From Rariglobus hedericola (GTDB lineage Bacteria; Verrucomicrobiota; Verrucomicrobiia; Opitutales; Opitutaceae): a DNA stretch of 64,000 bases. The position numbers were made by a program, and so were the translations under genes. The stretch lies in contig NZ_VMBG01000001.1 of the NCBI RefSeq assembly GCF_007559335.1, positions 434,001 through 498,000 on the forward strand, given 5' to 3'. Within the stretch, counting starts at the first letter, position 1. Each line of letters begins with the position of its first letter. Under the pieces are notes generated by a model that was given only the letters and a program-made list of their open reading frames with translations, did no database searches and was not told the DNA's origin. Shown here piece by piece: positions 1-64,000 of this stretch.

Positions 1-74
1 GGCGAAACCATCCGGCAGGCGCGTCAATTGTGGACGCTGCGTCAACCGGTCAAAACTTCCTAATTCTTTTTCTC

Positions 75-1037
75 ATGACGATTCATCCTTTGGCCGTGCT
101 TGGAGCGGCATTCTCTCTGCTGACTGTTCCGGTGTGGGCGATCAGCACGGTGCAGTTAAAAAGCGGTGCGACCATCGAGGCCGAAGTGCTCGCCGAAAAA
201 CCCGACCGCATCGTGGTGGATCTCGGTTTCACCGTCGTGACGGTTCCCCGCGACGAGATCGAATCGCTCACCGCCAAGGTCGAAAAGGGTGGGATCGCCG
301 TGGTGCCCGACAACGTCGATCTCTACCGCGTCGCCACCAATCCCTCGGTGTTCTCCGTGAAAGAAAACGTGGACCGGGTTGGCGAAGCAGTGGTGCTCAT
401 TCGCACACCCGTCGGACTCGGCTCCGGTTTTTTTATTCATTCGTCCGGCTACATCGTGACCAACGAGCACGTCATCGCCGGTGAATACAATATCACCGTC
501 ACACAGTTCCGCCGCGGCGCGACCGAGCTGGAAAAAGTGCAGTATAACAAAGTCCGCATCGTCGCCCTCGATTCTCGCCTCGACCTCGCGCTGTTGAAGA
601 TCGAGGACGCCGGCCCGGTGCTTTTCCCGACCGTGGCGTTGGGTGACGGCGCCTCGCTCAATGACGGACAGACCGTCTTCGCCATTGGCAGCCCGCTCGG
701 TCTCGATCGCACGGTTTCCCAAGGCATCGTGAGCGCACGCACGCGACCGCTCGACGGCCAGCTTTACATCCAGACCACCACGCAGATCAATCCGGGCAAC
801 TCCGGCGGGCCGTTGTTCAATCTGCGCGGCGAGGTCGTGGGCGTGAATAACATGAAGGCCATGGAAGTCGGTGTCGAAGGCCTGAACTTCGCGATTCCCA
901 CCGGCGTCTTAAAAAACTTTCTCAGCCATCGTGACGCTTTTGCCTTTGATCCGCGTAATCCGAACGCCGGCTACCGTTATCTCGAGCCCCCGCAACCGGT
1001 GAAAGCGTCCACGTCCGATAAACCGACCAAACCCTGA
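75..1037 (+). CDS. Secreted trypsin-like (HtrA/S1C-type) serine protease
   Basis: Probable periplasmic or secreted serine protease. I start it at the ATG at 75, giving 320 aa, because the protein then opens with a hydrophobic signal peptide ending near VWA; the open frame upstream adds only a non-signal leader. The trypsin-like catalytic triad is visible: His132 in TNEHVIAG, Asp170 in LDLALLK and Ser243 in NPGNSGGPL. About 80 residues precede the protease domain and contain a small beta-rich segment (VQLKSGATIEAEVLAEKPDR). No PDZ domain follows, so it is shorter than classical DegP/HtrA. A 21-bp gap leads to the next gene, and the three genes to 5212 look like one operon. Substrate unknown. 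Confidence 0.85.
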   Translation: MTIHPLAVLGAAFSLLTVPVWAISTVQLKSGATIEAEVLAEKPDRIVVDLGFTVVTVPRDEIESLTAKVEKGGIAVVPDNVDLYRVATNPSVFSVKENVDRVGEAVVLIRTPVGLGSGFFIHSSGYIVTNEHVIAGEYNITVTQFRRGATELEKVQYNKVRIVALDSRLDLALLKIEDAGPVLFPTVALGDGASLNDGQTVFAIGSPLGLDRTVSQGIVSARTRPLDGQLYIQTTTQINPGNSGGPLFNLRGEVVGVNNMKAMEVGVEGLNFAIPTGVLKNFLSHRDAFAFDPRNPNAGYRYLEPPQPVKASTSDKPTKP

Positions 1038-1058
1038 GCCCTCTTTTAAATCCATTTT

Positions 1059-2888
1059 ATGATCCGACCCATCATTGCATCCGCGTTTTTCACCTCTGCC
1101 TCCTTGCTCATCGCGGTGCCCGCCGTGCCGCTGGTTAACCTGGTTGATGACCAGACGCTCGCCGTGGTTTCCGTAAGCGATGCGCCCGCGTTGTTGCGCG
1201 GCTGGGATGCCGGCCCGCTCGCAAAAACCTGGAATGATCCGCAAGTCGTTAAGTTCCTCACGCCCTTCCGCGAGGAGATCAAAATCGACGAGTGGGATGC
1301 CGAGACGAAAACCGCGACCGGCCTCACGGTGCGCGAATTGCTGGCGCTCGCCAAGGGTGAGGTCCTGATCGCGGTGCCTTCGTTCAAGATTTCCACGATG
1401 GAAAAGAAATCGCCGCCGCCGTTCTTGGCCGTGCTCGAGGTTGGTGACGACAGCGAGAAGATCGAGAAAATCCTCGCCGAGTCTCTCGCTAAAAAATCGC
1501 TGCAGGAGGAGACCGAATTGTTCTCCGGCGTAAAGGTCCACATCCGCCCGCTGGCGAAAAAAGCGACCGATGAAAAAACGGACGATGCCACGGAAGACGA
1601 AGCCGACGAGATCAAGACTCCCGGTTCGTTCGCGTGGGCGATGTCGGACGGTCTCTGGTTCATCAGCTTGGACAAAGAGCGCGTGTTCGCCGCCATCGAT
1701 GCGTTAAAGCAAGGCGGAGTGAACGCGGCATTGGGCAAGACCGAGCGTTATCTGCGCACCCGCCAGCGCGTGGGCCAAGCGCAGGCTCTGGTCTATGTTA
1801 ATTTCCCCGCGGTGTATCCGTTGGTTCGTGACGCGGTGGCCGAGTCCAAGGCGAAATCGGCCGCAAAGCCGAACATGATGGGCATCGATTCCGAGGCGGT
1901 CCTGAATGCGCTGGGATTGGACGTGTTGGGTGAAAGTTATTTCTCGCTGGAGACCGGTGCTAACGAGACGAACATGGATTTCGGCCTTACCTACACTGAG
2001 GAGCGCGGACTCGTGAAGTTGATCGCTTATCAGCCGGGCACGGCACTGCGTCCGGATTGGATCGCGGCCAAGTGGCCCAGCGTTTCCACGGGCCGTTTCA
2101 GCGTGCCGAAGGCGTATGCCGCGCTGGCTGAGTTGCTGGAGTCGATCAGCCCGATGATGTCCGGCATGGCCCAGGGCCAGATCCGTGCGTTTAATAAAAA
2201 AATCGGCATCGATATCGAACGCGATTTGATCGGCAGCCTCGGTGAAGACATCGTGACGGCATATGTGATTCCCTCGGGCACGCCCGATGGTTCCGTTCCG
2301 GCTTGGACCGACATGGATCAATTGTTCGCGATGACGCTGGCCAACGAAGCCACGTTCATCAAAGCCGTCGAGGCGCTCAAGCGTCTGGCTGGTCCCGCCG
2401 CGGACCAGATGTTCACCAAGCGCGATTATCTCGGTAACACGCTTTATACGCTCAACCTGCCGCCGACCCCGGAAGGCATGAAGGCGCGCCGCGGATTTTC
2501 TTACGCGATCGCCAACGGCACATTTCTCCTTGGCGTGGGCTCTGCAGCGAGCGTGGAGAGCGCACTCCAAGGCATGTCGTCCAATCAAGGTCTGTTCTGG
2601 AAACGGGATGACGTGAAGGCCGTGGTCGCTAATTTCCCGGCTGATGCGGTGGGCATTCAGGTGCAGGATATGCGCTTCATCGTCGATTCGCTGATCGAGA
2701 TGGCGGTTCAGTATCAAACCGCTGAAAATGAAGGCGTCGACGAAGCCGATCAAAAGAAGCACGTTGATATCTCCGCCCGTCCCGATGCCGAGTTGATCGG
2801 CCGTTACTGGGGATTGAGCGGCGGCTATGTTCTCAAGACGCCGGAAGGCCTCTTCACCAAGACCCGCATCGTTCATCCACAGCCATGA
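1059..2888 (+). CDS. Secreted protein of unknown function (DUF3352-like)
   Basis: A 609-aa protein with an N-terminal signal sequence (hydrophobic through residue ~25). The rest is soluble and has no catalytic motif that I recognise. It resembles the large secreted 'DUF3352-like' hypothetical proteins common in Verrucomicrobia and Planctomycetes, with scattered LALAKGEVLIAVP-type and FSYAIANGTFLLGVG-type strands. An acidic, charged linker (DEKTDDATEDEADE) lies around residue 170-180. Its stop overlaps the next start in an ATGA, so translation with the FG-GAP gene is probably coupled. The family assignment is weak; the coding call is strong because of length, consistent codon use and operon position. 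Confidence 0.75.
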   Translation: MIRPIIASAFFTSASLLIAVPAVPLVNLVDDQTLAVVSVSDAPALLRGWDAGPLAKTWNDPQVVKFLTPFREEIKIDEWDAETKTATGLTVRELLALAKGEVLIAVPSFKISTMEKKSPPPFLAVLEVGDDSEKIEKILAESLAKKSLQEETELFSGVKVHIRPLAKKATDEKTDDATEDEADEIKTPGSFAWAMSDGLWFISLDKERVFAAIDALKQGGVNAALGKTERYLRTRQRVGQAQALVYVNFPAVYPLVRDAVAESKAKSAAKPNMMGIDSEAVLNALGLDVLGESYFSLETGANETNMDFGLTYTEERGLVKLIAYQPGTALRPDWIAAKWPSVSTGRFSVPKAYAALAELLESISPMMSGMAQGQIRAFNKKIGIDIERDLIGSLGEDIVTAYVIPSGTPDGSVPAWTDMDQLFAMTLANEATFIKAVEALKRLAGPAADQMFTKRDYLGNTLYTLNLPPTPEGMKARRGFSYAIANGTFLLGVGSAASVESALQGMSSNQGLFWKRDDVKAVVANFPADAVGIQVQDMRFIVDSLIEMAVQYQTAENEGVDEADQKKHVDISARPDAELIGRYWGLSGGYVLKTPEGLFTKTRIVHPQP

Positions 2889-5212
2889 GTTCATCTCTTC
2901 TTAACGGCCGTCTCGGTGCCGTCTGTTTGCTCGCAGTTGCTTCTTTGCACGCGGCGGCGCCTGAAGTCGCGTTGAGCGGACCCGAGGTGCAGAAACTCGA
3001 TTGGAATACCCGCGTGCTTCAAGCCGTGGATATGAACGGCGACAAGCTGCTCGATGTGCTCGTGGCGAACAATGACCGCTCGACCATCGATATTCTTTAT
3101 CAACTCAAACCGGGTGAGGCCCGCGAGGTCGCGACGAAATCCGCCAATGCCAACCGCTGGGAACCCGTCGTGGAGGATGCGCGTTTCCGTCGTGAGCGGG
3201 TCACCACCGGTGTGACGATGTATGATCTGGTGGCGGGCGACCTCAATGGCGATGGCCGCGCCGATCTCGCCTACAGTGGTGATCCGCAGGCGTTGACCGT
3301 GCGGTATCAGGAAGAGGAAGGCACGTGGCGCGAAGTGAAACTCAGCGAAGCCCCGGGCCCGATCCAGTCTCCCGGCAGCCTGCGTCTCGCCGATCTGAAC
3401 GGCGACGGTCGCACGGATTTGGTGATGCTCGGGCTGAAGGAACTCGTGGTGTTTTATCAGAGCGAGGCCGGCGAACTGGCCTCGCCGCAGCGTTTCCCGC
3501 TGGCCGATGAGAATTGCTATGGCCTCGAGCTCTTCGACGTGGATGGCGACGGGCGTCCGGATATCGTTTATCTGAGCAACAGTCCGCGTGATGCGTTTCG
3601 CGTCCGCCTGCAAAACGCGCAGGCGCAGTTCGGTCCCGAGCAGGCGTATTCGATTAAATCGGCGCGCAGCACGTTGCAGGTTCTCGCTCCGGCCGATGCG
3701 AAAGCGAAACAACCGGCGCGACTGGTGTTCGCCCAGCAGCGCACCGGGCAACTGGAGTTCTTCAATCTGGAGACGGCCAAAAAGGGTAAAGACGGCGCGG
3801 CCCCCGTGCTGCGTCCGCGCGTGTTTACTCCGCGCACGTCGGGCAAGACGCCGGCATCGTATGCGTTCGGTGATTTCAATGCGGACGGCCGCGAAGACAT
3901 CGCGGTGAGTGATGCCGATGGCGCGCAGGTCTTCATTTATTTCCGTCAGGCGGACGGCGGGTTCACCACGGCGGAGCGCTTTCCGTCGTTTGCGGATGTG
4001 CGCAGTCTCGCCGCGGGTGATTGGACGGGGGACGGTCGCGCCGATTTGATCGTGGCGAGTTTGAAGGAGCAGTCGGTGGGCGTTGCGTCGGTCAATGCCG
4101 AGGGCCGTCTGGATTATCCGCAACCTCTGCCGGGAACGGGGCGTCCGCTGGCGGTTGCCGCCGGCGATGTCATGGGCAAGGGCAAGTTGTCCATCGTCGT
4201 GCTTCGCGAAGAAAAAGGAAAACGCTGGTTCGATGTGCTCGCGCGCAACAGCGAAGGTGCGCCGGTTATTCTGCGCACGGTGGAGTTGACCGGATTAAAG
4301 ACCGATCCGCGCGGCTTGCGATTGATCGATGCGAACCAGGACGGACGTCTCGATGTGGCGGTGTTTACGCCGCTCGATTCGATGCGCCTGTTTCTGCAAA
4401 ACGCCGATGGTAGCTTCACGGATGCAAGTGCGGGCGCGGGTTTCCGCAAAGGACTCGTGGACAATCTCGACGCGAGCGCGGTCTCGAGCGGCGATCCGGC
4501 CGGTGACGGCAAGCAGGCGTTGTTAGTGAGCACCGGTGGATTCACGCGCGCACTCAGCCTGGATGCGAAGGGTGCGTTGACAGTCATCGATCAGTTTAAC
4601 GCGCGCGACACGACGGCGGAGATCACGGCATCGTTTGTGATTCCCACGCCAAAAGGCGGACGCTCCGAGGTGTTGCTCTACGACCGCAAGGGGGAGCAGT
4701 TCCAGCGCCTGCGCGCGAACAAGCAGGGCGTTTATGAAGTCGTTGATGCCGTGCCGGTCGGTCGCATTGACGTGGTGGGGGCCGAAGTGCGCGCCACGGG
4801 GAAGGGCGGGCGCCAGTCGGAGTTGTTCCTGTTGGGCAAAGACCGCTTCTGGTGGATGCCGCTGGATCGCGGTGATTTCACGGCGCGCTCGGTCGAGACC
4901 TACACGACTGATTTGCCGGAGATTAATTACAGCGACGTGATCGCGGGCGACCTGACCGATGACGGCAAAGTCGAATTAGTTACGCTGGATCCCGACAACA
5001 GCGTGGTCGAAGTGCTGGCGCGCGATGAGTCGTCCAAAGCGTGGGTGAGCCGCGTGCATTTCAAGGTCTTCGAGACGGACGACCATTATCAAGGTCGCCG
5101 CGGCGAGGCCTTGGAGCCGCGCGAAGCCATCGTGGCTGATGTTACGGGTGACGGTAAGAAAGACCTGCTGCTGCTGGTGCACGACCGCGTGCTGATTTAT
5201 CCGCAGAAGTAA
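2885..5212 (+). CDS. Secreted FG-GAP/VCBS-repeat protein
   Basis: A 775-aa protein with a signal peptide (cleavage near LHAAA, residue ~23). It carries about eleven calcium-loop repeats of the type D-x-N/D-x-DG-x-x-D: DMNGDKLLD, DLNGDGRAD, DLNGDGRTD, DVDGDGRPD, DFNADGRED, DWTGDGRAD, DVMGKGKLS, DANQDGRLD, DPAGDGKQA, DLTDDGKVE and DVTGDGKKD. This is the FG-GAP/VCBS beta-propeller signature, so one or two extracellular propellers are likely, spanning nearly the whole chain with no separate catalytic domain. Binding or adhesion is the usual role; the ligand is not predictable. It overlaps the upstream gene by 4 bp and probably belongs to the same surface/secreted operon as the protease at 75. Confidence 0.85.
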   Translation: MSSSLLNGRLGAVCLLAVASLHAAAPEVALSGPEVQKLDWNTRVLQAVDMNGDKLLDVLVANNDRSTIDILYQLKPGEAREVATKSANANRWEPVVEDARFRRERVTTGVTMYDLVAGDLNGDGRADLAYSGDPQALTVRYQEEEGTWREVKLSEAPGPIQSPGSLRLADLNGDGRTDLVMLGLKELVVFYQSEAGELASPQRFPLADENCYGLELFDVDGDGRPDIVYLSNSPRDAFRVRLQNAQAQFGPEQAYSIKSARSTLQVLAPADAKAKQPARLVFAQQRTGQLEFFNLETAKKGKDGAAPVLRPRVFTPRTSGKTPASYAFGDFNADGREDIAVSDADGAQVFIYFRQADGGFTTAERFPSFADVRSLAAGDWTGDGRADLIVASLKEQSVGVASVNAEGRLDYPQPLPGTGRPLAVAAGDVMGKGKLSIVVLREEKGKRWFDVLARNSEGAPVILRTVELTGLKTDPRGLRLIDANQDGRLDVAVFTPLDSMRLFLQNADGSFTDASAGAGFRKGLVDNLDASAVSSGDPAGDGKQALLVSTGGFTRALSLDAKGALTVIDQFNARDTTAEITASFVIPTPKGGRSEVLLYDRKGEQFQRLRANKQGVYEVVDAVPVGRIDVVGAEVRATGKGGRQSELFLLGKDRFWWMPLDRGDFTARSVETYTTDLPEINYSDVIAGDLTDDGKVELVTLDPDNSVVEVLARDESSKAWVSRVHFKVFETDDHYQGRRGEALEPREAIVADVTGDGKKDLLLLVHDRVLIYPQK

Positions 5213-5252
5213 CGGGCAGGCGAACGCTTTTGGCGGAAGGTAGTTACGAAAA

Positions 5253-5284
5253 AGCCCGCCGGTCTGATTAAAGACCGGCGGGCT
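5253..5284 (-). terminator. Rho-independent terminator downstream of tRNA-Arg
   Basis: A 13-bp perfect inverted repeat (arms 5253-5265 and 5272-5284, GC-rich core GCCCGCCGGTC) with a 6-nt loop. On the minus strand the stem is followed by a run of five T, which fits termination of the tRNA transcript. On the plus strand it is followed by A-rich sequence, so it is less convincing for the FG-GAP gene. Confidence 0.85.
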
Positions 5285-5289
5285 AAAAA

Positions 5290-5366
5290 TGGTGCAACCT
5301 TAGGGAGTCGAACCCCAAACCTTCTGATTCGTAGTCAGATGCTCTATCCAGTTGAGCTAAGGCTGC
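5290..5366 (-). tRNA. tRNA-Arg (anticodon ACG)
   Basis: The minus strand folds into a complete cloverleaf. The 7-bp acceptor pairs GCAGCCT with AGGTTGC (one G-U), followed by discriminator A and an encoded CCA at 5290-5292. The D arm is present (TAGCTCAACTGGATAGAGCA), the anticodon stem CTGACT/AATCAG encloses the loop containing ACG, and the T arm contains GGTTCGACTCC. ACG reads CGN arginine codons after A34 deamination to inosine. The gene is monocistronic between the convergent FG-GAP gene and the hpf region, with its own terminator just downstream. Confidence 0.97.
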
Positions 5367-5504
5367 GCTGAGGAGGAGTGAAAAAGCCGTTTTTAAACGG
5401 CGAGTGCAAGCGCGAATTTGGAGATTTTATCGGGCTGGTTTTTACGGGCCTGAATCATCCTCGTTTCAACGCGGTCGCTAGCCTCGCGAAATCAGACAAT
5501 AAAA

Positions 5505-5531
5505 AACCCGCCGGGCTAGGAGCGGCGGGTT
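5505..5531 (-). terminator. Rho-independent terminator of hpf
   Basis: A 9-bp GC-rich stem (5505-5513 with 5523-5531, AACCCGCCG/CGGCGGGTT) and a 9-nt loop. On the minus strand it is followed by a run of T. It lies 25 bp downstream of the hpf stop codon. Confidence 0.8.
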
Positions 5532-5555
5532 TGAGCTCTGACTACACTGACCGGA

Positions 5556-5930
5556 TCACATCGTTTCCGGCGCGGCGGCTTCCAGATCGGTTACGCGAAC
5601 GTGCTGGCGCTTGGCCTTTACCATGTGCGAACGGCGCTCGAGCATGCGGTCGAGTTTATCGATCAGCATGGCGACGGCCTTGTGGCACTCATCCGACGAG
5701 ACGGAGGCGTTCATGTCGGGGCCGAAAATCTGTATGTGGCCTTTGGCGGTGAAGCGCTGGGCGACGGCCTGCTTGGAGTCGCATTCAAGTTCCACGCGAA
5801 CGCGGATAATTCGCTCCTGATGGCGGAACAGGCGTTCCGACTTGTCTTGAACGAAAGTTTTGAGGGACGGGGTTAGTTCGAGGTGAATACCTGAAACGAT
5901 CACTTCCTGCGTATTATTTTGTCTATTCAT
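5556..5930 (-). CDS. hpf: Ribosome hibernation promoting factor, HPF/RaiA family (short form)
   Basis: A 124-aa protein that fits the single-domain HPF/YfiA fold. It has an N-terminal strand IVSGIHLELTPSLKTFVQDK, then basic helix KSERLFRHQERI, a strand pair around RVRVELECDS and AKGHIQIFG, and the second helix SSDECHKAVAMLIDKLDRMLERR. HPF binds the 30S A/P-site region and the mRNA channel in stationary phase, inactivating ribosomes. The long-form C-terminal dimerisation domain is absent: the chain ends shortly after the basic segment KAKRQHVRV. It is a single-gene unit with its own terminator at 5505-5531. Length and motif order fit well. Confidence 0.9.
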   Translation of the reverse strand: MNRQNNTQEVIVSGIHLELTPSLKTFVQDKSERLFRHQERIIRVRVELECDSKQAVAQRFTAKGHIQIFGPDMNASVSSDECHKAVAMLIDKLDRMLERRSHMVKAKRQHVRVTDLEAAAPETM

Positions 5931-5986
5931 GACTGCGGTATGTTTTTGGTTAGACCTAGCCTGAAATTGGTAGCCTGCTCGTGGCC

Positions 5987-6805
5987 ATGTCCTCGCTAAG
6001 CGAAGAAGTCACAAAGTATGCGGCCGTCATCGTGACGGGCGGATCTTCCGGTATTGGAAAGTCCTTCATTGAGCTGATAGCGACGGTGCACCCCGGGGTG
6101 CTCATTTGCAATCTTTCAAGACGCGTTCCGGCCATAAATGTGAGTCAGCTTAACCTGCGCCATGTTCCCTGCGATTTGTCGAAGCATGATGAGGTCAGCG
6201 CTGGCGCCGACGCGGTATTAAGCCTTCTAACCGAGCATGCGCCGAAGGGGCCGGTTTTGTTGATCAACAACAGCGGCTTAGGTGCGTATGGGGTGTTTCC
6301 CGAGCCGAATCTGGGACACCAATTGGAGATGCTCGATGTGAACGTGCGGGCGGTGGTGGAGTTTACCGGACGTCTCTTGCCGTGCTTAAAAACGCGCAGT
6401 GGTGCGGTCATTACGGTGGCCTCGACGGCGGCCTTTCAACCCACGCCTTATCTGGCGGCTTACGGTGCGAGCAAGGCGTTCGTGTTGCACTGGAGTCTCG
6501 CCTTGAATGAGGAGTTGCGCGGCACCGGTGTGCGCACGCTGGCGGTCTGCCCCGGGCCGACTTCAACGGAATTTTTTCGCCGCGCGGGACTCAAGAAAGG
6601 ATCGGTTGCGGATTCGCTCGGACAGACCACCGAACAGGTTGTGAGCGAAGCGTTGCAGGCGCTGGCGCGAGGCAAAGCTCAGGTTGTCACCGGCTGGAAA
6701 AACAAGGTGATGGCGGCGGTTGCATCGAAGTTTCCAAAACCGTTTGTCTCGCGTATCAGCGCAAAAATCCTGGCGCGGTGGCGCCTCAGCAAGGTGTCCT
6801 CGTGA
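5987..6805 (+). CDS. Short-chain dehydrogenase/reductase (SDR) family oxidoreductase
   Basis: A 272-aa classical SDR. I prefer the ATG at 5987 over the in-frame GTG at 5981. The Rossmann glycine motif TGGSSGIG starts at residue 17; the NNSG strand-4 motif is at about 94-97 (usually NNAG). The catalytic residues are Ser146 (VAST), Tyr159 and Lys163 in YGASK, and a PGPTSTEFF segment follows. It is an NAD(P)H-dependent reductase or dehydrogenase; the substrate cannot be told. The layout recalls DltE-like SDRs of about 260-270 aa. The stop codon overlaps the GTG start of the pseudouridine synthase (GTGA), so the two are probably co-translated, although no functional link is known to me. Confidence 0.9.
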   Translation: MSSLSEEVTKYAAVIVTGGSSGIGKSFIELIATVHPGVLICNLSRRVPAINVSQLNLRHVPCDLSKHDEVSAGADAVLSLLTEHAPKGPVLLINNSGLGAYGVFPEPNLGHQLEMLDVNVRAVVEFTGRLLPCLKTRSGAVITVASTAAFQPTPYLAAYGASKAFVLHWSLALNEELRGTGVRTLAVCPGPTSTEFFRRAGLKKGSVADSLGQTTEQVVSEALQALARGKAQVVTGWKNKVMAAVASKFPKPFVSRISAKILARWRLSKVSS

Positions 6806-7659
6806 GCGAGGAACCTGCGCTGAATGCGGCGCCGGCCAAGCCCGCGCCGGAGCCGGTCGATTACGACATCCGCGCGTGCGCCTGGCCGCCGCGTCGCGGA
6901 GAACCGCGCGAGGGCACGGTGCGCATGATCGGACCGGAAGAATTGAAAACGTGGATCGTGCATGAGGACGACCGCCTCTTGATCATCTCAAAGCCCGGTG
7001 ACGTGGTGTGTCATCCGTCGAAGGCCGGTCCGTGGTCGAGCCTCGTCGGCGCGGCACGCGAATACACGCAATTGCCTACAGTGCATCTGGTGTTTCGTCT
7101 CGATCGTGAGACGAGTGGCATCATCGTCCTCGCGAAGGATCCGAAGATGGCGTCCCGCCTGCAGAAGGCTGTGCAGGAGCGTCGCGTCACCAAACGTTAC
7201 CAGGTGATCGTGTGGGGCGAATTGCGTGATCCTGTGACGGTCGATCAACCGCTCGGCATAGATCTGCACAGTCCGGTGTTTGTGAAAAGCGCGGTGGTGC
7301 GCTTGGGCGACATGGAGGCCAAGGCGGCGATCACGCATTTTTCCAGCGAGGCGGTCGCGAATGGGTTTTCCCTGGTGCGCGCCGATCTGGAAACAGGTCG
7401 CAAGCACCAGATCCGCGCGCATCTCCAGTGGCTCGGTCACTCCGTGGTGGGCGATAAAATCTACGGACCCGATTCAAGGCACTACCTTGAGTTCATCGAC
7501 CACGGCTGGACGCCCGCACTTGAGGCAAAACTCCTGATGGACCGCCAGGCCTTGCACTGCGCCGAGATCGGACTGGAGCCCGCGGGACTTCCATTCACGT
7601 TCCGGGCACCGTTGCCAGCGGACATGACGGCCTTCGCGAAGGCCAAGGGACTGCTGTGA
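6802..7659 (+). CDS. RluA-family RNA pseudouridine synthase
   Basis: A 285-aa protein when started at the GTG at 6802, which overlaps the SDR stop; an upstream GTG at 6778 is also in frame. The RluA-family catalytic motif is FRLDRETSG with catalytic Asp101, followed by IIVLAK. The motif GRKHQIRAHLQWLGH, also typical of the family, lies near residue 210. The enzyme isomerises uridine to pseudouridine in rRNA or tRNA. There is no S4 domain at the N-terminus; instead the first ~50 residues are Pro/Ala-rich and low-complexity. The target RNA position cannot be assigned from sequence alone (RluA/RluC/RluD/TruC-like). Confidence 0.88.
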   Translation: MSEEPALNAAPAKPAPEPVDYDIRACAWPPRRGEPREGTVRMIGPEELKTWIVHEDDRLLIISKPGDVVCHPSKAGPWSSLVGAAREYTQLPTVHLVFRLDRETSGIIVLAKDPKMASRLQKAVQERRVTKRYQVIVWGELRDPVTVDQPLGIDLHSPVFVKSAVVRLGDMEAKAAITHFSSEAVANGFSLVRADLETGRKHQIRAHLQWLGHSVVGDKIYGPDSRHYLEFIDHGWTPALEAKLLMDRQALHCAEIGLEPAGLPFTFRAPLPADMTAFAKAKGLL

Positions 7660-7718
7660 AGCAGGGGAGCGGTTCCGGCGGTTGATTCGCTACGAACAGC
7701 CAGGCGAACCTAGTATGC

Positions 7719-8945
7719 TTAATCTACGGATGCTTGAGAACTCGGTCCGGCTATTTTGAGATCAATCCAAAAGCGGGTGCCCTTGCTGGATTCGGGGTCG
7801 ACCCCGATGCTTCCACCCATGCGTTCCGCGGCCTTGCGGGCGATGGTGAGACCGATGCCCGTGCCATCATATTTATCGGCGGGGTGGATGCGTTCGAACA
7901 TGCGGAAAATGCGCACACGATCCTTTTCAGCGATGCCGATCCCGTTGTCCTCAATCCAGAGTCTTACGAAATCCGGACCCGAGTGATCAGGCACGATTGA
8001 GGGGGAGGGGGATTGCGCCCAAATTTTCACGAGAGGCATCAAACCCGGACGGACAAATTTCACCGCGTTGCCCAACAGGTTGGAAAGGCACTGCGTGAGG
8101 AACGCCTCATGGCCGAGAATCTTGGGCAGAGTTCCCGTCACGCGAATATCCGCGTTGGTTGGATGCAGATTCGGGTAAGTCGCAAGGATGTCGGCCAGCA
8201 GTAGATTTAAATCGATGGGAGCCAAGATCACGTCGGCACGCAGCACGCGGGTGTAGTCGAGAACATCGCGAATGAGCCCATCAAGACGATTGGCCGAACC
8301 GGCGATACGCTGGAGGAAATCAACTCCCGTGGCGTCCAAACCGGCGGCGTGATCCTCGAGAAGAAGGCGCGAAAAACTCTGCATTCCGCGCAACGGCGCA
8401 CGCATGTCATGCGCGATGCTGTAGGAAAACGCCTCCAGCTCTTGAACGGTTTCCTGCAGCTGCGCGGTGCGCTCCTCGACGATTTTTTCCAGGTTGGCTG
8501 CGTAGTGAGATAGTTTCAGTTGTGCGGCCTGCAGGTGTTCGCGCTGCTTCGCCAGTTCGAAGAAAACGCCGGCTTTACTTTGCAGAATGTGGGGCTCGAT
8601 GGGTTTGAACAGAAAGTCCACCGCGCCGAGTTCGTAGCCGCGAAAGCGTCGCTGCATGTCCACGGCACCGGCAGTAAGAAAAATGATGGGCACGCGGCGG
8701 GTGCGCTCGGTGCCACGCATCAACTCCGCCAACTCGAATCCGTCCATACCGGGCATTTGCACATCGAGAATCGCCAGTGCGACTTCGTGGACCAAGAGCA
8801 ATTCAAGGGCCTCCGACCCGGAGCGGGCCTGGAGGATTTCCAGACCATCGCGTTGCAGCAGCGCACGCAACGCGAGCAGGTTGGGATCGAGGTCATCGAC
8901 GATCAGAAACTTGATGACGTGGGTCTCGGGCATGGCGTCGTTCAC
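7719..8945 (-). CDS. Response regulator-histidine kinase fusion (REC-HisKA-HATPase)
   Basis: A 408-aa cytoplasmic signalling protein. It opens with a receiver domain (LIVDD acidic pocket, phospho-acceptor Asp61 in AILDVQMPGMDG, Lys in FLFKPIEPH). A coiled-coil linker follows (LEKIVEERTAQLQETVQELEAF written in parts), then HisKA with His179 in AHDMRAPLRG, then a HATPase with N box NLLGNAVKFV, G1 IEDNGIGIA and G2 DGTGIGLTIA. No sensor domain or membrane segment is present, so the input is probably phosphotransfer from the operon's hybrid kinase. The start overlaps the cheB stop as GTGA; an ATG at 8933 is an alternative. It is the last gene of the minus-strand operon. Confidence 0.92.
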   Translation of the reverse strand: MNDAMPETHVIKFLIVDDLDPNLLALRALLQRDGLEILQARSGSEALELLLVHEVALAILDVQMPGMDGFELAELMRGTERTRRVPIIFLTAGAVDMQRRFRGYELGAVDFLFKPIEPHILQSKAGVFFELAKQREHLQAAQLKLSHYAANLEKIVEERTAQLQETVQELEAFSYSIAHDMRAPLRGMQSFSRLLLEDHAAGLDATGVDFLQRIAGSANRLDGLIRDVLDYTRVLRADVILAPIDLNLLLADILATYPNLHPTNADIRVTGTLPKILGHEAFLTQCLSNLLGNAVKFVRPGLMPLVKIWAQSPSPSIVPDHSGPDFVRLWIEDNGIGIAEKDRVRIFRMFERIHPADKYDGTGIGLTIARKAAERMGGSIGVDPESSKGTRFWIDLKIAGPSSQASVD

Positions 8946-9565
8946 GTAAGATGGGGACGAATGCCGGCTTGGGCGCTGAGTTCACGCGCGATTTGCTGAA
9001 CGTTGAGTGACCGCGCGGCGGGACAGGCCTCAAGTGCGCTCTGAGGCATCAGTGACACCTCGGCCGTGTCCGGCCGTTGCACGAAACACAGTCCGCCGAC
9101 CCGGTGCACCGCACGAAGCCCGGCGGCACCGTCGCTGCTTGCACCGGTCAGCACCACGGCTCTCAATCCATTGCCATAGGCATCGGCGGCGGTTTCGAAT
9201 AAGATGTCGATGGCGGGGCGGGAATAGAACACGGGCTCGTCGCTGGACAGGGAAAGGGTGAAGTCTGATTCCACGAGCAGGTGATAATTAGGCGGTGCAA
9301 AATAGATCGTGCCGCCGGCCAACGGTTCCTTGTCTTCTGCTTCCTTCACGGGGAGCTGGCAACGCGGGCCGAATATTTCGGCGAGCAGGCTGCGTTCGTT
9401 TGGAGGGAGATGAATCACCACCAATACCGGCAGCGCAAAATCGCGCGGCAAGGCGGGCAGGATGTTGATCAGCGCGTCGATTGATCCGGCGGAGCCGCCG
9501 ATGACGATGCACTCCGCCGGTGCGGATGCGGATGATGAGCCGGAGAGGTTCGAGGTTTTCATCAT
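8942..9565 (-). CDS. cheB: CheB-type protein-glutamate methylesterase (stand-alone catalytic domain)
   Basis: A 207-aa protein with only the CheB methylesterase domain; the usual N-terminal receiver is missing. The catalytic triad is intact: Ser25 in IGGSAGS, His52 in VVIHLPPNE and Asp145 in TGASSDGAAG. In chemotaxis CheB removes methyl groups from receptor glutamates and deamidates glutamines. No methyl-accepting receptor is encoded here, so the substrate may be the coiled-coil part of the neighbouring hybrid kinase or another sensor (inference). Start and upstream cheR stop overlap (TGATG), and its stop overlaps the start of the next gene, showing tight coupling. Confidence 0.92.
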   Translation of the reverse strand: MMKTSNLSGSSSASAPAECIVIGGSAGSIDALINILPALPRDFALPVLVVIHLPPNERSLLAEIFGPRCQLPVKEAEDKEPLAGGTIYFAPPNYHLLVESDFTLSLSSDEPVFYSRPAIDILFETAADAYGNGLRAVVLTGASSDGAAGLRAVHRVGGLCFVQRPDTAEVSLMPQSALEACPAARSLNVQQIARELSAQAGIRPHLT

Positions 9566-10395
9566 CAGCCTTTCTTTTGATATATCCGCTGATCCAATAC
9601 AAACGGAGTGAATGAGTCGGTGTGCGCGGAAAAATGCATGCTTTCCTTAAGGCCCAGACCCATAAATCCGCGGCGCACCAATGCGTCTTCAAACAGGCCG
9701 ATCGCGCGGTCCTGCAACTCGCGGTTGAAGTAAATCAAGACGTTGCGGCAGGTAACGAGATGCACTTCGGCAAACACCGAATCGGAGACGAGGCTATGGT
9801 CGGAAAAAACCGTTCGCTCGCGGAGAGTTTTGTCGAATTTCACGCCGCCGTAAGCCGCCGTGTAGTAATCGGAGAGGGAGGATTTACCTCCTGATTTACG
9901 ATGGTTGTCAGTGAAGAGGGCAACCCGATCCAAGTCGTAGATTCCGAGTTCGGCTTTTTTTAATGCGTCCGCATTGATGTCGGTGGCATAAAAAATCGTG
10001 CGGCTTTCGAGGCCTTCCTCGCGGAAAAGAATAGCGAGCGAATAGAGCTCTTCGCCAGCGCTGCAACCGGCGACCCAGACCTTGAGCGACGGATACGTTT
10101 TCAGGTGGGGAATTACGTTTTCACGCAACGCCCGGTAGTAGGAAGGATCACGAAACATCTCGCTGACTTGAACCGTAAGGTAGGCCACCAAGTGCGGGAC
10201 CAATCCGGGATCATGGAGAAGCTTTTCCTGCAGCGCGGAAATGCTCGGACACTTGAATTGCACGAGTGCCTGGGCGACGCGGCGTTTAACCGAGGCCATC
10301 GAATACCCACGAAAATCGTAATGGTATTGCTGGTAGAGTGCTTCAAGCAGCAACTGCAGCTCGATCTCCTCGGTTTTGGCGGCCACACTTCTCAT
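9565..10395 (-). CDS. cheR: CheR-type protein-glutamate O-methyltransferase
   Basis: A 276-aa protein with an N-terminal CheR helical domain (about residues 1-75, GYSMASVKRRVAQAL) and a Rossmann SAM-binding methyltransferase domain. The SAM motif I is VWVAGCSAGEELYS (family form GCSTGEEPYS), and motifs YATDIN and CRNVLIYFN are present. It should transfer a methyl group from SAM to glutamates of a receptor-like coiled coil. Paired with stand-alone CheB, this makes a reversible methylation couple. It starts in an ATGA overlap with the hybrid kinase gene, so it is in the same operon. No pentapeptide-tethered TPR domain is present. Confidence 0.92.
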   Translation of the reverse strand: MRSVAAKTEEIELQLLLEALYQQYHYDFRGYSMASVKRRVAQALVQFKCPSISALQEKLLHDPGLVPHLVAYLTVQVSEMFRDPSYYRALRENVIPHLKTYPSLKVWVAGCSAGEELYSLAILFREEGLESRTIFYATDINADALKKAELGIYDLDRVALFTDNHRKSGGKSSLSDYYTAAYGGVKFDKTLRERTVFSDHSLVSDSVFAEVHLVTCRNVLIYFNRELQDRAIGLFEDALVRRGFMGLGLKESMHFSAHTDSFTPFVLDQRIYQKKG

Positions 10396-13300
10396 CGGGG
10401 CATCCAGACACGCACTAGCGACAGCAGTTTTTCCACGTCCAGCGGCTTGGCCAGATAATCGTTCGCGCCGGCGTCCAGCGATTGCTCGCGGTCATTCCGC
10501 ATGGCTTTGGCGGTGAGGGCGATGATCGGGAGTTTTTTCCACTCCGGACGTTTGCGGATTTCCCGCATGGCGGTCATGCCATCCATCTCGGGCATCATCA
10601 GATCCATCAGCACCAGGTCCACGCCGGTCGCTCCGCCGGTCCCGCTCTTTTCGAGCGCATCCAACGCTTCGCGACCGTTGCGGGCGATCGTAAGTTTCAC
10701 GCCGTAAGGTTCGAAGAGGCTGGTGAGCGCAAAAACGTTTCGGACGTCGTCCTCGACGAGCAGGATGCGTTTGTCTTCCAACGTGTCGTCACGACCACGC
10801 ACTTTTTCGAGCATGACTTGTTTCTCCTCGGGTAGGTCGGAAACGACCTGGTGAAGAAACAACGTGACTTCATCCAGCAGGCGTTCCGGGGATTTGGCGC
10901 CTTTGATGATGATCGATTTTGAATACTTACGCAGGCGCTGTTCTTCGGCTCCGCTCAATTCGCGCGCTGTATATACGATGACCGGAGGGAAGGAGTAGTC
11001 TTCGTTGGCCGACAGGGTTTCCAGCAGTGAGAAGCCCGAGGCATCAGGCAGGGTGAGATCGAGCACCATGCAGTCGAAGGTCGTGGCCTTCAGTTGCTCC
11101 AGACATTCGGCGGCGGTTTTGGCGCCGACGGTTTGGACTCCGCCCGAGCCGAGCAGGAGCCGCATGCTGTCGAGCTGGACCTCGTTGTCCTCGACGATCA
11201 GCACTCGTTGCAGCTTTTGCGTGAGGCGCATTTCGAGCCGTTTGAAGGCGTTCTCTAGCTGCTCGCGTTTGACGGGTTTGAGCATGTAGCCGATCGCGCC
11301 CATGGAAAGAGCCTTGTCGGTATAGTCGCTGGCCGAAACCACGTGCACGGGAATGTGGCGCGTGCGGGCGTCCTGCTTGAGCCGTTCCAGCACGAAGAGA
11401 CCCGAGTTGTCGGGAAGTCCGAGATCCAGCACGACGGCGCTCGGCTGGTATTGGCGCGTCAACGTGAGGGCTTCTTCGGCGGTGCTGGCGACGAGGCACT
11501 GGAACGACATTTCGTGTGCGAGATCGACCACGATATCTACGAAGGATTCGTCATCCTCCACGATGAGAATGAAGCGGCTGCTCCCCGTAAGGCGTTCGCG
11601 GTCGTCGGGGATTCGACGCACGGGGGCGTCTGCGAAGTGCGGTTGCGCGGCGGGCGTGTGGACGCTTGAAACCGTGGCTGGCGCTCCAGAGGTTTCTTCC
11701 GGGCTTGGGGCTGCGGTGGCACCGATATAAACTTCAGGTAACAGAACCGTGAATACACTGCCTTTGCCGGCTTCGCTGGTGAGCTGGATTTCTCCGCCGA
11801 GGAGACGCACCAATTCGCGCGAAATCGAGAGGCCCAGACCGGTGCCGCCGTATTTGCGGTTGGTGGTGCCGTCGCCCTGACGGAATGGTTCGAAAATGAT
11901 GTGCTGCTGCTCGGGAGGAATGCCAATGCCGGTGTCGCGGACGGAGAACGCCAGCCGCCCGTCGATGGCGCGATCGATGGCGAAGGTTACCTCGCCGCGC
12001 TCGGTGAACTTAATCGCGTTGGAAAGCAGGTTTTTCAGCACCTGTTCGAGGCGCTGCGAATCGGTCACGAGACTGGCCGGCAGTTTGGGGGCGACCTCGA
12101 TGCGGAAGGCCACGCCCTTTTGGGTGGCGGTCGTTTCGAACAGGGCTCGAAGACTTTCGGCGAGACGCTTGATGTCGACGGGTTCGGGAAGAACTTCGAT
12201 ATGGCCGGATTCGACCTTCGACAGATCGAGCACTTCGTTGATCAGTCCCAGCAGATCATTGCCGGCCGATTGGATGGTCTGCGCATACTTCACCTGCTCG
12301 GCGGTAAGGTTACCGGCTTTGTTGTCCGACAGAAGCTTGGCGAGGATCAACGACGAGTTAAGCGGCGTGCGGAGTTCGTGCGACATGTTGGCCAGGAACT
12401 CCGACTTGTAACGGCTGGCCTGTTCGACGGTGCGGGCTTGTTTTTCCAGCGTGGCCGCAGCGCGGTGCAGATCTTCCTTTTGCTTGGCCAGGACTTTTGC
12501 CTGAAGCTCAAGCTGGGCGTTGGTCTGCTCAAGCGTTGCCTGCTGTTCTTCCAAGGTGACCTGCGATTCTTTGAGTGCGCGGGTCTGTTCCTCCAGCTCT
12601 TCGTTCGAGACACGCAGCTCCTCGCTCTGGGCCTGGACTTCCTCGGACTGGGCCTGGGTTTCCTCAAGCAATTCCTGCACTTGGGCGCGATATTGCGCGG
12701 AACGCACCGCGACGCCGATCGATTCACCGAGTCGGGCGAGTAGCTCGACGCCATGTTCGGGGATGGCATGGAAAAAGCCGAACTCCATCACGGCGTTGAC
12801 CTCGCCATCCACGGTCGCCGGGACGATGAGTAAATGCCGCGGCGGGCGCTGACCCAAGGATGAACCGATGGTCAGGTAACCGTCCGGAACGTCCTTCACC
12901 ACGGCGGATTTTCCGTCTCGGGCGACTTGTCCCAGCAAGCCTTCGCCTAGTTTGATGCGCTGCGGGATATTGGCCGTCTCGGGCAGTGCGTAGGTGGCCA
13001 GACGCTGGAAGGAATCGCCGTTTTCAACATACATCGCGGCTGCCTGTGCGCCGAGGTAATCGCTGAGGAAGAGCAGGGCGCTTTCGGCGAGTTGGTTGAG
13101 CCTTTGTTCGCCGATCATCTGCTCGGCGAGCCGGAGTTGACCCGATTGAATCCATTCCTGCCGCTGTTTGGCTCGCTCGGCACGCAGCAGAACCCACGTA
13201 ATCACGCTGGCCAGAATCAGACCAACCAAGCTGACGGACACGGTGCTCCAGACTGCAGTCTTAAAAGCGGCGTCGGCATCAACCAAGCGCTGATTGCGCA

Positions 13301-13868
13301 GGCTTCTTTCTACTCCAATCATGCGCCCCACATTCTGCCGCAAGGAGTCCATCGCGTTTTTACCGCGATCCGACCGCACGAGTGTGAGCGAGGCATTCGC
13401 TCCGCGACTGCGCTGGGTTTCGATGGTCTCGGCCAACTCCGCCAGTTTGACGGAGATGTTGCTCTTGATGATCGGGAGGATGCTTTGTTGGTCGGGATTG
13501 TCTGCGATCAACCGCTCCAACTCACCGATCCGTGTGTCGATATTGCCCAATGCGACGTTGTAGGGCACGAGGTATTGGGCGTCCGTCGTCAGTAGATAAC
13601 CGCGCTGACCGGTTTCCGCATCGGTAACCAAGGCTAAGAGATCCCCCAGGGCCACTATCACCTCGTGGGTATGAGCGACCGTTTGGGATGTGTCCCGGAG
13701 GGTTTGAATCTTGAAGTAGCCCACGATGCTGCTCGTCAGAAAGAAGAACATGACGACGGCAAAACCGACCATCAACGGAAGCACGCTGCGCGAGTGCCGG
13801 TGATGGGGAGCGAGGCCGGATGTCCGGCCGGACGCTGACTGGGACTGGTTAGAGATTCCTGCGCTCAT
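10392..13868 (-). CDS. CHASE3-GAF hybrid sensor histidine kinase with three receiver domains
   Basis: A 1158-aa membrane sensor. TM1 lies at about 29-53, a CHASE3-like helical sensor at about 60-205 (ETGQRGYLLTTD is the typical motif), and TM2 at about 206-230. A GAF domain spans about 250-390, then a long Glu/Gln-rich coiled coil 390-485. HisKA follows with His497 in MSHELRTPLN, then a HATPase (NLLSNAIKF, DTGIGIP, GGTGLGLSIS). Three receiver domains follow with acceptor aspartates at about 815, 937 and 1089. The coiled coil between GAF and HisKA repeats SEEVQAQSEELR-like heptads and is a possible methylation target of the downstream CheR/CheB (inference). It is the second gene of the operon, after a small response regulator. 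Confidence 0.93.
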   Translation of the reverse strand: MSAGISNQSQSASGRTSGLAPHHRHSRSVLPLMVGFAVVMFFFLTSSIVGYFKIQTLRDTSQTVAHTHEVIVALGDLLALVTDAETGQRGYLLTTDAQYLVPYNVALGNIDTRIGELERLIADNPDQQSILPIIKSNISVKLAELAETIETQRSRGANASLTLVRSDRGKNAMDSLRQNVGRMIGVERSLRNQRLVDADAAFKTAVWSTVSVSLVGLILASVITWVLLRAERAKQRQEWIQSGQLRLAEQMIGEQRLNQLAESALLFLSDYLGAQAAAMYVENGDSFQRLATYALPETANIPQRIKLGEGLLGQVARDGKSAVVKDVPDGYLTIGSSLGQRPPRHLLIVPATVDGEVNAVMEFGFFHAIPEHGVELLARLGESIGVAVRSAQYRAQVQELLEETQAQSEEVQAQSEELRVSNEELEEQTRALKESQVTLEEQQATLEQTNAQLELQAKVLAKQKEDLHRAAATLEKQARTVEQASRYKSEFLANMSHELRTPLNSSLILAKLLSDNKAGNLTAEQVKYAQTIQSAGNDLLGLINEVLDLSKVESGHIEVLPEPVDIKRLAESLRALFETTATQKGVAFRIEVAPKLPASLVTDSQRLEQVLKNLLSNAIKFTERGEVTFAIDRAIDGRLAFSVRDTGIGIPPEQQHIIFEPFRQGDGTTNRKYGGTGLGLSISRELVRLLGGEIQLTSEAGKGSVFTVLLPEVYIGATAAPSPEETSGAPATVSSVHTPAAQPHFADAPVRRIPDDRERLTGSSRFILIVEDDESFVDIVVDLAHEMSFQCLVASTAEEALTLTRQYQPSAVVLDLGLPDNSGLFVLERLKQDARTRHIPVHVVSASDYTDKALSMGAIGYMLKPVKREQLENAFKRLEMRLTQKLQRVLIVEDNEVQLDSMRLLLGSGGVQTVGAKTAAECLEQLKATTFDCMVLDLTLPDASGFSLLETLSANEDYSFPPVIVYTARELSGAEEQRLRKYSKSIIIKGAKSPERLLDEVTLFLHQVVSDLPEEKQVMLEKVRGRDDTLEDKRILLVEDDVRNVFALTSLFEPYGVKLTIARNGREALDALEKSGTGGATGVDLVLMDLMMPEMDGMTAMREIRKRPEWKKLPIIALTAKAMRNDREQSLDAGANDYLAKPLDVEKLLSLVRVWMPR

Positions 13869-13889
13869 AGTGGATTGGGCGTTGGTCGA

Positions 13890-14357
13890 TTAATGCGACG
13901 CGGGGGCGGAGTGAACGCCGAGTTTGGGGGAGCGATTTTGAGCCAGCCAGAAGTCTTTGATCGAGCGAACGAGGTTCAGCAGTTCTTCCGGACTGGGTGG
14001 TTTCACGAGATAAGCATTGGCGCCCAACGCGTGGGCTTGAGTGATGTCCGCCTCGCTTTGGGATGAGGTCAGCATGACCACCGGCACGTGGCGGGTGACC
14101 GGGTGCTGGCGGGCGGCGCTCAGCACCTCGAAACCGGTCGCGAGCGGAAGTTTCAGATCGAGCACCACGAGGTCGGGCAGCGGATAGCGCAGACGATCGG
14201 AAAACGGGCCGGAGCCGGTGAGATAATCGATCGCCTCCTGGCCGTCCGACGCGGATTGCACAGGGTCGGTGATGCCGGCTTTTTGAGCGGCCCGCGTAAA
14301 CAGGAACCGGTCATTGGGATCGTCTTCCACCAGTAAAATGATCTTCGAGGTTTTCAT
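13890..14357 (-). CDS. Single-domain response regulator (Rcp1-like)
   Basis: A 155-aa protein; the ATG at 14357 is chosen because the receiver domain begins directly after it (MKTSKIILLVEDDP), while the longer open frame upstream lies over noncoding sequence. Acidic pocket residues EDD are at 11-13, the acceptor is Asp67 in VVLDLKLP, the Thr/Ser switch is in VVMLTSSQ and the conserved Lys is in YLVKPPSPEE. No output domain, so it acts through protein-protein contacts or as a phosphorelay intermediate. The form with an insert after the second helix (GSGPFSDRLRYPLPD) resembles phytochrome-associated Rcp1 regulators. It is the first gene of the operon, 21 bp upstream of the hybrid kinase. Confidence 0.9.
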   Translation of the reverse strand: MKTSKIILLVEDDPNDRFLFTRAAQKAGITDPVQSASDGQEAIDYLTGSGPFSDRLRYPLPDLVVLDLKLPLATGFEVLSAARQHPVTRHVPVVMLTSSQSEADITQAHALGANAYLVKPPSPEELLNLVRSIKDFWLAQNRSPKLGVHSAPASH

Positions 14358-14394
14358 TCGATGGGTAAAAAAGAATGCTCTTTGTTGGGACGGC

Positions 14395-15156
14395 CTACCG
14401 GCGCACGGGAATCTCAAGGGTCGCGAGGTAGTCTTTAACCTGCGGGATCGTGAGGGTGCCGAAGTGGAAAAGGCTGGCGGCGAGCACGGCGCTGGCGTGG
14501 CCGTCGTTGATCGCGTCTGCAAAATGCGAAAGCTCGCCGGCACCGCCGCTGGCAATCACGGGGACCGTGACGGCATCGCTTACGCCGCGGGTGAGCGGGC
14601 AGTCGTAGCCGGTTTTCATGCCATCGCAGTCCATGCTGGTGAGGAGAATCTCGCCGGCACCGAGTTCGACCGCGCGTTTGGCCCAGTCGATGGCGTTCAG
14701 GTCCGTGGCATTGCGGCCGCCATGCGTGAAGACGCGCCAGGATTTGCCGTCGGGTTCGCGGCGGGCGTCGATGGCGACGACGATGCACTGGGCGCCGAAG
14801 CGGTTCGATGCGGCGGCGATGAGTTGCGGGTCTTTGATCGCGGACGTGTTGAGGGAAACTTTGTCGGCTCCGGCTTTGAGCATGCGTTCGATGTCTTCGA
14901 GCGAACGGAGTCCGCCGCCGACGGTGAGCGGCATGAAGCATTGCTCGGCGGTGCGGGCGACAACGTCGTGCATGATGCCGCGACCATCGCTGGATGCGGT
15001 GATGTCGAGGAAGACGAGTTCGTCGGCACCTTGGGCGTCGTAGGCTTTGGCGGACTCGACGGGATCGCCGGCGTCGCGCAATTCCTGGAACTTGATGCCC
15101 TTGACCACGCGGCCGGCGTGAACGTCAAGGCAGGGAATGACTCGTCTCGATAACAT
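14395..15156 (-). CDS. hisF: Imidazole glycerol phosphate synthase cyclase subunit HisF
   Basis: A 253-aa TIM-barrel enzyme that, with HisH, forms imidazole glycerol phosphate and AICAR from PRFAR in histidine synthesis. The start at 15156 gives the canonical N-terminus [20 protein letters not shown], with catalytic Asp11; the second catalytic Asp is in VVAIDARRE. The phosphate-binding motifs LTVGGGLRS and VIASGGAGE are present. Length is exactly that of the family. It stands alone: neither hisH nor hisA flanks it, so the his genes are dispersed in this genome. It is separated from the signalling operon by 37 bp. Confidence 0.96.
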
Positions 15157-15199
15157 CGTTCGTGATGACGAATGAGTAAGGTCGGGCTGACGAATGAAA

Positions 15200-15239
15200 A
15201 AGCCCAATAACGGATGAAAAATCATTCGTCATTGGGCTT
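15200..15239 (-). terminator. Rho-independent terminator of the 593-aa gene
   Basis: Nine-bp outer stem AAGCCCAAT/ATTGGGCTT (15200-15208 with 15231-15239), extended inward by partial pairing of the GGATGA and TCATTC arms. On the minus strand it is followed by five T. It separates the gene at 15264 from hisF. Confidence 0.8.
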
Positions 15240-15263
15240 CGTTTGCGCGGTTGCGCGGACCGA

Positions 15264-17045
15264 TCAATTTTCCGTGTGGACGATATCGGGCTCGAAGTTG
15301 ACCACCAGGCGGTAGCTCTGGCCCGGGCGCATGACCAGCGGGTGGTCGCGCACGAGGTGCTGGAGGTAGTGGATCTTGCCGTAGTTGGTGCGGTAGGTCG
15401 GATCGTTGGTGACGACCTCGGTGTCCTGCCAGACGCCTTGGAAGTCGTCCTTCTGCACGGTGCAACGGTGGCCTTCGGCGCCGAGGGCGATGGCGCTGCC
15501 GACGTGGTATTTCGAGTGGGGCGCGGCGATGGCGAGGACGTAGCGGAACTTGGTCAGCTCGACCTGCTGCTTCACGGTGTAGGTGAACTCCGCGCTAATC
15601 TTAGGGCCGGCGAAGTTCCATTGAACTTTGACGGTGCCGAGGCCCTTGAGGATTTCCTCCTTGGTGTTGATCAACTCGGGCTGCTCGTAGCGGAAGTAGA
15701 AGCTGTTGCGCAGACCGAGGCCGGTGACGCAGTTCTTGCCGTAGAAGGCGGGCAGGGTGACCTGCTCGACGCCGCCGACGTTGAACGTGAGCTCGGGGAG
15801 CATGATCGGTGCATAGACGTTGTTGGGCCAGTCGAACACGCCGGGGCAGTGAGGGAAGGGCAACGAATCGCTCGTGAGTGTGGTGCCGGAGCTGATGAGC
15901 GGGATCTGCGCGTGGAGGCCGCTCTCGGCATCGCGATAAAGGAAGAGGCCCTGCTCTTTGCGGTTGGATTTGTCGAAGATGACAAAACGGCCGACGGTGC
16001 GGTTGCCCTCGGGGGGCTTGGGGGCGCCGGTGGGAACCGGAACCTGCACGGCCTTGGCGAGGCGCGCCCATTGGCACAGGTAGCGTGCGGCGTCGAAATT
16101 CGCCATGCGCGTGGTGTGGCTGCTGTAGGCGGTGCGCTCTTCGTCGCGGAGATCGACGAAGCCGTGCTCCTGATCCAGGTAAGTCTGGTAGAAAAACACG
16201 AAGAGGCGGCGGAGGAGATCGAAGTATTTGGGCTTCTGGTCCTCGAGGATCCAACCATCGCGGAGACCCTGGAGCACGAGGCTGATGCAGTGCATCTGGC
16301 CGTAGGCACCGGCGGCGCGGCCGAAGGCCCAGCCGAGACCGTCCTGACGGACGAGATCGGGCATCATTTTCAGGTATTTCTCGGCATAGGTGCGGAGGGT
16401 GGGGAGCTTGCGATCGCGCACGCCGGAGTTGGCGTGGAGCTGCAACGCGGAGCGGGTGAAGACAAACGTCATCACGCCGTAGAGATTGAAATTACCGCCA
16501 AGGCCTTCGGTGGAGTCGTCGAAGAAACCGGTGGAGCTGGTCTGGTTGATGCGATCAACCATGCGCTCGATGAGGCGGGAGGTTTCGTCCTTCTTGGAGA
16601 GGCCGAACGAGTAGCGGGCGACGGCCTTGGCGACGTTGAACGCCTGCCAGTGGTTGTCGTGGTCGCTGCGATGGAGGAGCTGTTTGTCGATGCGGACTTG
16701 GGTCTCTTCGACGAGACGCTCCCAGACGGGATTGCGTTCCTTGGAGGGACCGAAGCACAGGAGGCCGAGGGCGGCGTAGGCGAGACCGTTCTCGGTGGCC
16801 GGCTCGGTGAACATCTGGGCGGTCACGCAGCGGGCGGTGAGATCGATGAGATCGTAGCCCTTGAGGGTGGTTTCGCCGGTGGCGCGGTAGTATTCGCCTA
16901 AGGTGTAGGCAACGTGACCGGGTTCGTCGGCACGGGGCTCCTCGCCGGGAGCGGGCAGAATGCTGCCGTCGGGTTGGATGGAATCCAGGTTATGGCCGAG
17001 AATCGATCGGGCCATGTCGAGACACTGCTCGGAAAAACTATGCAT
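15264..17045 (-). CDS. Cytoplasmic protein of unknown function, toroid-plus-beta-sandwich lyase/hydrolase-like
   Basis: A 593-aa protein when started at the ATG at 17045; the in-frame TTG at 17066 is less likely. There is no signal peptide or membrane segment. The N-terminal ~330 residues are helix-rich with repeated aromatic/His motifs (SDHDNHWQAFNVAKAVARY, FGRAAGAYGQMH), resembling an alpha/alpha-toroid as in polysaccharide lyases and GH families. The C-terminal ~230 residues are beta-rich (VQWNFAGPKISAEFTYTV). This two-domain layout is like heparinase II/III-type or DUF2264-type proteins, but I do not recognise the family, so function is open. It is monocistronic with its own terminator. 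The long opposite-strand frame here has the V/A/G/E/D composition of an antisense shadow. Confidence 0.75.
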   Translation of the reverse strand: MHSFSEQCLDMARSILGHNLDSIQPDGSILPAPGEEPRADEPGHVAYTLGEYYRATGETTLKGYDLIDLTARCVTAQMFTEPATENGLAYAALGLLCFGPSKERNPVWERLVEETQVRIDKQLLHRSDHDNHWQAFNVAKAVARYSFGLSKKDETSRLIERMVDRINQTSSTGFFDDSTEGLGGNFNLYGVMTFVFTRSALQLHANSGVRDRKLPTLRTYAEKYLKMMPDLVRQDGLGWAFGRAAGAYGQMHCISLVLQGLRDGWILEDQKPKYFDLLRRLFVFFYQTYLDQEHGFVDLRDEERTAYSSHTTRMANFDAARYLCQWARLAKAVQVPVPTGAPKPPEGNRTVGRFVIFDKSNRKEQGLFLYRDAESGLHAQIPLISSGTTLTSDSLPFPHCPGVFDWPNNVYAPIMLPELTFNVGGVEQVTLPAFYGKNCVTGLGLRNSFYFRYEQPELINTKEEILKGLGTVKVQWNFAGPKISAEFTYTVKQQVELTKFRYVLAIAAPHSKYHVGSAIALGAEGHRCTVQKDDFQGVWQDTEVVTNDPTYRTNYGKIHYLQHLVRDHPLVMRPGQSYRLVVNFEPDIVHTEN

Positions 17046-17382
17046 GCGTAGTGGTTTGTCTGCCAAGGTCTGCCGGGCGCATCGGGCGAACGGCGAAAAG
17101 GTAAGAATGTTCAGGTATTGAACCAGTGGAGCAAGAGGGAAGTTGGCGTTTTTTCCGACGGGGCACGCAGCTTAACTGCGACAAGCTTGGCCTCTGGTGC
17201 GGGTGCATGGATCACGCGGTGGCAATCTCGTCCGGGTCCGGTGCGTGCCTGGCGAAATAATCTTCGCGGAGCACTCTGTGGATTGCGTCTTTTCCTATAG
17301 AATAACGGAAAGCATCAAATCGGCGTGCATCGTATCAACCGCGCGGTTGAAGCGGTGATCATCGGTCGATGGCGACAAACAA
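17046..17382. other. Intergenic region with no supported gene
   Basis: About 340 bases between the 593-aa gene and the rpmA terminator. Only short frames of up to about 60 codons occur, with no family resemblance. It should contain the promoter for the 593-aa gene on the minus strand, but I see no convincing -35/-10 pair. Confidence 0.5.
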
Positions 17383-17414
17383 AAAGGCGCCGGGCTCGAA
17401 AGCCCGGCGCCTTT
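17383..17414 (-). terminator. Rho-independent terminator of rplU-rpmA
   Basis: A 14-bp perfect stem (17383-17396 with 17401-17414, core GGCGCCGGGCT) and a CGAA/TTCG tetraloop. On the minus strand it continues into TTTTTGTTTG. It lies 21 bp after the rpmA stop. Confidence 0.92.
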
Positions 17415-17435
17415 GGAAAGCGACCTGATCGTTGT

Positions 17436-17675
17436 TTAGACGATGTTCACCTTGCGGTGGACCTTGTCGAACTCGACCTTGCCGTCCGTGAGGGCGAAGA
17501 GGGTCCAGTCGCGGCCGATGCCGACATTCTTACCGGCGTGCAGCTTGCTGCCGCGCTGGCGAACGATGATGTTGCCGGCGATGACGGCCTGGCCGCCAAA
17601 TTTCTTAATGCCGAGACGTTTCGAGTGGCTCTCGCGACCGTTGGAGGTCGAGCCTGCACCTTTTTTATGCGCCAT
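17436..17675 (-). CDS. rpmA: 50S ribosomal protein L27
   Basis: A 79-aa L27, near the peptidyl transferase centre of the large subunit. The N-terminus [20 protein letters not shown] is canonical, followed by [22 protein letters not shown] and [19 protein letters not shown]. There is no N-terminal cleavable extension as found in Firmicutes. The gene sits 34 bp downstream of rplU in the universal rplU-rpmA pair. The obgE gene that often follows is not here; the operon ends at a strong terminator. Confidence 0.97.
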
Positions 17676-17709
17676 GGGATGTGTTTTCCTTTAAAGGGTT
17701 GTTAGATGA

Positions 17710-18024
17710 TCAGGCTTTGATGGCCTCGATCTTGATGACGGACAGTTCCTGGCGGTGGCCGCGCTTCTTTTCGTGGCCCTTGCGCTTCTTCTTTTTGAAG
17801 ACGATGACCTTGTCGCCGCGCTTGTTTTCGAGGATCTTGGCGGTGACAGAAGCACCGGCGAGGAGAGGGGTGCCGATTTTGAAGGCGGCGCCTTCACCAG
17901 CAGAGAGGACGTCGGTGATCTCGACGGTGGAGCCGGCTTCCGTGTTGGGGAAACGGTTTACAATGAGAATGTCGCCTTCGGTAACAGCGAACTGCTGGCC
18001 TTGGGTTTTGATAGTCGCTTTCAT
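17710..18024 (-). CDS. rplU: 50S ribosomal protein L21
   Basis: A 104-aa L21 that binds 23S rRNA. The protein begins [20 protein letters not shown], has the central [23 protein letters not shown] segment and the basic [11 protein letters not shown] stretch typical of the family C-terminus. Length matches. It is the first gene of the rplU-rpmA operon, with roughly 140 bp upstream before the divergent gene at 18165, which should hold both promoters. Confidence 0.96.
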
Positions 18025-18164
18025 AAATAAAAGGGAGAACTAAGAGGTTTTGGGCGGGGTCACGCAAGTAGATATTTGGGAATTTATAAACCCGCGCGTC
18101 AGATGGTATTCATCGCCGGATTTGGATAGCGGAGCGACGCTAAACTCACCTAGCTTTTCCACCT

Positions 18165-18836
18165 GTGAATATTTCCCCTACCCCTCGCGTTGCGGTCGCG
18201 TTTCTTACCGTAGCCTCCTTTTTTTGCACTACCCGTCAGGCAGTTGCGCGCGTGGGCGAAACCCGTGACACGGTTGAACGCCGCATCATGCAGCCCAACT
18301 TGGGAAAGGCGTTTTTCCGCGGAAAAGATAAGGATAACCGGGATGCCGAACGCGAGCGTCAGCGCGAAGAGCGCGACCAGCCGTTTAACGAGACCAAGAA
18401 ATTTTATCCGCCCGATACGGCTGAAGGTGTTTACTGGAAGTCGGCGCTCGCGAACCAGCTCAGCAGTGAAAACGGCTGGAAGGTCCATGTTTTTTACGCG
18501 GGCGGTCGCTCCATGGCGGAGGCTTATCAACGCGTGGGCGAATCACTCAACGAATTCGAAGTGCGTGCTTTGTTGAGTGCCAATCGCGGCGCTTCCTCGT
18601 GGAAGAAACTGTCGAGCGAAGGCGGCGGCACCAATGGCATCGGTTATGATTACGAGTTGGAAGACGGCTCGATGCGGGCGAAGCAAAAGGGCAACTGGCT
18701 GATGATTTTTTCCACGCGGCTGGATAACTATGTCGTCGAGCAGCAGAAGGTCGCGAAGGAGATCCGTGACCGCGAGACGGAGCTGCAAAAGAAAGAACAG
18801 CAGGGCAAGGCGCCGGAGAGCGTGATGGGTTTCTGA
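18165..18836 (+). CDS. Secreted protein of unknown function, 223 aa
   Basis: A 223-aa protein starting with GTG and a signal-like N-terminus (VAVAFLTVASFFCTTRQAVA). A highly charged segment rich in R, E, D and K follows (about residues 55-72), then a folded region with FYAGGRSMAEAYQRVG and GIGYDYELEDGSMRAKQKG. The C-terminus is again charged and coiled-coil-like. I do not recognise the family. It is a single gene with a bidirectional terminator just after it. Coding is supported by consistent codon use and a clear stop-hairpin arrangement; the start is less sure. Confidence 0.7.
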   Translation: MNISPTPRVAVAFLTVASFFCTTRQAVARVGETRDTVERRIMQPNLGKAFFRGKDKDNRDAERERQREERDQPFNETKKFYPPDTAEGVYWKSALANQLSSENGWKVHVFYAGGRSMAEAYQRVGESLNEFEVRALLSANRGASSWKKLSSEGGGTNGIGYDYELEDGSMRAKQKGNWLMIFSTRLDNYVVEQQKVAKEIRDRETELQKKEQQGKAPESVMGF

Positions 18837-18855
18837 GACGTCGGGCGATGGACAT

Positions 18856-18889
18856 AAAAAAGGCGACGGTTTCAACCGTCGCCTTTTTT
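18856..18889. terminator. Bidirectional rho-independent terminator
   Basis: A 15-bp stem (18856-18870 with 18875-18889, GGCGACGGT core) and a 4-base loop, with A and T tracts on both sides. It serves the gene ending at 18836 on the plus strand and the convergent gene ending at 18922 on the minus strand. Confidence 0.9.
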
Positions 18890-18921
18890 GCGGGCAGGAG
18901 CCTTGAGTAATTGCCGTGACC

Positions 18922-19587
18922 TCAAGGGGTCTTTTTCGGTGCGGCGGCTTCCTTGGCTTCCGCATTTAGAATGTCGACCTGCATGTAGTAATGTTCGCGG
19001 CGCTTGTAGTCGGGAGCCATGACGGCGCGGGGCAACAGCACGACAGGCTTGGCGGCGAGTTCGGCCTCTTTGGCTTCCTGTGCCTTGAGAGCGGCGAGAC
19101 GGGCCTCCTCACGATCGGCGGCGTCCTGCTTCTCCTGTTCGGCGGCGGCGAGTTTGGCCAGCGCATCGCGACGGGCCGCTTCAACTGCGGCGGCTTCCTT
19201 GGCGCGGAGATCGGCGGCTGCCTTGGCGCGACCTTCGAGACCTTCAGCTTCCTTGGCGGCCTTGGTGCGTTCTGCGGCGGCGGCGGCCAGTTCGGCTTCG
19301 GCGGCGAGGCGGGCGGACTCGGCGGCGGCTTGCGAGGCGCGACGGCGTTCGAGTTCGGCGGTGGCGGACTCGGCATCCTTGCGGGATTTTTCAGCGGCGA
19401 GACGGGCGGCTTCAGCCTCGGCGGCGGCGGCTTCGGACTGGCGGCGTTCGGCATCGGCCTTTTCGGCGGCGGCGATTCTGTCCTGGTTACTTTGCTCGGC
19501 CTTTTGCTTGTAGGAACGATAGCTGATGAGGCCGCCCAGCGAGAGGATGAAAAGTAGAATGAGGATGATGAGGAATGTTTTTTTCAT
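18922..19587 (-). CDS. Membrane-anchored Ala/Glu-rich coiled-coil (TolA-like) protein
   Basis: A 221-aa protein. Residues 5-24 form one transmembrane helix (FLIILILLFILSLGGLISY). Residues ~30-180 are a long uninterrupted helix rich in A, E, K and R with runs such as AEAEAARLAAEKSRKDAES, the composition of TolA's domain II. The last ~40 residues are a short folded tail (VVLLPRAVMAPDYKRREHYYMQVD). There is no recognisable TolA C-terminal domain and no tol/pal neighbours, so naming it tolA would be unjustified. The composition is low-complexity, and antisense frames across it are therefore open too. Confidence 0.75.
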   Translation of the reverse strand: MKKTFLIILILLFILSLGGLISYRSYKQKAEQSNQDRIAAAEKADAERRQSEAAAAEAEAARLAAEKSRKDAESATAELERRRASQAAAESARLAAEAELAAAAAERTKAAKEAEGLEGRAKAAADLRAKEAAAVEAARRDALAKLAAAEQEKQDAADREEARLAALKAQEAKEAELAAKPVVLLPRAVMAPDYKRREHYYMQVDILNAEAKEAAAPKKTP

Positions 19588-19772
19588 AAAGTGGGACTGT
19601 GGAGAGGACCGTGTTGAGCGAAAGTGGTTCGGGCTAAATTACAGCGGAGAACGTCGCCTGAATGCGGAAGCTTCGTAATATATGAAGCAGGCAAAGGCTT
19701 GAGCGAGACGTGTGCCATGTTCAAGCCAAGGTTGGCCGTGCGACAGTGAAGCCGTCCGTCCGGTCAAATGGC

Positions 19773-21158
19773 TCAAAGCTTTTGTTTTTTGGCGGACGGC
19801 GATGGTTTGATGAACACGTAGTCCACCAAAATACTGAGCCCGAAAACACCACCGAGGGTGCGGATGTTGCGCATGGCGCCGACGACGCTGGAGAGCGGAC
19901 TGGAAGCGCGTTCGTGGACGCGTGTGAGCAGGAGGCAGGCGAGCAAGGCCATCACCGGGAGCACCAGAAAAACCTGATGATAAACCTCAATGGGCGAGCT
20001 GTTGCCCTGCAGAAGATGCTGGAGGATTTCGCCGCCTACAATCGGGCCCATCGCGGTGATCAGTGACGTGATCGCGAGATTGGCGCTGATGGCGAGGGTC
20101 TTGGCATGCGGCGGAATGATCTTCAGTTGAAGATTAAACAACGAAAGGACGAAGCCTGCGCCCATGACGCCGCCATAGCTCCACATGCCGTAAAGCAACC
20201 AGCTGTTTTCAGGCGTGAGCACGCACCACAGGAGGTTCTGCACCTGCCACGCGATCATGCAAAACAGCATCACGGGTTTGTTGCCAAACCGGTCGGCAAG
20301 GGCGCCCCACGCGGGAGCGGATACCGCGCCGCCCACGCTCGAGAGAATCACCAGTGTGCTCACATTCTGCACGGAAAAGCCAAGCTGCTTATACATGAAA
20401 ATCGCGTAGAACGGCCCGAAGGTGCTCGCGGCAAATCCCCACGCCGCACCGTAGGACACCAGCCAGAGAAACGGCTTGGTCTCGAGCAACGCCCGCACTT
20501 GATCGCGCCACGGAATACGGGTCTCGGCTCGGTCGTTGACGGGTATTTCGGCGTGGATTTTTCGCTGCAACAGGACCGATGCCACCCGTAAAACCACCGC
20601 GCTGCCGAGGACGACCTGGAAGGCCACGATCGAACCGCTGAGTTCGCCGATCAACCAGCCTGAGAGCACGAGAAACAAGATCTGGGCAACCTGCAGGAGG
20701 CGGTTGCGGCGGCCGAAATATTTGCCGCGCAGGCGCACCGGCACCCATTCCTGCACCCACGACATCCAGCTCACACCGGTCAGCGCGGTCACCGCGGCCG
20801 AGACCGCGAACAAAGTGATGAACCAGCGGCCACTGATCTGCGGTTGATCGATGGGTAGAAACGAAAGCATCACCGCCATGATTGCCCAGCACAGCGCTTG
20901 CAACGAAGAGGACGCGACCGAGACCGCTTTTGGCGAATAGGAGCGGTTCACCAGCGGCATCAGAAACGCCTGGGCAAAATTACCCCAAAACGGCAGCGAC
21001 GCGATCAGGCCGTAAGTTGCCGGCGGCAGTTGAAACATTTCCACCAACAGGGCCGCGATGATGAAGTTGCCCGGTTGCAGCAGATAAACAATCGGTGTCG
21101 CCGCAATGCCATCATAGGTGCAATGGCGCAGATTGTGACGGAGCGTCGAGGTGGACAT
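19773..21158 (-). CDS. Major facilitator superfamily (MFS) transporter
   Basis: A 461-aa polytopic membrane protein with about twelve hydrophobic helices. The ATG at 21158 is taken; the longer open frame extends over the divergent gene. MFS landmarks include the loop 2-3-like PFWGNFAQAFLMPLVNRSYSPK and, in the second half, SAPAWGALADRFGNKPVML, which matches the MFS G-x-x-x-D-R-x-G-R/K motif. The substrate is unknown; some VanZ-like or sugar efflux MFS have this layout. It is divergent from the DNA glycosylase with only ~43 bp between starts. Confidence 0.9.
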   Translation of the reverse strand: MSTSTLRHNLRHCTYDGIAATPIVYLLQPGNFIIAALLVEMFQLPPATYGLIASLPFWGNFAQAFLMPLVNRSYSPKAVSVASSSLQALCWAIMAVMLSFLPIDQPQISGRWFITLFAVSAAVTALTGVSWMSWVQEWVPVRLRGKYFGRRNRLLQVAQILFLVLSGWLIGELSGSIVAFQVVLGSAVVLRVASVLLQRKIHAEIPVNDRAETRIPWRDQVRALLETKPFLWLVSYGAAWGFAASTFGPFYAIFMYKQLGFSVQNVSTLVILSSVGGAVSAPAWGALADRFGNKPVMLFCMIAWQVQNLLWCVLTPENSWLLYGMWSYGGVMGAGFVLSLFNLQLKIIPPHAKTLAISANLAITSLITAMGPIVGGEILQHLLQGNSSPIEVYHQVFLVLPVMALLACLLLTRVHERASSPLSSVVGAMRNIRTLGGVFGLSILVDYVFIKPSPSAKKQKL

Positions 21159-21201
21159 GGCGGGCGTGGGGCGGTTAAAAACTGACCTCCCTGTTAATGC
21201 C

Positions 21202-21765
21202 ATGCCTCCCGTAATAGAAGCCAAAGTCGTCCGATCCAAAAATACGGTTGCATTGGCCCGCAGTCTCCTCGGCAAGGTGCTCGTCGCCACGGGCGCTGAT
21301 GGAGTTGTGCGTCGGGGCCGAATCTGCGAGGTCGAGGCTTATCACGGTGAAACCGATCTCGCCTGCCATGCGAGCAAAGGCCGCACGCGCCGGACCGAGG
21401 TGATGTATGCCGCCGGCGGTGTGTGGTATGTTTATCTCTGCTATGGCGTGCACGAGATGCTCAATCTCGTCACCGGCCCGGCAGACCAGCCGTCGGCAAT
21501 TTTGATTCGCGGTGTCGAAGGGATTTCCGGCCCCGGCCGGCTGACGAAGCTCCTCGGGATCGACCGGCGTTTTAATGCGAAACCCGCCGCGCGCACCACG
21601 GGACTATGGCTTGAAGATGATGGTTTCAAGGTGCCGCGGGGCGCGATCAAAGCCACGGCTCGCATCGGCGTGGCCTATGCGGGAGCTGAATGGGCGGCGA
21701 AACCGTGGCGCTTTTATTACGCGCCGGCCGCGGTCACGGTTTTGCGGGCGGCTGGTAGTCGGTGA
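21202..21765 (+). CDS. 3-methyladenine DNA glycosylase (Mpg/AAG family)
   Basis: A 187-aa DNA glycosylase of the mammalian-type AAG family, which excises 3-methyladenine and other alkylated purines in base excision repair. The family motifs appear in order: LARSLLGKVLV, RICEVEAYHGETDLACHASKGRTRRTEVMYA split across the active site (Glu in VEAYHG is the catalytic base), GVWYVYLCYGVHEMLNLVTG, and AILIRGVEG followed by GPGRLTKLLGI. The start at 21202 trims a leader that runs over the MFS promoter. Its last 32 bp overlap, tail to tail, the DUF3108 gene on the minus strand. Confidence 0.93.
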   Translation: MPPVIEAKVVRSKNTVALARSLLGKVLVATGADGVVRRGRICEVEAYHGETDLACHASKGRTRRTEVMYAAGGVWYVYLCYGVHEMLNLVTGPADQPSAILIRGVEGISGPGRLTKLLGIDRRFNAKPAARTTGLWLEDDGFKVPRGAIKATARIGVAYAGAEWAAKPWRFYYAPAAVTVLRAAGSR

Positions 21766-22513
21766 GCACGGCGTAAGCGGTGCCGACTTTGAGCTTCACC
21801 TCGAATCGCAAGGGCAGGCGGTCGGCGTCGGCCGACACCCATACGCGCACTTCGCCACCACGGCGGAACATACCCTTGGGTTCGCCAATCATACGAGGCA
21901 TCAGCAGCACGGTTTTGCGTTTTCCGGAGGGCGTGGAGATCGTTTCCTCGCGCTCGGCAGTGATTCGGAGCTGGTAGAAATCCTTGTCGAATAACACGAG
22001 TACATCACGGGACTGACCGGGTTCGAGCGCCCAGGAGCGGGTCTGAATCAGGCTGGTGATGAAATCCATTGGCATGCCCTCGGGCATGGGAAACGAGCTG
22101 TTGCGCGCGGGTTCCAGGTGATCGACGTAACTCGCTTCGTTCTTGGTGTAGTCGAAGGTGATGGAGGCGTTGGTTTTGTTTTTCTTGGCCTGCGTCGTGG
22201 CGGTGGCGTTGAGCAGACGTCCATCGTGCGCGTCGAACAACATCTGTGCCTCGCCGTCGAAACGGTAAAGCAACCGCACGAATCCCTGGGTCGCGCTGGT
22301 GGTGGTCATGCGCGTGTGCGACCGGCCGGCGATCGTCTCTTCAGTCGCGGTGACCTTCATGTCGCCGGCATGGCCCAATAATCCCCAGCCAACGCGGTAG
22401 GTGAGCGATTCGCCGGGTTTGAGCACTTCGACCGATTCGTTAGCTCGTGCGGTTGGTGAAAACGCGAGCAGCACCAACAAAATCGCCGGCAGAAATCGGT
22501 GGATGAAGGTCAT
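21734..22513 (-). CDS. Secreted DUF3108 family protein
   Basis: A 259-aa protein with an N-terminal signal peptide (HRFLPAILLVLLAFSPTARA). The domain resembles DUF3108: LKPGESLTYRVGWGLLGHAGDMKV at the start and VWVSADADRLPLRFEVKLKVGTAYAVL at the end, the typical last strands. These are periplasmic or outer-membrane associated beta-barrel/jelly-roll proteins of unknown role. It is 50 bp downstream of the exonuclease-ligase gene on the same strand, and it overlaps the convergent glycosylase by 32 bp. Start ATG 22513 is chosen at the signal peptide; the longer ORF begins at 22543. Confidence 0.85.
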   Translation of the reverse strand: MTFIHRFLPAILLVLLAFSPTARANESVEVLKPGESLTYRVGWGLLGHAGDMKVTATEETIAGRSHTRMTTTSATQGFVRLLYRFDGEAQMLFDAHDGRLLNATATTQAKKNKTNASITFDYTKNEASYVDHLEPARNSSFPMPEGMPMDFITSLIQTRSWALEPGQSRDVLVLFDKDFYQLRITAEREETISTPSGKRKTVLLMPRMIGEPKGMFRRGGEVRVWVSADADRLPLRFEVKLKVGTAYAVLTDYQPPAKP

Positions 22514-22563
22514 CGGTGGGGCGTGACGAAGATCAAAACGCAACGGATGTGTGATCGTCCATG

Positions 22564-25278
22564 TTAATCAGGACGGACGTCTTCGGGTGCGGTGATGAAT
22601 GCCCCAGCCGCCAGCCGTGCGCACGTCGCGAGGGTGTCGATTTCGGCCACGGTCTTATCGGTGCGTATCCGCGCGATGCGGGGAAAGCGCAGCGCATAAC
22701 CGCTTTCGTGGCGTTTGCTCGGCTGGATGGAGTCGAAGGCTATCTCCAACACGGTATCCGGAACCACGCTGCGATACCGGCCTTTTTCCTCGATGGTATT
22801 TTCGAGAAAATGTCGGGTGAGTTCGGCAATCTCTACGTCTGTGAGGCCTGAATACGCCTTGCCGATCGTGAGCAACCGGCCGCTCGCTTCGTCACGGATC
22901 GAGAACGTGTAATCGCTGAGCACGCCCTTTCGTTTGCCATGGCCGTATTCGACGCCGACGACCACCACGTCGATTGTCGCGTAGGCTTTTTTGAGTTTCA
23001 ACCAAGCCAGTCCTCGTCGTCCCGGTGTGTAGGCGCTGAGCGGATCCTTGGCCATCAGTCCTTCGTTGCCCCGCTGGCGGGCGGCTAGAAAGGCCGCTTC
23101 GATTTCGACTTCGGTGCGCGCCTGCTGCACGGGGGCGAGCGTGAAACGCGTGTTCGCGACGGGACTGATGGCGAGCAATGCGGCCAGTGCGGTGCGGCGA
23201 CCGGCAAGCGTGGTTTTCAAAAGGTTGATACCGTTTCGCCAAAGCAGGTCGTAACAGGAAACGGATACAGGGATTTCCTCGCCGAGGAAAAAATCGTCCC
23301 CTTTGCGACCGAGGCGTTTTTGGAGTTCGGCGAAGGGCAGGGCGCGTCCGTCGCGCCACGCCAGCAACTCGCCGTCGATGATGAAGTCACCCGGAAGCGT
23401 GTGCGCGGCGGCGGCCAGATCGGGAAACTGCGCGGTGATGCGGTGGAGATCGCGGGAGAATAATTCAACTCGTCCGCCATGTTTGTGAACCTGGCAGCGG
23501 ATGCCGTCGTATTTCTCCTCCAGCCAGACGGGGGCGCCGAGTCGTTGGAGAATCGCGCCCGCCGTGGGCTCCGGACTCGCCAGCATGAATTGTAACGGGT
23601 GAAAAACCTGCAGCTGGATTTGCTCCAGCCGGTTTTCTCGAGTGGCGCGCACGACCTCGGCAATATCGCCGCAAAGCAGATTGGCTTCGCGCACCGTTTC
23701 AACGGGACGACTGGCGGACGCGGCGATGGCTTCCTCGACGAGGCCTTCCTTGAGGCCGATGCGCAAATCGCCGGTGATAATCTTGATGAGATATTTTGCG
23801 GCGGCGGGCGAAAGGGCGCGCAGTCGTTCTTGAAGGAGGGAAAGTTTGGCTGCAGGTCCGCGCGCGTCGGCGAGCGAGCAGAGGAGTTGGGCGATGTCCG
23901 TAAGCGGTGTCGGTTGCGGCTCGGTATGTCCGGCGAGAATCGCTTCCGCCGTATCGCCGCTGTCACTGTAACGCAGATAAGCGCGCCGGTAATCCCCTTC
24001 GTTTAAGCCGGTGACGTCGAGCAAGGCGCGCTTGATGACCGACCATCCTAGATTCAGCGCACGACTCTCCGTCTGTGGAAAGGGACGTCCGGTAAAATAC
24101 AACGCGGCGAGCGCGGCGTCTTCATTTCCCAAGCTCGCGAGATAGCGGGCCAGCAACGCGATTTTATCAAGTTTCCCCGAGAGTGATTTGAGCTGCTCGG
24201 CGGTTTGCGCAAAACTATCCAGTGAGTCGGACGCAAAGGCGGCTTCCGGTGTTGCTGCCGTTGGTCGAGGAGCGGGATTTTCAGGGAATCCGAGTGTTAG
24301 CGGCATTTCCAACTGGTTGTCCTGTCCGATCGCCCAAGCCTCGATTCCACGATCGCGCAGCGTGCGGGCAAAGTCGCTCGCGAAACCGTGCAACGTGAGC
24401 ACGCGTCGGGGTTGCACGAGGTCGACGAAGCGCAACAGGTCGTCGTAATCGGCGTGGTCGGAGAGCGGGAAGGCCGCGTCACATTGATAGCGAAACCGGG
24501 CGCCCGGATCGAGTGCCCAACCGGTGATCATGGCGGTGCGCCGGTGCGGGATTTTCTTGATGAAAGATGACGCCGGACTTTGCGGCGGACAAATCACGAC
24601 ATGGCCGGCGAGTTGGTCGGCATCGAAAACCCGGTAAGGCGGAAAGCTCATGCCCAGCTCTTCGTAGACTCGAGTGAGTTTGAGGGTTTGCGGATGCAGC
24701 ATCGCGGGCAGCCCCGCGCCAGCGAGACCACTCAAAATTTCCTGGCTCTTGCCGAGACTGTAACCGAACAATACGGGCGTTTCCCCGTCTTCGATCGTCT
24801 GCCGGCAGAAGTGAATGATCGCGCTGATCACCTCCGCTGTGGGTGGCAGAACGTAGTGGGGGCGCCCATACGTGGTCTCCATGATCACGAGATCGGCTCG
24901 TGGAGTGTCGCAGACTTCGGCGGAAAGTCCTCGGCGAAGTTTGAAGTCGCCGGTGTAGAGCAAACGCCCGTGCTCGGCGTGCTCCAAAAGAATTTGTGCG
25001 GAGCCAAAAATGTGTCCCGCCGGATACAGGGTAACCGCGATCTCCGGTGTGAGCGATTCCGTCTGATTAAAGGGCAGGATATGCTCGCGACGTTCGCCAG
25101 GCATGCGCGCGCCCATCAGTTTTGAGGTGCCTTCCGAGCACAGGATTTCGCGATGCGGGGCGAGGTGATCAAAGTGCGCGTGGGAAACGAAGGAGCGGTC
25201 GACGGGATGGTGCGCGTCGAGCCACCAGCCGGCTTGCGGCAGCCACAGACCATTTCGAAATTGAACATCCCACGCCAT
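22564..25278 (-). CDS. Fused MBL-fold DNA exonuclease and ATP-dependent DNA ligase
   Basis: A 904-aa two-enzyme fusion. Residues ~1-330 are a metallo-beta-lactamase/beta-CASP 'ligase-associated DNA exonuclease': zinc motif HAHFDH at 33-38, TGDFKLRRG, ETTYGRP and SDHADYDDL. After a Pro/Ala linker, residues ~350-904 are an ATP-dependent ligase: helical DNA-binding domain, nucleotidyltransferase motif I EEKYDGIR with the adenylated Lys589, DGELLAWRDG, GLMAKDP and WLKLKKAY, then an OB fold. In many bacteria these two are separate neighbours of the Lhr-Core helicase and a phosphoesterase; neither is here. Start at ATG 25278 rather than GTG 25296. It likely works in DNA end processing and nick sealing. 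Confidence 0.93.
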   Translation of the reverse strand: MAWDVQFRNGLWLPQAGWWLDAHHPVDRSFVSHAHFDHLAPHREILCSEGTSKLMGARMPGERREHILPFNQTESLTPEIAVTLYPAGHIFGSAQILLEHAEHGRLLYTGDFKLRRGLSAEVCDTPRADLVIMETTYGRPHYVLPPTAEVISAIIHFCRQTIEDGETPVLFGYSLGKSQEILSGLAGAGLPAMLHPQTLKLTRVYEELGMSFPPYRVFDADQLAGHVVICPPQSPASSFIKKIPHRRTAMITGWALDPGARFRYQCDAAFPLSDHADYDDLLRFVDLVQPRRVLTLHGFASDFARTLRDRGIEAWAIGQDNQLEMPLTLGFPENPAPRPTAATPEAAFASDSLDSFAQTAEQLKSLSGKLDKIALLARYLASLGNEDAALAALYFTGRPFPQTESRALNLGWSVIKRALLDVTGLNEGDYRRAYLRYSDSGDTAEAILAGHTEPQPTPLTDIAQLLCSLADARGPAAKLSLLQERLRALSPAAAKYLIKIITGDLRIGLKEGLVEEAIAASASRPVETVREANLLCGDIAEVVRATRENRLEQIQLQVFHPLQFMLASPEPTAGAILQRLGAPVWLEEKYDGIRCQVHKHGGRVELFSRDLHRITAQFPDLAAAAHTLPGDFIIDGELLAWRDGRALPFAELQKRLGRKGDDFFLGEEIPVSVSCYDLLWRNGINLLKTTLAGRRTALAALLAISPVANTRFTLAPVQQARTEVEIEAAFLAARQRGNEGLMAKDPLSAYTPGRRGLAWLKLKKAYATIDVVVVGVEYGHGKRKGVLSDYTFSIRDEASGRLLTIGKAYSGLTDVEIAELTRHFLENTIEEKGRYRSVVPDTVLEIAFDSIQPSKRHESGYALRFPRIARIRTDKTVAEIDTLATCARLAAGAFITAPEDVRPD

Positions 25279-25332
25279 GTGTCCGGTAAGATTCACTCGG
25301 ACCTGCGCAACTCAAACCCGTTGCCCGAAAAA

Positions 25333-25749
25333 TCAGGATTTCGCGTCGATCGAGTATTTCCCCGGTCCCGTGAAAAGCAGCCCAAGGCACACGATGGTCA
25401 TTGCGGCCGGATGCGCGGCGGCATCCCAGCCGGCGAAGGGGTAATATTTCCAAATCGAGGCGACCGCCATGGTCACGAAAAGCGCGAGTGAGACCGGCCG
25501 GTGCGCGAGGCCGAGAATCATCAGTGCGCCTCCGGCCGTCATGACGAGCGCGGCGGCGAAACCCCACGCCGTATGTCCGAAATCAATTTCGAGATAACTG
25601 AGCGCACGGCCCGTGGATTTCCATTTGTCGGGACCGCCCATCAGACGGGGAAATCCGTGCACGCACATGAATAACGCGCCGATGCCACCGCGGATGATCA
25701 GCAGTCCCGCATCAGAACAGCGGTCGAGTGACTTCCATTGGAAATTCAT
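25333..25749 (-). CDS. DoxX family membrane protein
   Basis: A 138-aa protein with four predicted transmembrane helices. The family motifs are visible: GLLIIRGGIGALFMCVHGFPRLMGG at the first helix, LMILGLAHRP, and FPYAGW-like YYPFAGWDAA. DoxX proteins are small quinone/redox-associated integral membrane proteins; substrate and reaction are not known for this one. It starts at 25749, overlapping the stop of the zinc-ribbon gene by ATGA, so they are co-translated. It lies 54 bp upstream of the exonuclease-ligase gene on the same strand. Confidence 0.85.
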   Translation of the reverse strand: MNFQWKSLDRCSDAGLLIIRGGIGALFMCVHGFPRLMGGPDKWKSTGRALSYLEIDFGHTAWGFAAALVMTAGGALMILGLAHRPVSLALFVTMAVASIWKYYPFAGWDAAAHPAAMTIVCLGLLFTGPGKYSIDAKS

Positions 25750-26009
25750 AGTCTTAATCCCAGGGCGGCCAAGCCTAGTAAAACCAACATTCCAACTCCC
25801 ACCAGGATCCAAAAAATGTTCACAGGGCGGCGGGCTTTTGCGGCATCCGTCGAATCGTGTTCATCGGGCAGATCAAGGTCGTCGTAGATTGAGGTTTCAC
25901 GCCAGCCGGTGCGTTCATCTGCACCGCATTCGGGACAGGCGCGGGCGTTACGCGGAATCGATTCTCCGCAATTGGCGCACTCGTCGGGCGGCGGCGTGGA
26001 GCGACTCAT
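25746..26009 (-). CDS. Small zinc-ribbon membrane protein
   Basis: An 87-aa protein with two CxxC knuckles near the N-terminus (DECANCGES and ACPECGADE), which form a zinc ribbon, an acidic middle (YDDLDLPDEHDS), and one C-terminal transmembrane helix (IFWILVGVGMLVLLGLAALGL). The topology puts the ribbon in the cytoplasm as a small regulatory or assembly module. No more specific role is known. It overlaps doxX downstream by 4 bp and follows the AI-2E family permease by 18 bp, so it belongs to the same operon. Confidence 0.85.
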   Translation of the reverse strand: MSRSTPPPDECANCGESIPRNARACPECGADERTGWRETSIYDDLDLPDEHDSTDAAKARRPVNIFWILVGVGMLVLLGLAALGLRL

Positions 26010-26027
26010 GCAAAACCCTTCGTTGGC

Positions 26028-27191
26028 TCAGGCCTCTTTTTTGACGGGGTGCGCCGGCTTGAAGTATTTGCGCTTAACGAGACGCCAGGCCGTCACAAAG
26101 AACGCCGTGAGCGGAATCGCCAGCACCATGCCGAGGATGCCGCTGAGTGCGGTGCCCCAGAAGAAAATCGATACGATGATCGCCACCGGATGCAGACCGG
26201 TGCGGTCGCTCATGATTTTCGGGGTGAGATACCAGCCCTCGATGTTCTGCACGATGATGAAGACCAGCAGAACCAGTCCCACCAGCGGCATGCCGCCTTC
26301 CGGTTGGAGCAACGCGAGGGGAAGGGCGATACTCAGACCGATGATCGTGCCGAGATAAGGCACGATGTTTAGAATGCCGAGGACCAGTCCGATGATGAGG
26401 CCGAACTTGAGGCCCACCACGCTGAATCCGATCGCCAGCATGGCGCCCATGATGAGGCCGATGACGAGTTGACCGCGGAAAAATGAGACAACGATGGAAA
26501 TGAATTCACGAACCAGAAACACCACGTCGTCGCGCACGGACGGCTTCAGGAAAGGAAGCTGTTTCTCCATGTTCTTCGTGGGTTCGCCACGGGAGAGCAG
26601 GAAAAAGAAAAGGTAGATGGGCACGACCGCGAGATGGGCGAAGAATCCGAAAATTCCCATCACGCCATGTCCGGCTGATTTCAGCGAGGGGATCGCGTGT
26701 TTCGTCATTTCTTTTGCCTCGGCGAGCAAGCCGTCCACCGCGCTCTTCACCGTGTCGTTTTCGAGCTGCTTGTGGGCGAGTTCGATCCATTGCGGATAAT
26801 GCTGCTGCACATACTCGATCGCCTGTTTCCAGAACTCCGGAACATAGGCGATGAAGGCGAGCACCTGTTCCACCAGAGGCGGGGTGATCAGCAAGGCGGC
26901 ACCCGCGAGAACCAAAACAAACGCACCGTAAAGGGTGATCACCGCGCTCAGGCGTTTGAGCTTCAGGCGAGTTTCCAGCAACTCAACCACGGGGCGCATG
27001 ATTAGCGCCATGATTCCCGCGACGGCCAGCGGCCAGAGCACGCCGGAGAAGTGGCCCACGACAAACGACAGCACGACTAACACGCCGACGAGCAGGGTGA
27101 TCGAGGCCACCAGTGCGAACAGACCAAGGGCAAAGCCCACCAACTTTCGTTGTGGCGGAGTAAGCAGGCGCTGTTCGGAAGTTTCGGACAT
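26028..27191 (-). CDS. AI-2E family transporter (PerM/YhhT family permease)
   Basis: A 387-aa polytopic membrane protein with about eight transmembrane helices. The family's typical layout is visible: an N-terminal helix pair, a long hydrophilic central stretch with [17 protein letters not shown] and [14 protein letters not shown], then the conserved [34 protein letters not shown] and [20 protein letters not shown] spread over the C-terminal half. It is a putative permease (cation/proton antiport or signal efflux in characterised members). Start ATG 27191 trims a leader reading into the uvrA promoter. It is the first gene of the minus operon down to 21734. Confidence 0.88.
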
Positions 27192-27305
27192 GGCGCAAAC
27201 AACAGGGAACCGCACCGCCGGACGCCAGCCGAAAGGAGGGCGGCACCCATCGGGTTTCTGCCGTCTTGCGTTCACGGTAAATTGGATACCGTGTCGATTT
27301 GCCAC

Positions 27306-30170
27306 ATGCAGGCCGCCACCCACATCCACGTCAAAGGTGCCCGTGAGCACAACTTGAAGAACCTCGAGGTGCGCATCCCGCGCGGAAAACTCGTGGTCGT
27401 CACCGGGCCGTCCGGCTCCGGCAAGTCATCGCTGGCGTTTGATACGATCTACGCGGAGGGCTACCGCAAATACATGGAGTCTCTCTCCACTCAGGCCCGC
27501 CAGGTCCTTGAGCAGCTCAAGCGGCCCGACGTCGATTTTATCCACGGTTTGTCTCCCGTGCTGGCCATCGAGCAGCGCACGGGCGGCGGCTCGCCGCGCA
27601 GCACCATCGCGACCGTTACCGAGATCGCCGACTACGCGCGACTGCTCTGGGCGCTTCACGGCGAACAACGTTGTCCGAAGGACGGCGGCCGCGTCGTGCA
27701 ACGTTCCCTGGACGACAATGTCGCCCGCGTTCTCCGCGAAGTGCCGGGCGAGCGCATCATGATTTTGGCACCGGCGCTCAAGGCCAAGGCATCCGTCCTC
27801 CGCGACGAATTGCCACGTCTCCGCCAGCGCGGGTTTCAGCGCGTGCGCCTCGACGGCGAGATTAAGAACCTCGACGATAGCGATCTCCTGCCCGCCGGCA
27901 CGCGCACGGCCGAGATCCAGGTTGATCTGGTGATCGACCGACTGGTTGCGGTTGCCGATCAACGCAGCCGGCTGGCCGACTCCCTTGAACTTGCTTTCCG
28001 CGAGGGCAAGGACCGCGTCTTTATTCTCGCTCAAAAATCGTCCGCTACCCCTTGGCGCGAGATCGGGCTTAGCCAGTCACTCGCCTGCGAAGTGTGCGGC
28101 GACGTGTTTGAAAAACTCACGCCGCGCCATTTTTCGTTCAACCACTCCGAGGGTGCGTGCGGCACGTGTGGCGGACTCGGTCGGAAGCTCCGTTTCATTC
28201 CCGAGCTGGTGATTGCCGATCCGGAAAAATCTGTGCGTGGCGGTGCAATCAAGCCGTGGCGCATCGGCGGAAAAAATCTCATCATCAAACACAACGCCCA
28301 GCTGCGTCAGCTGGCCGAGCAAATCCCGTTCGATGCGGACACGCCGTGGAAAGACCTGCCGGCGAAGACGCGCGAAATCCTGCTCAACGGGGCGGGGGAG
28401 CGCTTGTTTGCCTTTAAGCTGAAGCGCATGCGCGAGCCCAAGGCCATGCCGTTCTCCGGCATCATTGGTGACCTTGAAGAGAGCTTCCGCGAAACCGAGA
28501 GCGATGGATTTCGCGCGCGTCTGACGACGTTCATGATCAGCGGCGAGTGTCCCGAATGTCACGGTTCGCGTCTCAACGCCCGCAGCAGCGCCGTCACGGT
28601 AAATGGAAAAAATCTGCCGGCCTTCTTCTCTTTCGATGTGGGCGATGCCCACGCTTTCGCCACGGCTTTGGTCGTCGAGCTGGCCGGCAACGAGGCGTTG
28701 AAGGAAATCGTCACGGGCATCGAGCAGCGACTGCTCTTCCTGTTGGAAACCGGACTGGGTTATCTGACCCTGAGTCGGGATTACGACACGCTCTCCGGCG
28801 GCGAAGCCCAACGTGTGCGGCTGGCCACGCAACTTGGTATGGGGCTCATGGGCGTGATCTACGTGCTCGACGAACCGAGCATCGGCCTGCACCCGCACGA
28901 CAATCAAAAGCTGCTGGAAACGCTTCGTGAACTCCGTGATCGCGGTAACACGGTGCTCGTCGTCGAACACGATGAAGACACCATGCGCATTGCCGACGAG
29001 ATCATCGAACTCGGGCCCGAGGCCGGCACGGAAGGCGGGAGCATTTTGTTTCAGGGCACGCCGGCTGAGTTGATGAAAATGCCGGCGAAGCTTTCACGCA
29101 CCGGCCCGTTCCTCGCGCGAAAACAATTTGTGACGAAGGACGTCGCCACAAAGAAGGCGGACGGACTTTTCCTCACCGTGCGCGAGGCGAGGGCAAACAA
29201 TCTCCGCGACGTCGATGCGCGGTTTCCCGTCGGGCTGCTCACGGTCGTCACCGGTGTCTCCGGCTCCGGCAAAAGCACGCTCGTCAACGATGTGCTCGCC
29301 GCGGCCGCCGCACGCAAACTCAACGGCGCGACGCGCATCACGCCGGGCCTGCATCGTGCCATCGAGAACCTCGATCATTTCGAAAAACTCGTGCAGGTGG
29401 ACCAGTCTCCCATCGGCCGCTCGCCGCGTTCCAATCCCGCGACCTACGTCGGTTTGCTTGATTTGCTGCGCGATTTGTTCGCCCAAGTGCCGCTGGCCAA
29501 AGTGCGCGGCTACAAGGCCAGTCGTTTCTCCTTCAACGTGCGCGGTGGTCGTTGCGAACGCTGTCAGGGCGATGGCGTCATCAAACTCGACATGCAATTC
29601 ATGGCCGACGCCTACGCGCCGTGTCCGAGTTGCGGCGGACGTCGTTTCAATCGCGAGACGCTTGAGGTGCTTTTTCACGGCAAGTCCATTGCCGATGTCC
29701 TCGATATGACCGTGCGCGAGGCGATGATGCTGTTCCGCAACATCCCGCGAGTGATGGACAAACTGGAAACGCTCAACGCCGTCGGCCTCGGTTACCTCAC
29801 GCTCGGCCAGTCCGCGACGACACTTTCGGGCGGCGAGGCGCAGCGATTAAAACTCTCGCTGGAGCTGAGCAAACGCCAGCAAGGCGGCACGCTCTACATC
29901 CTTGATGAGCCGACGACCGGCCTGCACTGGGTGGACATTCAACACCTGATGGACCTGCTGTTCAAACTGCGCGATGCGGGCAACACGCTCATCGTGATCG
30001 AGCATAATCTCGATGTGATTGCGCTGGCCGACTGGATTATCGACCTCGGTCCGGGCGGTGGCAGTGCGGGTGGAGAAGTGGTTGCCTCCGGCCCGATCGC
30101 GACCATCGAAGCGGAGCCGCGCAGCCTGACCGGCGCGGCGTTGAAGCGCTGGCGCAAGGGCGCCGCTTAA
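27306..30170 (+). CDS. uvrA: UvrA-family excinuclease ABC subunit A
   Basis: A 954-aa ABC-type ATPase for nucleotide excision repair damage recognition. Two nucleotide-binding halves are present: Walker [11 protein letters not shown] (33-42) and [10 protein letters not shown], signatures [11 protein letters not shown] and [11 protein letters not shown], and Walker B-like [12 protein letters not shown] and [12 protein letters not shown]. Zinc modules CEVC...CGTC, CPEC and CERC...CPSC are intact. Near residue 90 the usual DQKxxxxNPRSTVGTVTEI box reads [20 protein letters not shown], which may mark a paralog group. Start ATG 27306 is set by the conserved N-terminus. It overlaps dedA tail to tail by 4 bp and stands alone (no uvrB nearby). 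Confidence 0.93.
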
Positions 30171-30808
30171 ACCTTCTCCGCTTCTTTGCGGATACGGCGT
30201 TTGCGGCGCCAGATCAGAAACCCGATCACCGCCACCACGACGATCACGATCGCGGCCCAGCCGGCGTATTGGTTGGTCTTGTGGAGCGAACGGTTGAACA
30301 GCTCGATGTCGTCGTGGAATTTCCCCCACATCCAGTGGCCCAGCCACACGAACACGGGCACACTGATCAAGGCGGCCAACCCGTCGAAAAATAAAAATTT
30401 CACGAAGGGGACCTTCATCGAACCCGCCGTGAAAAAAATCGGCGCACGCAGGCCGGGCAAAAAGCGTCCGATGAAAAGTCCCATCGAGCCGTTCTTATCA
30501 AAAAAATCGACGACCTTTGCCTGTTTTTGCGGAGGAAAAATCCGTTGGAACCAACGCGACGTAAGCACCCAGCCGCCAACATGCCGCCCGGCCAGAAAAG
30601 TAATCGTGTCTCCACCCAGCACGCCCGCATACATCAACGCGCTGATTTCGATCCAGGAGCGCCCGTCGATTTGGCCGAGCACGCCCGCGGTGATCAGCAC
30701 GATGTCCTCGGGAATCGGCAGACCCAGCCCGCAGAGCAACAGCACAATGAACGGCCCCCACAGGGAAAGCGGGGAGTTCTGGAAGTAGTTGAGGAGGGTC
30801 TCAAACAT
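30167..30808 (-). CDS. DedA family membrane protein
   Basis: A 213-aa membrane protein with the DedA/SNARE-associated features: [22 protein letters not shown] near the N-terminus, [10 protein letters not shown], the re-entrant loop motif [22 protein letters not shown], and a C-terminal helix cluster ending in a basic tail ([15 protein letters not shown]). DedA proteins act in lipid/undecaprenyl phosphate or proton-dependent membrane transport in characterised cases. The Glu/Asp and Arg residues in the PEDIV and GRFLPGLR motifs are kept. It overlaps uvrA by 4 bp, convergent. Monocistronic. Confidence 0.9.
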
Positions 30809-30941
30809 GAAGGGGAGGTTGCATCAAACACCGGGCGTGGTCGTTGCCAAGGGTTTAAACAGGAGAGTCCGCCGGACGTTCCCTCGATTCGGGGAATAGA
30901 GTTGAAACTTTGACGGTTTCGCGTGTAGGTAAGCGCACATT

Positions 30942-33260
<2,319 letters not shown>

Positions 33261-33273
33261 CGTTCAGCGTCCC

Positions 33274-33852
33274 GTGAAACTCATCGTCATATCTCCGGAG
33301 AACGAAGACTCCCGCGAGCAATCCGTGCTCGCGCAGCTCTTCGCTGCGGGCCTGACGAGCTATCACCTGCGCAAGCCAACTTGGTCGCGCGATCAACTCG
33401 CCGCCTGGCTCCGTTCGCTGCCGGCCGAGTTCCATTCGCGCATCGTGCTGCATTCGCACCACGAGCTTGCCGCTGAGTTCGCTGTTGGCGGTGTTCATAA
33501 TGCACCCACCGCCACGCCGTTCGCTCCGCTCCGCAGCCACGCCGTCCATTCGCTTGTCGAGTTGGGCGGACTGCTCGATGCACGTGCCCGGTTGGTTTTC
33601 AGTCCGGTCTTCCCGTCGTTTTCGAAGCCTGGCTACGGCCCCGCTTTTGACCGCGACGAACTCCGCACACTGCTCGCGCTTCCGCGCCGCGCCGAGGTGA
33701 TCGCCCTCGGCGGCATTGACGCTACGCGCATCCAAGCTTGTCGCGAATTTGGCTTCGACGGTGTCGCCATCCTCGGAGCCGTGTGGCAAGCCGCCGATCC
33801 TGTGCGTGCTTTCGCCGAACTCCAAAACGCCCTTCACGCCCATGCCGCTTGA
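33274..33852 (+). CDS. ThiE/TenI-family protein (second thiamin phosphate synthase-like)
   Basis: A 192-aa protein of the thiamin phosphate synthase/TenI superfamily, starting with GTG 13 bp after thiS. It resembles the short ThiE-like proteins found in Bacteroidetes thi operons: ISPENEDSREQSVLAQLFAAGL, YHLRKPTWSRDQLAAWL, and VIALGGIDATRIQACREFGFDGVAILGAVW at the C-terminus (phosphate-binding GG and GVA). The ThiE pyrophosphate/active-site box DGVHLGxxD is not recognisable, so it may be a TenI-like thiazole tautomerase or a non-synthase paralog (inference). It overlaps thiE by 11 bp. Both copies lie in the same operon. Confidence 0.8.
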   Translation: MKLIVISPENEDSREQSVLAQLFAAGLTSYHLRKPTWSRDQLAAWLRSLPAEFHSRIVLHSHHELAAEFAVGGVHNAPTATPFAPLRSHAVHSLVELGGLLDARARLVFSPVFPSFSKPGYGPAFDRDELRTLLALPRRAEVIALGGIDATRIQACREFGFDGVAILGAVWQAADPVRAFAELQNALHAHAA

Positions 33853-34492
33853 TCCCGACCATTTCCCTCCGGTCATGTGCCTCACGATGGACGGCCTGCC
33901 GCTCTCGCACGCCGACCAGGCGCGCGCGCTCGTCGCCGCCGGCGCGGGCTGGATTCAGCTGCGCGTGAAGAACGCCGCGCCCGACGCATGGCTCGCGATC
34001 GCCCGCGAAGTTGTCGTCATCGGCCACCAGGGTGGGGCACTCGTCACCATCAACGACTCGGTCGAGATCGCCCTCGCGGCCGACGCCGACGGCGTGCACC
34101 TCGGCAAGCTCGACGAGGATTGGATCGCAGCCCGCGCCCGTCTCGGCACTGAAAAACTTCTCGGCGGAACCGTGAACAACGCCGAAGACGCGCGTCGTGC
34201 GGCCGAGTCCCATGTGCTCGACTACGTCGGTATCGGGCCGCTGCGTTTCACGACTACAAAGCAGAAACTCGCGCCCGTCCTCGGACTCGAAGGCATCGCC
34301 GCGCTGCTGCCGCTCCTCGACGGACTGCCTGCGTGGGCCATTGGCGGCGTGTTGCCATCCGATCTGCCTGCGCTGCGTGCGGCCCGCCTCGCGGGTGTCG
34401 CGGTGTCGTCCTCGCTTTACGCAAACTCCCAAGTCACCGCCAACCACGCCGCGTTCATCGACGCGTGGAACGCGACTTCCTTAGCTCCATGA
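33842..34492 (+). CDS. thiE: Thiamin phosphate synthase ThiE
   Basis: A 216-aa TIM barrel joining HMP-PP and thiazole phosphate. ATG 33842 is used; it overlaps the upstream gene by 11 bp. ThiE motifs are clear: WIQLRVKN (residues for HMP-PP), [42 protein letters not shown] and [22 protein letters not shown], then WAIGGV and VAVSSSLYA near the end. Its last codons overlap the thiG start (ATGA). Within this operon it is the better candidate for the actual synthase than the preceding paralog. Confidence 0.93.
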
Positions 34493-35274
34493 AAACATCC
34501 CCCCTTGTTATCGCCGGCGTCACGCTCCGCTCGCGCCTCTTCCTTGGAACCGGCAAATACAGTTCTGGCGCCGTCATGTCCGAAAGCCTCGCAGCATCCG
34601 GAGCCGAACTCGTCACCATGGCGCTGCGCCGCGTGCGCACCGATGGCGGACACGACGATATCATGAGCCAGCTCGATACGACCAAGTATCGTCTGCTGCC
34701 CAACACGTCCGGCGTGCGTGATGCCAAGGAAGCGATCCTCGCCGCGGAGCTCGCCCGCGAGGCGCTCGGCACCAACTGGCTGAAGTTGGAGATTCATCCC
34801 GATCCCAAGTATCTCATGCCCGACGCGATCGAAACGCTCCTAGCCACGCGTGAATTGGTGAAGCGCGGCTTCGTCGTGCTGCCCTACGTTCACGCCGATC
34901 CGGTGCTGTGCAAACAGCTCGAAGAGGCCGGAGCCGCCGCCGTTATGCCGCTCGGCGCACCCATCGGCAGCAACCTCGGACTCGAGACACGCGCCTTCTT
35001 GGAAATTATCATCGCGCAGTCTCGCGTCCCCGTGGTGATCGATGCCGGTCTCGGCACACCGTCCCACGCCGCCGCCGCGCTCGAAATGGGCGCGGACGCC
35101 GTTCTTGTGAACACGGCGATTGCCGCCGCCGCCGATCCGGTGGCAATGGGTGCAGCCTTCAAACTCGCGGTCGAGGCCGGCCGTCTCGGTTTCGAGGCCG
35201 GATTGGCCGCTCGTTCCACCAAAGGTGAAGCCCACGCGACTTCGCCGCTCACCTCCTTCCTCGCTTCGGTATGA
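34489..35274 (+). CDS. thiG: Thiazole synthase ThiG
   Basis: A 261-aa TIM barrel that makes the thiazole from DXP, dehydroglycine and ThiS-thiocarboxylate. ATG 34489 overlaps the thiE stop by ATGA. Motifs: [67 protein letters not shown] (Schiff-base lysine region), [32 protein letters not shown] and [31 protein letters not shown], shown in pieces. These are diagnostic. Its stop overlaps thiH (ATGA), so the thiazole genes are translationally coupled. Confidence 0.97.
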
Positions 35275-36425
35275 GCACGTTCGTCGATACTTGGAAACAA
35301 CACGACTTCGCCGCCGTTGGCGCGCGCATTGCCGCCGCGACCGAGGCGGATGTTCGCCGTGCGCTCGGCAAGCAGGGCCGTGGTCTCAACCTCGATGATC
35401 TCGCCGCGCTGCTTTCGCCGGCCGCCGCGCCGTTTCTTGAGGAGATGGCGGCGCTCAGCCACCGGCTCACCGTCGAGCGTTTCGGTCGAACGATGCAGCT
35501 CTACGCGCCGATGTATCTGACCAACGTGTGCGCCAATATTTGCAGCTACTGCGGCTTCAGCGCGCAGAACCGCATCCCGCGCAAGGCGCTCGATGATGCG
35601 GAGATTTCCGCCGAGGCCGACGCCCTCGAAAAGTTCGGCTTCGACCACGTGCTCCTCGTGACCGGCGAATCGTCGCGCTACGGGCTCGCCTATTTTCAGA
35701 ACGCGCTGCGCCTGCTGCGTCCGCGTTTCTCCAACCTGTCGATGGAGGTTCAGCCGCTCGACGCCGAGGAATACGCCGCGTTAACCGCCGACGGTTTGAG
35801 CGCGGTGCTCGTCTATCAAGAAACCTACGATCCGATCGCTTATCCGAAGCATCATTTGAAAGGTCCCAAGGCGGACATGGAATATCGTCTGGCGACGCCG
35901 GACCGGCTCGGCACCGCCGGGGTGAAGAAGATCGGCCTTGGTGCGCTCTACGGTCTCTCCGACTGGCGTGCGGAGTCGTGGTTTGTGGGCCTGCATCTAC
36001 ACTACATGGAGAAGCATTACTGGCGCACGCGCTACAGCATCGCGTTTCCGCGGCTGCGTCCGCACGAGGGCAATGAAATTCCCGTCACTCCGTTCAACGA
36101 GCGTGATCTCATCCAGACGGCGTGCGCGTTCCGGTTGTTCAGTCAGGAAGTGGAGCTGTCGCTTTCGACGCGCGAGAGTCCGCATTTCCGCAACAATGCG
36201 TTCAAGCTCGGCTTCACGTCGATGAGCGCGGGCTCGAAGACCAATCCGGGCGGCTACGCGAGCGAACCGGAGTCGCTGGAGCAGTTCCAGATCAGCGATG
36301 AGCGTTCACCGGCCGAGGTCGCCGCTTTTTTGAAAACCAATGGTTACGAGGCCGTGTGGAAAGACTGGGATGCGACTTACGACGGCCAACAAACCGCCCG
36401 CTCCAACGATGTCGTTCACGCCTGA
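35271..36425 (+). CDS. thiH: Tyrosine lyase (2-iminoacetate synthase) ThiH
   Basis: A 384-aa radical SAM enzyme that cleaves tyrosine into p-cresol and dehydroglycine for thiazole synthesis. The cluster motif is C87-x3-C91-x2-C94 in [12 protein letters not shown]. Further ThiH features: [58 protein letters not shown] and SFNERD-type [18 protein letters not shown]. Presence of ThiH rather than the FAD oxidase ThiO indicates an oxygen-sensitive thiazole branch. It overlaps thiG by 4 bp and thiF by 17 bp. Confidence 0.96.
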
Positions 36426-37503
36426 CGAACTTGCGCGCTACCAGCGGCACCTGTCGCTCTCTGGCTTCGGGCCCGAGGCGCAGGCCAAGTTGCAGGCGTC
36501 GCGCGTGCTGGTGATCGGTGCGGGCGGGTTGGGGTGTCCGATTTTATTGTATCTCGCGGCGGCGGGCGTCGGGAAGCTGACGGTGATCGATGCGGACGTG
36601 GTCGATGTATCGAATCTTCAGCGACAGGTTTTGTTTACGACTGACGATGTCGGCCAGCCCAAGGCCGAGGCGGCGGCGCGGCGGTTGCGGGCGTTGAATT
36701 CATTGATCGAAATCGTCCCGCTGGTTGGACGGCTGAATCGCAACAACGCTTTGGAGCTGATCCGCGCGCATGACGTCGTGGTCGATGGCTCGGATAATTT
36801 TGCGACGCGCTATCTGGTGAACGATGCGTGCGTGCTCGCCGGAAAACCGCTCATTTACGGCGCGATCCAAGGTTTCGAGGGGCAGGCGAGTGTGTTTAAT
36901 TTCAAGGGTGGTCCGACGTATCGGTGTCTGTTCCCCGAGCCGCCGGCGGCGGGGACGGTGCCGAATTGTTCGGAGGCCGGCGTGCTCGGCGTGCTGCCGG
37001 GGCTGATCGGGACGATTCAAGCGACGGAGACAATCAAGGTGATCACGGGTATCGGCGAGCCGTTGTCGGGGCGGTTGCTGCTGTGGAATTCGCTGACGAT
37101 GACGTCGCGCACGCTGCGCTTTGCGGCGGATCCCGCCAGCCGGATCACCGAGCTGCCGCCGGAAGGTTATGGCGAGACGTGCGCGGTGCCGGCGAAGCCG
37201 ACGGGAGACGAACTCACCTCCGCCGAGTTGAAGGCGAATCTCACAGTGCAGCTCATCGATGTGCGCGAGGACTGGGAGCGTGCGCTCGGCGCGATACAGC
37301 CGTCGATCCACGTGCCGTTGGGAAAGCTCGGAACCGATGAAGGCGCCGCCGCGCTGGCTGCGCTCGATCCGACAAAAGACACGGTGGCGTATTGCGCGGG
37401 CGGCGTGCGCAGCCTGAAAGCACTGGTGCCGTTGCGTGAACGACATGGTTTCCAGGCGGTGCGCAGCCTGTGCGGCGGGTTTAAGGCGTGGACGGACCGT
37501 TGA
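36409..37503 (+). CDS. thiF: ThiF/MoeB-type adenylyltransferase with C-terminal rhodanese domain
   Basis: A 364-aa E1-like enzyme plus sulfurtransferase, probably activating ThiS. ATG 36409 overlaps thiH by 17 bp. The adenylation domain has GAGGLG (37-42), the dinucleotide-binding DADVVDVSNLQRQVLF and the E1-like VPNC with Cys187. The rhodanese domain (about 265-364) has VRED and the active-site loop CAGGVRS with Cys329. Of the four zinc cysteines of MoeB, only Cys173 (YRC) is seen; the partner is Thr170/Pro169 and the C-terminal CxxC is ADPASR. Thus the zinc site is likely lost. It ends the thi operon. It could be named MoeBR; thiF is favoured by context. Confidence 0.9.
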   Translation: MSFTPDELARYQRHLSLSGFGPEAQAKLQASRVLVIGAGGLGCPILLYLAAAGVGKLTVIDADVVDVSNLQRQVLFTTDDVGQPKAEAAARRLRALNSLIEIVPLVGRLNRNNALELIRAHDVVVDGSDNFATRYLVNDACVLAGKPLIYGAIQGFEGQASVFNFKGGPTYRCLFPEPPAAGTVPNCSEAGVLGVLPGLIGTIQATETIKVITGIGEPLSGRLLLWNSLTMTSRTLRFAADPASRITELPPEGYGETCAVPAKPTGDELTSAELKANLTVQLIDVREDWERALGAIQPSIHVPLGKLGTDEGAAALAALDPTKDTVAYCAGGVRSLKALVPLRERHGFQAVRSLCGGFKAWTDR

Positions 37504-37532
37504 GTTAATCCAAGGCGGATGCGGGTGTTGGC

Positions 37533-38030
37533 CTACTGGATGAACGCGGTGGTGATTTGGTTGATGCGGAGGCGGCCGGAGAGAAGGGCGCCGGTGGGGC
37601 TGACGTTGGTGATGACGACGGGCGTGTTGGCGTCGGCGTGGACTCCGGTGAAGACGTGGGCGCTGGCGTTCACGGGGAAGAGCTGTTGTTGGACGACGCC
37701 GTTTTGGGTCCAGCGCAGGTGGACGACCTCGTCGCCGTTGAACTCCCACCACGTGATCTTTTGGAGGACGAAGGCACGGGCGGCGGTGATGGTGAAACTT
37801 TCGCCGCGCTCGAAACGGCCGAGACCGCTGTTGCCCACGCCGAAGCCGGAGCCTTCAAAGCCAAAGAAGGACGTGACGGCGGGGGCGAAGTCGGGCGCGG
37901 ACGGCGTGTTGACGTTCACACCGGTCTTGGGGGCGGCGAACGTGAGCGTGGCGGGTGTGCCGTCGGGATTGATGCTGGCGGCGAAGGACGTGCCGCCGTT
38001 GACGGCGTTCCACGGGGCGGAAGTCCAGGA
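37533..38030 (-). repeat. Copy A of a shared ~165-aa C-terminal domain
   Basis: Codes for residues 596-760 of the SGNH protein. Compared by eye with 39929-40429, more than half of residues are identical, including GFE.SGFGVG, GRFERGESFT, WTQ.GVVQQQ, ADANTPVV and LSGRLR. The two copies end both proteins. Confidence 0.85.
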
Positions 38031-39815
38031 CTGCGACGTGACGGAGTTGCCGGGAGCTCCGGGGATCGAGGGCGTGAATTTGACGGCGTCGGCGATGACG
38101 TAGCCGTTGGTCCCGGCGTTATCAATGAAGACACCGTGGTTGCTGTTCGGCGAAAACGTGAACACGCCGAGCGGATGCCAGGCGCCGCCGCTCTTTTGAT
38201 CGATGGTGAAGGGGGTGATTCCGCCCGCGTGGATGACGTCGATGGGCGTGTTACTGGCACGGTTGGCGTTGGGCACCCAGTTGACGGTGACGATGTAGTT
38301 GCCGGTGGCGGGGAATGGTGGAGTGAAGAGGGCGGTGCGAGTGCCGTCGCGCGTGTCGCCGTCGTGAAAGTAGTTGGAGCTGTGCTGGCCGGTGGCGGAG
38401 CCGGTGGTCCAGCCGGCTGATTTTGTGAAGAGCGGGGTGGCGTCGAGATTGTCGATGATCACTTCCGTCAAAGTCGGAGTGGTCGGTGCATCCACGGTGA
38501 GCGACAGCAGGGCGGCGCGCAGGGGAGCGGCGAGGAGCGCGTTTCCGGCGGGCGAGACGTGGGCGCCGTCGGTGGTGGTGTATTTGGCGGCGCCGTTGGT
38601 GAGCCAACGCGTGTTGTCGGAGGGTGTGGCGATCGCGGCGAAAGTATCGAGCAGCACGTCAATTTTACCGTCAGCAAGGTCGGTGGAAAAATTGTCGTTG
38701 ATGGCATCGCGTTTTCCGCCGGCGCCCCAGTTGGGGAGCGGAGTTTGTCCGGCGAGCGTAGCCCAGCTGTCGGTGCTGGACGTGCGGGGCATGAGCTTGG
38801 TGCGGATGATTTTTTGGACGCCGGCATTGCGAGCCATGGTCCAGATGCTCTCGGTGCGCGTGCCGATCGCGGTGGCGTCGCCGGTGCCGCCGGAGCCGAG
38901 GTCGTTGGTGCCGTATTCTTCGACGACGACGTTGGCGAACGGCAGGAAGTGCGTCTGGCGTTGCTGGCGGGCGGGGTTGACGAAGTTCGCGGCGGTCTGG
39001 CCGTGGCGCGTGAGGTTGAACGTGGCGATGGCGTTGGCGCCGGCGCTGTCGACGGCGGCGCGGTTGAAGAAGCCGTAGCCGGAAATGGCGGGAACCGGGT
39101 TGGTGAGATCGCCGGTGCCATCCAGAATGCTGTCACCGATACCGATGACGGCGAGGTGGCCGGGCGTAGTGTAACGCCCGAGGAAGACGACGGGCAGACC
39201 GGCGGGGCGGGTGGAACCGCCGGTGATGGCGGGGATGGGACCGGCGGTGTCGAAAGTGCCGGGATCATTGGCGGGCGGATAGACCACGAACTTCGAGCCC
39301 GAGTAAGTGGTGGGCGTGCCGCTGGGGATTTTTCCACCGGTGGGGATGGAACCGCGAATGTGCAGCCAGAACACCTCGTCGCGCGCGGGCGTGGCGCCGG
39401 TCCAGGTGGAAGACGGAATGGCATCGGACAACCAGAAGGGCGTGGTGGAGTTCATCGGCAGCACGAGCGTGCGGGAGCCGGAGAACGTGAGGGGCACGCG
39501 CTGGCCGGTGGAGGCGCGTTCAAGCCACGCGTGGCTGATGGTGACGTCGTTGGTGGCGTTGGGTGTTTCGGCGTCATAGGGATACATCCAGTCCATGAAG
39601 CCGATCTGTATCTCGGCGACGGGCCCGCCGAGCTTGTGCGGCGAGCGGTGGCGGAAGGACGTGTTGGCGATGGCGGGCGTGTAGAAATTGCTGGCGATGC
39701 GTCCGCCGGTGGCGACGACGCGAACGGGTTCGACCGCGTGGGTGAACGGAGTGGCCACCATGCCTAGGAAAACAGTGATGGCGGTGAGGCGAAAAAAGGA
39801 AGCGGGGGATTTCAT
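37533..39815 (-). CDS. Secreted SGNH/GDSL esterase-like protein with shared C-terminal domain
   Basis: A 760-aa secreted protein (signal peptide to about residue 27). An N-terminal beta domain is followed by an SGNH hydrolase fold: Ser229 in IGIGDSILDG, Asn304 in EYGTND, and Asp416/His419 in DGAHVSPAG. A carbohydrate-binding-like golvesin/xanthan lyase C-terminal module spans ~450-585 (SSNYFHDGDTRDG, NHGVFIDNAG). The last 165 residues are a domain shared with the neighbouring glycoside hydrolase. Likely acts on acylated glycans outside the cell (inference). It lies 113 bp downstream of the neighbouring gene on the same strand, after a terminator-like hairpin, so co-transcription is uncertain. 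Confidence 0.82.
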   Translation of the reverse strand: MKSPASFFRLTAITVFLGMVATPFTHAVEPVRVVATGGRIASNFYTPAIANTSFRHRSPHKLGGPVAEIQIGFMDWMYPYDAETPNATNDVTISHAWLERASTGQRVPLTFSGSRTLVLPMNSTTPFWLSDAIPSSTWTGATPARDEVFWLHIRGSIPTGGKIPSGTPTTYSGSKFVVYPPANDPGTFDTAGPIPAITGGSTRPAGLPVVFLGRYTTPGHLAVIGIGDSILDGTGDLTNPVPAISGYGFFNRAAVDSAGANAIATFNLTRHGQTAANFVNPARQQRQTHFLPFANVVVEEYGTNDLGSGGTGDATAIGTRTESIWTMARNAGVQKIIRTKLMPRTSSTDSWATLAGQTPLPNWGAGGKRDAINDNFSTDLADGKIDVLLDTFAAIATPSDNTRWLTNGAAKYTTTDGAHVSPAGNALLAAPLRAALLSLTVDAPTTPTLTEVIIDNLDATPLFTKSAGWTTGSATGQHSSNYFHDGDTRDGTRTALFTPPFPATGNYIVTVNWVPNANRASNTPIDVIHAGGITPFTIDQKSGGAWHPLGVFTFSPNSNHGVFIDNAGTNGYVIADAVKFTPSIPGAPGNSVTSQSWTSAPWNAVNGGTSFAASINPDGTPATLTFAAPKTGVNVNTPSAPDFAPAVTSFFGFEGSGFGVGNSGLGRFERGESFTITAARAFVLQKITWWEFNGDEVVHLRWTQNGVVQQQLFPVNASAHVFTGVHADANTPVVITNVSPTGALLSGRLRINQITTAFIQ

Positions 39816-39845
39816 GCGAAACAGGGAAAGAGGTTTAAAACCAAA

Positions 39846-39873
39846 AGAGAGGACGGCGGGGGCCGTCCTCTCT
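39846..39873 (-). terminator. Rho-independent terminator-like hairpin
   Basis: A 12-bp stem (39846-39857 with 39862-39873, AGAGAGGACGGC) with a 4-base loop. On the minus strand T-rich sequence follows (TTTTGGTTTT). It lies between the large glycan gene and the SGNH gene. Confidence 0.75.
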
Positions 39874-39928
39874 GGTTTCAGGCGGGCGATATCACGATGT
39901 CATCGAATGATGATGGGATCGCTTCGGT

Positions 39929-40429
39929 TTAATTGAGCAGAGCGGTGACGACGTGCTTCACGCGCAGGCGTCCGCTCAGGTTGGCGCTGGTCGGGCTGAC
40001 ATTGGTGAAAACGACGGGGGTATTGGCGTCGGCCTGCACACTGGTGAAGTTGAAGAGCGCCGCGTTGATCGTGAACACCTGCTGTTGCACGACACCGCCC
40101 TGGGTCCATTGCACGTGGACCTGCTCGTCGCCGGTCCACTCATACCAACTGATTTGTTGAAGCGCGAAGGCGTGATTAGTCTGGAGGGTGAAACTCTCGC
40201 CGCGCTCGAAGCGACCGACATTGGTCGGCGTGCCGACGCCGAAGCCGGACGACTCGAAACCGAAGGCGGAATTCACCGCGCCGGTGAAGTTCGGCGTGGC
40301 GGGCACCGTGACGTTCACACCGGTTTTGGGTGAACCGAAAGTCAGCGTGACGGGAATGCCATCCGGACTGAATCCGGCGGAGAACGACGTCGCACCGGCG
40401 GTGGCGCTCCACGGGGCGGCGGTCCACGA
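39929..40429 (-). repeat. Copy B of a shared ~165-aa C-terminal domain
   Basis: Codes for residues 985-1150 of the large protein. It aligns over its full length with 37533-38030, with one two-residue difference in length. The domain has a W-rich strand (ISWYEWTGDEQVHVQW) and a conserved Gly/Phe core, suggesting a beta-sandwich appended to secreted enzymes. Confidence 0.85.
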
Positions 40430-43381
40430 TTGCAGAGTGAAAGGCGTGCCGGCGGTGAGCGCGGCGCCGTTGTCGGTGGTGATCTTCAGATTCTGGATCA
40501 GGTTGATCTGTGAGAAACTCGCGGTCGAAGACGTGAAACCGAACACGGTGCCGGCGGGGAGCGAGGCGGGATTGCCGAGGCGATTGATGAGGTCGGCGAC
40601 GGGCGCGGTGGAGTCGTTGGCACCCTTGTAAAGGCGGGTGCGAACGGTGCCGGCGTCACCATCGTAATCGATTACGACAAACATGTCCTCGGCGTAGCCC
40701 CACGGATAGAGAGGCAGCGGCTGGGACGCGAAACCGTCGACATTGGGTGTGACGGGCGCGGGCGTGATCGCGATGAGATCAGGCTCGGTGCCCTTGGCCT
40801 GCACCTTCACGCCGAAAAGGACGTTGGGCTGCTGATAGAAGCCGAGGCCGGCGAGACCGGCGCCATGTTGCGCGGGGTTGGCCGAGTAGGCGCCAAAGAC
40901 GAAGCCGGAGCCGGCGTGACCGGAGTTGATGCGGTAGCCGAAGCGCGCCTGCATGCGTTTCTGCGAGGCCGCGAGCGGCTGGCCGGCAAAGACCACGGCG
41001 GTGGTGAGGTTGGCGCTGTTGTGCGTGAGCTTGAGATCACCGGTGATCACGGCCGGCTGGAACGAGCCGGTGTGATAGGTGAGCATGCCGTCGGGCGCGG
41101 TCGTGAACGTGGTGTCGAGCACGACGTTGCTCGTGGGCGGGCCGGGCGGGGCTACGATCGCAGGCGCGTCGCTGCGCAGGTAACGGAATACCCGCGTGGT
41201 CATGGCCGGGAACGTGTAGCTGAAGCTCGTGCCGAGGCTGGTGGGCACGGCGACGTCGGGCAGCTCGGTCGCGGACATGACGAACATCTCGGGATTGGTA
41301 GAGCCGGAGACCGGCGCGTTGGTGATCGCGAGTGACGCGGTGATGGCGCCGTCGTTGCGATTCAAGACCTGCACATAGACGTAGCGTTCATCCTGGGTGC
41401 CGGTGACGAGCAAGTGCGTGTCGCTGCTATGCTGCTCGAGGATTTCATCGCCGGTGAGACGGTTGTGGACGTAGGTGGCCCACCACGCGTGGTTCGGCAG
41501 GTTGTTCTGATAATAGTGCATGGCGGGGTTCGTCTTGATGTCGAAGGCGAAGCCGCTGCTGAGAATATTGCGCGGGTTGTAGAGCGAGAAGTGATCGTAG
41601 GTGAGGAACCACAGGCCTTGGGTGATGGTGTGACGCATCTCCAGCGGGATGTTGAACTCGGTGATGCCGGTGCCGACGTTTTCGGGAAAACCGTATTCAC
41701 GAAGTTTGCCCTGGATGGCGCCTTCGCCGCGGTAGGGCCACTGGGCAATGCGGGCCTGGGTGAAGGAGACCTGTTCGGTCGGGTGATTGAGAATGTTGTA
41801 GGCGTTCTCGACGGGATCGGGTGCGTTGGTCTCCCAATCGTAGATCTCGGCGTAGAGGTGGCGGGTAACAACGTCGACCTGCTGGTAGCCATTGAGAGGT
41901 GCGGCGCATTGGGCGAAGAATGCGTTGAGGATGTTGTCGGCGCGGTTGGCGTTCATAGCGAAGCCGTATTCGGCGGCGACGACCGGACCGCAGAGCTTCA
42001 CATTTTGACGCACGCCGGAGGCGATGAGCTGGTTATGAACGCTCTGGAAGGCGTCGATGTATTCCTGCGGTGAGGCGACCTGATAATCGACTGAGATGTC
42101 GGGCTCGTTGCCGACCTCCCAGTATTGGGTGGTGAGGTTGAAGGGGGGCGCCTTGTAACGCTGGACCAGGAAGGCGATATTGGTGGCGATGGTGCCGGAG
42201 CCGATGTTGCCGTTCAGATCGAGGAAGTTGTCATGCAAGTGCTGCTGCTCGGTGTTGAAGGGCGGATTCGGCTTGGTGATCGGACCGACGAAGAGCGGAA
42301 CGCCGCCGGCGTTGATGATCTGGGCGACGCGGATATCCATGTCGTTAAGCGTGTAGTCCTTCGAAGGATAAACACCGGTGCGGATCATGCCGACCTTCAG
42401 GCGTTCGAGATCGGCGCGGTAGTTGGGCGTGGTGGACATCCAGAATTTGCCGGCGCTCAGATTCACGCCGAGCTGGCCGATGCCGACGTTGTCGATCACG
42501 TTTGCGGCGTTTACCGCAAGGGCGGGTTGGGTCACGGTGATGCTGCCGGAACCGCTCAGGAAGATCGCAGGGAAGGCGGTCTGGAGTTGCGCGAACGTGT
42601 AGGTCGTGTTGGCGGCTAACGTGGTGCCGTTTCGCTTGAGACCGGCCAGGCCGTCGGTGGCGTTGGTCGTGCCGCCCACCACGAGGCTGGTGACGGTGAG
42701 ATTGTGGTTAAGGTTCACCTTGCTGCCGGCCTCAATGACGAGCGAGCCCTTGAGGTTGGCTGCGCTCGTGGTGCTGAGGGTGCTGCTCCCGGTCAGATAG
42801 AGTGTGCCATAGAAGCCGGTGCCGGTGGTGACGGCCAGTTGATGGATGCCGCCACCGAGAAGCTGGAGGTCGCCGTCACCGCGAAGGTTGCCGAAGGTGA
42901 GGTTCAATCCGCGGGTTGCGCCGCCGGTGTTGAACGAAGTCACCTCGGAACGCGTTGTGAGGAAGTCGGTGACGTTGAGGATCTGCGTGCCGCCAGAGCC
43001 GTTTGAGAGACCGCGCGCCGAACCTCCTTTGGTGAGCAGGGCGGGGATCGTGACGGGATTGGTCGAGGTGCCGTTTTGCTTTATGAGAACTGAACCACCG
43101 TCGATGATGAGCACGCCGCCCGTGAAGGGGGACGCCACGGAGGTTTCGGGCGTGCGCAACACGTAACCGTTGGTATGGAAAGTATCGGCGTTGCTGATAC
43201 TGGAGGGGTTGGTGCCTCCGCCGGACGGCTGCGACCACCAGGCGGCGGGGGTATGCCAGTGTTGGGAAAGGCCGCTGTTGGCCTGGAGATACCAGTCGGC
43301 GGCGTTGAGGGTGGAGACCAGACCGGTTGCCGCGCCGAGGGTGAGGCGCAGCAGGAAACGTAAACGTATCGACGGAGTCAT
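39929..43381 (-). CDS. Large secreted glycoside hydrolase-like protein
   Basis: A 1150-aa secreted protein from the ATG at 43381 (signal peptide to about residue 27, LNAADWY; the longer ORF reads over the 5' leader). Residues ~30-290 are a Gly/Thr-rich beta-helix-like region. A (beta/alpha)8 clan GH-A-like catalytic region spans ~300-720: candidate acid/base Glu426 in WEVGNEPD and nucleophile candidate Glu575 in GITEFNIPLE. A LamG-like region follows (VVLDTTFTTAPDGM onward), then the domain shared with the SGNH neighbour. Family membership (GH39/GH79/GH44-like) cannot be fixed. LacI gene upstream suggests sugar-controlled expression. Confidence 0.82.
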   Translation of the reverse strand: MTPSIRLRFLLRLTLGAATGLVSTLNAADWYLQANSGLSQHWHTPAAWWSQPSGGGTNPSSISNADTFHTNGYVLRTPETSVASPFTGGVLIIDGGSVLIKQNGTSTNPVTIPALLTKGGSARGLSNGSGGTQILNVTDFLTTRSEVTSFNTGGATRGLNLTFGNLRGDGDLQLLGGGIHQLAVTTGTGFYGTLYLTGSSTLSTTSAANLKGSLVIEAGSKVNLNHNLTVTSLVVGGTTNATDGLAGLKRNGTTLAANTTYTFAQLQTAFPAIFLSGSGSITVTQPALAVNAANVIDNVGIGQLGVNLSAGKFWMSTTPNYRADLERLKVGMIRTGVYPSKDYTLNDMDIRVAQIINAGGVPLFVGPITKPNPPFNTEQQHLHDNFLDLNGNIGSGTIATNIAFLVQRYKAPPFNLTTQYWEVGNEPDISVDYQVASPQEYIDAFQSVHNQLIASGVRQNVKLCGPVVAAEYGFAMNANRADNILNAFFAQCAAPLNGYQQVDVVTRHLYAEIYDWETNAPDPVENAYNILNHPTEQVSFTQARIAQWPYRGEGAIQGKLREYGFPENVGTGITEFNIPLEMRHTITQGLWFLTYDHFSLYNPRNILSSGFAFDIKTNPAMHYYQNNLPNHAWWATYVHNRLTGDEILEQHSSDTHLLVTGTQDERYVYVQVLNRNDGAITASLAITNAPVSGSTNPEMFVMSATELPDVAVPTSLGTSFSYTFPAMTTRVFRYLRSDAPAIVAPPGPPTSNVVLDTTFTTAPDGMLTYHTGSFQPAVITGDLKLTHNSANLTTAVVFAGQPLAASQKRMQARFGYRINSGHAGSGFVFGAYSANPAQHGAGLAGLGFYQQPNVLFGVKVQAKGTEPDLIAITPAPVTPNVDGFASQPLPLYPWGYAEDMFVVIDYDGDAGTVRTRLYKGANDSTAPVADLINRLGNPASLPAGTVFGFTSSTASFSQINLIQNLKITTDNGAALTAGTPFTLQSWTAAPWSATAGATSFSAGFSPDGIPVTLTFGSPKTGVNVTVPATPNFTGAVNSAFGFESSGFGVGTPTNVGRFERGESFTLQTNHAFALQQISWYEWTGDEQVHVQWTQGGVVQQQVFTINAALFNFTSVQADANTPVVFTNVSPTSANLSGRLRVKHVVTALLN

Positions 43382-43547
43382 CGTGATGGGGGTTGGGTTT
43401 TTTGCAGAGACCGGTTGAACGGCGTGCGGGGGTAAGAACTGACCCTTGAGGCGATGGCTGCCGGTGACGCTCCGACCAACCGGTATTTTGCCGATCACGA
43501 TTCGCAGACGGGGGAAGCCTGCGGGTTTTACGGTAATTTAATCCGAA

Positions 43548-43564
43548 ATCGGGGTTTCCCCGAT
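43548..43564. promoter_or_regulatory. Inverted repeat between lacI and the glycan gene
   Basis: A perfect 7-bp inverted repeat, ATCGGGG-TTT-CCCCGAT. It lies 3 bp past the lacI stop and about 170 bp upstream of the glycan gene's ATG. It could be an operator for the LacI protein or a weak terminator of lacI; no T-run follows. Confidence 0.4.
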
Positions 43565-43567
43565 GCG

Positions 43568-44653
43568 TTACGAAGCGCGTGGAGTTTCGATCAACGCCGA
43601 TCCCTCGCGCACGGGAACACTTTCTCCGTCGCGCCAATTTCCCTCGATTTGGAGGAGCTTGGGCATGGGTGAAAGACCCCGTTCGTTTTGGGTGAGTTGC
43701 GTGGTAAGCAAATCCACGGCCATGGCGCCGATGACATCGTGACACTGATAAATGCCGCCGATCTCCGGGTGTTCGGAGGAGCAATCGAACGTCGCGAATG
43801 CGATGTCGTCGGGAATGCGCCAGCCCATGTCGTGGATCACGTGCCATGCGAGGTATTCGCCGAGGATCACATCGGGGCGTTCTTGCTCGATCCACGAGCG
43901 CACATGACGCCGGTCTTCGGTGTTGTCGGTGCCGGAGAATACGCACAACTTGATCCATTGGCGGCCCCAGGGCTGCATCTGCTCGTAATAAAGCGGGTAA
44001 AGCCAGCCGTGGTTTACCTTTTGATCGTAGGCGGTGGACACGATCACGGCGATGCGACGGTAACCCATTTCGAAGAGGCGGTGCAGGGCCATCGGCACGC
44101 TCTTGTTGTAGTTGAACGCCACGCGGTGCAGCGGGGATTGCGCAAGGCCGGAACCGAGCGCGACCGACGAAAAATTCTCCCAGGAAAACCGCTCGAAGAC
44201 GGCCGAGGTCGAGGGATTTATCATTCCCGGGATCAACAGGCCGTGGATGCCGCGACTTTGAAGCATGCGGGCGAGATTGCCCGAGTTGACGCCCGGCTCG
44301 CAGACCCATACCGGCTCCAGCACGTAGCCGGCCTGCTCGGCGCGTTCGCGCGCGCCCAGAAAATTGTCGTATTGATGAGCGGGCAAATCTTCGGCGCGCG
44401 CGCTGTGCGGATGCGATACGATGAACGCGAGGTTGGCCTGATACCGCGGCGCCTTGGTGGAACGCAGGTGGGCCATGAACGCCGCGGCGAGCGGGTTTGC
44501 CCTCCAGCCCATCTCGGTGGCGATCTTTTGGATACGCTCTCGCGTGGCGAGGGAGATGCGCGGATCGTTGCGCAAGGCGTTGCTCACCGTCGACTGGCTG
44601 CATTCACAGGCATCGGCAATCTCTCGTGTCGTGGGGTAACGGCTGACGGACAT
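43568..44653 (-). CDS. LacI-family transcriptional regulator
   Basis: A 361-aa regulator. ATG 44653 is chosen because the HTH begins immediately: TTREIADACECSQSTVSNALRNDPRIS, the LacI helix-turn-helix and hinge (RERIQKIATEMGW). The C-terminal periplasmic-binding-like domain has RGIHGLLIPGM and RIAVIVSTAYD, plus an EHPEIGGIYQCHDVIGAMAVDLL segment close to the end. It lies 186 bp upstream of the secreted glycoside hydrolase gene on the same strand and is divergent from dinB. It probably controls the glycan locus in response to a sugar (inference); ligand unknown. Confidence 0.92.
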   Translation of the reverse strand: MSVSRYPTTREIADACECSQSTVSNALRNDPRISLATRERIQKIATEMGWRANPLAAAFMAHLRSTKAPRYQANLAFIVSHPHSARAEDLPAHQYDNFLGARERAEQAGYVLEPVWVCEPGVNSGNLARMLQSRGIHGLLIPGMINPSTSAVFERFSWENFSSVALGSGLAQSPLHRVAFNYNKSVPMALHRLFEMGYRRIAVIVSTAYDQKVNHGWLYPLYYEQMQPWGRQWIKLCVFSGTDNTEDRRHVRSWIEQERPDVILGEYLAWHVIHDMGWRIPDDIAFATFDCSSEHPEIGGIYQCHDVIGAMAVDLLTTQLTQNERGLSPMPKLLQIEGNWRDGESVPVREGSALIETPRAS

Positions 44654-44781
44654 GCCCGAATACCCTAACTGCCGGCGGCCCGCTTGGGAAGCCTCCGGCT
44701 TCATTTCTTGTGATTTTGATTTAGTCGGGTGGTTGAAACGCGATGCAACGTCGCTTCTACTGCGTGACGGTTTTCCCGCTC

Positions 44782-45960
44782 ATGCCCGACACGCTGCCCA
44801 CGATTGTTCATCTCGATGCCGACGCGTTTTTTGTGTCGGTCGAGCTGGCGTTGCAGCCGGAGTATCGCGGGAAAAAGGTAGCGGTGGGCGGACGCGAGCG
44901 TGGAATCATCGCCTCGGCGAGTTATGAGGCGCGGGCGTGCGGCGTTTACACACCGATGCCGACCGCGCGGGCACTCAAGGTGTGCCCGGATTTGATCCTG
45001 CTCCCGCACAAGGGGGGCTACGGCGAGGTGTCGCGGAAGATGTTCGATTTGTGCGAGACGATTACGCCTTATGTGCAGCGTAATTCGATCGATGAAGGTT
45101 ATCTTGATCTCACGCCGTGCGGGTTGAAATCGGTTGAAGAGATCGAGCGGGTGGTGCGCGGGTTGCAGAAGCGGATTTGGGACGAATTGCAGATTCCTGT
45201 GTCGATGGGCATCGCGATGAACAAACTGGTTTCCCAAATCGCATCAAAACTGAGGAAGCCGCGTGGTTTTGTTGTCGTGGAAGCGGGTGCCGAGGCATCA
45301 TTCCTCGAGCCGCTCGACATCGGCAAGCTGCCCGGTGTCGGCACGAAGACGGAAACCGAGCTCCAGATGCGCGGGGTATGGAAAATCAGGGATCTGTTCA
45401 CGAAGACGGAGCGTGAACTGGCGGCGTTGCTGGGAAGCGACTGGCAATCGTTTTTAGCGATGGCGCGGGGTGAAGACGACCGCGAGGTGCACACCGAGCA
45501 CGAGGACGCCAAAAGTTATTCGCAGCAGGAAACGTTTTCCAAGGACATCGGTGATTTCACGGAGATCGAGCGCGTGGCGAAGGGGATGATCGATGCGTTG
45601 ATGCCGTCGATCCGTGCGGACGGAAAACGCGTGAAGACGATGACAGTGAAAGTCCGCTATGGAGATTTTACGCAAGAGACGGCGGGGCGGAGTCTGCCGG
45701 AGTCGAGCGATCTCGAGCAGCCGTTTTATCCGCTGGTAGCGGAGCTGTTGCGCAAGGCTTGGACGCAATCGCGGGCGTTGCGATTGGTGAGCGTGCGGTT
45801 CTCCAGCGTGGAGGACGGCGGGCGTCAGTTGGACATGTTTGCGGAGACTGATGAAAAGCGTCGGAAGCTCGCGGCGGTGATGGATCAGCTCAACAAAGGG
45901 AAACTGCAGCGCGTGCAACATGGGCATCAGTTGTCTGCCAAAAAGAAAACGGGCGATTAA
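44782..45960 (+). CDS. dinB: DNA polymerase IV (Y-family, DinB)
   Basis: A 392-aa translesion polymerase. Start ATG 44782 is set by the canonical start MPDTLPTIVHLDADAFF (metal Asp12; steric gate Phe in AFF). Second catalytic motif SIDEGYLD (Asp104/Glu105). The helix-hairpin-helix (IGKLPGVGTKTETELQMRG) and the little-finger domain with TVKVRYGDFTQ are present. The C-terminal RVQHGHQLSAKKKT lacks a clear beta-clamp motif that I can recognise. It is divergent from the LacI regulator with ~128 bp between starts; no LexA box was recognised. A bidirectional terminator follows. Confidence 0.93.
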   Translation: MPDTLPTIVHLDADAFFVSVELALQPEYRGKKVAVGGRERGIIASASYEARACGVYTPMPTARALKVCPDLILLPHKGGYGEVSRKMFDLCETITPYVQRNSIDEGYLDLTPCGLKSVEEIERVVRGLQKRIWDELQIPVSMGIAMNKLVSQIASKLRKPRGFVVVEAGAEASFLEPLDIGKLPGVGTKTETELQMRGVWKIRDLFTKTERELAALLGSDWQSFLAMARGEDDREVHTEHEDAKSYSQQETFSKDIGDFTEIERVAKGMIDALMPSIRADGKRVKTMTVKVRYGDFTQETAGRSLPESSDLEQPFYPLVAELLRKAWTQSRALRLVSVRFSSVEDGGRQLDMFAETDEKRRKLAAVMDQLNKGKLQRVQHGHQLSAKKKTGD

Positions 45961-46011
45961 ACGAAGTCTCCCGGCAGTTGGCAGTTCCCTGTTTCAGTAA
46001 TGCGGACACGA

Positions 46012-46043
46012 AAAAGCGGACTGTGGGGTGACAGTCCGCTTTT
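46012..46043. terminator. Bidirectional rho-independent terminator
   Basis: A 13-bp stem (46012-46024 with 46031-46043, AAAAGCGGACTGT/ACAGTCCGCTTTT) with a 6-base loop. It serves dinB and the convergent DUF4142 gene. Confidence 0.88.
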
Positions 46044-46084
46044 GAACTTTAGCTACGGGTGATTAAAGCCTCGCGCTCAGGTTA

Positions 46085-46768
46085 TTAGTCGATGGCTTTG
46101 TCGAGCTGCTTGGCGCGAGCAAGGTGATCGCGAAGGGTGGGCAGATAACGAACGGAGAAGGCGGCGACATCGGCGTCATCGGATTTGGAGCCCTTCTCGA
46201 GGCTTGAGATTGCATCTTCATGGCCGTCGATGACGTCCTCAAGGTAGGCCTCGTCGTAATCATTACCGGTCTTCTTGCCCAGATCCACGACGTCGTCATG
46301 GTGCTTCTTCATATGATTGGTGTCGGGCTGCACGCGTTTGGTCATGGCCATCGCGTTGAGGTCGGCATTCATGGCCTCGTGGTCGGCGACCAGAGTGGCG
46401 GCGAAGGCACGAACCTGGGCGTTGGAAGCCTTCGTGGAGGCTTGCTTGGAAATGGCTACTTGGTAGTCACCGCAGGCGGTGAGCTTGTGTGCCCACTTCT
46501 CGCCTTTGCGATCCATCGGGGTGGCGCTGTAGGTATAAACCGGAGCCTTCAGGCTGGGTTCGCGCGGCTTATTCGGATCGGTAGGCATGGCGACGTTCGG
46601 CATGCTGGTAGCATTGACGTCGAGGGTGGTGACCGGCGCCGGCTTCACACTGCCGTCACGAGGACGGTTCGTATCAGCGGTTTCGTTTTGGGCGCTCAGC
46701 GGGAGGGCCAATGCAGCGATACAGCCGAGGGTGATGAACTTAAGGGAGCGGGGAGTTTGGTTTTTCAT
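46085..46768 (-). CDS. Secreted DUF4142 family protein
   Basis: A 227-aa protein with a signal peptide (LKFITLGCIAALALPLSAQ) from the ATG at 46768. The C-terminal ~140 residues are the helix-rich DUF4142 (ferritin-like) domain: FAATLVADHEAMNADLNAMA, HMKKHHDDVVDLGKK, YDEAYLEDVIDGHEDAISSLEKGSK and YLPTLRDHLARAKQLD, with several conserved His residues on predicted helices. DUF4142 proteins are periplasmic and of unknown biochemistry. The region between signal and domain is Pro/Thr-rich. Confidence 0.9.
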   Translation of the reverse strand: MKNQTPRSLKFITLGCIAALALPLSAQNETADTNRPRDGSVKPAPVTTLDVNATSMPNVAMPTDPNKPREPSLKAPVYTYSATPMDRKGEKWAHKLTACGDYQVAISKQASTKASNAQVRAFAATLVADHEAMNADLNAMAMTKRVQPDTNHMKKHHDDVVDLGKKTGNDYDEAYLEDVIDGHEDAISSLEKGSKSDDADVAAFSVRYLPTLRDHLARAKQLDKAID

Positions 46769-46916
46769 AACGCCCTTACTATAACGCATCTGTAACTTGC
46801 CTAACATCAGGCAGGACTGTGTCCACGGTGTGGGGGGATTCCCCGTTAAATGAAAAATCGCCGATAAAACGGGAACCGAACGAGTTCTGCTCGAACACGG
46901 CTCGTAGCCGCTAAAA

Positions 46917-47873
46917 TCACTTTTGTTCAAACACCCCATAGTGGCCCAGCGTGGCTGCGAAATTGCCGTCATGTAGCCAAGTGCGAGCGGATTGGCTGCC
47001 TTTCAGCTCGGCGTCCCAGAAAGCGAGTGTGGAGCGTTCGATGAAATCATGAAAACGAAGATCACGAGCGTCGGGCTTCTGTCGTGCAGTGGGCCCGGAG
47101 AATACCATGTGATCGCCGCCTTCGAACGTCAGCAGGCAGGCGGGCGCGGAATGAGTCTGATCGTAGGGGATACGGCGATCTTTGGCGTTTTTGACACTGC
47201 CGGCCTGATCGGTGTCGGCGGTGCCGGTGAGATGATAGACTGGAATCTTAATGGCGGCGTAAAGATCGTCGCGCCGCGGGGCGGGCGTGCTCATGGCGAT
47301 GGCGGCTTTGATGCGCGGATCGTATCCACCGATTGGATGCGCTGGAGTGATGGTGGCCAATGTGGTGAAGGATCCAAAGGAGTGCCCGGCGAGGCCAATG
47401 CGGTTGAGATCAAGTCGTGCGTGGAGTGGCGATGCGGTGCCCGCGTTGAGCGCGGTGAGTTGATCGAGAGCGAACGAGACATCACGGGGACGATTGCGGG
47501 CGTTGTCAGGATCGGCCGCGGCACGACGGAGGTCTTTCATGGGCCGCTTGCTGTCTTTCCAGACGGCTTCGTCACTTCCTGGGTGCTGAAGGTGGACGCT
47601 GATGTAGCCATGCGCCGCCCAATAATCTCCAAGATAACCGTAGCCCTCGCGTGAACCGCCCAACCCGTGGGAGAAAATAATCACCGGACAGGGCGACGTG
47701 GTGTTGGCTGGATAATAAATTTTGGCGGGCACATCGCGGTTGCGAGCGGAGTCGTGCCAGTTGAGGAGGAGGGTTTTTACCGGTGCGACCCTGGTGTCTG
47801 CCGGATAGTTGGGTGCGGCGGAGAGCGGTAGAATTCCGATGAGGCAAAAAATCGCGATGGCGGTCAGTTTCAT
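46917..47873 (-). CDS. Secreted alpha/beta hydrolase (platelet-activating-factor acetylhydrolase-like)
   Basis: A 318-aa alpha/beta hydrolase with a signal peptide (LTAIAIFCLIGILPLSA). The oxyanion region is PVIIFSHGLGGSREGY and the nucleophile elbow is AGHSFGS. A GGDHMVFSG segment near the C-terminus carries the likely catalytic His. The layout resembles predicted dienelactone hydrolase/PAF-AH-like enzymes of the periplasm. Substrate unknown. It is monocistronic, about 150 bp downstream of the gene ending at 46768's neighbour region, and divergent from the HDOD gene at 48046. Confidence 0.85.
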   Translation of the reverse strand: MKLTAIAIFCLIGILPLSAAPNYPADTRVAPVKTLLLNWHDSARNRDVPAKIYYPANTTSPCPVIIFSHGLGGSREGYGYLGDYWAAHGYISVHLQHPGSDEAVWKDSKRPMKDLRRAAADPDNARNRPRDVSFALDQLTALNAGTASPLHARLDLNRIGLAGHSFGSFTTLATITPAHPIGGYDPRIKAAIAMSTPAPRRDDLYAAIKIPVYHLTGTADTDQAGSVKNAKDRRIPYDQTHSAPACLLTFEGGDHMVFSGPTARQKPDARDLRFHDFIERSTLAFWDAELKGSQSARTWLHDGNFAATLGHYGVFEQK

Positions 47874-47931
47874 GGAAAGGTGTGCGGCTGGTGGAGTGCG
47901 CGGAGGTTATCGATATAGGCGCTTTGCAGCC

Positions 47932-48042
47932 GCATAAGTTACGTGAAAATCCTGCATGCATTCCCAGATAGTTGGAAATCTGAGGATAAATACTCAGTTG
48001 GCGCATAAGTTTGGGCTAAATGCGCCGTAAAATGCATAACTT
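47932..48042. promoter_or_regulatory. Three near-identical 9-bp repeats upstream of the HDOD gene
   Basis: The sequence GCATAAGTT occurs at 47932-47940 and 48003-48011, and GCATAACTT at 48034-48042 immediately before the ATG. A CTGAG/CTCAG inverted repeat lies at 47980-47997. These could be regulator sites in the divergent intergenic region; chance cannot be excluded. Confidence 0.3.
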
Positions 48043-48045
48043 CGG

Positions 48046-48933
48046 ATGAAAGCGTCGCCTACAGCTCTCCTTGAAAAAGTCCCGGCCCATCTCATTGCGC
48101 AGGCGCTGCATCATCCCCCTTCGGCGCCCAAAGTGCTGCCTTTGTTGAAGCGCCATTTGATGGATATCGACACTTCGATCCACCAGATTGCCGAGCTGAT
48201 CCGGTGGGATCCGGGAATCTCGGCGCGCGTGTTGCAGGCGGCCAACAGTGTGGTGTTCTCACGTGGCGAACGCTGTAATTCCGTGGAGCTAGCCGTGAAC
48301 CGCATCGGGTTTGAACACATTTACGAAATGGTGGCCAATGCGGTGGCCGAGCAGGTGCTGGTGCGACCGCTGCTGGCGTATGGAATCGAGGCGGATGATT
48401 TTTGGCGACGCTCGGTGGCGTGCGGACTGGCTGCGGAGCGACTGGCCGAGGTGTGCGATGAGGATCGCAACGTGGCCTACACGCTTGGGTTGCTGGGCAA
48501 CGTGGGCATGGTCGCGATCGACCACTGGGTGCAAACGCATCAGCCAACCCTTGGACTTTTTGGACGGGGATTTCCACGTGAGTGTAGTGAGAGTGAACGT
48601 ATGCTACTGGGCTGCACGCAGGCGGAAGTTGGTGCGCACGTTCTGCGCGGATGGGAGTTTCCTCCGGAGATGAGCGAGCCGTTGCGGTGGCAATATGCCC
48701 CGCTGGAAGGACTGGCCTATCGAAAGCTGGGCAGTCTGCTGCATGCCGCGAAATGGCTTTCCGCCCACGTATGCGCGGAGCCGGGCGTGCGCGTGCCGTT
48801 GCCGGAGGATCGCTTGCTGGCGCCGCTCAAGATGAAGGCGACGGCGCTCGCGGGGCACGCATTTGTCGTGAGTTCGCGATTGGAGGACGTGCAGCGACGC
48901 CTTGATGGAGATGCACCGCTTGAGGCGGCTTGA
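48046..48933 (+). CDS. HDOD domain protein
   Basis: A 295-aa protein with the HDOD (HD-related output) domain: DTSIHQIAELIRWDPGISARVLQAANSVVFSRGER near residues 40-80, VELAVNRIGFEHIYEMVANA, the mid-region SVACGLAAERLAE, and NVAYTLGLLGNVGMVAIDHWV. HDOD proteins lack the full HD metal motif and act as signalling adaptors, often in motility or c-di-GMP/stress pathways. The downstream region RKLGSLLHAAKWLS and C-terminal helices complete the usual length. No catalytic or receiver domain is attached. Flanked by unrelated genes. Confidence 0.85.
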   Translation: MKASPTALLEKVPAHLIAQALHHPPSAPKVLPLLKRHLMDIDTSIHQIAELIRWDPGISARVLQAANSVVFSRGERCNSVELAVNRIGFEHIYEMVANAVAEQVLVRPLLAYGIEADDFWRRSVACGLAAERLAEVCDEDRNVAYTLGLLGNVGMVAIDHWVQTHQPTLGLFGRGFPRECSESERMLLGCTQAEVGAHVLRGWEFPPEMSEPLRWQYAPLEGLAYRKLGSLLHAAKWLSAHVCAEPGVRVPLPEDRLLAPLKMKATALAGHAFVVSSRLEDVQRRLDGDAPLEAA

Positions 48934-48948
48934 GCGTCGCGCGGAGCC

Positions 48949-50149
48949 TCAGTCGTGATCGAGGAATATCCAGCGTTCGACCTGGATGTGGTGGCGGTTG
49001 AGGGCCTCGGCGTATTCAGGTTTTTTCACGAGGCTGTCGGGCGAGTTCATCACCATCTGGATTTTTTCGTGAGGCAGATGATGCCTTAACAACACCAGCG
49101 AGCGTCGTAGTCGCGACTGTCGTAGGCGATGCCGAGCTTGCGATAAGCGTCGTCGGTGGAGCACGCCTGGCCGTTCTCCGCCATCATGGCATCGGTGGCG
49201 AAGGCTCCGAAGCCGGCGCCGCGGCCGTCGTTGTGCAGGAGGAGTAATGAGCCACTGCCGTAAGTGACGATGTGCTTCACCGACTCCTTGAGCTTGTCCG
49301 ATTTCCCACGGTGCGAAGCGGGAACCGGTTGAAGAGCGATTCGCTGTGGATGCGCACGACCGGGAGGTCGGAGATACCGGGTTTGCCGTGGGTGAGAACA
49401 ACAAAATCTTCGCTGGTGACGATGTCGTAGTAAACATGGACGCGAAACCAGTAAGGCGTCGTGAGCAGGTCGACGATGGGATCGTGCGGATACTCTTTTT
49501 TGAAGGCGGTGAGGTTATCCGGTGAAATTTTAACCAAGAAACGATTGTCGCGAATCACCCGGTGGCCGAGGACGAGCGGATGGGGGCCGGACATGTAACG
49601 CTCAATGGCGGACTGATCGCGGAAGAGCTCCTTGAATTGCACCTCGGTGAGCAGGACATCGTCGTCCACCGGTTTCATTGGTAGAAAGTAACTCGCGTTA
49701 TAGATGAAGCGATGCGCCTCGGGCAGTGCGTGCGGTTTGAAAAGCACGACCGGATCGGGGGGGAGGCACGTTTTACGGCGGTGGTGGATGGCCGTTGGAG
49801 GATGTGACCGCCGGCGGCCTTCGATGTGAGGTAAGCGAGGTTGAACGGCCCGGGTTCGAACTCGAGGGACTCGGTGCCGGCGATGGTGATGCCCTGCGCT
49901 CGGAGAGCGTCGATTTTGTCGGGGTTGTTGGTGAGAACGGTAAACGAGGCATTGATGCCCAAAAGCTGGCAGATGTGGGAAATGTTCTCGTAGTTGCGGT
50001 GATCCTTTTTGAGGCCCATCGCGGCGTAGGCTTGGAACGTCGAAAGCTGGTCGAGCGATGCCTGCACCAGCATGCGGTCGCGGGATTTTCCGACGTAACC
50101 GACACCGCGGCCCTCCTGCGGCAGGTTCGAAGGGAACGATCTTGGCCAT
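48949..50149 (-). pseudogene. RibA-like two-domain gene (GTP cyclohydrolase II family), multiply frameshifted
   Basis: The minus strand encodes, in three reading frames, pieces that together make a RibA-like protein. Segment 1 (about 50130-49760) has LPQEGRGVGYVGKS and VLTNNPDKIDAL; segment 2 (about 49750-49305) has VVLTHGKPGISDLPVVRIHSE; segment 3 (about 49300-49090) has GSGSLLLLHNDGRGAGF; segment 4 (about 49090-48949) ends LNRHHIQVERWIFLDHD. Frame changes lie near 50125, at a run of seven G (49757-49763), near 49303 and near 49100. The 5' part that would encode the zinc-cysteine motif is missing, and in the second half the CxxxC-type cysteines are replaced (SLFNRFPLR). It is therefore a decayed gene, not a working one. 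Confidence 0.8.
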
Positions 50150-50218
50150 GTCCGCTCTCGCGTTGAGGGCGCAGAGTTGCGGGTTGCGAAGGCGCGGGTA
50201 ACGCGTGATTTTTAACGC

Positions 50219-51085
50219 ATGGCCGTCATTGATGCGCACGTGCATTTGTATCCGCCGGAGGTAAACCGCGATCCGGCGGGCTGGGCGGCTGCGCATGGCG
50301 AATCCCACTGGGCGGTGATGTGCGCGCGGGTGAGAAAATCCACCGGAAAACCCGTGCAGGGGTTTCCGTCCGTCGATGATTTATTGGAGGAGATGGATGT
50401 GGCCGGCGTGGAGGGCGCAGTGTTGCTCGGCTGGTATTGGGAAACTCACGACAGCTGCGTGCGGCAGAATCGATTTTATGAAGAATGCGTGCGGGCGCAT
50501 CCGGACCGTTTCTCGGCATTCGCGACGGTGCATGCGGGGGCGGGTGTGGCGGCGCTGGATGAAGTTCGACGCGCGCGGGACAATGGGCTGATCGGCTTGG
50601 GGGAACTGTCGCCGCACTCGCAAGGTGTGTCGGTCGACGATCCCTGTTGGCTTGCGGTGCTGACACTGGCGGGCGATCTCGAACTGCCGGTGAATTTGCA
50701 TGTCACCGATCCGTTGATCGGAAAATATCCGGGACGGGTCGAAACGCCGCTCGTTGATTTTTACCAGCTGGCGGCGCAATTTCCGCAGGTTAAATTCATT
50801 TTGGCGCACTGGGGTGGCCGGCTTTGGCGGGAAGGTGGATTGCTTCCTGAAAATGTATGGGTCGATACGGCGGCCACGCCGCTGCTTTATGATGCGTCGA
50901 TCTGGGCGGAGGGCTTGGGCGCGTGTCGTGCGGAGCGGATTTTGTGGGGCACGGATTATCCGCTGGAGCTGTATCCCAAGGAGCCGGGAAAACAGACATT
51001 CCCCGGTTTATTGGACGAAGCGCAGGCACGGATGCCGGTCGATGTTTTGGGTGCGAATGCCGCGCGGTTGTTGAGCCTCGGGTAA
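50219..51085 (+). CDS. Amidohydrolase-family protein (TIM-barrel, amidohydro_2 type)
   Basis: A 288-aa protein starting at the ATG at 50219 with IDAHVHLYPP (the HxH metal ligands). Other metal/active-site features: DPLIGKYPG before the FILAHWGGRLW strand (His), and WGTDYPLELYP (Asp) at the end of the barrel. Such enzymes decarboxylate or hydrolyse aromatic or small cyclic acids; substrate unknown. Length (~290 aa) matches the amidohydrolase 2 family. It is divergent from the RibA-like pseudogene, whose 5' end lies ~70 bp away, and 53 bp upstream of ridA, so the two may be cotranscribed. Confidence 0.88.
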   Translation: MAVIDAHVHLYPPEVNRDPAGWAAAHGESHWAVMCARVRKSTGKPVQGFPSVDDLLEEMDVAGVEGAVLLGWYWETHDSCVRQNRFYEECVRAHPDRFSAFATVHAGAGVAALDEVRRARDNGLIGLGELSPHSQGVSVDDPCWLAVLTLAGDLELPVNLHVTDPLIGKYPGRVETPLVDFYQLAAQFPQVKFILAHWGGRLWREGGLLPENVWVDTAATPLLYDASIWAEGLGACRAERILWGTDYPLELYPKEPGKQTFPGLLDEAQARMPVDVLGANAARLLSLG

Positions 51086-51138
51086 GACGCGGGCCTGTCT
51101 TGCCTCCGGTCGTGTTTCGGGTTTGAACCACCGGTCTT

Positions 51139-51603
51139 ATGTCGAATTTTGAAGCCAACCTCGCTCCGCTCGGATTAAAACTTCCCGCCACTGCCGCCGC
51201 GGCCGGCAACTATGTGCCCACGGTGCGCACGGGTAACCTGCTTTATTGCGCGGGCACCATCTCGATCCAGGACGGCAAGATGACCCACGAAGGCCAGGTC
51301 GGCAACGAGCAGACCGTGCAGACGGCCTACGAGTCGGCGCGCGTGTGCACGTTAAACACCCTCGCCAACATCAAGGCCGCGGTCGGTTCGCTGGACCAGG
51401 TTTCGCGCGTGGTGATGGTTAACGGCTTCGTGAATGCGGTGAGCGGTTTCGCGGACAGCCCGGCAGTGATCAATGGTGCGAGCGATCTACTCGTCGCGGT
51501 GTTTGGCGATGCGGGCAAACATGCTCGCGCCGCGGTGGCAGTCGCGGGACTGCCCAAAAACTCCACGGTCGAAGTGCAGATCGTCGTTGAGCTGAAGGCC
51601 TGA
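51139..51603 (+). CDS. RidA family protein (YjgF-like)
   Basis: A 154-aa RidA-superfamily protein, longer than canonical RidA (~128 aa). Features: NYVPTVRTGNLLYCAGTISIQDGKM, TLNTLANIKAAVGSLDQVSRVVMVNGFVN, and the C-terminal ARAAVAVAGLPKNSTVEVQIVVEL with the substrate-binding Arg (HARAAV) seen in active enamine/imine deaminases. It probably deaminates reactive 2-aminoacrylate-type intermediates or a pathway-specific imine. It is next to an amidohydrolase on the same strand, a pair often seen in small catabolic gene groups. A terminator shared with the argA-type gene follows. Confidence 0.92.
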   Translation: MSNFEANLAPLGLKLPATAAAAGNYVPTVRTGNLLYCAGTISIQDGKMTHEGQVGNEQTVQTAYESARVCTLNTLANIKAAVGSLDQVSRVVMVNGFVNAVSGFADSPAVINGASDLLVAVFGDAGKHARAAVAVAGLPKNSTVEVQIVVELKA

Positions 51604-51613
51604 AGAAGGCGTG

Positions 51614-51646
51614 AAAAAGCCCCGGCTGTTGAAGCCGGGGCTTTTT
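51614..51646. terminator. Bidirectional rho-independent terminator
   Basis: A 14-bp stem (51614-51627 with 51633-51646, AAAAAGCCCCGGCT) and 5-base loop, with T-runs on both strands. It ends ridA and the convergent N-acetylglutamate synthase gene. Confidence 0.92.
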
Positions 51647-51652
51647 TCGTTT

Positions 51653-52981
51653 TCAGAGCTGTTTGATCAGCACCTTGGGATTGCGTCCGCTTTCCTCGTA
51701 GGCCTTGAGACGAGCCTCGGGCAGGGCGGACTTTTCGGTTTCCTCGAAGCCGAGCACGGAAGTGAAGAACGAGTAGCTCTGCGTGGAGAGGGCGACGATT
51801 TGAGCGACGCCCTTTTCCTTTGCGCGCATGCAGGCGAAATCGACCATTTTACGGCCGACGCCGCGGTTGTGGTAGAAGGGCAGCACGTAGAGCGAACCGA
51901 TTTCCGCGAGCTGCGGTTTGTCGGGGTAGAAATACAACGTGACGCAGGCGATGATGTTCTCGTCGATTTCGAAGACGTAGAACTGGTCGATGTTTTTCTC
52001 GATGGCCTGCTGGGTGCGGTGGAGCAGTTCCTCGCGCTTCACTGCGTGGCGCGTGAGGTTGTAGAGGAACCGCACGTCGCGCTTGGTGGCCTTGCGGATC
52101 TGCTGGTAGTCGTTCGCGTAGATGAGCGATCCGACGCCCTCACTGGAGAAGATTTCGTTGATCAGGCCGTCGAAGGTGCGTCCGTCGACGATGTGCACGC
52201 GCGGCACGCCGGTCTCAATGGCGCGGATGGCGTGGGCGGCTTTGCTGAGCGAGAGTTCGTTGAACTGCTCGGGATGATCTTTGAGGAGGGCGCGCAGGGT
52301 ATCGACGGAGATGTCGCGCTTGATTTCGCCGTTGATCTCAAGGCCGGCCTGCGGGGTGAGGTAGATGACCTTGGAAGCGTTAAGGGCCTCGGCGACCTCG
52401 GCGGCGAGCAGGTCGGAGTTGATGCGCAGCGAACGTCCGTCCGGGCCGTAGCCGACGGGCTGGATGATCGGAATGATGTCGGCGTTGATGAGGTGGGAGA
52501 TGAACTCCTTGTCGATGCGATCGACCTTGCCGGTGAACTGCTGGTCAACGCCCTTGAGGATGCCGGTGGGCAAGGCGCGCACGGAGTTGGTGATCGCGCA
52601 CTTGAGCGTGTTTTGCGTGAGGCCCTCGAGAATGAGATGGGAAACCCGTGAAGAGGCGCGAATGGCGAGGTCGAGCGTGGCCGCATCGGTTACGCCGGTG
52701 CCGTCGGCATTGCTGATGGCGATTTTCCGCGACTCGGAGAGCTCGATGATCTGCTGGCCGATGCCATGGACGAGCACGACCTTGATGCCGAGCGAGCGGA
52801 GAACGGCGATATCGACGAGCAGGTTGCCGAAGTTTTCGTCGGCCACGATGGAGCCGTCGATCGCGAGCACGAAGATCTGGCCTTGAAAACGCGGGACGTA
52901 TTTCAGGATGCCACGGAGATCCGTGGGTTTGATCAGTGCGGTGGAGACCGGGGTGGCGGGCGTAGCGGGGCCGTTGCTCAT
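51653..52981 (-). CDS. argA: N-acetylglutamate synthase (amino-acid kinase fold + GNAT)
   Basis: A 442-aa protein of the ArgA type: the first step of arginine synthesis. The amino-acid kinase-like domain (about 10-290) has FVLAIDGSIVADENF, VLVHGIGQQI and PIIQPVGYGPDGRSLRINSDLLAAEVAEAL in pieces; it is typically regulatory. The GNAT domain (about 300-442) has IGSLYVLPFYHNRGVGRKMVDFA with the acetyl-CoA pyrophosphate loop. The ATG at 52981 is taken (52996 would be TTG). Its convergent neighbour is ridA. The remaining arg genes are not in the window. Confidence 0.93.
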   Translation of the reverse strand: MSNGPATPATPVSTALIKPTDLRGILKYVPRFQGQIFVLAIDGSIVADENFGNLLVDIAVLRSLGIKVVLVHGIGQQIIELSESRKIAISNADGTGVTDAATLDLAIRASSRVSHLILEGLTQNTLKCAITNSVRALPTGILKGVDQQFTGKVDRIDKEFISHLINADIIPIIQPVGYGPDGRSLRINSDLLAAEVAEALNASKVIYLTPQAGLEINGEIKRDISVDTLRALLKDHPEQFNELSLSKAAHAIRAIETGVPRVHIVDGRTFDGLINEIFSSEGVGSLIYANDYQQIRKATKRDVRFLYNLTRHAVKREELLHRTQQAIEKNIDQFYVFEIDENIIACVTLYFYPDKPQLAEIGSLYVLPFYHNRGVGRKMVDFACMRAKEKGVAQIVALSTQSYSFFTSVLGFEETEKSALPEARLKAYEESGRNPKVLIKQL

Positions 52982-53069
52982 CTTTGGATTAAGCAACGTT
53001 CATCGGACAAGCAGGCGGGCGCGTCAATAGTCGTGGCAAGGCCGACGCCACGACGTCCGTTTGCGCGGA

Positions 53070-54914
53070 TTACTTGAGCGTCGGTGCGCTCCGCCATTTT
53101 TCGGGCGGGAGGTAGGCGAGGCCGATCAAGATGAGCTGGGTGGCCACGAAGATTACCAAAGCAACGAAGGCCTGGTCCATGAAACCGTAGCTGTGGAGGC
53201 CGACACCGAGCATGTTGGTGCCGAACCAGCTCCAGCTCGTGACGATGTTGCCAAAAATCGCCAAAGCCATGATCCCGCGCGTGCGGGCGAGTCCGCCCCA
53301 GCGGGCGTGGAGGATGATGGCGTTCCAGATGACGATGATGAGCGCTCCGTTTTCCTTGGGATCCCAGCCCCAGAAGCGTCCCCAGGATTGATCGGCCCAG
53401 ATACCGCCGAGAATCGTGCCGATGAGGCTGAAGAGCGTGGCGAAACAGATAATGCCGTAAACCATGCGGCTGAGAGAATCGGCCGTGGCTTTATCGAGCG
53501 AACGGGTGAACACGCCGCGGAACACGTAAATAATTGCGAGGAAGCCGGCGAGGAACGTGGCCGAATAGCCGATCGTGATCACGACGACGTGGGTCGCCAA
53601 CCAGAAGTTGGAGTCGAGCACGGCACGCATCATTTCCAAGGTGTCGCCGCTGAGCGACAGATGGTGGGCGATCAACAAAGTGCAAAACCCGGTGAGACCG
53701 GCGGCGACACTGCCGATGCCGTTCTTGAAGATTTTTTCGAGGGTGAGGCACAGGCCGACCGAACCCCAGCCGACGAAGAGGGCTGAAGAGTAGAGGTTGG
53801 TGACCGGCGGGCGGCCTTCGAGCCACATGCGCATAAGAATGCCGACGGTCGTGGCGACCCACGCGAGCAACACGAGGTAATAGGCGGCGCGTTGCAGGGG
53901 CGCGGGCCATTTGAGCCAGGAGAAAACGGCGAGCAGAAAAGCCAGCACGTAGAGCGACATGCTCGTGTAGAAAGGCTCGGCCTTGTTGAAGAGCGTTTCA
54001 GCGTCGGTTTTTTTGAGAACGGCGGTAAGTGCGCGTTCGGACTCGGTGCGCTGTTTGGCGAGCAACGTGTTGAACTGCTCGGGCTGCTGGTTCTTCCAGG
54101 TGTGCTGGAGTCCGGCGAAGGTGAGCGCGTTCACGTTGACGGAACCGTTTTGGAAGGTCGCGAGGAGCGATTGTCCGGCCTTCTGCCAGGTCGCATCCGT
54201 GGCGCCGGCGGCGGGCGGGATGGCGAGGAGGATGCCGATCTGTTCCATGCGCAGAAACTTCGAGCCCATGTTCATGGTGAAGCCAGCGAGCTCGGCGTTC
54301 GCGTCCTTGCCCGACTCCTTGTTGCGCACGGCTTCGACGCCGGCGGCAAGATTATCCTGCAGGCGAAGCAGGTCGTTCAGGAAGTCGGAGCCGTCGGGCA
54401 TCACGAGGCTGTGCTTGAGTTGCTGATACAGGATGACGTGGTTGCGCAGATTCACCACGGCGCGCTGATAAGACGTGCGGGCCGGGGATTCGACGGACTC
54501 GGCAAGACTGGCCTGACGATCCAGCTCTTCCAGCTTCGCGATGAGCTGGCGGTAGGAGAAACGCTTTTTGCCGGCACCGTCCTCGATGCCGAGGCCGAAG
54601 ACGTCGAGCACGCCGGGATGAACGATTTCGAAGTGTTGGTAGGTGTCCGCAAGTTCGGGACGAAAAAACACATCGAGCAACCATTGCGTGGGCGTGAGCG
54701 AGACGTTTTCGGGCGTGACGATGCGCTGGCGTCCCTGAAGGAGCAGGAGCGTGTTGCGCGCGACGCTATCGAGGGGCTTGGTGCGACCGTTGGCGACGAC
54801 GGGGATGCGGCCGAACCCGTCGAGATTGAAGTCGGACTTCGGTTTGCGGAAAAGCGGGCTAGCCAGGTAAAGCGCGCCGAGGATGAGGATGGCGAGAGGA
54901 AGGAAGCGTTTCAT
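53070..54914 (-). CDS. ccsA: Cytochrome c biogenesis protein CcsA/ResC with large N-terminal region
   Basis: A 614-aa membrane protein. The first ~25 residues form a transmembrane anchor, followed by a ~290-aa hydrophilic region (about 30-320). The C-terminal ~290 residues contain eight or so transmembrane helices with the haem-handling WWD motif WADQSWGRFWGWDPKENGA starting at residue 506. With ResB it transports haem and attaches it to periplasmic apocytochromes (system II). The large soluble extension is longer than in plain CcsA. The gene follows resB by 5 bp; the operon is lipoprotein-resB-ccsA. Confidence 0.93.
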   Translation of the reverse strand: MKRFLPLAILILGALYLASPLFRKPKSDFNLDGFGRIPVVANGRTKPLDSVARNTLLLLQGRQRIVTPENVSLTPTQWLLDVFFRPELADTYQHFEIVHPGVLDVFGLGIEDGAGKKRFSYRQLIAKLEELDRQASLAESVESPARTSYQRAVVNLRNHVILYQQLKHSLVMPDGSDFLNDLLRLQDNLAAGVEAVRNKESGKDANAELAGFTMNMGSKFLRMEQIGILLAIPPAAGATDATWQKAGQSLLATFQNGSVNVNALTFAGLQHTWKNQQPEQFNTLLAKQRTESERALTAVLKKTDAETLFNKAEPFYTSMSLYVLAFLLAVFSWLKWPAPLQRAAYYLVLLAWVATTVGILMRMWLEGRPPVTNLYSSALFVGWGSVGLCLTLEKIFKNGIGSVAAGLTGFCTLLIAHHLSLSGDTLEMMRAVLDSNFWLATHVVVITIGYSATFLAGFLAIIYVFRGVFTRSLDKATADSLSRMVYGIICFATLFSLIGTILGGIWADQSWGRFWGWDPKENGALIIVIWNAIILHARWGGLARTRGIMALAIFGNIVTSWSWFGTNMLGVGLHSYGFMDQAFVALVIFVATQLILIGLAYLPPEKWRSAPTLK

Positions 54915-54919
54915 GGCGA

Positions 54920-56074
54920 TCAGGCGCGGCGCTTGTTAATGAAGGCGAAAAGGTGGATGCCGAACTGGATCAGGAGGCCGATGCCCATCATCGCGCAGGC
55001 GATGTAGGGAAGGATCCAACTCGGGTTGCGCACGACCTGAAGGACGGTGGTCGTGTCATTGTTGTCGAAACCGGCTTGATAGAACGTAAGGCCGTCGAAG
55101 CGCAGCGGGTTGTTCATGTAGATCAACACTTCGCGGTCCGTGCTGCCGTCCTGAGAGTGGAGACGAACTTTGCTGGCGAAATTCTTGGGAATCTCCGTGC
55201 CGACGTAACGGTCGTGGGAGAATTTCAGCAGCGTGAGCGAGTAGGGCTTGTAAGCGCGTTCGAAACGCATCGCGAGGCGCCAGGTGCGGCCCGCGTAGTC
55301 GAATGTCTGCGGCTGCACGAGCATGGTCGAGACGACCCAAGTGCCGAGCGAGACGTTGGACGGTCCGAGCAACTCGATGACGGCGGCGGGGAGATTGCGC
55401 TCATTCTGTTTATAAGTGAGCGGAATCGGAATGATCGCGAGACGGGCCCCGATGTCGCGGGTGGCGGGCGGGGGAGCCGAGGCGTTGCCCAGCTCTTCGC
55501 GCATCTGCACGGCGGCGTTCGGGTAATAGGCGCGTGTGACGATGCGGAACGGCAGTCGTTCATGCTGGATCTCGTCGCGCTGTTGCAGGCGTTCCTCGGG
55601 AATAGCGACGACTTGATCCCAGTTCGGATCGGTGGCGTCGACCACGGCGAGTTCGTTGAAGCGATAACTCTCGGAGTAATTGCGCGTCTGCCCCTGATCG
55701 AGACGGAGTTGAAACTCCTCCTGCCACAGACCAGTGAGGAGTTCACCAACAAGAAGAATGATCAGTCCGGCGTGGGTGAGCAGAATGCCGGATTTTTTCC
55801 ACGTGAGCTTGAAGCGGTAGACGTGGGAGGCGACGAGGTTGATGAGCAACAGCCCGCCGATAAAGTAGCCGCCGGGGAACACGGGAAGGGGAAAGCCCTT
55901 CACGTCCCAGAGCACAAAGAACGTGCGGAAGTATTTTTCCTGCACGGCCCAGATGCCGAGGTTCACCTGGTCGAGCGTGGCGGCGAAGATCAGGATGATC
56001 GACAGCGCGAGCAGCACCACAGTGACGCGGAGCGAGATGAAGAACTTAACAAAGGAATTCCAGGTATCACGCAT
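54920..56074 (-). CDS. resB: Cytochrome c biogenesis protein ResB
   Basis: A 384-aa membrane protein. It starts with a helix (FISLRVTVVLLALSIILIFAATLDQ), and has further helices near residues 70-90, 100-120 and at the C-terminus (ILPYIACAMMGIGLLIQFGIHL). The central hydrophilic region contains QTRNYSESYRFNELAVVDATDP and TWRLAMRFERAYKPYSLTLLKFSHDRYVGTEIPKNFASKVRL in pieces, as expected for the periplasmic ResB domain. It is smaller than Bacillus ResB. It is 3 bp downstream of the lipoprotein gene and 5 bp upstream of ccsA, in one operon. Confidence 0.93.
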   Translation of the reverse strand: MRDTWNSFVKFFISLRVTVVLLALSIILIFAATLDQVNLGIWAVQEKYFRTFFVLWDVKGFPLPVFPGGYFIGGLLLINLVASHVYRFKLTWKKSGILLTHAGLIILLVGELLTGLWQEEFQLRLDQGQTRNYSESYRFNELAVVDATDPNWDQVVAIPEERLQQRDEIQHERLPFRIVTRAYYPNAAVQMREELGNASAPPPATRDIGARLAIIPIPLTYKQNERNLPAAVIELLGPSNVSLGTWVVSTMLVQPQTFDYAGRTWRLAMRFERAYKPYSLTLLKFSHDRYVGTEIPKNFASKVRLHSQDGSTDREVLIYMNNPLRFDGLTFYQAGFDNNDTTTVLQVVRNPSWILPYIACAMMGIGLLIQFGIHLFAFINKRRA

Positions 56075-56077
56075 GGC

Positions 56078-56755
56078 TCAACGGGAAGGACGGATGGTTT
56101 GAACGAAGGCGAGATAAGCGGACTTCTCACGACTGACGAGAGCATCGGGACCGGTGAGCTTGAAGAACCAGGTGGCTCCATTGAACGGCACGATGGCACC
56201 GAGAACGCGTTGGCGGGGTTTGCCGTCCGCGGGCACGGGGCCGAGGAGCTCGGCGACATCGATATGCAGATCGCCGGCGTGCAAATGAGTGAGAGCGGAA
56301 TCGAGTTCGGACGCCGAGATGGGTGCGAGCTGGAGCTGCTGACGCCAGCGGTTGACGTTGGCGAGATTGCCACCGACGTCGCCGGGGAATGCAGTCACGG
56401 CCAGCTCGGCCTGTTCGCCGGCGGACTCACCGGGGATGATGAACGTGGCCTTGCGCATCGCGGAGGCCGCGCGTGATTGCCAATTGGCGGGGGTGGTCCA
56501 GCTGAGATCGCCGCCGGAAGCGGTGGGGACTGCGGTCGAAGCCATGTCGGTGGGCATGGCGGGCGCGGGCGATGACGCAGCGTTGACCGGAGGAATGCCA
56601 AGGCCGGCATGCGGATCAGCCGATTGGGCGTTGGCGGCGGCAGGCGGCGGGGTTTCGCGGGGAACGCGGTAGGTTGCGATTTTGGCGTCGCGGCAGCCGG
56701 AGGCGGCGAGCAACGCGGCGAGAGCCGGTAAAAGAAGTAGGCGTCGGGACGGCAT
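56078..56755 (-). CDS. Lipoprotein of unknown function at the head of the resB-ccsA operon
   Basis: A 225-aa predicted lipoprotein from the ATG at 56755 (the longer ORF reads over the promoter region): MPSRRLLLLPALAALLAASGC gives a lipobox with the acylated Cys at residue 21. A Pro/Ala-rich linker follows, then a folded domain (WTTPANWQSRAASAMRKATFIIPGESAGEQAELAVTAFPGDVGG in parts). The end LVSREKSAYLAFVQTIRPSR is typical of a compact periplasmic domain. Family unknown. Stop and the resB start are 3 bp apart, so a role connected to cytochrome c maturation is plausible but unproven. Confidence 0.8.
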   Translation of the reverse strand: MPSRRLLLLPALAALLAASGCRDAKIATYRVPRETPPPAAANAQSADPHAGLGIPPVNAASSPAPAMPTDMASTAVPTASGGDLSWTTPANWQSRAASAMRKATFIIPGESAGEQAELAVTAFPGDVGGNLANVNRWRQQLQLAPISASELDSALTHLHAGDLHIDVAELLGPVPADGKPRQRVLGAIVPFNGATWFFKLTGPDALVSREKSAYLAFVQTIRPSR

Positions 56756-56916
56756 GAGCGGCGATATTGCCAATATTTGAGTGAAAACTGCAACCCTATC
56801 CGGCCAACTATCAGACGTAGACGCGATGGCATTAGCAGTGACGTCACGTGACATGAGTTGGCATGTCGTGTGTCGCGAGTCTTGAGCTTGGCGCAATGAT
56901 ACGCACAGTGATAGCC

Positions 56917-58587
56917 ATGCAATTGATTCCGCTCGGGGATTGTGCCGTTTTGGTGGTGCTCAAAGCCAAGACAACCACCGCTGCATTGGATGCCGTGACC
57001 AAACTGGCGCGCGCACTTAATGCTGCGACGTTGGCGGGTGTCACCGATATCGTGCCGGCCTTCACAACGGTCACGGTTCATTACGATCCGGCACGGGTCG
57101 CGCCGGGCGAAGGCACTCCGGTGGAGCGCGTGAGCGCGTGGATCAAAACCGTGCCGGCGGCACCGGCGGCAGTCCGTCGTAAACCAGCCGAAGTGACCGT
57201 GCCGGTGTGCTACGGCGGCGAACAAGGTCCGGACCTCGCCGTCGTGGCCGCGCATACTAAGCTGGTGGAAGCCGAAGTGATCCGCGTGCACAGCAAGGCC
57301 GTTTACCGCGTGGCGGCGGTGGGGTTTTCGCCGGGTTTTCCGTATTTGCTCGGCATGGCGCCGAGGCTTTCCACGCCACGGCGGGCGACTCCGCGCACTC
57401 TGGTGCCGGCCGGCAGTGTGGGCATCGGTGGTTCGCAAACGGGTGTTTACCCCTCGGCGACTCCGGGCGGGTGGGCGCTGATCGGCCGCACGCCGCTCCG
57501 GCTTTTCCGTCCCGAAAGCGAAGCCGCGCCCACTCTGCTCGAAGCGGGCGACACGGTGAAGTTTGTCCCGATCACCGAAAAACAGGCTGCTCAATTGGAG
57601 GAGCGTCCGGTTGTGTTGGCCGCCGCCAAAGTCACCAAATCGTCCGGCGTGTTCGAAGTGATCAAGACGGGTGTATTGACGACGGTTCAAGATATGGGCC
57701 GCAACGGTCGCCAGCATCACGGCATACCGGTGGGCGGACCGATGGATCGTCAGGCTGCGCGCGTGGCGAATCTGCTGCTCGGCAACGATGAAAACGAACC
57801 GCTGTTGGAAGTGACGTTGACCGGTCCAGTGTTGAAGTTTTTACGCGACACTTGGATAGCCGTGACCGGTTCGGCTGTTCGCGATGTGCCGGGCTGGCGT
57901 CCGTATCAGGTCAAGGCGGGGCAGGTGGTGTCGCTAGCCGAGCTCACGTGTGGAGCGCGCGCCTATGTCGCGGTCGCGGGTGGCTTGGAAATCGCCAACG
58001 TGCTCGGTGGCGCGGGCACGCTGTTGCGCGCCGGTGTGGGCGGCTGGAATGGTCGCGCGTTGCAAGCGGGCGACCGGATCGGAGCGAAGGCCGTCGTGTT
58101 TGAGACAACGGGCAGCTGGAGTGCGTCCGCCGAATTCAACGCGGCGACGGGGGCGGATGTGGTGGTGCGTTTTATGCGCGGCCCGCAATGGGACTGGTTT
58201 GCCGCCGCGAGCCGCCGCAGTTTTCTCTCGAAGACCTTTAAAGTCACGGCGCAGTCGGATCGTATGGGCATACGACTGGAAGGTTCGGCGCTCCGGCTTG
58301 AAGACGCGCGCGAACTGACCTCCGAAGGCGTCGGTTTTGGATCGGTGCAAGTGCCGCCTGACGGAAAGCCCATCGTGCTGATGGCCGACCGTCAGACCAT
58401 CGGCGGGTATCCAAAAATCGGACACGTGATCGCGGTGGATTTGCCGCGTCTTGCTCAGGCTCGCACGGGTGACCTCGTGCGATTTCATGAGATAAGCATC
58501 GATGAGGCGCAGGCGCTCTACCTCGCGCAAGAGCACGCCCTGGCGCTGCTGGGTGCAGGTGTGCGCAGCAAGTTGAAGCGTGGCTGA
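56917..58587 (+). CDS. pxpBC: 5-oxoprolinase subunits PxpB-PxpC fusion (KipI-KipA like)
   Basis: A 556-aa fusion of PxpB (KipI) and PxpC (KipA), which with PxpA hydrolyses 5-oxoproline (pyroglutamate) to glutamate with ATP. Residues ~1-225 are PxpB: IPLGDCAVLVVL near the start and VAAVGFSPGFPYLLGMAPRLSTPRRATPRT in the core. Residues ~245-556 are PxpC: FEVIKTGVLTTVQDMGRNGRQHHGIPVGGPMDRQAARVANLLLGN in part. The ATG at 56917 is chosen; ATG 56896 is also possible. The fused form is common. It overlaps pxpA closely, in one operon. Confidence 0.9.
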   Translation: MQLIPLGDCAVLVVLKAKTTTAALDAVTKLARALNAATLAGVTDIVPAFTTVTVHYDPARVAPGEGTPVERVSAWIKTVPAAPAAVRRKPAEVTVPVCYGGEQGPDLAVVAAHTKLVEAEVIRVHSKAVYRVAAVGFSPGFPYLLGMAPRLSTPRRATPRTLVPAGSVGIGGSQTGVYPSATPGGWALIGRTPLRLFRPESEAAPTLLEAGDTVKFVPITEKQAAQLEERPVVLAAAKVTKSSGVFEVIKTGVLTTVQDMGRNGRQHHGIPVGGPMDRQAARVANLLLGNDENEPLLEVTLTGPVLKFLRDTWIAVTGSAVRDVPGWRPYQVKAGQVVSLAELTCGARAYVAVAGGLEIANVLGGAGTLLRAGVGGWNGRALQAGDRIGAKAVVFETTGSWSASAEFNAATGADVVVRFMRGPQWDWFAAASRRSFLSKTFKVTAQSDRMGIRLEGSALRLEDARELTSEGVGFGSVQVPPDGKPIVLMADRQTIGGYPKIGHVIAVDLPRLAQARTGDLVRFHEISIDEAQALYLAQEHALALLGAGVRSKLKRG

Positions 58588-58591
58588 GGAC

Positions 58592-59344
58592 ATGATCGCG
58601 GCGATTGATTTGAACTGCGACCTGGGCGAGGGCGCGGGCAACGATGAGGCGCTGATGCCGCTGATTACCTCGGCGAACATTGCGTGCGCCGGACATGCGG
58701 GCGATGAGGGCACGATGCGGACAACAGTGCGCCTCGCCCTGCGTCACGGCGTGGCCGTCGGTGCGCATCCGGGCTTTGCGGATCGCGAGCAGTTTGGACG
58801 GCGTGAGCTGAGGTTAACTCCCGGCGAAATCGTCGCGTTGGTGCGTGAACAAGTGGAGTCGTTGCGCACCGTTGCGAAATCGGAAGGCGCGCGGGTGACC
58901 CATGTGAAACCGCATGGTGCGCTTTATAATTTGGCGGCCCGCGACGCATCCGTGGCGGCGGCGATTGCCGAGGCGGTGGCGGACATCGATGACCGTTTGT
59001 GGCTCTATGGATTGGCCGGCGGTGAGTTGTTGATTGCGGGGCGGGCGAGGGGGCTGCGAGTCGTGGCCGAGGTGTTTGCGGACCGGACTTATCAGGCGGA
59101 TGGTTCACTCACGCCGCGCAACCGGCCGGATGCGTTGGTCACCCGGACAGACGTGTCGATTCATCAAGTGCTGCGCATGGTTCGAGAAAGTCGCGTGAGG
59201 GCGACTGATGGAACCGATGTGGCCATCGTCGCCGATACGGTGTGTCTGCACGGAGATGGAGAACACGCGGTGGAGTTCGCCTGCGCACTGCGCGACGCCC
59301 TGCTGGGCAAGGGCATCGATGTGCGCTCTGCGTGCGTGGGTTAA
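58592..59344 (+). CDS. pxpA: 5-oxoprolinase subunit PxpA (LamB/YcsF family)
   Basis: A 250-aa PxpA protein from the ATG at 58592; a GTG at 58580 inside the end of pxpBC is the coupled alternative. The LamB/YcsF family motifs are clear: AIDLNCDLGEGAGNDEALMPLITSANIACAGHAGD, GAHPGFADREQFGRRE and VKPHGALYN, then DTVCLHGDGEHAVEFA. The active site binds 5-oxoproline and metal through the conserved Asp, His and Glu residues of these segments. Its last 4 bp overlap tail to tail with lgt. Together with pxpBC it forms a complete PxpABC set. Confidence 0.92.
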   Translation: MIAAIDLNCDLGEGAGNDEALMPLITSANIACAGHAGDEGTMRTTVRLALRHGVAVGAHPGFADREQFGRRELRLTPGEIVALVREQVESLRTVAKSEGARVTHVKPHGALYNLAARDASVAAAIAEAVADIDDRLWLYGLAGGELLIAGRARGLRVVAEVFADRTYQADGSLTPRNRPDALVTRTDVSIHQVLRMVRESRVRATDGTDVAIVADTVCLHGDGEHAVEFACALRDALLGKGIDVRSACVG

Positions 59345-60186
59345 GCCTGGGGCTTGACCGGAGGTGCCGCGTGCGGCTTGCGCAGAATTAAAACCAGTCC
59401 GACGCCGATCAGGAAAATCGAATAAAAGGTTCCGCGGCTCAGTCCCATGATCAGGGCGATGCCTTCGTCGGGTTCGCGGAACAGTTCTCCGAACATGCGA
59501 ACAACGGCGTAGGCGATGAGAAATTCACCGGCGAGGCGGCCGGGTTGGCGCCGGACGACATCGGTGCGCCAGAAACGCCATTGCACGAAGGCCAGCAACA
59601 ACGCGCCTTCTAACGCGGCCTCATAAAGCTGCGATGGGTGGCGAGGCGGGATCAGCGCCACAGGAGCGCCCTCGGGTGCGCTGGACGGAAAAATGACCGC
59701 CCAGGCCACGTTGGTCACCTTGCCCCACAACTCGCCATTGATGAAGTTGGCGATGCGCCCGAGCATGAGACCGAGTGGCGCCACGGACACGATCAAGTCG
59801 GACAGGTGGAGGAAGGGCAGTTTGCGATTGCGAGCAAACCAAGCCATGGCCAGCGCGACACCGATAAAACCGCCATGGCTCGCCATGCCGCCTTCCCATA
59901 CGCGAAAGATCGCAAACGGATCTTCGCCCAGTGTGCGCCAGCCCTCGTAAAGTAGAAACGAGCCGAGGCGGCCGCCGACCATTACGCCCACGACGATTGC
60001 GATGATGAAATCAGAAATCTGAACCGAAGGCAGCCTGGAGCGTCCGGCCTTCGCATAGACATGCAATAAACCTGCACCGCCGACGAAACCCAGCAGGTAG
60101 GCGAGCCCGTAATAGCGAATACCGAATGTATCACTAAACTGGATAACAAAGGGGCTGAGGTTGTGGACCCAATAGGCGAGGAACAT
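59341..60186 (-). CDS. lgt: Prolipoprotein diacylglyceryl transferase
   Basis: A 281-aa inner-membrane enzyme that transfers diacylglycerol from phosphatidylglycerol to the lipobox cysteine. The conserved signature GRIANFINGELWGK is intact, with HGGFIG around residue 105 (catalytic His region) and FGIRYYGLAYLLGF near the N-terminus. About seven transmembrane helices. The presence of several predicted lipoproteins in this window (225- and 168-aa) fits an active lipoprotein pathway. It is convergent with pxpA and overlaps it by 4 bp, apparently without a terminator between. Confidence 0.96.
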   Translation of the reverse strand: MFLAYWVHNLSPFVIQFSDTFGIRYYGLAYLLGFVGGAGLLHVYAKAGRSRLPSVQISDFIIAIVVGVMVGGRLGSFLLYEGWRTLGEDPFAIFRVWEGGMASHGGFIGVALAMAWFARNRKLPFLHLSDLIVSVAPLGLMLGRIANFINGELWGKVTNVAWAVIFPSSAPEGAPVALIPPRHPSQLYEAALEGALLLAFVQWRFWRTDVVRRQPGRLAGEFLIAYAVVRMFGELFREPDEGIALIMGLSRGTFYSIFLIGVGLVLILRKPHAAPPVKPQA

Positions 60187-60325
60187 GGCGTGCGATGGAG
60201 GTGCGGGAACGATACGGCCACATCTGTGTCTTTGGCCGCTTATGTTATGATCTGACGCAATCGAGTGTAGTTGGCTGGCGCGATTTACGAATTAAAAGTG
60301 AAAGCGAGATTTCCGGTTATTGCCC

Positions 60326-60354
60326 TTGACCGTTAGAGACTGTAAAAAAATACT
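60326..60354 (+). promoter_or_regulatory. Putative sigma-70 promoter of the PEGA-like lipoprotein gene
   Basis: TTGACC (60326-60331), a 17-bp spacer, then AATACT (60349-60354): one base off consensus in the -35 box and two off in the -10 box. It lies 34 bp upstream of the ATG at 60388. There is a TTG at 60373 but the lipobox supports the ATG. Confidence 0.6.
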
Positions 60355-60387
60355 CACATCAGTTCATTCCCCTTGAATCTTACCCTC

Positions 60388-60894
60388 ATGAAATTCCGAT
60401 TTGCAGTGCCGGCCTTGCTGGCTGGTTGTGTTCTAGCATTTTCCTCTGGTTGCGCCGTGATGAGCAAAGGCCGCTCGCAGACGGTCGTGGTTCGCACGAG
60501 CCCCGAAGGCGCCACTGGTCTGATCAACGGTATCGAGGTCGGCAAGACCCCGTTCAAAATCGACCTTAACCGCAACTCTGCGTATTCGATCGACCTTCGC
60601 AAAGCCGGTTACGAAAACTCGGCCGCCGTCATTCTTCCGGTTGCGAATGAATTCGAGAAAAACACTTTCCGCTGGGGCGTCGATTATGACCTCGGTGCGA
60701 TGACCGATCTTTCTCCGAGCGAGCTCAACGTGAATCTCAAGCCCGTGATGCCTGCGGTTGATGCCGGTGGCGACCGTTTCCAAGAGATGACCTATCGCGT
60801 GCTGCAGGCCGATGCCATGCTCGCCGCCAAGGAGATCACTCCGGCTGACCATAAGTATATCGTCTCCGAGATCGTGAAGTTCTACACGAACTGA
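60388..60894 (+). CDS. Lipoprotein with PEGA-like domain
   Basis: A 168-aa predicted lipoprotein: MKFRFAVPALLAGCVLAFSSGC has a lipobox with Cys at about residue 22. It continues with a PEGA-type strand (VVRTSPEGATGLINGIEVGKTPFKIDLNRNSAYSIDLRKAGY), a beta-sandwich found in many surface lipoproteins. The C-terminal ~60 residues are helix-rich (YRVLQADAMLAAKEITPADHKYIVSEIVKFY). A good putative promoter lies upstream and a strong hairpin downstream, so it is monocistronic. Ligand unknown. Confidence 0.85.
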   Translation: MKFRFAVPALLAGCVLAFSSGCAVMSKGRSQTVVVRTSPEGATGLINGIEVGKTPFKIDLNRNSAYSIDLRKAGYENSAAVILPVANEFEKNTFRWGVDYDLGAMTDLSPSELNVNLKPVMPAVDAGGDRFQEMTYRVLQADAMLAAKEITPADHKYIVSEIVKFYTN

Positions 60895-60909
60895 GTCCTT
60901 TAAAATCCG

Positions 60910-60949
60910 GCCCGGGTAGTTGCGCTTCTCCGAAGTGCGATACCCGGGC
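60910..60949. terminator. Extended hairpin after the PEGA-like lipoprotein gene
   Basis: A 9-bp stem GCCCGGGTA/TACCCGGGC (60910-60918 with 60941-60949) is continued inward by GCGCTTC/GAAGTGC, giving a long hairpin with a TCC loop. No strong T-run follows, so it may be a weak terminator or an mRNA-stabilising hairpin. Confidence 0.6.
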
Positions 60950-61017
60950 TAATTGTGTGCGGAGGACGACGATGGGACTTGCCCACGCTGCGGCCGACGG
61001 GCCTAGTTTTCATCTGA

Positions 61018-62124
61018 ATGAGTGAACTTAAACGCACGCCTTTGCGGGATTTCCATGCAGCCCACGGGGCCCGCCTGGTAGACTTTGCCGGTTGGGAAAT
61101 GCCGGTTCAATACCGCTCGATTCTTGAGGAGCATAAAGCCGTGCGCCGGACCGCCGGCTTGTTCGATGTGAGTCACATGGGCGAGGTCGACGTTAAGGGG
61201 CCCGAGGCACTGCGTTTCTTGAACAACCTCGTCACGAATGACGTGGCGAAACTGTTTCCCGGCCGCGTGCTTTATTCACCCATGTGTTATCCCAACGGTG
61301 GTGTGGTGGACGACCTCCTCGTCTACATGCGCGCTCCCGAGGATTATTTTCTCTGCATCAACGCCGGCAATATCGACAAGGATATCGCCTGGATTCTTGA
61401 GCAGGCCAAGGGCTTTGATGTGCAGATCACGGATCGTTCCGATGATTACGCACTGCTCGCCGTTCAGGGCCCGACGGCAGTGGCCATCGTGCAATCGCTC
61501 ACAGGTGCGAAGCTCGACCGCATCGGTTACTACCATTTTGCCGAGGGAACGGTCGCCGGTATTCAATGCCTGATCAGCCGCACCGGTTACACGGGCGAGG
61601 ATGGCTTTGAGCTCTATCATCCGGCCGGTGATGCCGTCTCTTTGGCCGAGGCCATTGTCAAGGCGGGTGCCGCCCACGGGCTCGAACTGACCGGACTGGG
61701 CGCGCGCGACAGCTTGCGTCTGGAGGCCGGTTATCCGCTCTACGGCCACGAAATCACCGCAGACATTTCTCCGCTCACAGCGGGTCTGGGCTGGACGGTG
61801 AAACTCGCCAAGGAAGCCGGCTTTATCGGCCGTGATGCGCTGCTTGCCGAGAAGACCAACGGTGCGGCCAACAAAGTCGTGTTTTTCAAGACCGGCGACC
61901 GTCGTATCGTTCGCGCGGATACTCCGGTGCTTGGTGTGGATGGCATGGTGGTCGGCAAGGTGCTTTCGGGCACGCTTTCGCCGGTGCTTAACGAAGCCAT
62001 CGGCTCCGCGCTGGTCACCACCGCGGCATCGGCCGGTCCGCTCTCCGTGGATATACGCGGCACCCTGATCAACTTGCAGCTGGTCAAACCTCCCTTCGTA
62101 GAACTAAAAAAACCTTCATCATGA
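61018..62124 (+). CDS. gcvT: Glycine cleavage system T protein (aminomethyltransferase)
   Basis: A 368-aa tetrahydrofolate-dependent aminomethyltransferase that releases ammonia and forms methylene-THF from the H-protein-bound aminomethyl group. Motifs: TPLRDFHAAHGARLVDFAGWEMPVQY at the start, VSHMGEVDVKGPEA, MCYPNGGVVDDLLVYM (catalytic Asp region), SRTGYTGEDGFELY and GLGARDSLRLEAGYPLYGHEI. Its stop overlaps the gcvH start by ATGA. It is followed by gcvH and then a terminator, with no gcvP, so the P protein is encoded elsewhere. Confidence 0.96.
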   Translation: MSELKRTPLRDFHAAHGARLVDFAGWEMPVQYRSILEEHKAVRRTAGLFDVSHMGEVDVKGPEALRFLNNLVTNDVAKLFPGRVLYSPMCYPNGGVVDDLLVYMRAPEDYFLCINAGNIDKDIAWILEQAKGFDVQITDRSDDYALLAVQGPTAVAIVQSLTGAKLDRIGYYHFAEGTVAGIQCLISRTGYTGEDGFELYHPAGDAVSLAEAIVKAGAAHGLELTGLGARDSLRLEAGYPLYGHEITADISPLTAGLGWTVKLAKEAGFIGRDALLAEKTNGAANKVVFFKTGDRRIVRADTPVLGVDGMVVGKVLSGTLSPVLNEAIGSALVTTAASAGPLSVDIRGTLINLQLVKPPFVELKKPSS

Positions 62125-62504
62125 GCAACGTCCCCGCCGATCTCCGTTACGCCAAGTCCCACGAATGGTTAAAGCCTGCCTCTGATGGCACGGCCACGGT
62201 CGGAATCACCGACTACGCGCAGAACAGTCTGGGCGACATCACCTACGTGCAGCTCCCCAAAGTGGGCACCGTTTTCGCCGCCGGCCAGGTCTTCGGCGTC
62301 GTCGAGTCGGTGAAAGCCGCCTCCGATCTTTATCTGCCGGTCGCCGGTGAAGTGATCGAGGTCAACACGGCGCTCGATTCCGCTCCCGAGACCGTCAATC
62401 AGGACGCCTACGGCGCGGGCTGGATTCTCAAACTGAAGCTCACGGCACCGGATTCCGTCAACGGACTGCTCGATGCAGCGGCCTACGAAAAAGCGATCGC
62501 CTGA
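62121..62504 (+). CDS. gcvH: Glycine cleavage system H protein
   Basis: A 127-aa lipoyl carrier protein. The start ATG overlaps the gcvT stop. The lipoyl-lysine motif is GVVESVKAASDLY with Lys65. The rest (RYAKSHEWLKPASDGTATVGITDYAQNSLGDITYVQLPKVG, and YGAGWILKLKLTAPDSVNGLLDAAAYEKAI in parts) is canonical. It shuttles the aminomethyl intermediate between P and T proteins. A strong terminator ends the gcvTH operon. Confidence 0.97.
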   Translation: MSNVPADLRYAKSHEWLKPASDGTATVGITDYAQNSLGDITYVQLPKVGTVFAAGQVFGVVESVKAASDLYLPVAGEVIEVNTALDSAPETVNQDAYGAGWILKLKLTAPDSVNGLLDAAAYEKAIA

Positions 62505-62524
62505 TCAGCTGGTTAATCCCGCAC

Positions 62525-62559
62525 AAAAAAGCCCGGATCGATTCGATCCGGGCTTTTTT
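62525..62559. terminator. Rho-independent terminator of gcvTH
   Basis: A 16-bp near-palindromic stem (62525-62540 with 62544-62559, AAAAAAGCCCGGATCG) and 3-base loop, followed by T. It also lies downstream of the convergent DUF5069 gene and could serve both. Confidence 0.92.
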
Positions 62560-62612
62560 ATGTCCAGGCGGGTTCAGGTTTAATGAACGGACTGGCTTGG
62601 GCGTCCTTTATT

Positions 62613-63146
62613 TTAAAAGACTCCGCTGCTGCGACGGACGGCCCAGTCGATGATGGCTGCGTCGTTGCCATCGAAACGCCAGACGAGGTTCAGGAATTCG
62701 GCCGGGTGAATGTCATTCGCCATGAAAAATTTACGGTCACCTCCGCAGGCATACATCGTGGAGGAACGGAGTTCGCCGCGGAGTTTGGCGCGGGCCTTGG
62801 GAATGATGCGAGGGAGCCATTCGATACCTTCGGCGGTGGCGTTTTTGGCCGGCCAGGTGTCGGGATCGGCGATCACGCCTGTAGGCTGGCCATGTTGGAC
62901 GTTGAGGAAGTAATCACGGCGCACGTATTCGATGCCGAGAGCGATGTCGTAGCCGGGTTCGCCTTCGTAGTTGGTCTGGTCCTCGGCGTAGTCGTAGATG
63001 TGCTGCGCGGTGATGCCGTTGCTGGCGAGCCAGGCATTTTCATCGGCGGTGAAATAAGTATCGGCGCCGCGTTGGCCGGAGGCGTAGAGGCTTACGGCCT
63101 TGTCATAAAGTGCGCGAAAGGTTTTGGCGAAAGTGTAGTGGGTCAT
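62613..63146 (-). CDS. DUF5069 family protein
   Basis: A 177-aa soluble protein of the DUF5069 type, seen mostly in Verrucomicrobia, Planctomycetes and relatives. Recognisable segments are LPRIIPKARAKLRGELRSSTMYACGGDRKFFMANDIHPAEFLNLVWRFDGND, shown in parts, including a GGDRKF strand and the DIHPAEFL helix. There is no signal peptide. Biochemical function unknown. It stands alone and is convergent with gcvTH. Confidence 0.87.
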   Translation of the reverse strand: MTHYTFAKTFRALYDKAVSLYASGQRGADTYFTADENAWLASNGITAQHIYDYAEDQTNYEGEPGYDIALGIEYVRRDYFLNVQHGQPTGVIADPDTWPAKNATAEGIEWLPRIIPKARAKLRGELRSSTMYACGGDRKFFMANDIHPAEFLNLVWRFDGNDAAIIDWAVRRSSGVF

Positions 63147-63243
63147 GAGATGGAAAAGTGGAGTGAGTTTAACGCAGGGGCGCTAAGACGCAAAGCGACC
63201 GCTGAGAAAAATCAGACGCCGGCAGTGCGTCAGGCGAACCGCT

Positions 63244-64000
63244 TCAGCGCTTCCTGGAGTTTTTAGGCTTTTTAGCCTTGGACGGCTTGGAAGGTTTGGA
63301 TGCCTTGCCCGAGCTGAAAGTTTTTTTCTTCGGGATCGGCACCGAAGGATGCGGTGACGGTTTGTCCATCGGAAGGGCTGAAACCGGAGCGCTTCCGCCG
63401 GAACCTGCGGGGCGGAAATCGATCAAGCGCTTGAAGCGATCCACTTTCTCAACCGCAACATCGAGGTGCGCTGCCAGTTGGTAGGTGTTCTTCGTGCGAC
63501 GTCCGATCAAGGCATCGCCGGCGTTGTTGATCGTGTAAACATCGTCGGACAGCACGGACATCGGGATGAAACCGAACGTCATCGATTCGGTGAGCTCGAC
63601 GAAAAGACCGTTGGGGCGCACGTCGGTGATGACGGCGGCGAAGGTGGATTTCTTTTCCTTGGCGAGTTCGCGCTCGAAGAACTCCAGCAGCTTGATTTTG
63701 ACGCTCTCGCGCTCGGCCTCCGTGGAGTTGATTTCGGTCTGGCTCAGGTGTTCGCCGAGCGTGTCCATCTTGGCGGCGCTGTAACCGTAGTTGTAATTGG
63801 CGGGAGCCTTTTGACCTTCGTGCTTGATCAGGTAGTGATCGAAAACGCGGTGGACAACCAAGTCGGAGTAGCGACGGATCGGCGAGGTAAAGTGCGTGTA
63901 ATCGTTTTTCGCGAGGCCGTAGTGTCCGTCGGGCGAGCCGCGGTAGGCGGCTTTTTTAAGGCTGCGTAGAAGTTGAGTGCGCAACGTGTAGCCCTGCGGA
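63244..64000 (-). CDS. rnr: Ribonuclease R, C-terminal part (cut by the window end)
   Basis: The 3' end of an RNase R (RNase II/R family). Visible are the end of the catalytic RNB domain (FTSPIRRYSDLVVHR, typical of the family) and the S1 RNA-binding domain (FAAVITDVRPNGLFVELTESMTFGFIPMSVL). A Lys/Ser/Pro-rich basic tail follows (KKKTFSSGKASKPSKPSK), as in many RNase R proteins that bind structured RNA. The reading frame continues through base 64000, so the start lies outside the window. Frame at the edge reads PQGYTLRTQLLRSL. Confidence 0.93.
   Translation of the reverse strand, partial: PQGYTLRTQLLRSLKKAAYRGSPDGHYGLAKNDYTHFTSPIRRYSDLVVHRVFDHYLIKHEGQKAPANYNYGYSAAKMDTLGEHLSQTEINSTEAERESVKIKLLEFFERELAKEKKSTFAAVITDVRPNGLFVELTESMTFGFIPMSVLSDDVYTINNAGDALIGRRTKNTYQLAAHLDVAVEKVDRFKRLIDFRPAGSGGSAPVSALPMDKPSPHPSVPIPKKKTFSSGKASKPSKPSKAKKPKNSRKR

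Follow-up and report, generated by a model that had tools for sequence, protein, structure and literature searches.

A C-terminal module shared by neighbouring GH39-like and esterase-like proteins of Rariglobus hedericola, a candidate carbohydrate-binding module family

Accessory domains of secreted enzymes differ in what they do: certain accessory beta domains serve as spacers or stabilisers, and PEP-CTERM signals consist of a PEP motif, a hydrophobic stretch and a basic C-terminal end. Among modules that bind carbohydrates, a fucose-binding module has been described from A. hydrophila (PMC12077191); the main text of that article contains neither 'salmonicida' nor '9q5u', the accession of the structure that was the best fold match of the module studied here. 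A literature search returned no description of this module, and the available parts of PMC12077191, PMC11002231 and PMC10049358 contain none.

The window, a stretch of 64,000 nucleotides of the Rariglobus hedericola genome, carries two adjacent genes for an esterase-like protein of 760 aa and a GH39-like protein of 1150 aa, here called GHX (Table 1). BLASTP between the whole proteins yielded one significant alignment, of residues 589–759 of the former with residues 978–1149 of the latter, in which 106 of 172 residues were identical (62%) with one gap and an E value of 7e-62. The remaining segments among the matches listed had E values of 1.3 or worse, and homology is confined to the final ~166–172 residues. 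The preliminary description had proposed that both proteins end in the same domain with more than half of the residues identical, which this alignment bears out; the tail boundaries given there agree with ours to within one codon. It had also held that the catalytic parts differ, and these indeed appear unrelated, one matching a GDSL/SGNH profile below the cut-off and the other giving no Pfam match at E ≤ 1.

Table 1. Positions in the window of the two enzyme-like genes, their domains and the neighbouring regulator gene
Feature	Position	Strand	Basis or remark
SGNH/GDSL-esterase-like protein, 760 aa	37533..39815	-	ORF and translation; signal-like N-terminus (by eye)
SGNH-like catalytic region, residues 226-426	38538..39140	-	Pfam Lipase_GDSL_2
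Golvesin_C domain, residues 452-581	38073..38462	-	PF25275, E 1.3e-22, over cut-off
Shared module copy 1, C-terminal, 166 aa	37536..38033	-	BLASTP; without stop codon
GH39-like (GHX) protein, 1150 aa	39929..43381	-	ORF; signal-like N-terminus (by eye); weak GH39 signals
N-terminal stretch, residues 27-284	42530..43303	-	Unmatched in same-genome paralogue
GH39-like catalytic region, approx. residues 285-740	41162..42529	-	WEVGNEPD motif; alignments
Legume-lectin-like region (weak), approx. residues 755-975	40457..41119	-	Lectin_legB in relatives
Shared module copy 2, C-terminal, 167 aa	39932..40432	-	BLASTP; without stop codon
LacI-family regulator	43568..44704	-	Upstream of both enzyme genes; Pfam LacI, E 6.3e-9

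The Lipase_GDSL_2 match of the 760-aa protein had an E value of 2.6e-6, under Pfam's cut-off, and three blocks that we take to be the GDS, GTND and DxxH motifs are visible in the same region. The order of domains is SGNH/GDSL, then Golvesin_C directly preceding the tail. The Golvesin_C region also matched PDB entry 6f2p (a Paenibacillus xanthan lyase, chain residues 900–1037) with an E value of 5.2e-27; neither window tail matched PF25275 at E ≤ 1. By its sequence, the 1150-aa protein weakly resembles GH39 glycosidases. When a profile of GHX relatives was compared with the PDB, the top match was the beta-xylosidase 6yyh (E 0.0048), and we presume that the beta-xylosidase matches of GHX belong to GH39. 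The best GHX relative reached 21.0 bits with the GH39 model of Pfam, below its cut-off of 26; a single-sequence PDB search with the GH39-like part gave nothing at E ≤ 1, and the AlphaFold model of this part, based on six sequences, was poor (pLDDT 46). Between this part and the tail, Lectin_legB was matched in five of the six members of the GHX alignment at E ≤ 1 (Pfam, best E 1.4e-4). The tblastn match of the same-genome GHX paralogue begins at residue 266. An alternative GTG start at 43498 would lengthen GHX by 39 aa.

The R. hedericola genome (4.15 Mb, 16 contigs) contains three module copies, all of them C-terminal (18 of 18 first-look candidates scored). The third copy, 58% identical and located at C1:2288410-2288916, lies on a shorter GHX paralogue whose gene sits upstream of two GH5 genes (L004). 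In all three other cassettes examined, the gene order LacI–GHX–SGNH is kept, and the SGNH protein of one of these (L049) is 84% identical to that of the window over 706 aa. Because orthologous LacI, GHX and SGNH genes share their order in L048, L049 and L050, the kept cassette suggests that expression of the two enzymes may be jointly controlled by a sugar.

Of the genomes searched, the module was matched in 6 of 252 for the family (4 of them among the 13 listed from the genus of the window), 10 of 372 for the order, 5 of 384 for the class and 5 of 387 for the phylum; these draws overlap, and copies per genome are lower bounds, mostly 9 to 14 first-look candidates having been scored each. Among 294 genomes of the phylum to which the Phycisphaerae genome belongs, two gave a match, one being that genome itself and the other a doubtful case of 33 columns (E 0.006). 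Two short peptide patterns, which miss distant copies and give a lower bound, were run against the genome_contigs collection (described as comprising 84,980 species) and matched 190 stretches, 17 of which (16 loci) encode a relative. The relatives derive from Rariglobus sp., two Opitutaceae MAGs, Cerasicoccus frondis, arenae and maritimus, and one MAG each of Puniceicoccaceae, Opitutia, a further Verrucomicrobiota lineage, Kiritimatiellales and Phycisphaerae. The preliminary description had allowed for a similarity confined to this pair through recent local duplication. This is at odds with the third genomic copy and the copies in other genomes; with the window pair at ~63% identity in protein (71.2% in DNA) and the domain found elsewhere, we rejected recent local duplication as the full explanation. 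An origin from phages or plasmids was discarded as well: with query P0004, tblastn gave no match in the phage and plasmid collections, and none of 91 pattern-matching stretches from viral contigs encodes a relative. Among viral protein structures the matches were weak and mixed, one having an E value of 7.9e-4 and a TM of 0.40.

For comparison of architectures, we assembled 30 proteins with 43 copies that each span 100 residues or more; half a copy in L040 and a fragment of 42 aa at a contig end in L097 were excluded. Under our own class labels, 16 of the proteins are GH5-type, nine GHX, four SGNH-like and one is from Phycisphaerae; the GH5 class is firm by Pfam (PF00150 in 15 of the 16, the other, L060, being truncated by a contig end and without Pfam match), and the GH39-like and SGNH-like calls lie below Pfam's cut-offs. 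Lipase_GDSL_2 was matched below cut-off in all three SGNH-like proteins scanned with Pfam; the fourth is that of L049. In every GH5-type protein the module lies N-terminal to the catalytic domain, and six of these proteins carry three tandem copies. The expected recurrence as a tail at the C-terminus of many secreted enzymes is seen in the GHX and SGNH-like proteins (13 of 30), not in these 16. The Phycisphaerae protein (L063, 232 aa between stop codons) consists of a signal-like start, the module as its only domain and an end that we take to be PEP-CTERM-like; in NCBIfam, one PEP-CTERM family matched it at E 0.042, far below the cut-off. Two genomes, G945 and G946, which correspond by place and score to the same-genus genomes G1379 and G1377, each encode GHX, SGNH-like and GH5 enzymes with the module. 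Overall, in 29 of the 30 proteins the module forms a discrete domain next to a catalytic one of GH5, GH39-like or SGNH-like type, an accessory arrangement expected of a carbohydrate-binding module (CBM) in the CAZy sense.

AlphaFold predicted from the 30-row alignment a beta fold of eleven strands and one short helix (pLDDT 91.1, pTM 0.88), and by this prediction the isolated module would fold alone. The top match in VIA-align was 9q5u (Z 11.4, 144 residues aligned, rmsd 3.5, 15% identity), followed by an agarase CBM6 (Z 8.2) and then by numerous jelly rolls with Z of 6–8, several of them CBMs. Lower matches at Z about 7 include an intraflagellar transport protein, laminin and Cry proteins, and only 9q5u stands clear of the background described for VIA-align. 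Foldseek against the PDB gave no match at E ≤ 0.001, and 9q5u was absent among the 50 matches listed; the first row was a bacterial toxin component (E 0.0098) and the second a CBM16 (E 0.012). In Pfam, the 29 module members searched matched no CBM model, nor Golvesin_C at E ≤ 0.1. Three families, matched by one member each (DUF5785, E 0.0016; MoaF_like, E 0.017; MISS, E 0.029), were taken as chance. No CBM model was matched in NCBIfam by the 30 members either, where four families had one member each (best E 0.03), and the two PDB sequence matches of the tail (E 0.58 and 1.4) were likewise judged to be chance. The tails might have belonged to a Pfam or CBM family already defined, as had been considered earlier; no Pfam family was found. 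The alignment of the module contains 22 invariant columns, some of which hold charged or aromatic residues (E, D, R, W). Most likely, the module represents a candidate CBM family undescribed relative to Pfam, NCBIfam and PDB sequences, although it may be a numbered CBM family that Pfam lacks.

To what extent the tail is bound to its enzymes can be seen from relatives that lack it. A search with the GHX core through the 252 family genomes, with at most four candidates scored per genome, gave matches in five genomes and included five tail-less paralogues from the genus of the window. In these, the tail is absent even by unfiltered profile search, and in all five Golvesin_C occupies its C-terminal slot. 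In G367, an SGNH orthologue with neither Golvesin_C nor tail adjoins a tailed GHX gene. Because of these tail-less paralogues with Golvesin_C and this orthologue without either domain, the tail behaves as an apparently exchangeable accessory on a stable catalytic core.

A tree built from the 43 copies separates those at the C-terminus, together with the Phycisphaerae copy, from the GH5-linked ones (98/96). Tandem copies at position 3 form their own cluster (99/98, 8 rows), as do those at position 2 (100/98, 7 rows, including the Kiritimatiellales copies); copies at position 1 group with the position 2 cluster (99/96) without forming one of their own. Since tandem copies cluster by position, the tandem arrangement is, as judged from this tree, older than the species sampled. 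The tails of GHX and SGNH proteins do not fall into two clean groups. The neighbouring tails of G945 are sisters in the tree (100/98) and 93.6% identical in DNA; the corresponding identities are 72.4% for the pair of G309 and, over 395 bases, 75.4% for that of G946. The simplest reading of a tree in which several forks are weak would be that tails were exchanged between neighbouring genes, and local exchange or duplication seems to occur, judging from the adjacent pair of G945.

Taken together, we consider it probable that the module is an autonomous, non-catalytic beta-sandwich that works like a CBM and holds enzymes on the polymer being digested. We favour this reading because the module is discrete, is attached to different carbohydrate enzymes at either end, occurs in tandem, is replaceable and finds its best fold match in a putative CBM. 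It builds on homology, modular distribution, the cassette and the Golvesin_C slot, which are directly observed, and on a predicted fold, from which we infer glycan binding and the kind of glycan. After secretion, the tail would bind a polysaccharide and keep the attached enzyme there. The glycosidase and the neighbouring esterase would share the tail because their target is the same decorated glycan and a single LacI-type regulator controls both, and in related genomes the same module ahead of GH5 enzymes would serve the same purpose. Sorting, anchoring and glycan binding had all been put forward earlier for the tail; the last is best supported, by the range of enzymes, the tandem copies, the exchange and the fold, and sorting is contradicted by position. 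What counts against a CBM is the weak Foldseek result, the many uses of jelly rolls, the word 'putative' on the best match, the rarity of the module and the Phycisphaerae protein, which has no catalytic domain.

Surface anchoring, a spacer role and self-association are each less likely than a CBM-like function. As an anchor, the module would attach enzymes to the surface of the producing cell through an envelope glycan or protein, similar to surface-layer homology domains. Its presence on three enzyme classes and the tandem copies soon after the signal-like start of GH5 proteins would fit such a role, as would the lack of any other anchor visible by eye in either window protein; we nevertheless regard it as unlikely, given the patchy occurrence within the genus (4 of 13 listed genomes), a slot also used by Golvesin_C, and one module protein (L063) with a PEP-CTERM-like end of its own. 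It is slightly less probable still that the module is a ligand-free spacer or stabiliser of secreted enzymes, as some accessory beta domains are, in view of E, D, R and W among the invariant columns, the tandem copies, the placement at either end and the fold match to a putative CBM.

Self-association of tails, by which esterase and glycosidase would be joined into a complex, would agree with the same tail on adjacent genes and with the 93.6% DNA identity of the paired tails in one genome. Single copies were found, however, in G327 and G943 (every first-look candidate scored) and in G367 (14 of 18 scored), which makes this reading improbable. We give least credence to the idea that the module is a sorting signal at the C-terminus, read by a specialised machinery for secretion or anchoring. 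In favour of it, each of the three copies of the R. hedericola genome is C-terminal, and this genome encodes exosortase-like proteins (six matches at E ≤ 0.001, one over the cut-off). Sorting is contradicted, however, because the module precedes the catalytic domain in more than half of the proteins and because the PEP-CTERM-like end of the Phycisphaerae protein is separate from it. The window tails, moreover, end in QITTAFIQ and VVTALLN, without hydrophobic stretch and basic cluster.

On balance, we lean towards the further view that the CBM-like module constitutes a new CBM family, mainly of Opitutaceae- and Puniceicoccaceae-like Verrucomicrobiota, which labels sets of enzymes that work together on a single decorated polysaccharide, shares a slot with Golvesin_C and is exchanged between neighbouring genes. 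If so, a profile of the module would annotate unknown ends of secreted Verrucomicrobiota enzymes, and GH39-like, SGNH-like esterase and GH5 enzymes would be tied to probably one substrate, rendering a so far unassignable set testable. The neighbouring tails would also illustrate the exchange of modules between genes that lie side by side.

Among known systems, 9q5u of Aeromonas salmonicida, composed of a module and a split domain, is closest in fold; it differs from the tail in sequence (15% identity, no match in the PDB profile search) and is a 'putative carbohydrate binding module' by title only. The jelly-roll modules CBM6, CBM32, CBM35 and CBM61 resemble the module as beta-sandwiches accessory to carbohydrate-active enzymes, but Z scores of 6.4–8.2 at 4–13% identity, with no Pfam match, may reflect a mere common arrangement. 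A PEP-CTERM-like end occurs in one module protein, where it is separate from the module; the window tails lack such a signal. Golvesin_C (PF25275) belongs to a different sequence family, but it stands in the place of the tail at the C-terminus of GH39-like paralogues and adjoins the tail in the esterase-like protein.

The module region of a GH5 protein in genome G049 (locus L040) consists of the first half of one copy fused to most of another, as if it were the product of recombination between tandem copies. The same genome also encodes a three-copy protein (L039).

In the R. hedericola genome, the reading frame immediately downstream of one paralogue of the GH39-like glycosidase (L117) encodes a carbohydrate esterase domain of the SASA type, and thus the glycosidase-plus-esterase theme is repeated with a different accessory domain, Golvesin_C. 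Three Golvesin_C domains, divided between two large reading frames, lie within 7 kb of each other in this genome (G000:C1:1031505-1037965).

Within the window, two TMP-TENI-like genes adjoin, one of them divergent. Their surroundings read as a thiamine gene cluster, whose members beyond this pair and the ThiF-rhodanese protein were assigned by eye. A hydrolase with matches to two families is also encoded here.

Features in the window and at two further loci
Feature	Position	Strand	Remark
GH5 protein, 620 aa	L040:8123-9982	-	genome G049
GH39-like paralogue with Golvesin_C, followed by the SASA-type esterase frame	L117:4598-9312	+	own genome
Thiamine-phosphate-synthase-like (TMP-TENI) gene 1	33274-33852	+	E 4.4e-12
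Thiamine-phosphate-synthase-like (TMP-TENI) gene 2	33716-34492	+	E 9.5e-41
ThiF-rhodanese protein	36340-37503		after the two TMP-TENI-like genes
Hydrolase with signal-like start	46917-47873	-	PETase-like PF12740 (E 3.8e-11), PAF-AH_p_II (E 1.7e-11)
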